Of a stretch of DNA of 15,070 bases, positions 1-15,070 are shown one piece after another. Source of the DNA: Desulfobacula sp. (GTDB lineage Bacteria; Desulfobacterota; Desulfobacteria; Desulfobacterales; Desulfobacteraceae); assembly GCF_021107415.1 (NCBI RefSeq), contig NZ_JAIOSW010000008.1, forward strand, positions 1 to 15,070, read 5' to 3'. The position numbers and the translations under genes were made by a program. The number at the start of each line of letters is the position of its first letter. Positions within the stretch are counted from its first letter, which is position 1. The notes under the pieces are model-generated. The model made no database searches. It was given only the letters and a program-made list of their open reading frames with translations, and was not told the DNA's origin.

Positions 1-1
1 A

Positions 2-634
2 AAGAAAAAGAAAATCAGGATCAATATTAAATCCCTGGAAGATTACCTGGGGCCACCAATTTTCAAAGATGAAAAACAAATGTCAGGTGTTGGCATAGTA
101 ACCGGCCTTGCCTGGACCCAGCTTGGCGGGGCAACTCTCCCCATTGAGGCCTTACGGGTCCATGAGAAAAATCCGGGATTTAAGCTGACAGGAAAACTCG
201 GGGAAGTGATGCAGGAGTCTGCCGCCATTGCCTACAGCCATGTGAGAGCAAATCTTGCATCTTTTAAAATCGATAAAGAATATTTTGATAATGCCTTTAT
301 CCATATCCATGTGCCGGAAGGAGCAACCCCAAAGGACGGCCCAAGTGCCGGGGTCACTATTACAACAGCGTTGGTTTCCCTTGCGATTGGAAAGGCAATT
401 GACCGTCCCCTTGCCATGACCGGAGAGATTACTTTGACGGGTGAAGTTCTTACTGTCGGTGGTATTAAGGAAAAAATTATTGCTGCCAGACGATCCGGTA
501 TTAAAGAGATTATCCTGCCCCAGGGGTGCATGCCTGATTTTAAAAAACTTCCAGAGCATATTAAAGACGGCATCAAGTTTTATTTTGCTAAAAAATATAA
601 AGATGTGTTTAATATCGTATTTAATAGTCCCTAA
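2..634 (+). CDS. lon: Lon protease, C-terminal part (5' end outside window)
   Basis: This is the proteolytic domain of the ATP-dependent serine protease Lon, which degrades damaged and regulatory proteins in the cytoplasm. The reading frame is open from base 2, so the gene enters from upstream. An internal ATG at 80 is not the real start, because the residues before it (SLEDYLGPP, around codons 11-19) are already Lon-like. About 210 residues are visible, against roughly 780-800 for the whole family protein, so the N-terminal domain and AAA+ module lie outside. The catalytic dyad is present: Ser in PKDGPSAG (codon 344-346) and Lys in GGIKEK (codon 467-469). The segment VVTGLAW-like GIVTGLAWTQLGG is also typical. 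No sign of damage. It is followed by a convergent gene starting its 3' end 55 nt away. Family assignment is very secure. Confidence 0.96.
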   Translation, partial: KKKKIRINIKSLEDYLGPPIFKDEKQMSGVGIVTGLAWTQLGGATLPIEALRVHEKNPGFKLTGKLGEVMQESAAIAYSHVRANLASFKIDKEYFDNAFIHIHVPEGATPKDGPSAGVTITTALVSLAIGKAIDRPLAMTGEITLTGEVLTVGGIKEKIIAARRSGIKEIILPQGCMPDFKKLPEHIKDGIKFYFAKKYKDVFNIVFNSP

Positions 635-660
635 GGCGGTTGTCGTTTTTTAAAAGGCTA

Positions 661-686
661 CAAAGCGTATTATTTCAGGTGCTTTG
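661..686. terminator. Weak hairpin between convergent genes
   Basis: CAAAGC (661-666) and GCTTTG (681-686) pair as a 6-bp stem with a 14-nt loop, in the 55-nt gap between lon and the convergent kinase gene. On the plus strand it is followed by ATTTT. Position suits a shared terminator, but the stem is short and the loop large, so this is tentative. Confidence 0.3.
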
Positions 687-689
687 ATT

Positions 690-1670
690 TTATATCAGCT
701 TTTTTATCCTTGACCAGGCCTCTTCGGATAGCTGTGCCCCCATGACCTGACAAACTTCATAACCGCAGGCAGAGGCTACCTGACCGCTTTTTTCAATGGA
801 AAATCCATGGGCAATTCCAAAAAGGAACCCGGCGGCCCAGAGATCTCCTGCCCCGGTGGTATCTTTTGGGACAGTTCCTGATTGAGCTTTAATTTTTGTG
901 ATATTATTATTGTATGAGACATAACTGCCTCTTTTTCCAATTTTCAGGACAGCATATGTGACATATTGAGACATTTTTTTAATGGCTTTTTTTTCATCAT
1001 CATATCCGGTATATGCCTCGGCTTCATCTTCATTGGCAATAAGGATGTCAACATAATCTTTTATAATGTCTTCAAGAATATCTTTGGAGGCATTGACCAC
1101 TTCAAAACTTGCAAGATCAAGAGCGATAAGAGATCCTGCAGCTCTGGCAGCCTTTAGTGCAGCCATCATTAACTCTTTGTTGAATAAGAGATATCCTTCA
1201 ATCATGGTAATGGCGGTCTCTTTAAATATATCAGAAGTGATTAATTCAGGATCAAGCTCTGTGGATGCACCAAGAAAAGTGAACATGGATCGCTGGGCAT
1301 CCGGTGTGATAACAGATAGAACTCTACCCGTTGGAGAGTCGGAGATTGAAACAACGGGTTCAACATTGCATTTAATAATTTGTTTTTCAAACCTCTCACC
1401 ATACGCATCATTCCCCCGCCTGCCGATGAATCTGGCATCACCGCCAAGACTGCCGACACCGACGATTGTATTGCATGCAGCACCGCCGGGAACAACAACA
1501 GGCGTTTGGTCTGATTTAGATAAAATTGCATTAATATCTTTGTCTTCTACAAGGGTCATCCCCCCTTTTTCTTTCCCAAAATGGGTTAAAAAAAGGTCAG
1601 ATTCATTGATTAAAATATCAACAAGTGCAGAACCAATCCCTGTAACTCTTGTTATTTTGTTTTTCAGCAT
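690..1670 (-). CDS. PfkB-family sugar/nucleoside kinase, probable adenosine kinase
   Basis: A 326-aa ribokinase/PfkB-family kinase, cytoplasmic. Visible signatures are PGGAACN (about residues 61-67, substrate side of the fold) and DTTGAGD (about 270-276, the anion hole and catalytic Asp). Members of this group next to metK and ahcY commonly phosphorylate adenosine to AMP, removing the by-product of SAH hydrolysis; that substrate is inferred from context, since the family also includes ribokinases and fructokinases. The start chosen is the ATG at 1670: GGAG lies 6 nt before it. An in-frame TTG 12 nt further upstream overlaps that ribosome binding site and is not credible. It lies 69 nt downstream of a small same-strand gene and is probably co-transcribed with it. 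Its 3' end faces lon. Confidence 0.85.
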   Translation of the reverse strand: MLKNKITRVTGIGSALVDILINESDLFLTHFGKEKGGMTLVEDKDINAILSKSDQTPVVVPGGAACNTIVGVGSLGGDARFIGRRGNDAYGERFEKQIIKCNVEPVVSISDSPTGRVLSVITPDAQRSMFTFLGASTELDPELITSDIFKETAITMIEGYLLFNKELMMAALKAARAAGSLIALDLASFEVVNASKDILEDIIKDYVDILIANEDEAEAYTGYDDEKKAIKKMSQYVTYAVLKIGKRGSYVSYNNNITKIKAQSGTVPKDTTGAGDLWAAGFLFGIAHGFSIEKSGQVASACGYEVCQVMGAQLSEEAWSRIKKLI

Positions 1671-1698
1671 GTTTTTCTCCAAGGCACTATTTAGTTAA

Positions 1699-1737
1699 CA
1701 TGGATTTTGGGTAAAATCCAATTTCAATATATCCATG
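1699..1737 (-). other. Intercistronic hairpin with two competing pairings
   Basis: Between the small gene and the kinase, GGATTTT (1702-1708) pairs with AAAATCC (1713-1719) around a 4-nt loop. The overlapping CATGGAT (1699-1705) can instead pair with ATCCATG (1731-1737). The two structures exclude each other. There is no U-tract on the minus strand, so this may be an mRNA processing or stability element rather than a terminator. Role unknown. Confidence 0.3.
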
Positions 1738-1739
1738 GT

Positions 1740-2003
1740 TTATTTCTGGTCCTCATCAGGTGTGGCCCAAATGATATGTTTTTTGTTGACAAAGAGAGTA
1801 CGATGCCTTAGAAGATTTTCTAATTCATCTTCGTGTGTAGTGGCATTGAAGACAACCAGAAATGGCTCTTTATTTGTTGCTATGAGATCAGACAGACGGT
1901 CATGCCCTGGCTCCCGATTAATGTTTACCTGGCCGTTAATTTTGCTTCCATCAATAAGTTTAATATGGATTGTACGAATATCCATTTCTCTTAGTTTAGC
2001 CAT
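1740..2003 (-). CDS. Small conserved hypothetical protein, possibly DUF6812-like
   Basis: An 87-aa soluble protein with no signal peptide or membrane segment. Alternating hydrophobic and polar residues suggest a mostly beta-strand fold: an N-terminal IHIKLIDGSKINGQV strand-turn-strand, a central RLSDLI, and a C-terminal FVNKKHIIWATP. The layout (short beta strands, G-x-V, RLSD, then a 'nK..I' end) reminds me of small proteins annotated DUF6812, but I cannot confirm that without a profile search. The start is well fixed by GGAGG 6 nt before the ATG. It is upstream of the kinase on the same strand and divergent from metK, so it may belong functionally to the SAM-cycle cluster, but nothing in the sequence gives a biochemical role. 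Confidence 0.72.
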   Translation of the reverse strand: MAKLREMDIRTIHIKLIDGSKINGQVNINREPGHDRLSDLIATNKEPFLVVFNATTHEDELENLLRHRTLFVNKKHIIWATPDEDQK

Positions 2004-2039
2004 TGATCGCCTCCATGTTGATAATAAAAGAATGATTAA

Positions 2040-2068
2040 AAATTACTAAGGGTTGGACCTGATGTCAA
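2040..2068 (-). promoter_or_regulatory. Sigma-70-type promoter for the small gene/kinase pair
   Basis: On the minus strand a perfect TTGACA (-35, plus-strand 2063-2068) is followed after 17 nt by TAATTT (-10, 2040-2045). It lies 37 nt upstream of the small gene's ATG. The -10 box is poor, so confidence is moderate. Confidence 0.4.
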
Positions 2069-2087
2069 CAGGAATGATGGGATATGA

Positions 2088-2116
2088 TTGACAAAAAGAA
2101 AATAAATACTTATTAA
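2088..2116 (+). promoter_or_regulatory. Sigma-70-type promoter for metK
   Basis: TTGACA at 2088-2093, a 17-nt spacer, then TATTAA at 2111-2116, about 65 nt upstream of the metK ATG. The 5' untranslated region contains AAATACTT (2104-2111) and its inverted copy AAGTATTT (2133-2140), 21 nt apart and straddling the -10 box, which could be an operator or a leader stem. The back-to-back minus-strand promoter means the two transcription starts lie within about 100 bp. Confidence 0.5.
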
Positions 2117-2182
2117 TTATAGTTTTAAAATAAAGTATTTGACGAATAAAATAGTCATCCTAAAATATAAAAGGAGTTTGTA

Positions 2183-3355
2183 ATGTCAGAAAAACAATCT
2201 TTCATGTTTACATCTGAGTCTGTAACAGAAGGTCATCCTGATAAAGTGGCAGATGCCATATCGGACAGTATCCTTGATGCCATCATGGCTGAGGATAAAA
2301 AATGCAGGGTTGCCTGCGAGACATTGGTAACCACAGGTCTTGCAATGGTGGCAGGCGAAATTACCACAGATTGCTATGTGGATATTCCCAGTGTAGTTAG
2401 AAATACAATAAAAGATATTGGATATAATTCCTCAAACATGGGTTTTGACTGGCAGACATGCTCGGTTATTACCAGTATTGATCAACAATCAATTGATATT
2501 GCCCAGGGTGTTGATGAAGGTGAAGGCCTTTACAAGGAGCAGGGCGCAGGTGATCAGGGTTCGATGTTTGGGTTTGCAACCAACGAAACCCCGGAGCTGA
2601 TGCCCATGCCGCTCATTTATGCCCATAAGCTGGCCAAACGGTTGACCCAGGTTAGAAAAAACGGTGCCCTTGATTTTTTAAGACCGGATGGAAAATCCCA
2701 GGTCACCATTGAATATGTCAATGGCCGGCCCAAAAGAGTGGATACGGTTGTTGTTTCAAGCCAGCATTCTCCTGATGTGTCTTATGGGGATTTGAAATCT
2801 GCCATTATAAAGGAAGTCATTAAAAAGGTGATTCCCGAAGAGATGATAGACGGTGATACAAAATTTTTTGTTAATCCCACAGGGCGGTTCGTTGTGGGGG
2901 GCCCCATGGGAGATTGCGGTGTTACCGGCAGAAAGATTATTGTGGATACCTATGGTGGACAGGGCAGTCATGGCGGCGGTTGTTTTTCCGGAAAAGATCC
3001 TTCAAAAGTCGACCGAAGTGCGTCATATATGGGAAGATATGTGGCAAAGAATCTTGTTGCATCAGGGATTGCAGATAAATGTGAGATTCAGATAGCTTAT
3101 GCAATCGGTGTTGCCGAGCCTGTTTCCTTTTTTGTTGATTTTATGGGAACCGGAAAAATACCCGAATCCAAAGCGGTTGAAATTGTCAAAAATATATTTG
3201 ATTTAAGGCCTGCTGCGATCATCGATACCCTTGATCTTCTACGCCCGATTTACAGGAAAACATCCGCATATGGACATTTTGGAAGAAAAGACCCTGATTT
3301 TTACTGGGAAAGAACAGACAAAGCAGATCAAATAAAGGATATGGCCGGTTTATAG
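2183..3355 (+). CDS. metK: S-adenosylmethionine synthetase
   Basis: Makes SAM from methionine and ATP, releasing phosphate and pyrophosphate; cytoplasmic, normally a tetramer. At 390 aa it has the usual length. Seen in order: the N-terminal [19 protein letters not shown] with the ATP-binding His, the central [12 protein letters not shown] motif, and the phosphate-binding [17 protein letters not shown]. Position 267 is Cys where many family members, including E. coli, have Ala (GGGAFSGKD). The C-terminal [17 protein letters not shown] is also characteristic. The ATG is preceded by AAAAGGAG at good spacing. It is divergent from the kinase pair and upstream of ahcY, but a strong terminator separates it from ahcY, so the two are neighbouring single-gene units rather than one operon. 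Confidence 0.98.
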
Positions 3356-3383
3356 TCCATTTTCTGAAGGTTTTTAGTTTTTT

Positions 3384-3430
3384 AAAAAAGTCGATACAAC
3401 TTAAAATTTTAAGTTGTATCGACTTTTTTT
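3384..3430. terminator. Perfect 46-nt palindromic terminator after metK
   Basis: Bases 3384-3406 and 3407-3429 are exact reverse complements (23 bp, no formal spacer, so the tip forms a small loop), beginning with A6 and ending in T7. It starts 28 nt after the metK stop. The A-tract/T-tract symmetry lets it end transcription on either strand. Confidence 0.88.
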
Positions 3431-3431
3431 A

Positions 3432-3460
3432 TTGACATTAATAACAGATACTTGTATTTT
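3432..3460 (+). promoter_or_regulatory. Sigma-70-type promoter for ahcY
   Basis: Perfect TTGACA at 3432-3437, 17-nt spacer, then TATTTT at 3455-3460. It lies directly after the metK terminator and about 70 nt before the ahcY ATG. Confidence 0.55.
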
Positions 3461-3471
3461 GGATACAAAAC

Positions 3472-3497
3472 AACATATCAACATATTTTGATATGTT
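3472..3497. promoter_or_regulatory. Inverted repeat in the ahcY 5' region, candidate operator
   Basis: AACATATCAA (3472-3481) and TTGATATGTT (3488-3497) form a perfect 10-bp inverted repeat around CATATT, just downstream of the predicted -10 box, where a bound repressor would block transcription. In sulfate reducers the SAM-cycle genes are known targets of the SAH-responsive ArsR-family repressor SahR; whether this matches its motif I cannot verify. It could also act as an mRNA hairpin. Confidence 0.5.
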
Positions 3498-3530
3498 TAT
3501 TTAAAAATAAATTTAACAAGGAGTATTAGA

Positions 3531-4976
3531 ATGCTACAACCAATTAAAGATCCTTCTTACATTGATCTTGATCTTAGCCTGAAATATAAAATTAAGGATA
3601 TTGCCCTTGCAGAAGAGGGACATAAAGATATGCAGCTTTCCGAAAAAGAGATGCCGGGGCTGATGGCCATCAGGAAAAAATATGGTTCTGAAAAGCCCTT
3701 TAAGGGTTTGAAAATCATGGGCAGTCTTCATATGACCATCCAGACGGCCATGCTTATTGATACCCTTTATGAGCTGGGGGCTGATATCCGGTGGGCAACC
3801 TGTAATATTTTTTCCACCCAGGATCATGCAGCAGCAGCCATTGCACAAAAAGGATCTGCAGCGGTATTTGCATGGAAAGGTGAAACCCTTGAGGAATTCT
3901 GGTGGTGTACGGAACAGGCACTGATCTGGCCGGATGGTTCAGGACCCGATATGATTGTTGACGATGGAGGGGATGCAACCCTTTATGTTCATCAAGGCGT
4001 TAAAATGGAAAAAGATCCTTCTTTGCTTGATATTAAAACCAATAGTCTCGATGAAAAATGCCTGGTGGACAGGTTAAGGGTAAGTGTTAGGGAAGATCCA
4101 AAAAAATGGACCACTATTGCCAAAAAGATCCGAGGGGTTTCAGAAGAGACAACAACCGGTGTTCACAGGCTGTATCAGCTTGCTGAAAAAAATGAGCTGC
4201 TTTTCCCGGCCATCAATGTCAATGATTCCGTGACCAAATCCATATTTGATAATCTTTACGGATGTCGGGAATCCCTTGCAGACGGGATCAAAAGAGCAAC
4301 CGATATCATGCTTGCAGGTAAAACTGTTATTGTGGCCGGATATGGTGATGTGGGTAAAGGGTGTGCCGCATCCATGAAAGGGTATGGTGCCATTGTATGG
4401 GTCACTGAAATTGATCCGATTTGCGCCCTCCAGGCCGCCATGGAAGGCTTTAGGGTGGTGACAATGGAAGAGGCCGTTCCCCATGGAGATATTTTTGTGA
4501 CAGCAACCGGGAATTACCATGTTATTAAAGGCGAACACATTAAACAGATGAAGGATGAAGCCATTATCTGCAACATCGGGCATTTTGATAATGAAATAGA
4601 AATGAGTTATCTGGATAATAATCCAAAGGCTGAAAAAATTAATATTAAGCCCCAGGTGGATAAGTGGATATTAGAATCCGGCCGGTCCGTTATCGTTCTT
4701 GCTGAAGGAAGACTTGTGAATTTAGGCTGTGCAACCGGACACCCAAGCTTTGTGATGAGCAATAGTTTTTCAAACCAGACCCTGGCCCAGATTAAACTGG
4801 CCAAAGAAGATCTTGAAATCAAGGTCTATACTCTGCCCAAGGAACTTGATGAAGAAGTCGCAAGATTTCATTTGAAAAATCTTTCCGTAACCCTGACCAG
4901 GATGACCCAGGAGCAGTCAGATTATCTTGGAATTCCCATCAATGGGCCGTTCAAACCAGAGATTTACAAGTATTAA
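3531..4976 (+). CDS. ahcY: S-adenosylhomocysteine hydrolase (adenosylhomocysteinase)
   Basis: Reversibly splits SAH, the product inhibitor of methyltransferases, into adenosine and homocysteine, with tightly bound NAD+. The 481 aa are in the usual bacterial range, including the insertion seen in many proteobacterial forms. Motifs in order: [16 protein letters not shown] and [13 protein letters not shown] in the N-terminal substrate domain, the NAD-binding GYGDVGKG beginning at residue 270, [14 protein letters not shown], the [11 protein letters not shown] segment, and [13 protein letters not shown] followed by the C-terminal tail ending in FKPEIYKY that contributes to the neighbouring subunit's NAD site. 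AAGGAG sits at good spacing before the ATG. Adenosine produced here would feed the nearby PfkB-family kinase. Confidence 0.98.
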
Positions 4977-4990
4977 TTGTTTTTCTTTGC

Positions 4991-5025
4991 CTTGTGGGTA
5001 AAGGGCAGTACCTTTCGCCCACAGG
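4991..5025 (+). terminator. Stem-loop after ahcY
   Basis: TGTGGG (4993-4998) pairs with CCCACA (5018-5023), and after a small internal loop AAAGG (5000-5004) pairs with CCTTT (5011-5015) around GCAGTA. It begins 15 nt after the ahcY stop. It is strong but has no U-tract, so it may be a 3' end protecting hairpin or a weak terminator. Confidence 0.55.
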
Positions 5026-5051
5026 CAGATCATTAAAGGCTTGTTTTAAAT

Positions 5052-5069
5052 GGTTTAAAATTTTGAACT
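5052..5069. promoter_or_regulatory. Upstream copy of a paired palindromic element (candidate activator site)
   Basis: GGTTTAAAATTTTGAACT; its core is GTTTAA-N4-TTGAAC, one base off a perfect inverted repeat. It matches the second copy at 5140 in 16 of 18 bases. Centre is about 241 nt upstream of the predicted sigma-54 start, within the range of enhancer-binding-protein sites. Confidence 0.45.
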
Positions 5070-5139
5070 CGCTATTCTTATTTGCTTATCCAATTATTTC
5101 AGTATGTTGTAATTTCGTCGAAAAATGAAAACGCATAAT

Positions 5140-5157
5140 GGTTCAAGATTTTGAACT
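5140..5157. promoter_or_regulatory. Downstream copy of a paired palindromic element (candidate activator site)
   Basis: GGTTCAAGATTTTGAACT; the core GTTCAA-N4-TTGAAC is a perfect inverted repeat. It lies 88 bp from the first copy, with its centre about 153 nt upstream of the predicted sigma-54 start. No gene occupies this stretch on either strand, so the conservation between the copies is not due to coding. Confidence 0.5.
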
Positions 5158-5275
5158 TTTAATGCCCGGGAAAGCAAATGATATCTTTGTAATTTTTATA
5201 AAGCAAAAGAAATAATTTATTGAAATGATCGATTAACAGGCGTTTCGTGGTTTGATGTAATTTAATTGAAGGGAA

Positions 5276-5290
5276 TGGCACGGGAATTGC
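5276..5290 (+). promoter_or_regulatory. Sigma-54 (RpoN) promoter
   Basis: TGGCACG-GGAA-TTGC matches the -24/-12 consensus at every fixed position, with exactly 10 nt between the GG and the GC. The predicted start is near 5302. No protein gene lies downstream on this strand for more than 1.3 kb, and a strong terminator follows within about 75 nt. Confidence 0.85.
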
Positions 5291-5301
5291 TTTACAAATA
5301 T

Positions 5302-5377
5302 TTAAGAAAGATTAATTTTTTCATCTTTTTTTCCTTTTCTGAAAAAGGCTGCTTCCAAAAAAAGCAGCCTTTTTCAG
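5302..5377 (+). ncRNA. Candidate sigma-54-dependent small RNA (~75 nt)
   Basis: The interval from the predicted sigma-54 start to the intrinsic terminator is about 75 nt and contains no usable start codon. The first ~37 nt are unstructured and rich in U and C, including UUUUUUCAUC and UUUUUUUCCUUUUC, and the rest is the terminator hairpin. This short, single-stranded-seed-plus-terminator layout is that of trans-acting sRNAs. Known sigma-54-driven sRNAs (Qrr, GlmY, CrcZ, Pxr) show that such arrangements exist; I do not recognise this RNA as one of them. Both ends are predictions. Confidence 0.6.
5339..5377. terminator. Strong bidirectional intrinsic terminator
   Basis: Bases 5339-5354 and 5362-5377 are perfect 16-bp complements around a 7-nt loop. 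The GC core GGCTGCTT/AAGCAGCC is flanked by A5 and T5, so it ends transcription rightward (the small RNA) and leftward (the selenoprotein gene, whose stop is at 5417). Confidence 0.9.
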
Positions 5378-5416
5378 TTTTAATTCCAGGTAAAAGTGCC
5401 AAATCAATATCAGCGT

Positions 5417-5635
5417 CTATTCTTTTATCAGTTTGATGATTTCATCGTTATCCGGGAATCGTTTTGTCTGATGTTTTGAAAAAATGGTCTTTTCATCCAC
5501 AATAATGTCGTAGATACCCTTGGAACCCGGGATCAATTGAGGGGATATACCGAATTCCTTTTTTATCATTTCCGCCAGACCGGCAGCCCTTGGTTCATAG
5601 TTTCAGACTGAACAATAATTTATTTTTATATCCAT
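5417..5635 (-). CDS. SelW/Rdx-family selenoprotein with in-frame UGA (Sec)
   Basis: Read through an in-frame TGA at codon 11 (plus-strand 5603-5605), this gene gives a 72-aa protein that begins MDIKINYCSVUNYEPRAAGL. The C-x-x-U motif at residues 8-11 sits just after the first beta strand, as in the thioredoxin-like Rdx/SelW family, and the family's Y-x-PRA, GSKGIYDI and FSKHQTKRFP-type segments follow. These proteins are proposed thiol/selenol redox proteins; the partner is unknown. A SECIS-like hairpin lies 16 nt after the UGA: CUGCC/GGCGG with the loop GGUCU, the same loop as in the E. coli fdhF SECIS. The ATG is preceded by AAAGGA. A single-residue Cys homologue would be expected in relatives that lack Sec. 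Automatic callers would either drop it or start after the UGA. Confidence 0.88.
5582..5596 (-). promoter_or_regulatory. Bacterial SECIS-like hairpin of the selenoprotein gene
   Basis: On the mRNA, CUGCC pairs with GGCGG (five pairs, one G-U) around the loop GGUCU, whose first base is 21 nt after the UGA. In E. coli fdhF the equivalent distance is 18 nt and the loop is also GGUCU, the part bound by SelB. It lies inside the coding sequence, as bacterial SECIS elements do. Confidence 0.75.
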
Positions 5636-5667
5636 GTGATTTCCTTTCATCTGTTTTATGTGGTTCA

Positions 5668-5696
5668 AGTGTAGCAGTTAAAATAAAAATGTTCAA
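5668..5696 (-). promoter_or_regulatory. Possible promoter of the selenoprotein gene
   Basis: On the minus strand TTGAAC (plus 5691-5696), a 17-nt spacer and TACACT (plus 5668-5673), 32 nt before the ATG. Both boxes are 4/6 matches. A second TTGAAC overlaps just downstream (plus 5663-5668), the same half-site as in the paired elements at 5052 and 5140. Confidence 0.4.
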
Positions 5697-5740
5697 ATCA
5701 GATGTTTGAAAAAAAATATTGTGAAACAGGAACTTGATTC

Positions 5741-6403
5741 CTATTTGTTCCTTTTATCTTTATTGTCGGCGATAAATTTTTTTATTTTTTTTAGATAGGG
5801 AATCAATACAATAATGACAATGGCAGCAAACAGATACTGGATCATGTGAAAGCGCTGCTCTAAAAAATCAAAGCAGTAAAACCAGATAATGATGGCGGTC
5901 AGGGTGCCCAGAAACGTGGCGGAAAAATTTCTGAACAGGCTTAACCTGAGCATGTATCCGATAATAGATCCCACTACAGGTCCGGTCACCGGGAGGGGAG
6001 CCATAACAAAGAGAAAAATGCCGATCCATCCAAATGGTTTTATTTTGTCTTTTTGTTCAAGTGCTTTTCCAGTTAGCCGGGCCATGAGTTTTATCAGCCA
6101 TTCGTTTCTTAGATAATTGGTGGTGCTTAGCACAAATCCGGCATAGGTGAAACAGACAATGAGCACCTCAATATATAAATTATATAAAATGGTAGGAAAG
6201 GCACCGAATCCATTGAGAATACACAGGCCAATGCCGGCAGCCCGACCGCCAACGGTATGGGCAACAAGAACAAGAATAAGAATTTTGGCTATTTGAATTT
6301 CAATTATAGCATAGGATATGCTAAAAACCATGAGCAGAGCACTTAAAAAAAAACCGCTTAACAGCAGTCTGCCCTCAATGGTATTTATTAGGGTATGTTT
6401 CAT
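5741..6403 (-). CDS. Small integral membrane protein, COG2426/Sm_multidrug_ex-like
   Basis: A 220-aa hydrophobic protein with about six membrane segments and a Lys-rich C-terminal tail (KKIKKFIADNKDKRNK) expected in the cytoplasm. The diagnostic region is FLFVMAPLPVTGPVVGSIIGY around residues 130-150, matching the P-x-P-x-TG signature of the family called 'small multi-drug export protein' (PF06695). That name rests on thin evidence and the transported substrate is unknown, so I would not call this a drug exporter. The start is the only plausible ATG, with a weak AAGAUG site 11 nt upstream. It ends 106 nt upstream of the selenoprotein gene on the same strand; AGGAAC/GTTCCT at its 3' end followed by T8 (5702-5709 region) may be a weak terminator. 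It is divergent from the DUF1538 operon. Confidence 0.75.
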   Translation of the reverse strand: MKHTLINTIEGRLLLSGFFLSALLMVFSISYAIIEIQIAKILILVLVAHTVGGRAAGIGLCILNGFGAFPTILYNLYIEVLIVCFTYAGFVLSTTNYLRNEWLIKLMARLTGKALEQKDKIKPFGWIGIFLFVMAPLPVTGPVVGSIIGYMLRLSLFRNFSATFLGTLTAIIIWFYCFDFLEQRFHMIQYLFAAIVIIVLIPYLKKIKKFIADNKDKRNK

Positions 6404-6497
6404 ATAAATTTTATCATCTTAAGGTTGTCATTTCAGCCCAAAATTTATAGAGCAAGATGGGAAAATTGTCAAGAAATTGTTTGGTCACCGGATTAGC

Positions 6498-6526
6498 TTG
6501 ACAAAAATTAACTTCCTATTTATTGT
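6498..6526 (+). promoter_or_regulatory. Sigma-70-type promoter for the DUF1538 operon
   Basis: Perfect TTGACA at 6498-6503, 17-nt spacer, TATTGT at 6521-6526. It implies a leader of about 105 nt before the first ATG. Confidence 0.5.
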
Positions 6527-6551
6527 AAATTTTTAATGCTGGGTTTAACAT

Positions 6552-6594
6552 TTTTGGTGGGGCTTTTCCCATATCAAGGCAATGCTTGCCAAAA
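6552..6594 (+). promoter_or_regulatory. Structured leader ahead of the DUF1538 operon
   Basis: The leader can fold as a three-way junction: TTTTG (6552-6556) with CAAAA (6590-6594), enclosing TGGG/CCCA (6558-6561/6568-6571) and GCAA/TTGC (6579-6582/6586-6589). I do not recognise a riboswitch class. The helices are short, so this may be chance. Confidence 0.25.
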
Positions 6595-6637
6595 CCAATA
6601 TTAGTGTCATGATATTTTATAAAACTAAGAGAATGCA

Positions 6638-7372
6638 ATGATCACCTCCATAATTTTAAAAAAACTTAAGAGTGCTTTTACTGATCTGCTTCCCATTATT
6701 CTGGTGATCGCTTTTTTTCAGATTTTTGTCTTAAAACAGCCTTTGCCGCAAATGGGAGAAGTCCTTTTTGGCGCTCTTCTTGTGGTGGCCGGTCTCACCC
6801 TGTTTGTTCAGGGATTGGAAATGGGTCTGTTTCCCATTGGTGAGGCAATGGCCCAGGCCTTGGCCAGGAAGGGCAGTCTCTTCTGGCTTCTTAGCTTTGC
6901 CTTTGCCCTGGGGTTCTCAACCACTGTGGCAGAGCCTGCACTTATAGCAGTGGCTTCGGAAGCAGCAAAGATTGCCGGTCAGGGGGGACTTATTGACCCG
7001 AGCCCGGAGTCGCTTAAGCAATATGCCTTTGGGCTTCGCATGTCTGTTGCTTTTTCCGTAGGACTTGCCATTCTTATCGGTGTCATGCGTATCATCCGGG
7101 GTTGGCCCATTCATTATCTGATCATTGGCGGTTATGTTATTGTTATGCTGATGACCATCATTGCTCCCAAAGAGATCATTGGGATAGCGTATGATGCTGG
7201 TGGCGTCACTACATCCACCATCACTGTACCCCTGGTGGCGGCTTTGGGTGTAGGGTTGGCTTCATCCATCAGAGGTCGAAGCCCTCTTGTGGATGGTTTT
7301 GGCCTGATAGCCTTTGCTTCTTTGCTCCCTATGATCTTTGTCATGGGGTATGGACTTATAATTTTTGGATAA
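6638..7372 (+). CDS. DUF1538 integral membrane protein, first paralogue
   Basis: A 244-aa polytopic inner-membrane protein (about six to seven hydrophobic segments) of the DUF1538 family, whose function is not established to my knowledge. Shared signatures with the next gene are TTVAEPALIAVA (about residues 95-106), AYDAGGVTTSTITVPLVAALG (about 183-203) and DGFGLIAFASL near the C-terminus. The conserved Glu, Asp and Thr-rich loops inside a hydrophobic setting look like a substrate or ion path. The start ATG has only a weak AAGAGA site. The following gene starts 17 nt after the stop. Operon order DUF1538, DUF1538, PII-like, CBS suggests a two-subunit transporter or channel with nucleotide-sensing regulators; this role is inference. 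Confidence 0.85.
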   Translation: MITSIILKKLKSAFTDLLPIILVIAFFQIFVLKQPLPQMGEVLFGALLVVAGLTLFVQGLEMGLFPIGEAMAQALARKGSLFWLLSFAFALGFSTTVAEPALIAVASEAAKIAGQGGLIDPSPESLKQYAFGLRMSVAFSVGLAILIGVMRIIRGWPIHYLIIGGYVIVMLMTIIAPKEIIGIAYDAGGVTTSTITVPLVAALGVGLASSIRGRSPLVDGFGLIAFASLLPMIFVMGYGLIIFG

Positions 7373-7389
7373 CAAGGAATTTTGTCTTC

Positions 7390-8184
7390 GTGGAATTTAT
7401 ATATGATTTCAGTAAAATATTGCTTGCCACCTGCAAAGATGTGCTGCCGATCATTATTCTTATTACTGTTTTCCAGCTCCTGGTCCTGCGCCAGCCAATT
7501 CCCCACCTGCGTCGTGTCGTTATCGGTGGTGTTTATGTCGTCATTGGTCTTGCCCTGTTTCTGGCAGGACTTGAAAAAGCACTTTTCCCCCTGGGGAAAA
7601 TTATGGCTGCCCAGCTTTCTGATCCCGTCTTTATTTATGGGACAGAGAAAGTTGTTGCCATTGCTGACTGGAAGGCCTATGGCTGGGTCTATCTTTTTGC
7701 AGCCATGATTGGTTTTGCAACCACCATTGCCGAGCCCTCTCTTATTGCCGTGGCTTTTAAGGCCGGGGAGGTGTCAGCAGGGACGATCAAGCAATGGGGC
7801 TTAAGAATCACAGTTGCCGTGGGAGTTGCTTTTGGAATAAGTCTTGGAACATTTCGTATTGTTACCGGCACTCCACTTTATCTCTATATTCTTGTTGGCT
7901 ATATGATTGTTATTGTGCAGACTCTGTTTGCCCCGAAAAGCATCATTGCTCTGGCCTATGATTCAGGCGGGGTTACTACTTCAACAGTAACAGTACCACT
8001 GGTGGCAGCACTGGGTCTTGGATTGTCTGCCACTGTACCCGGACGTAATCCTGCCCTGGACGGTTTTGGTCTTATCGCTTTTGCCAGCCTTTGTCCGATT
8101 ATAACCGTTATGGGCTATGCACAGTTTATGCAATGGCTGACACAACGCAGCACAAAAATCATGGAGAAACCTAATGCGCTTTAA
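7390..8184 (+). CDS. DUF1538 integral membrane protein, second paralogue
   Basis: A 264-aa paralogue of the preceding gene with the same segment order: an N-terminal LPIIILITVFQLLVLRQP helix, TTIAEPSLIAVA (about residues 115-126), AYDSGGVTTSTVTVPLVAALG (about 195-215) and DGFGLIAFASL. The start codon is GTG; AAGGA lies 11 nt before it, slightly far. An ATG a few codons in is less well placed. The last 11 nt overlap the start of the PII-like gene, so the two are translationally coupled. The paralogous pair suggests a heteromeric membrane complex, the split equivalent of a tandem-duplicated protein. Substrate unknown. Confidence 0.86.
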   Translation: MEFIYDFSKILLATCKDVLPIIILITVFQLLVLRQPIPHLRRVVIGGVYVVIGLALFLAGLEKALFPLGKIMAAQLSDPVFIYGTEKVVAIADWKAYGWVYLFAAMIGFATTIAEPSLIAVAFKAGEVSAGTIKQWGLRITVAVGVAFGISLGTFRIVTGTPLYLYILVGYMIVIVQTLFAPKSIIALAYDSGGVTTSTVTVPLVAALGLGLSATVPGRNPALDGFGLIAFASLCPIITVMGYAQFMQWLTQRSTKIMEKPNAL

Positions 8185-8521
8185 ACTTATTTTATCCTCG
8201 GTAAAGGCAGATATCACTGATCGTATTGTTGATGCAGCAAAAGGGGCAGGAGCCACCGGGGCAACAATTATACCGGCCAGGGGGACCGGCATCAAGGAAG
8301 CGAAAACTTTTTTTGGCCTTTCCCTGGAGGCACAGACCGACATTGTCCTGTTCCTTGTGGAAGAGCATCTTGTCGTTAAAATATTGAACACTGTAAAGAA
8401 AGCAGGAGAATTCCATAAACCCGGGACCGGCATTGCCTTTGTAATTCCGGTTGAACATGTTGTGGGTCTGGAAAGCCAGATGGAAAGTTTTAAAAAAGAA
8501 GTTCGGGATAGCTATTTTTAA
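8174..8521 (+). CDS. PII-like signalling protein
   Basis: A 115-aa cytoplasmic protein of the GlnB/PII superfamily, which forms trimers and relays nucleotide or metabolite state to partner proteins, often membrane transporters. Alignable landmarks with E. coli GlnB are GATGATIIPARGTG (cf. GITGMTVTEVKGFG), the beta strand TDIVLFLVEE, and KPGTGIAFVIPVEHVVGL (cf. IGDGKIFVFDVARVIRI). The segment equivalent to the T-loop is about five residues shorter and lacks the Tyr that is uridylylated in GlnB, so classical GlnD control is unlikely. The ATG lies inside the upstream DUF1538 gene with GGAG 8 nt before it. Its probable partners are the DUF1538 proteins. Superfamily membership is well supported; ligand is unknown. 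Confidence 0.82.
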   Translation: MRFKLILSSVKADITDRIVDAAKGAGATGATIIPARGTGIKEAKTFFGLSLEAQTDIVLFLVEEHLVVKILNTVKKAGEFHKPGTGIAFVIPVEHVVGLESQMESFKKEVRDSYF

Positions 8522-8554
8522 GTAATGGCATTTATTTTATAAAGGAAGAAAATT

Positions 8555-8959
8555 ATGGTATCTGACAACACCTCAATCATACGGGCAAGGGACGCGATGC
8601 GTAAGGGGATTGTATCCATTGACGGCATGGCCACGGCCAGGGAGGCTGCCGCCAAAATGCGGTCTGAAAAAGTGTCATGCCTTCTTGTTAAAAAAAGGCA
8701 TGCTGATGATGCCTGGGGCATACTGGTCGTTCAGGATTTCATTAAAGGGGTGATAATGCCGGGTCGCTCCCCGGAGGAGGTGCATGTCTATGAACTCATG
8801 ACAAAGCCTATTATTACCGTACCGGCTGACATGGATATCCGCTATGTTGCCCGGTTGATTTACCGGGCCGGTATACGAAGAGCTTCGGTGGAGGATGGAG
8901 GGGAGCTTGTCGGTATGATTTCTCTTTCCGCGTTGATTCTTGATAATGATTTTTTTTAA
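8555..8959 (+). CDS. Two-CBS-domain protein
   Basis: A 134-aa soluble protein made almost entirely of a CBS pair (Bateman module), which typically binds adenosyl nucleotides. CBS1 covers about residues 12-66 (ARDAMRKGIVSIDGMATAREAAAKM ... LLVKK ... GILVVQDFIKGVI pattern) and CBS2 about 79-130 (YELMTKPIITVPADMDIRYVARLIYRAGIRRASV ... LVGMISLSALI). No other domain is fused. AAAGGA precedes the ATG at good spacing. It is the fourth gene of the DUF1538/PII cluster, 33 nt after the PII-like gene, so a second sensor of adenine nucleotide or SAM-like ligands acting on the same membrane complex is a reasonable inference. No clear terminator follows. Confidence 0.86.
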   Translation: MVSDNTSIIRARDAMRKGIVSIDGMATAREAAAKMRSEKVSCLLVKKRHADDAWGILVVQDFIKGVIMPGRSPEEVHVYELMTKPIITVPADMDIRYVARLIYRAGIRRASVEDGGELVGMISLSALILDNDFF

Positions 8960-8990
8960 TGAGACAGTTTTTGAGACATGCCTTGAGACA
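8960..8990. repeat. Three TGAGACA repeats at an exact 12-bp period
   Basis: TGAGACA occurs at 8960-8966, 8972-8978 and 8984-8990, directly after the CBS gene's stop codon. The regular spacing suggests a protein-binding array rather than chance, but no known site is recognised. Confidence 0.4.
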
Positions 8991-9074
8991 TATATGTTAA
9001 TATACTGATTTTTTATATAAGTAAGTTTCCGGAATAATTGGAGTATCTAATACTTAACAAGATTAAAAATGGTG

Positions 9075-9090
9075 TGGCATAATTTATGCT
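9075..9090 (+). promoter_or_regulatory. Sigma-54-like promoter before the 42-aa ORF
   Basis: TGGCATAATTTATGCT keeps the invariant GG and GC with 10 nt between them and matches the -24/-12 consensus at all but three fixed positions. Predicted start near 9101, 60 nt before the ORF. Weaker than the promoter at 5276. Confidence 0.4.
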
Positions 9091-9160
9091 TTACATAGGT
9101 TCTATGAGTTTTTAAGGCTGATTGGGCATAATTTTATAACCAAACATTAAGAGAAAAACT

Positions 9161-9289
9161 ATGCAGCATGTGTTTAAAATGGATGTGTTAGACCTTGGAC
9201 CTTTAAGTCTGACCGACGCGATAATGGAGACAGATGAAGGTATGAAGGCCTGTCATCAATATGCGAAGGCTCTGTCTGAAAAATTTTAA
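9161..9289 (+). CDS. Small 42-aa hypothetical protein
   Basis: ATG to TAA encodes 42 residues, mostly acidic and probably helical, ending in GMKACHQYAKALSEKF. It has one Cys-His pair but no signal peptide or membrane segment, and I do not recognise the family. Support for it being real comes from its setting: a sigma-54-like promoter upstream and a long hairpin plus an intrinsic terminator downstream make a neat ~300-nt unit. The ribosome binding site (AAGAG, 9150s) is weak. It could instead be part of a noncoding RNA. Confidence 0.42.
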   Translation: MQHVFKMDVLDLGPLSLTDAIMETDEGMKACHQYAKALSEKF

Positions 9290-9308
9290 GAATAAAAACA
9301 GGGCTCGG

Positions 9309-9355
9309 TTCTAATTTCGGTCATTTAATCTATAGATAAATGGCCGGAGATAGAA
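9309..9355 (+). ncRNA. Long RNA stem-loop downstream of the 42-aa ORF
   Basis: 9309-9327 pairs with 9337-9355 over 19 positions with a single mismatch and three G-U pairs. G-U pairs in place of Watson-Crick pairs mean the DNA arms differ while the RNA still folds, which suggests selection at the RNA level on the plus strand. It has no U-tract; the true terminator follows at 9371. Confidence 0.5.
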
Positions 9356-9370
9356 TCAAATCTGATGCTG

Positions 9371-9399
9371 AAACTGAGGGAGAAAACACTCGGTTTTTT
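9371..9399 (+). terminator. Intrinsic terminator before the cytochrome gene
   Basis: AAACTGAG (9371-9378) pairs with CTCGGTTT (9389-9396, one G-U) around a 10-nt loop and runs into a T-tract. It ends the transcript carrying the 42-aa ORF, 38 nt before the cytochrome start codon. Confidence 0.65.
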
Positions 9400-9436
9400 A
9401 TAAAAAAGAATTGGTTTTGAAAGGGGAAAAATTATA

Positions 9437-9775
9437 ATGCATAACCGTATTGTATCATTTTGCTTGGTATTATTGATTCTATCAACTGCAATAGTTTTTG
9501 CTCACAGCCAAGGCAAAAAAGAGACTATTCTTCATGGCGGGAAAATGGGAAATATTACCTTTCCCCATCATATGCATCAGGGTATTATTAAGGACTGTAT
9601 GGTTTGCCATGTGGATTTTCCCAAGGAACCCGGTGCACTTCAGACATCGAAAAAAGCCGGGATACTTAAGAAAAAACAGGTTATGAATAAGACATGTCTC
9701 AAATGCCATCGAGACAGAAAAAAAGCAGGTGAAGCATATGGGCCTGTAAAATGTTCCGGATGTCATGTTAAATAA
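9437..9775 (+). CDS. Periplasmic triheme c-type cytochrome (c7/c3-like)
   Basis: A 112-aa precursor with a Sec signal peptide (hydrophobic residues about 7-20, likely cut after VFA at residue 22). Three CXXCH haem-binding motifs are visible: CMVCH (54-58), CLKCH (87-91) and CSGCH (106-110). His44, His45 and His47 in FPHHMH and other histidines could supply the distal axial ligands, giving low-potential bis-His haems as in class III cytochromes. Three haems in this length match cytochrome c7-type proteins, which shuttle electrons in the periplasm of sulfate and metal reducers. A purine-rich AAGGGG lies 10 nt before the ATG, a little distant. Donor and acceptor are not indicated by the neighbours. 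Confidence 0.9.
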   Translation: MHNRIVSFCLVLLILSTAIVFAHSQGKKETILHGGKMGNITFPHHMHQGIIKDCMVCHVDFPKEPGALQTSKKAGILKKKQVMNKTCLKCHRDRKKAGEAYGPVKCSGCHVK

Positions 9776-9790
9776 AAATGAACATTTTGT

Positions 9791-9802
9791 CATATTAATA
9801 TG
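9791..9802. promoter_or_regulatory. 12-bp perfect palindrome before the CHASE gene
   Basis: CATATTAATATG, lying between the cytochrome stop and the next gene's Shine-Dalgarno sequence (GAGG, 9802-9805). It could be an operator or simply AT-rich chance. Confidence 0.25.
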
Positions 9803-9834
9803 AGGTAAAAATCAAAACACAAAAAGCCAGTATT

Positions 9835-10947
9835 GTGTATACATTGATTATTATGGGTTGTATTCTGGCGCTGTCTGAAACGATTTTTCGACTGGATCTG
9901 GCGCATGAGCGGAATCTTGTTTTGAAAACCCTTTTTACTACCGGCAGTGTTATTACTCAGCAGATCCAGCAGAACATGGACAATGGGATATTTACCACCG
10001 ATATCCTTCATGTTTTTCTTTCTACATCTGAATTTAATCCGGATCAATTTAATACCTGGGGTGAAAATATCATGCGAACCAATCCCAATGTCAGCGCAGT
10101 TCAACTGGCTCCCGGCGGGGTGGTTCAATATATTTATCCTTTGGCGGGAAATGAAGGAGCCATGGGGCATGATCTGCTCAAGGACCACCGGCGGGATGAC
10201 GGTGCCCTGCGGACCATTGAAAATAAAAGTTTGACAATTGTAGGGCCCATCCGGTTGATCCAGAACAATCGGATGGCTGTTATTGCCCGGAAACCGGTTT
10301 TCAGGCAAATATCCGGCAGGGAAGCTTTTTGGGGGTTTACCATTGTGTTGATTTATATTGAGGATCTTTTGCCGGAGTCTTTGTTTAGTTTGGAAAAACA
10401 GGGTATTTTATATCAGGTGGTCGGTCAGAATCCCGATGCAAAAATCGCTCCGGTTTTTATATCATCCAAAACCGTATCCGATCACTGGGATTATACATTG
10501 CCCATCAAAATTCCAAATGGAATGTGGCAGTTGAAGCTTTATTCACAAAAATTAATGTTGGATTATTTTTTTTCTTACCGGCTTATCGGGGTGGCGGTCG
10601 CTTTGATATTGGGTTTTTTGTTTTTCTGGCAACAGAAAAAAAACCAGGAACGATCCCTTAATATCGAAAATTTAAATACAGATTTAATTCAGGCAACCAG
10701 AGAACTCATTATTGAAAAAGAAAAGCTGCAAAAAGCCTTTGAAGAGATAAAGACATTAAAAGGGATCGTGCCTATTTGCGCCAACTGCAAAAAAATCAGG
10801 GATGACAAGGGGTATTGGAATATGTTGGAAACATATCTTGAGAGCCATTCTGAGGCACGATTCTCTCACGGAATGTGCCCTGAGTGTAATGAAAAGCTAT
10901 ATGGAAAAGAAGGGTGGTATATTGACATGAAAAAAAAGAAAACATAG
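9835..10947 (+). CDS. CHASE-domain membrane sensor with C-terminal four-Cys module
   Basis: The canonical GTG start gives 370 aa: a first membrane helix (about 1-20), an extracytoplasmic CHASE ligand-binding domain (about 25-235; AVQLAPGGVVQYIYPLAGNEGAMG at 88-111 is its hallmark), a second helix (about 248-265), a coiled-coil linker (about 270-308) and a C-terminal module with CANCKKIRDDKGYW (C315, C318) and HGMCPEC (C348, C351), a putative metal site found at the end of many environmental sensor proteins. No kinase, cyclase or GGDEF domain is present. The start is doubtful: GTG has no Shine-Dalgarno, whereas GAGG at 9802-9805 sits 5 nt before an in-frame ATC at 9811, and the eight added residues (IKTQKASI) complete a Lys-flanked membrane helix. 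It lies 59 nt after the cytochrome gene. Confidence 0.82.
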   Translation: MYTLIIMGCILALSETIFRLDLAHERNLVLKTLFTTGSVITQQIQQNMDNGIFTTDILHVFLSTSEFNPDQFNTWGENIMRTNPNVSAVQLAPGGVVQYIYPLAGNEGAMGHDLLKDHRRDDGALRTIENKSLTIVGPIRLIQNNRMAVIARKPVFRQISGREAFWGFTIVLIYIEDLLPESLFSLEKQGILYQVVGQNPDAKIAPVFISSKTVSDHWDYTLPIKIPNGMWQLKLYSQKLMLDYFFSYRLIGVAVALILGFLFFWQQKKNQERSLNIENLNTDLIQATRELIIEKEKLQKAFEEIKTLKGIVPICANCKKIRDDKGYWNMLETYLESHSEARFSHGMCPECNEKLYGKEGWYIDMKKKKT

Positions 10948-10977
10948 AAAACCCCGATCACTGGTAATTACTTCTCA

Positions 10978-11079
10978 TCATAATTTATCAATGATATCCT
11001 GAATGCTTTTTATTCCTTCACCTTCTAAAAGAGGTATTGGGGTGATTTGGCCTTGCAAAATCCATTGATTATTTACCAT
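10978..11079 (-). CDS. Very small reverse-strand ORF or gene remnant
   Basis: In the 178-nt gap between the CHASE gene and the kinase, the minus strand reads a 33-aa frame ending PIPLLEGEGIKSIQDIIDKL and then two stops. The amphipathic end looks protein-like, but there is no ribosome binding site and no homologue I recognise, so it may be chance or a degraded gene end. Confidence 0.2.
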   Translation of the reverse strand: MVNNQWILQGQITPIPLLEGEGIKSIQDIIDKL

Positions 11080-11093
11080 CCGGATGATAATAT
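11065..11093 (+). promoter_or_regulatory. Possible promoter for the histidine kinase
   Basis: TTGATT (11065-11070), 17-nt spacer, TAATAT (11088-11093). The spacer contains the perfect palindrome CATCCGGATG (11077-11086), a possible operator. Both boxes are imperfect. Confidence 0.3.
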
Positions 11094-11125
11094 TTTGTTT
11101 TTAATTTTCAATTTTATGGATATTT

Positions 11126-13066
11126 ATGAAGCTTTGTGGCAACATTCTGTCTTTTTTTACGAGGATTGAACACTCATTCTTAAAAAGAAATTTTAAACAT
11201 CAGGATGTTGAGCCCTATTCTTTATTATATTATCGTTCCAGGATTCTTCTCTCCTTTCTTATTGTCAGCCTTTTGACCGGGTTGCTGGCCTATACCCCGG
11301 CATTTTATCTTGCGGTGACCCAAAAGCTGTGGGGTCTTTTAATTATTGATACTGCTGGATGGGGTATGACACTGATTCTGCTGCTGTCACCCACTCTTTC
11401 TTTCCGGCATCGGTCCTGTATTGCAGCCGCCATTCCGTATGTCATTGGCCTTTTCATCATTATCCATGTGGGTCCGTTAAGCGGCGGCCCCTCATGGCTG
11501 TTTGCATTTGCAGTGATTGCCGGTGTACTTTTAGGTTCAAAAGCAGCGCTGACTGCGGTTATCATTAATGCTGTCACTATCATTGTAATGGGATGGCTGG
11601 CCAGTACCGGGAAAGTCCATTTTGATTTTCCTTTTTTTCAGTCGTCAGGGGTATTAATTACTGCTGGTGCCAATTTTGTATTTTTAAATGCCGTGGTCGC
11701 TGTAGGTGTTTCTGTTTTAATTAAAAGCCTTGAGATTACAAACCTTAAAGAAAAAATCCTTGCATCCAGCCTGAAATCAGAACAGCTTAATCTGCTGGAA
11801 GCCAAAAACAGGCTTGAGCTGGAAGTTAATGAGCGCAAGCAGGCACAGAAACATCTCCAGGAAAGCCGGAAAAGATATCATACACTTTTCGAATCTGCCA
11901 GTGACGCCATCCTTATCCTCCAGAATGATTTGAAAATTATTGACTGTAATCTGAAGACGGTAAACATGTTCCAGGTGGATAAACATGCCATCATCGGATC
12001 GACACCGGAACAATTTTCTCCTGAATTTCAAGCCAATGGAGAGTCTTCTGCCAAAAAAATTCACAAATTATTAAAACTCCTTCACCAGAAAGGTTCTATC
12101 CTGTTTGAATGGTCTCATATCAAGAAAAATGGTACAATTTTTGATGTTGAAGTCAGCCTGACTCTTATTGAACTTTTAGCCAGGACCCATATCCTGGCTA
12201 TTATCAGGGATATTACCCAGCGAAAATGTCTCCACGACATGATGCTCCGGAATGAAAAAATGTCTTCCATTGGCGGACTTGCTGCCGGTATGGCCCATGA
12301 AATTAACAATCCCCTTGCCGGTATTATCCAGAGTATTGACGTTGTTTTAAATCGTATAAACAAGGATAATATGGCAAATCAGGCCATTGCAAAAAAACTT
12401 GATTTTTCAATGGATCAGATGTCTGTTTATTTTGAAAAAAGAGGCATTGAACGACTTTTGTTATCTGCCAGGATAGCGGGAGATAAAGCTGCCAAAATTG
12501 TTTCAAACATGCTCTCGTTTTCATACCAGGGCCAATCCGATCTCGAACTGGTGGATATCTGCGAATTAATGGACATGACCATTGAACTGGCTCAAAATGA
12601 TTATGATTTAAAGAAAAATTATGATTTCAGGCTCATAGATATTCAAAAAGAATATGAATCCAATATTCCCGGAGTCCTGTGTGAAAAAACCAAGATTCAA
12701 CAGGTGTTTTTCAATCTGCTGAAAAACGGAGCCCATGCGATGACAGACCATTTAAAAACCAATGTTGGAAATCAGAAAATGATGTTTTCCCTGCGAATTA
12801 AAAAGACAGGCCCGGATATCTGCATTGAAATAGAAGATAATGGTCCCGGCATGGATGATGCTATTGCCGGACAGATTTTTGAACCCTTTTTCACAACAAA
12901 GAGGGTGGGTGTTGGAACCGGACTGGGTTTATGGGTTTCCTATTTTATTATTCATGAAAATCATAAAGGCTCCATCACCTTCGAATCCACTCCCGGTCAG
13001 GGAAGTTGTTTCAAAATTTTGTTGCCTATTACATCGAAAAACCAGTCGTCTAATGATATAAGATAG
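11126..13066 (+). CDS. Orphan membrane histidine kinase (multi-TM, PAS, HisKA, HATPase)
   Basis: A 646-aa sensor kinase. Residues about 38-205 form five to seven membrane helices with very short loops, a sensor type I cannot name. A coiled coil follows (about 205-250), then a PAS domain (about 250-370, starting RYHTLFESASDAILI and ending IRDITQRK), the HisKA domain with phospho-acceptor His391 in GMAHEINNPLAG, and an ATPase domain with N-box NLLKNGAHAM (N534), DNGPGM (D571-576), the F-box FEPFFTTK and the GTGLGL box. The ~80-residue stretch between H-box and N-box includes the FEKRGIERLL segment seen in related deltaproteobacterial kinases. No receiver domain is fused and no response regulator lies nearby, so it is an orphan. 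The ATG has a poor Shine-Dalgarno, with no better start in the open frame. Confidence 0.93.
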   Translation: MKLCGNILSFFTRIEHSFLKRNFKHQDVEPYSLLYYRSRILLSFLIVSLLTGLLAYTPAFYLAVTQKLWGLLIIDTAGWGMTLILLLSPTLSFRHRSCIAAAIPYVIGLFIIIHVGPLSGGPSWLFAFAVIAGVLLGSKAALTAVIINAVTIIVMGWLASTGKVHFDFPFFQSSGVLITAGANFVFLNAVVAVGVSVLIKSLEITNLKEKILASSLKSEQLNLLEAKNRLELEVNERKQAQKHLQESRKRYHTLFESASDAILILQNDLKIIDCNLKTVNMFQVDKHAIIGSTPEQFSPEFQANGESSAKKIHKLLKLLHQKGSILFEWSHIKKNGTIFDVEVSLTLIELLARTHILAIIRDITQRKCLHDMMLRNEKMSSIGGLAAGMAHEINNPLAGIIQSIDVVLNRINKDNMANQAIAKKLDFSMDQMSVYFEKRGIERLLLSARIAGDKAAKIVSNMLSFSYQGQSDLELVDICELMDMTIELAQNDYDLKKNYDFRLIDIQKEYESNIPGVLCEKTKIQQVFFNLLKNGAHAMTDHLKTNVGNQKMMFSLRIKKTGPDICIEIEDNGPGMDDAIAGQIFEPFFTTKRVGVGTGLGLWVSYFIIHENHKGSITFESTPGQGSCFKILLPITSKNQSSNDIR

Positions 13067-13110
13067 AATATACGTTATCAATCGAACCAGTCACGCCGGT
13101 GCATTGAATA

Positions 13111-13139
13111 AAGCCTGCCCCAGGGCTTAAGTTTTTTTT
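13111..13139 (+). terminator. Intrinsic terminator after the histidine kinase
   Basis: AAGCC pairs with GGCTT (extended by TG/CA with one bulge) and is followed after TAAG by a run of eight T. It lies 45 nt past the kinase stop. Confidence 0.75.
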
Positions 13140-13161
13140 AAAAAACCCGACAGATTATTCC

Positions 13162-13190
13162 TTGACATCTCTATATCTGTAAGATATATT
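13162..13190 (+). promoter_or_regulatory. Strong sigma-70 promoter of the padR-family gene
   Basis: Perfect TTGACA (13162-13167), 17-nt spacer, TATATT (13185-13190, 5/6). Predicted start about 13197, 25 nt before the ATG. This is the best sigma-70 promoter in the window. Confidence 0.8.
13172..13188. promoter_or_regulatory. Palindromic operator overlapping the -10 box
   Basis: TATATCT-GTA-AGATATA is a perfect 7-bp inverted repeat reaching into the -10 box; a half-site ATATCT recurs at 13203-13208. The position fits autorepression by the PadR-family protein encoded just downstream. Confidence 0.55.
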
Positions 13191-13221
13191 GCTATCAAAT
13201 ACATATCTAAGAGGGACGAGG

Positions 13222-13764
13222 ATGAAAGAAAACAAAAGCAAGTATGCTATTATGGGCATGTTGAGTATGGGCTCTGTATCAGGCTATGACATTAAAAAAA
13301 GGTTTGAAAAAAGTCTTTCATATTTTTGGAACGAAAGCTATGGCCAAATATATCCTATTTTAAAAAAATTAGCCAAACAGGGGCTTGCTACTATATCCAT
13401 CGAGAAGCAGACAGGCAAGCCGGATCGTCACGTTTATGCCTTGACCGATAAAGGGCGAAAAGTGCTGCAGGATTGGATGGTTCAACCTGTCGATCGCCAG
13501 ATAGGACGTCATGAAATTCTGTTGAAACTGTTTTTCGGGCAGCATGTTTCGGTGGCGGATAACATCCGTCAGGTGGAACACTTCAGGAAACAACAGTCTC
13601 AGAATCTGGAAGAAATAAAAGCCACTGAGAAACTGCTGAAAGCCGACTATGAAGATAATCCATCTTTACCCTATTGGTTGCTGACGGTCAATTATGGGTT
13701 GCGTGTAAACAGGGCATACCTTCGATGGTGTGAGGAGACCCTGGCTGTTCTCAAGAAGATGTAA
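13222..13764 (+). CDS. PadR-family transcriptional regulator
   Basis: A 180-aa DNA-binding protein. The N-terminal winged helix (about residues 5-80) has the family pattern YAIMGMLSMGSVSGYDIKKRF ... YGQIYPILKKLAKQGL ... RHVYALTDKGRKVLQDW; the C-terminal half (about 95-178) is the helical dimerisation domain of the longer PadR subfamily. Such proteins usually repress their own operon and release DNA on binding a small hydrophobic or phenolic ligand. The start is the ATG at 13222, with GAGGG 7 nt upstream. A TTG at 13189 in the same frame lies inside the promoter and cannot be used. It leads an apparent operon with the broken metallo-hydrolase gene (55-nt gap) and the Fe-S protein, so it likely controls them. 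Confidence 0.93.
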   Translation: MKENKSKYAIMGMLSMGSVSGYDIKKRFEKSLSYFWNESYGQIYPILKKLAKQGLATISIEKQTGKPDRHVYALTDKGRKVLQDWMVQPVDRQIGRHEILLKLFFGQHVSVADNIRQVEHFRKQQSQNLEEIKATEKLLKADYEDNPSLPYWLLTVNYGLRVNRAYLRWCEETLAVLKKM

Positions 13765-13819
13765 CATGAAAGGGAATAGTAGACACTATAAGATATCGGT
13801 TTTATGAAGGAGGGCTAAA

Positions 13820-14186
13820 ATGGGTATTGAAATTCATCCGATACGTTTAGGTGCTTGCAATTGTTATGTTATTAAGGATAAAGGGATCATAATGATTGAT
13901 GGCGGCACTCCAAAAAAGGGAAAAAAGTTTATCAGGACTATTAAAAAAAAAATCAATAAGGCCGGAGAAAATCAGCCTGATAATACTAACGCATGGACAT
14001 TGGGACCATATTGGATCAGTAAAAGATATCAAAGAAATGACAGGAGCAAGAATCGCCATGCATAAACTGGAAAAGGACTGGCTTAAAAAGTCTTTAAAGC
14101 CGTTGCCACCTGCCGTTACACGATGGGGCCATTCTTTTGCAAAAATAATTCAAAAGGTTTTAACAAGAGGAGATGACAATGAGTAA
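13820..14186 (+). pseudogene. Frameshifted and truncated metallo-beta-lactamase-fold hydrolase
   Basis: After a strong GAAGGAGGG site, the frame from 13820 reads GACNCYVIKDKGIIMIDGGTPKKG, the N-terminal strands of an MBL-fold hydrolase, up to a run of ten A (13933-13942). The continuation, including the metal-binding THGHWDHIGS (HxHxDH), lies in another frame; nine A instead of ten would join them. Even when joined, the product is only about 122 aa and stops after the WLKKSLKPLPPAVTRWG segment, missing the second half with the remaining metal ligands; family members usually exceed 200 aa. The stop at 14184-14186 overlaps the next gene by 8 nt. So there are two lesions, a homopolymer indel and a 3' deletion, and the gene is probably dead. 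If the A-run is a sequencing error the truncation still stands. Confidence 0.8.
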
Positions 14187-15070
14187 AGATGTTTATGGCA
14201 GACTCAGAGCGTTTTTAGATACAATGCCCGGCGGGTATCCAACGACCGAAACGGGTGTTGAAATCAAAATATTAAAAAAGCTCTTTAATCCCGAGGAAGC
14301 GGAAACAACAATGAATTTGACGGCAATGCCGGAAACTGTTCCTGTGATTGCAAAAAGGCTTAAAATGGACGAGAGTGAAGCATCTATGAAGCTCGAATCA
14401 ATTGCCAAAAAGGGTCTCATCCTTCGCGCGCGTTTTGGGGGCGATGTTTTTTATATGGCAAACTCGTTTATTGTAGGTATTTTCGAGTTTAGCATAAACA
14501 GTATTGACCGCGAGTTCTCCGAGTTGATGGAAAAGTATATTCCGTATCTTGCAAAGTCCTGGGAAAATGTTCCTACCAAACAGCTCAGAGTTGTTCCCAT
14601 TGGTTCGTCCATAGATGCAACCCAGACCGTTTCCACTTATGACAGAATCCGCGACCTGGTCAAAGACAAAGAGCTGATTTCAGTGGCTCCCTGTATCTGT
14701 GCAATGAATCAGGAGCTGCTTGGCCGTCCATGTGATCGACCCAAAGAACGGTGCATCCAGTTCGACATAGCAGCCCAGTATTATCTTGAAAACAAAATGG
14801 CCAGACAGATCAATATGGAAGAATTAATGGAACTCTTAAAAATGGGCGAGGAGAAGGCTCTGGTGATTTCTCCCACAAATGCTGAGGACATAGTAAATAT
14901 TTGCATGTGTTGCGGATGTTGCTGTGAGTTTCTTGGCAGCCTGAAAAAGATGAGCCGGCCGGCGGACCAGATCCAGTCATCTTTTTTTGCACAGATTGAC
15001 CAGGAACTCTGTATAATATGCGGCACTTGCGCAGATAGATGCCAGATGGAAGCCATCAAGGAGAATGATG
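14179..15070 (+). CDS. Fe-S (4Fe-4S ferredoxin-like) protein with N-terminal winged helix, 3' end outside window
   Basis: The open frame runs 297 codons to the window edge. Residues about 40-100 look like a winged-helix domain (VPVIAKRLKMDESEASMKLESIAKKGLI, then a strand pair). Cysteine sets follow: C172-x-C174 ... C185 ... C192, a Cys-rich ICMCCGCCCEF (242-249) and a typical 4Fe-4S motif CIICGTCADRC (C278, C281, C284, C288). Proteins of this layout are common in sulfate reducers near redox enzymes and regulators; the reaction is unknown. Two in-frame ATGs lie 6 nt apart; the one at 14179 is preferred because GAGGAG ends 6 nt before it. It overlaps the end of the truncated metallo-hydrolase gene and is probably transcribed from the PadR promoter. 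Confidence 0.85.
   Translation, partial: MSKDVYGRLRAFLDTMPGGYPTTETGVEIKILKKLFNPEEAETTMNLTAMPETVPVIAKRLKMDESEASMKLESIAKKGLILRARFGGDVFYMANSFIVGIFEFSINSIDREFSELMEKYIPYLAKSWENVPTKQLRVVPIGSSIDATQTVSTYDRIRDLVKDKELISVAPCICAMNQELLGRPCDRPKERCIQFDIAAQYYLENKMARQINMEELMELLKMGEEKALVISPTNAEDIVNICMCCGCCCEFLGSLKKMSRPADQIQSSFFAQIDQELCIICGTCADRCQMEAIKEND

Follow-up and report, generated by a model that had tools for sequence, protein, structure and literature searches.

The 15,070-nt stretch of Desulfobacula sp. DNA analysed in this study (hereafter the window) contains, at positions 5276–5379 of the forward strand, a unit whose features support its reading as a sigma-54-dependent small RNA (sRNA) gene, and the targets of this RNA are probably porin mRNAs. 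We consider it likely that the gene belongs to a two-component/sigma-54 circuit that produces an sRNA blocking porin translation without Hfq. In such a circuit, a membrane histidine kinase would phosphorylate an NtrC-type response regulator, which would bind paired GTTCAAAATTTTGAAC palindromes and activate sigma-54 RNA polymerase at 5276–5291. The window locus (paralogue A) would then yield an RNA of roughly 78 nt, and a second copy adjoining the regulator gene (paralogue B) would yield a sister RNA; the U/C-rich seed would pair over about 20–26 nt with the Shine–Dalgarno (SD) sequence, the spacer, the AUG and codons 2–4 of a main outer-membrane porin mRNA, Hfq being dispensable for this pairing. 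The proposed consequence of pairing over the porin start is that the 30S subunit would be excluded and porin synthesis would fall; we infer the direction of control, repression, from where the pairing falls.

The promoter of this unit, TGGCACGGGAATTGCT at 5276–5291 (+), is the sole match in the window to TGGCACRNNNNTTGCW, which we take to be the sigma-54 −24/−12 consensus. Only 0.01 matches to this consensus are expected in the window, and at least one match was obtained in two of 200 shuffles, which confirms the full-consensus −24/−12 element claimed for this interval in a first-pass annotation of the DNA. The sRNA gene would extend from about 5302 to 5379 (+; ~78 nt), with the 5′ end placed at 5302–5304 from promoter geometry and the 3′ end placed from the terminator. 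It comprises a seed, UAAUUUUUUCAUCUUUUUUUCCUUUU, at 5313–5338 (+), which is antisense to the SD sequence, start codon and codons 2–4 of porin mRNA, and an intrinsic terminator hairpin at 5339–5377 (+) with 16 pairs, a 7-nt loop and a following TTTT. The terminator stem covaries, with two-sided compensatory changes in six of 15 consensus pairs. Part of the seed is predicted to pair weakly with the RNA's own 5′ leader. The 16-bp terminator described in the first-pass annotation therefore stands, whereas the distance of ~75 nt that it gave between promoter and terminator corresponds to the whole transcript, the gap from the −12 element to the stem being only ~47 nt.

The upstream neighbour, ahcY (3531–4976, +), marks the paralogue A locus. 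The stretch between promoter and terminator had been described as free of ORFs, and indeed no listed ORF of at least 60 aa overlaps 4977–5740; a convergent ORF located in the latter interval at 5420–5635 (−) is interrupted by an in-frame TGA. By reading, this ORF encodes a SelW/Rdx-like selenoprotein with a CSVU motif, and it converges with the sRNA on one common terminator. The convergent selenoprotein gene noted earlier is thus real, but it is incidental to the sRNA and lies outside the proposed circuit because other sRNA copies have other neighbours. The adjacent region at 5741–6403 (−) encodes a small multidrug export-like membrane protein (PF06695).

A total of 80 loci were fetched using the window AhcY as the query, and blastn with positions 4970–5440 detected the element in 22 of these 80, all 22 of which retain a TGGYA-N-TTGY promoter and the terminator. 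Among the five closest orthologues, sequence identity is 99% in the seed, 96% in the promoter and 89% in the terminator, and reaches 94% and 85%, respectively, in two upstream palindromes regarded as candidate enhancer (activator) sites (site 1, GTTTAAAATTTTGAAC, 5053–5068; site 2, GTTCAAGATTTTGAAC, 5141–5156; both unstranded). The spacers, leader and flank are 64–76% identical. A model of the RNA only (R1), built from 23 sequences and applied with a threshold of E up to 0.01, matched 47 of 50 related genomes, with at least two matches in 34 and two copies judged credible in 32; these 50 genomes are those with the AhcY closest to that of the window and not a random sample, and most genomes analysed are MAGs. 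The copies in the genomes missed by R1 (G040–G042) were recognised by the seed pattern. The culturable hosts Desulfobacter vibrioformis DSM 8776 and D. latus have both copies. The R1 search gave 82 places, 78 of which were kept after removal of one without a mapped locus (G012:C5) and three judged false (G035:C20, G050:C10 and G016:C193, minus strand). The promoter is present in 73 of the 78 copies, compared with a chance rate of ~1% per 60 nt, and the remaining five comprise three one-base variants, one copy at a contig edge and one lacking the promoter.

A wider model (R2), without promoter columns, was applied at E up to 0.001 in order- and phylum-wide runs with stricter filters. It gave matches in 19 of 291 genomes from the order and in one of 395 genomes phylum-wide, the latter being G001 itself. 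The order-wide run revealed 16 new places that had not been used to build R2, 15 of which were assessed (a place in G328 had no locus). Twelve of these 15 copies have the strict promoter, with the palindrome also found in 11 of the 12, and three have a one-base variant; 14 of the 15 adjoin the regulator gene or ahcY. The promoter–terminator unit, on whose conservation in relatives the first-pass annotation had staked its reading, was therefore examined and found to be conserved. The conserved promoter, candidate enhancer sites, seed, covarying terminator and paralogues that keep the same parts all support the sigma-54-dependent sRNA gene that it proposed.

No Rfam family was identified in the window at gathering score, GlmY/GlmZ included; Qrr likewise gave no match in the window, and none at E up to 1 for positions 5000–5420. 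A Thr_leader candidate (RF00506; 34.6 bits, E 7.5e-5) fell below the gathering score of 55 bits and was rejected. A search of the open-access PMC literature revealed no report of the sRNA family among the matches listed. This RNA appears to represent an undescribed sRNA family of Desulfobacterales without an Rfam match.

A gene encoding an NtrC-type sigma-54 response regulator is located upstream of 35 copies in 35 genomes (paralogue B), and ahcY is located upstream of 18 copies. The regulator contains receiver (REC), Sigma54_activat and Fis-type HTH domains, and its sequence is similar to those of NtrC-family, ZraR and LuxO structures. A kinase gene precedes it in 23 genomes, a count to be read with many stretches being too short to show the position of the kinase. 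The regulator beside paralogue B is probably the activator of the sRNA. The earlier suggestion that the RNA connects the signal of an activator to post-transcriptional control is thus supported, in that a probable activator is encoded next to paralogue B and the RNA probably targets porin mRNAs. Downstream of the regulator orthologues in G180, G255, G144 and G141 (61–65% identical), no promoter/palindrome match was detected within 700 nt. Copies are also found in other neighbourhoods. Desulfotignum-type genomes contain a second copy at another conserved locus away from ahcY (L094, L103, L128, L130, L131, L136 and L140; gene clusters c6, c7 and c8), and the copy outside the regulator locus in G046 and G047 (L152 and L150, respectively) adjoins what reads as a pair of amino-acid ABC transporter genes (clusters c23 and c24).

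The motif of both window sites, the palindrome GTTCAAAATTTTGAAC, was found in its strict form before 48 of 73 copies, 17 of which have it twice, and is absent from the other 25; four permuted control palindromes were found in none of the 73. The palindromes are mostly located about 123–149 and 200–240 nt before the promoter, and their helical phasing is weak (R at most 0.42). Across 10 whole genomes, 21 of 28 palindrome sites lie upstream of sRNA copies and seven elsewhere; of the six of these seven that were examined, none has a sigma-54 promoter within 320 nt, and five are inside ORFs. Similarly, 19 of the 22 strict sites in L001–L080 (725 kb) are upstream of a copy, with two in L009, on a contig that stops short of the sRNA position, and one elsewhere. 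We consider the paired palindromes to be candidate enhancer sites for the sigma-54 activator. At L330, the palindrome pair GTTTCCAAATGGAAAC / GTTTCCACGTGGAAAC replaces GTTCAAAATTTTGAAC at 73–109 nt past the regulator gene, which suggests a changed recognition sequence of the regulator.

The reverse complement of the seed, GAAAAGGAAAAAAAGATGAAAAAA, reads as an SD sequence, a spacer and ATG AAA AAA. In the close relative G001, the porin start is predicted to form 26 contiguous Watson–Crick pairs with the window sRNA, at a duplex energy of −30.5 kcal/mol. A search of 16 genomes with the first 20 nt of the seed complement, allowing up to two mismatches, identified 62 sites, comprising 28 sRNA copies and 34 others, all 34 of which were inspected. 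Eighteen of the 34 non-self sites are at gene starts (a 64-aa GTG-start ORF, L215, was left out of this count), and 13 of these 18, spread over 10 genomes, are porin-like by reading. The other five read as one DctP-like, two ModA-like (one of these targets is truncated by a contig end; L259 is cut by a contig end), one TPR and one enoyl-CoA-hydratase-like protein. Starts of PhnD/TtrS-like periplasmic binding proteins at L232 (G047) and L235 (G046), the latter being the one scanned, match the seed complement within two mismatches. No porin start was found within two mismatches in six of the 16 genomes, among them G006, in which the match contains a 1-nt indel. In the clade with CCTCC seeds, a porin start within two mismatches is present in two of 10 genomes, and a clade swap test was mild for this clade (z −2.91 own vs −2.53 other).

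Porins chosen by the NCBIfam model NF033939 numbered 18 in 11 of 20 genomes, and two of them had already been found by the seed pattern. In a ranking of duplex energies against 827 background gene starts, 17 of the 18 are within the top 0.4% when paired with the sRNA of their own genome. The background contains many orthologues of the same genes and was scored with the best start and one sRNA only, whereas for each porin the most favourable in-frame start and sRNA copy of its genome were taken. Those 17 include all 16 porins that the pattern search missed, and the porin of G050 ranks at 3.7%. The porin HMM A3 identified exactly one gene each in G001, G006, G010, G015, G026 and G039, of which only G006 is independent of the model because A3 was built with the other five; G046 has three such genes, G047 has two partial matches, and G035 and G037 have none. 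An extended duplex at the ribosome-binding site of porin mRNAs is accordingly predicted across several genomes, and these mRNAs are the probable targets of the sRNA.

Pfam gave little on porins, and NCBIfam, homologue searches and the fold were therefore used to assess the identity of the targets, whose NF033939 matches are mostly below the cut-off. The G001 target is recorded as a hypothetical protein; among its 30 relatives, two bear the name porin and 10 contain PF13609. Its AlphaFold model (mean pLDDT 85.7) is a barrel of about 18 strands that matches MOMP, AlgE and OprD-type structures. The Desulfobacter family targets (L200, L201, L204 twice and L205), which account for five of the 13 porin-like sites, have weak family matches, yet their relatives are named porin by NCBI. 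Targets of the L207 type have a weak NF033939 match, and none of 38 relatives is named porin.

At the sequence level, seed and porin start have changed together in one distant genome, G170 (the genome of L065, Ca. Desulfaltia bathyphila), in which the sRNA was placed by synteny only and is not among the R2 matches. Here, downstream of a regulator orthologue (63% identical) come a palindrome pair of different sequence, a sigma-54 promoter and an sRNA whose seed has changed. With up to three mismatches, the complement of this seed has a single further occurrence in the genome, which lies at the start of a gene for a 428-aa NF033939-like porin and matches over 26 of 27 nt. The G170 sRNA is predicted to pair with its own porin at −31.7 kcal/mol and with the G001 porin at −17.5 kcal/mol, and the window sRNA with the G170 porin at −22.0 kcal/mol; one background gene, at −32.1 kcal/mol with the G170 sRNA, lies below the −31.7 kcal/mol of its own porin. 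In G099 and G182, the seed complement was found at no gene start within three mismatches, and the only other sites are without an ATG.

The seed complements generic SD and start features, and the RNA might instead be a broad antisense silencer of starts with a strong SD sequence, an A-rich spacer and ATG AAA AAA, acting on many abundant exported proteins such as porins and solute-binding proteins. DctP-like, ModA-like (by reading) and PhnD/TtrS-like exported proteins match too, and the top background gene encodes an exported protein, a solute-binding protein by reading. We regard such broad silencing as unlikely, although deserving of some weight, because only one of 30 background starts of the MKK/MKR/MKN type reaches −25 kcal/mol with the window sRNA, porin-like genes make up 13 of the 18 gene-start matches, and the only other match of the G170 seed is a porin. 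Many sRNAs titrate proteins, and the low-complexity, U/C-rich seed would suit a CsrA- or chaperone-like sponge, in which case its complementarity to porin starts would be a side effect of their A-rich sequence. The joint change of seed and porin start in G170, together with the seed CAU and CCUU/CCUCC remaining in register with the ATG and SD sequence, makes protein binding of this kind very improbable. Slighter still is the chance of a minus-strand product, in which the reverse complement of the seed, with its good SD sequence and ATG, would start a small peptide (MKKLIFLKYL in the window, read by eye): the ORF ranges from 3 to 26 codons among the copies compared, with little in common beyond the start, and the sigma-54 promoter and terminator are oriented the opposite way, and this reading was rejected because the ORF is unconserved. 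A chance promoter upstream of the terminator of the convergent gene, the least credible explanation of all even though the terminator fits the selenoprotein gene as well, is refuted by the conservation of the unit in other genomes and contexts.

Antisense control of porin translation is the reading that we prefer. Beyond the circuit itself, and with less confidence, we lean toward a dedicated porin off-switch, in which the only recognisable direct output of the pathway would be two Hfq-free sRNAs pairing over the SD sequence, AUG and first codons of the main porin genes, and in which the seed would evolve together with the porin start throughout Desulfobacterales. Hfq (TIGR02383) was detected in none of 20 genomes, type strains included, in a search that was positive in five of 14 control genomes, among them that of E. 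coli. With a duplex of this length, the RNA may not require a chaperone.

Control of porins by sRNAs is known mainly via sigmaE or OmpR, with Hfq. We treat the enterobacterial porin sRNAs, Qrr and GlmY as analogies. Similar to MicA, RybB, MicF, MicC and OmrAB, the RNA described here would exert an antisense block on the initiation of outer-membrane protein translation; those sRNAs, however, have sigmaE/OmpR promoters and are Hfq-dependent, whereas the promoter here is of the sigma-54 type and no Hfq was found. Several sigma-54 sRNA paralogues, one NtrC-type regulator and seeds directed at ribosome-binding sites are features common to the Qrr/LuxO system of Vibrio, which differs in that the RNA here has no Rfam match, no detected Hfq, different targets and a different lineage. 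GlmY acts via GlmZ and RapZ, and the RNA here is without an Rfam match. In Enterobacteria, the GlmY system resembles the present one in the location of the sRNA gene beside its kinase/regulator pair, GlrK/GlrR (alias QseEF; PMC8745638), and in the sigma-54 promoter.

The closest published architecture, by description in the available parts of two reports (PMC3333781, PMC4641369), is that of D. vulgaris DVU0679 and DVU0653, two sigma-54 response regulators, each listed with a downstream ncRNA. As in paralogue B, the ncRNA (Dv_sRNA2 in the case of DVU0679) is directly downstream of the regulator's own gene in a sulfate reducer. The function of Dv_sRNA2 is stated as unknown, and no target is named, in those parts of the reports (PMC3333781, PMC4641369). 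The best Pseudodesulfovibrio regulator match is 51% identical and has no promoter/palindrome match downstream.

For an sRNA family of environmentally important sulfate reducers that appears to be undescribed, our analysis provides a predicted signal path, activator, binding sites, RNA and target. In this family, porin control appears to be run by sigma-54 in genomes without detected Hfq. The family also suggests a hypothesis for the ncRNAs that adjoin response regulators in D. vulgaris. If the off-switch proposed here is true, it would be the sigma-54 counterpart, in Hfq-less bacteria, of the sigmaE porin-sRNA stress response.
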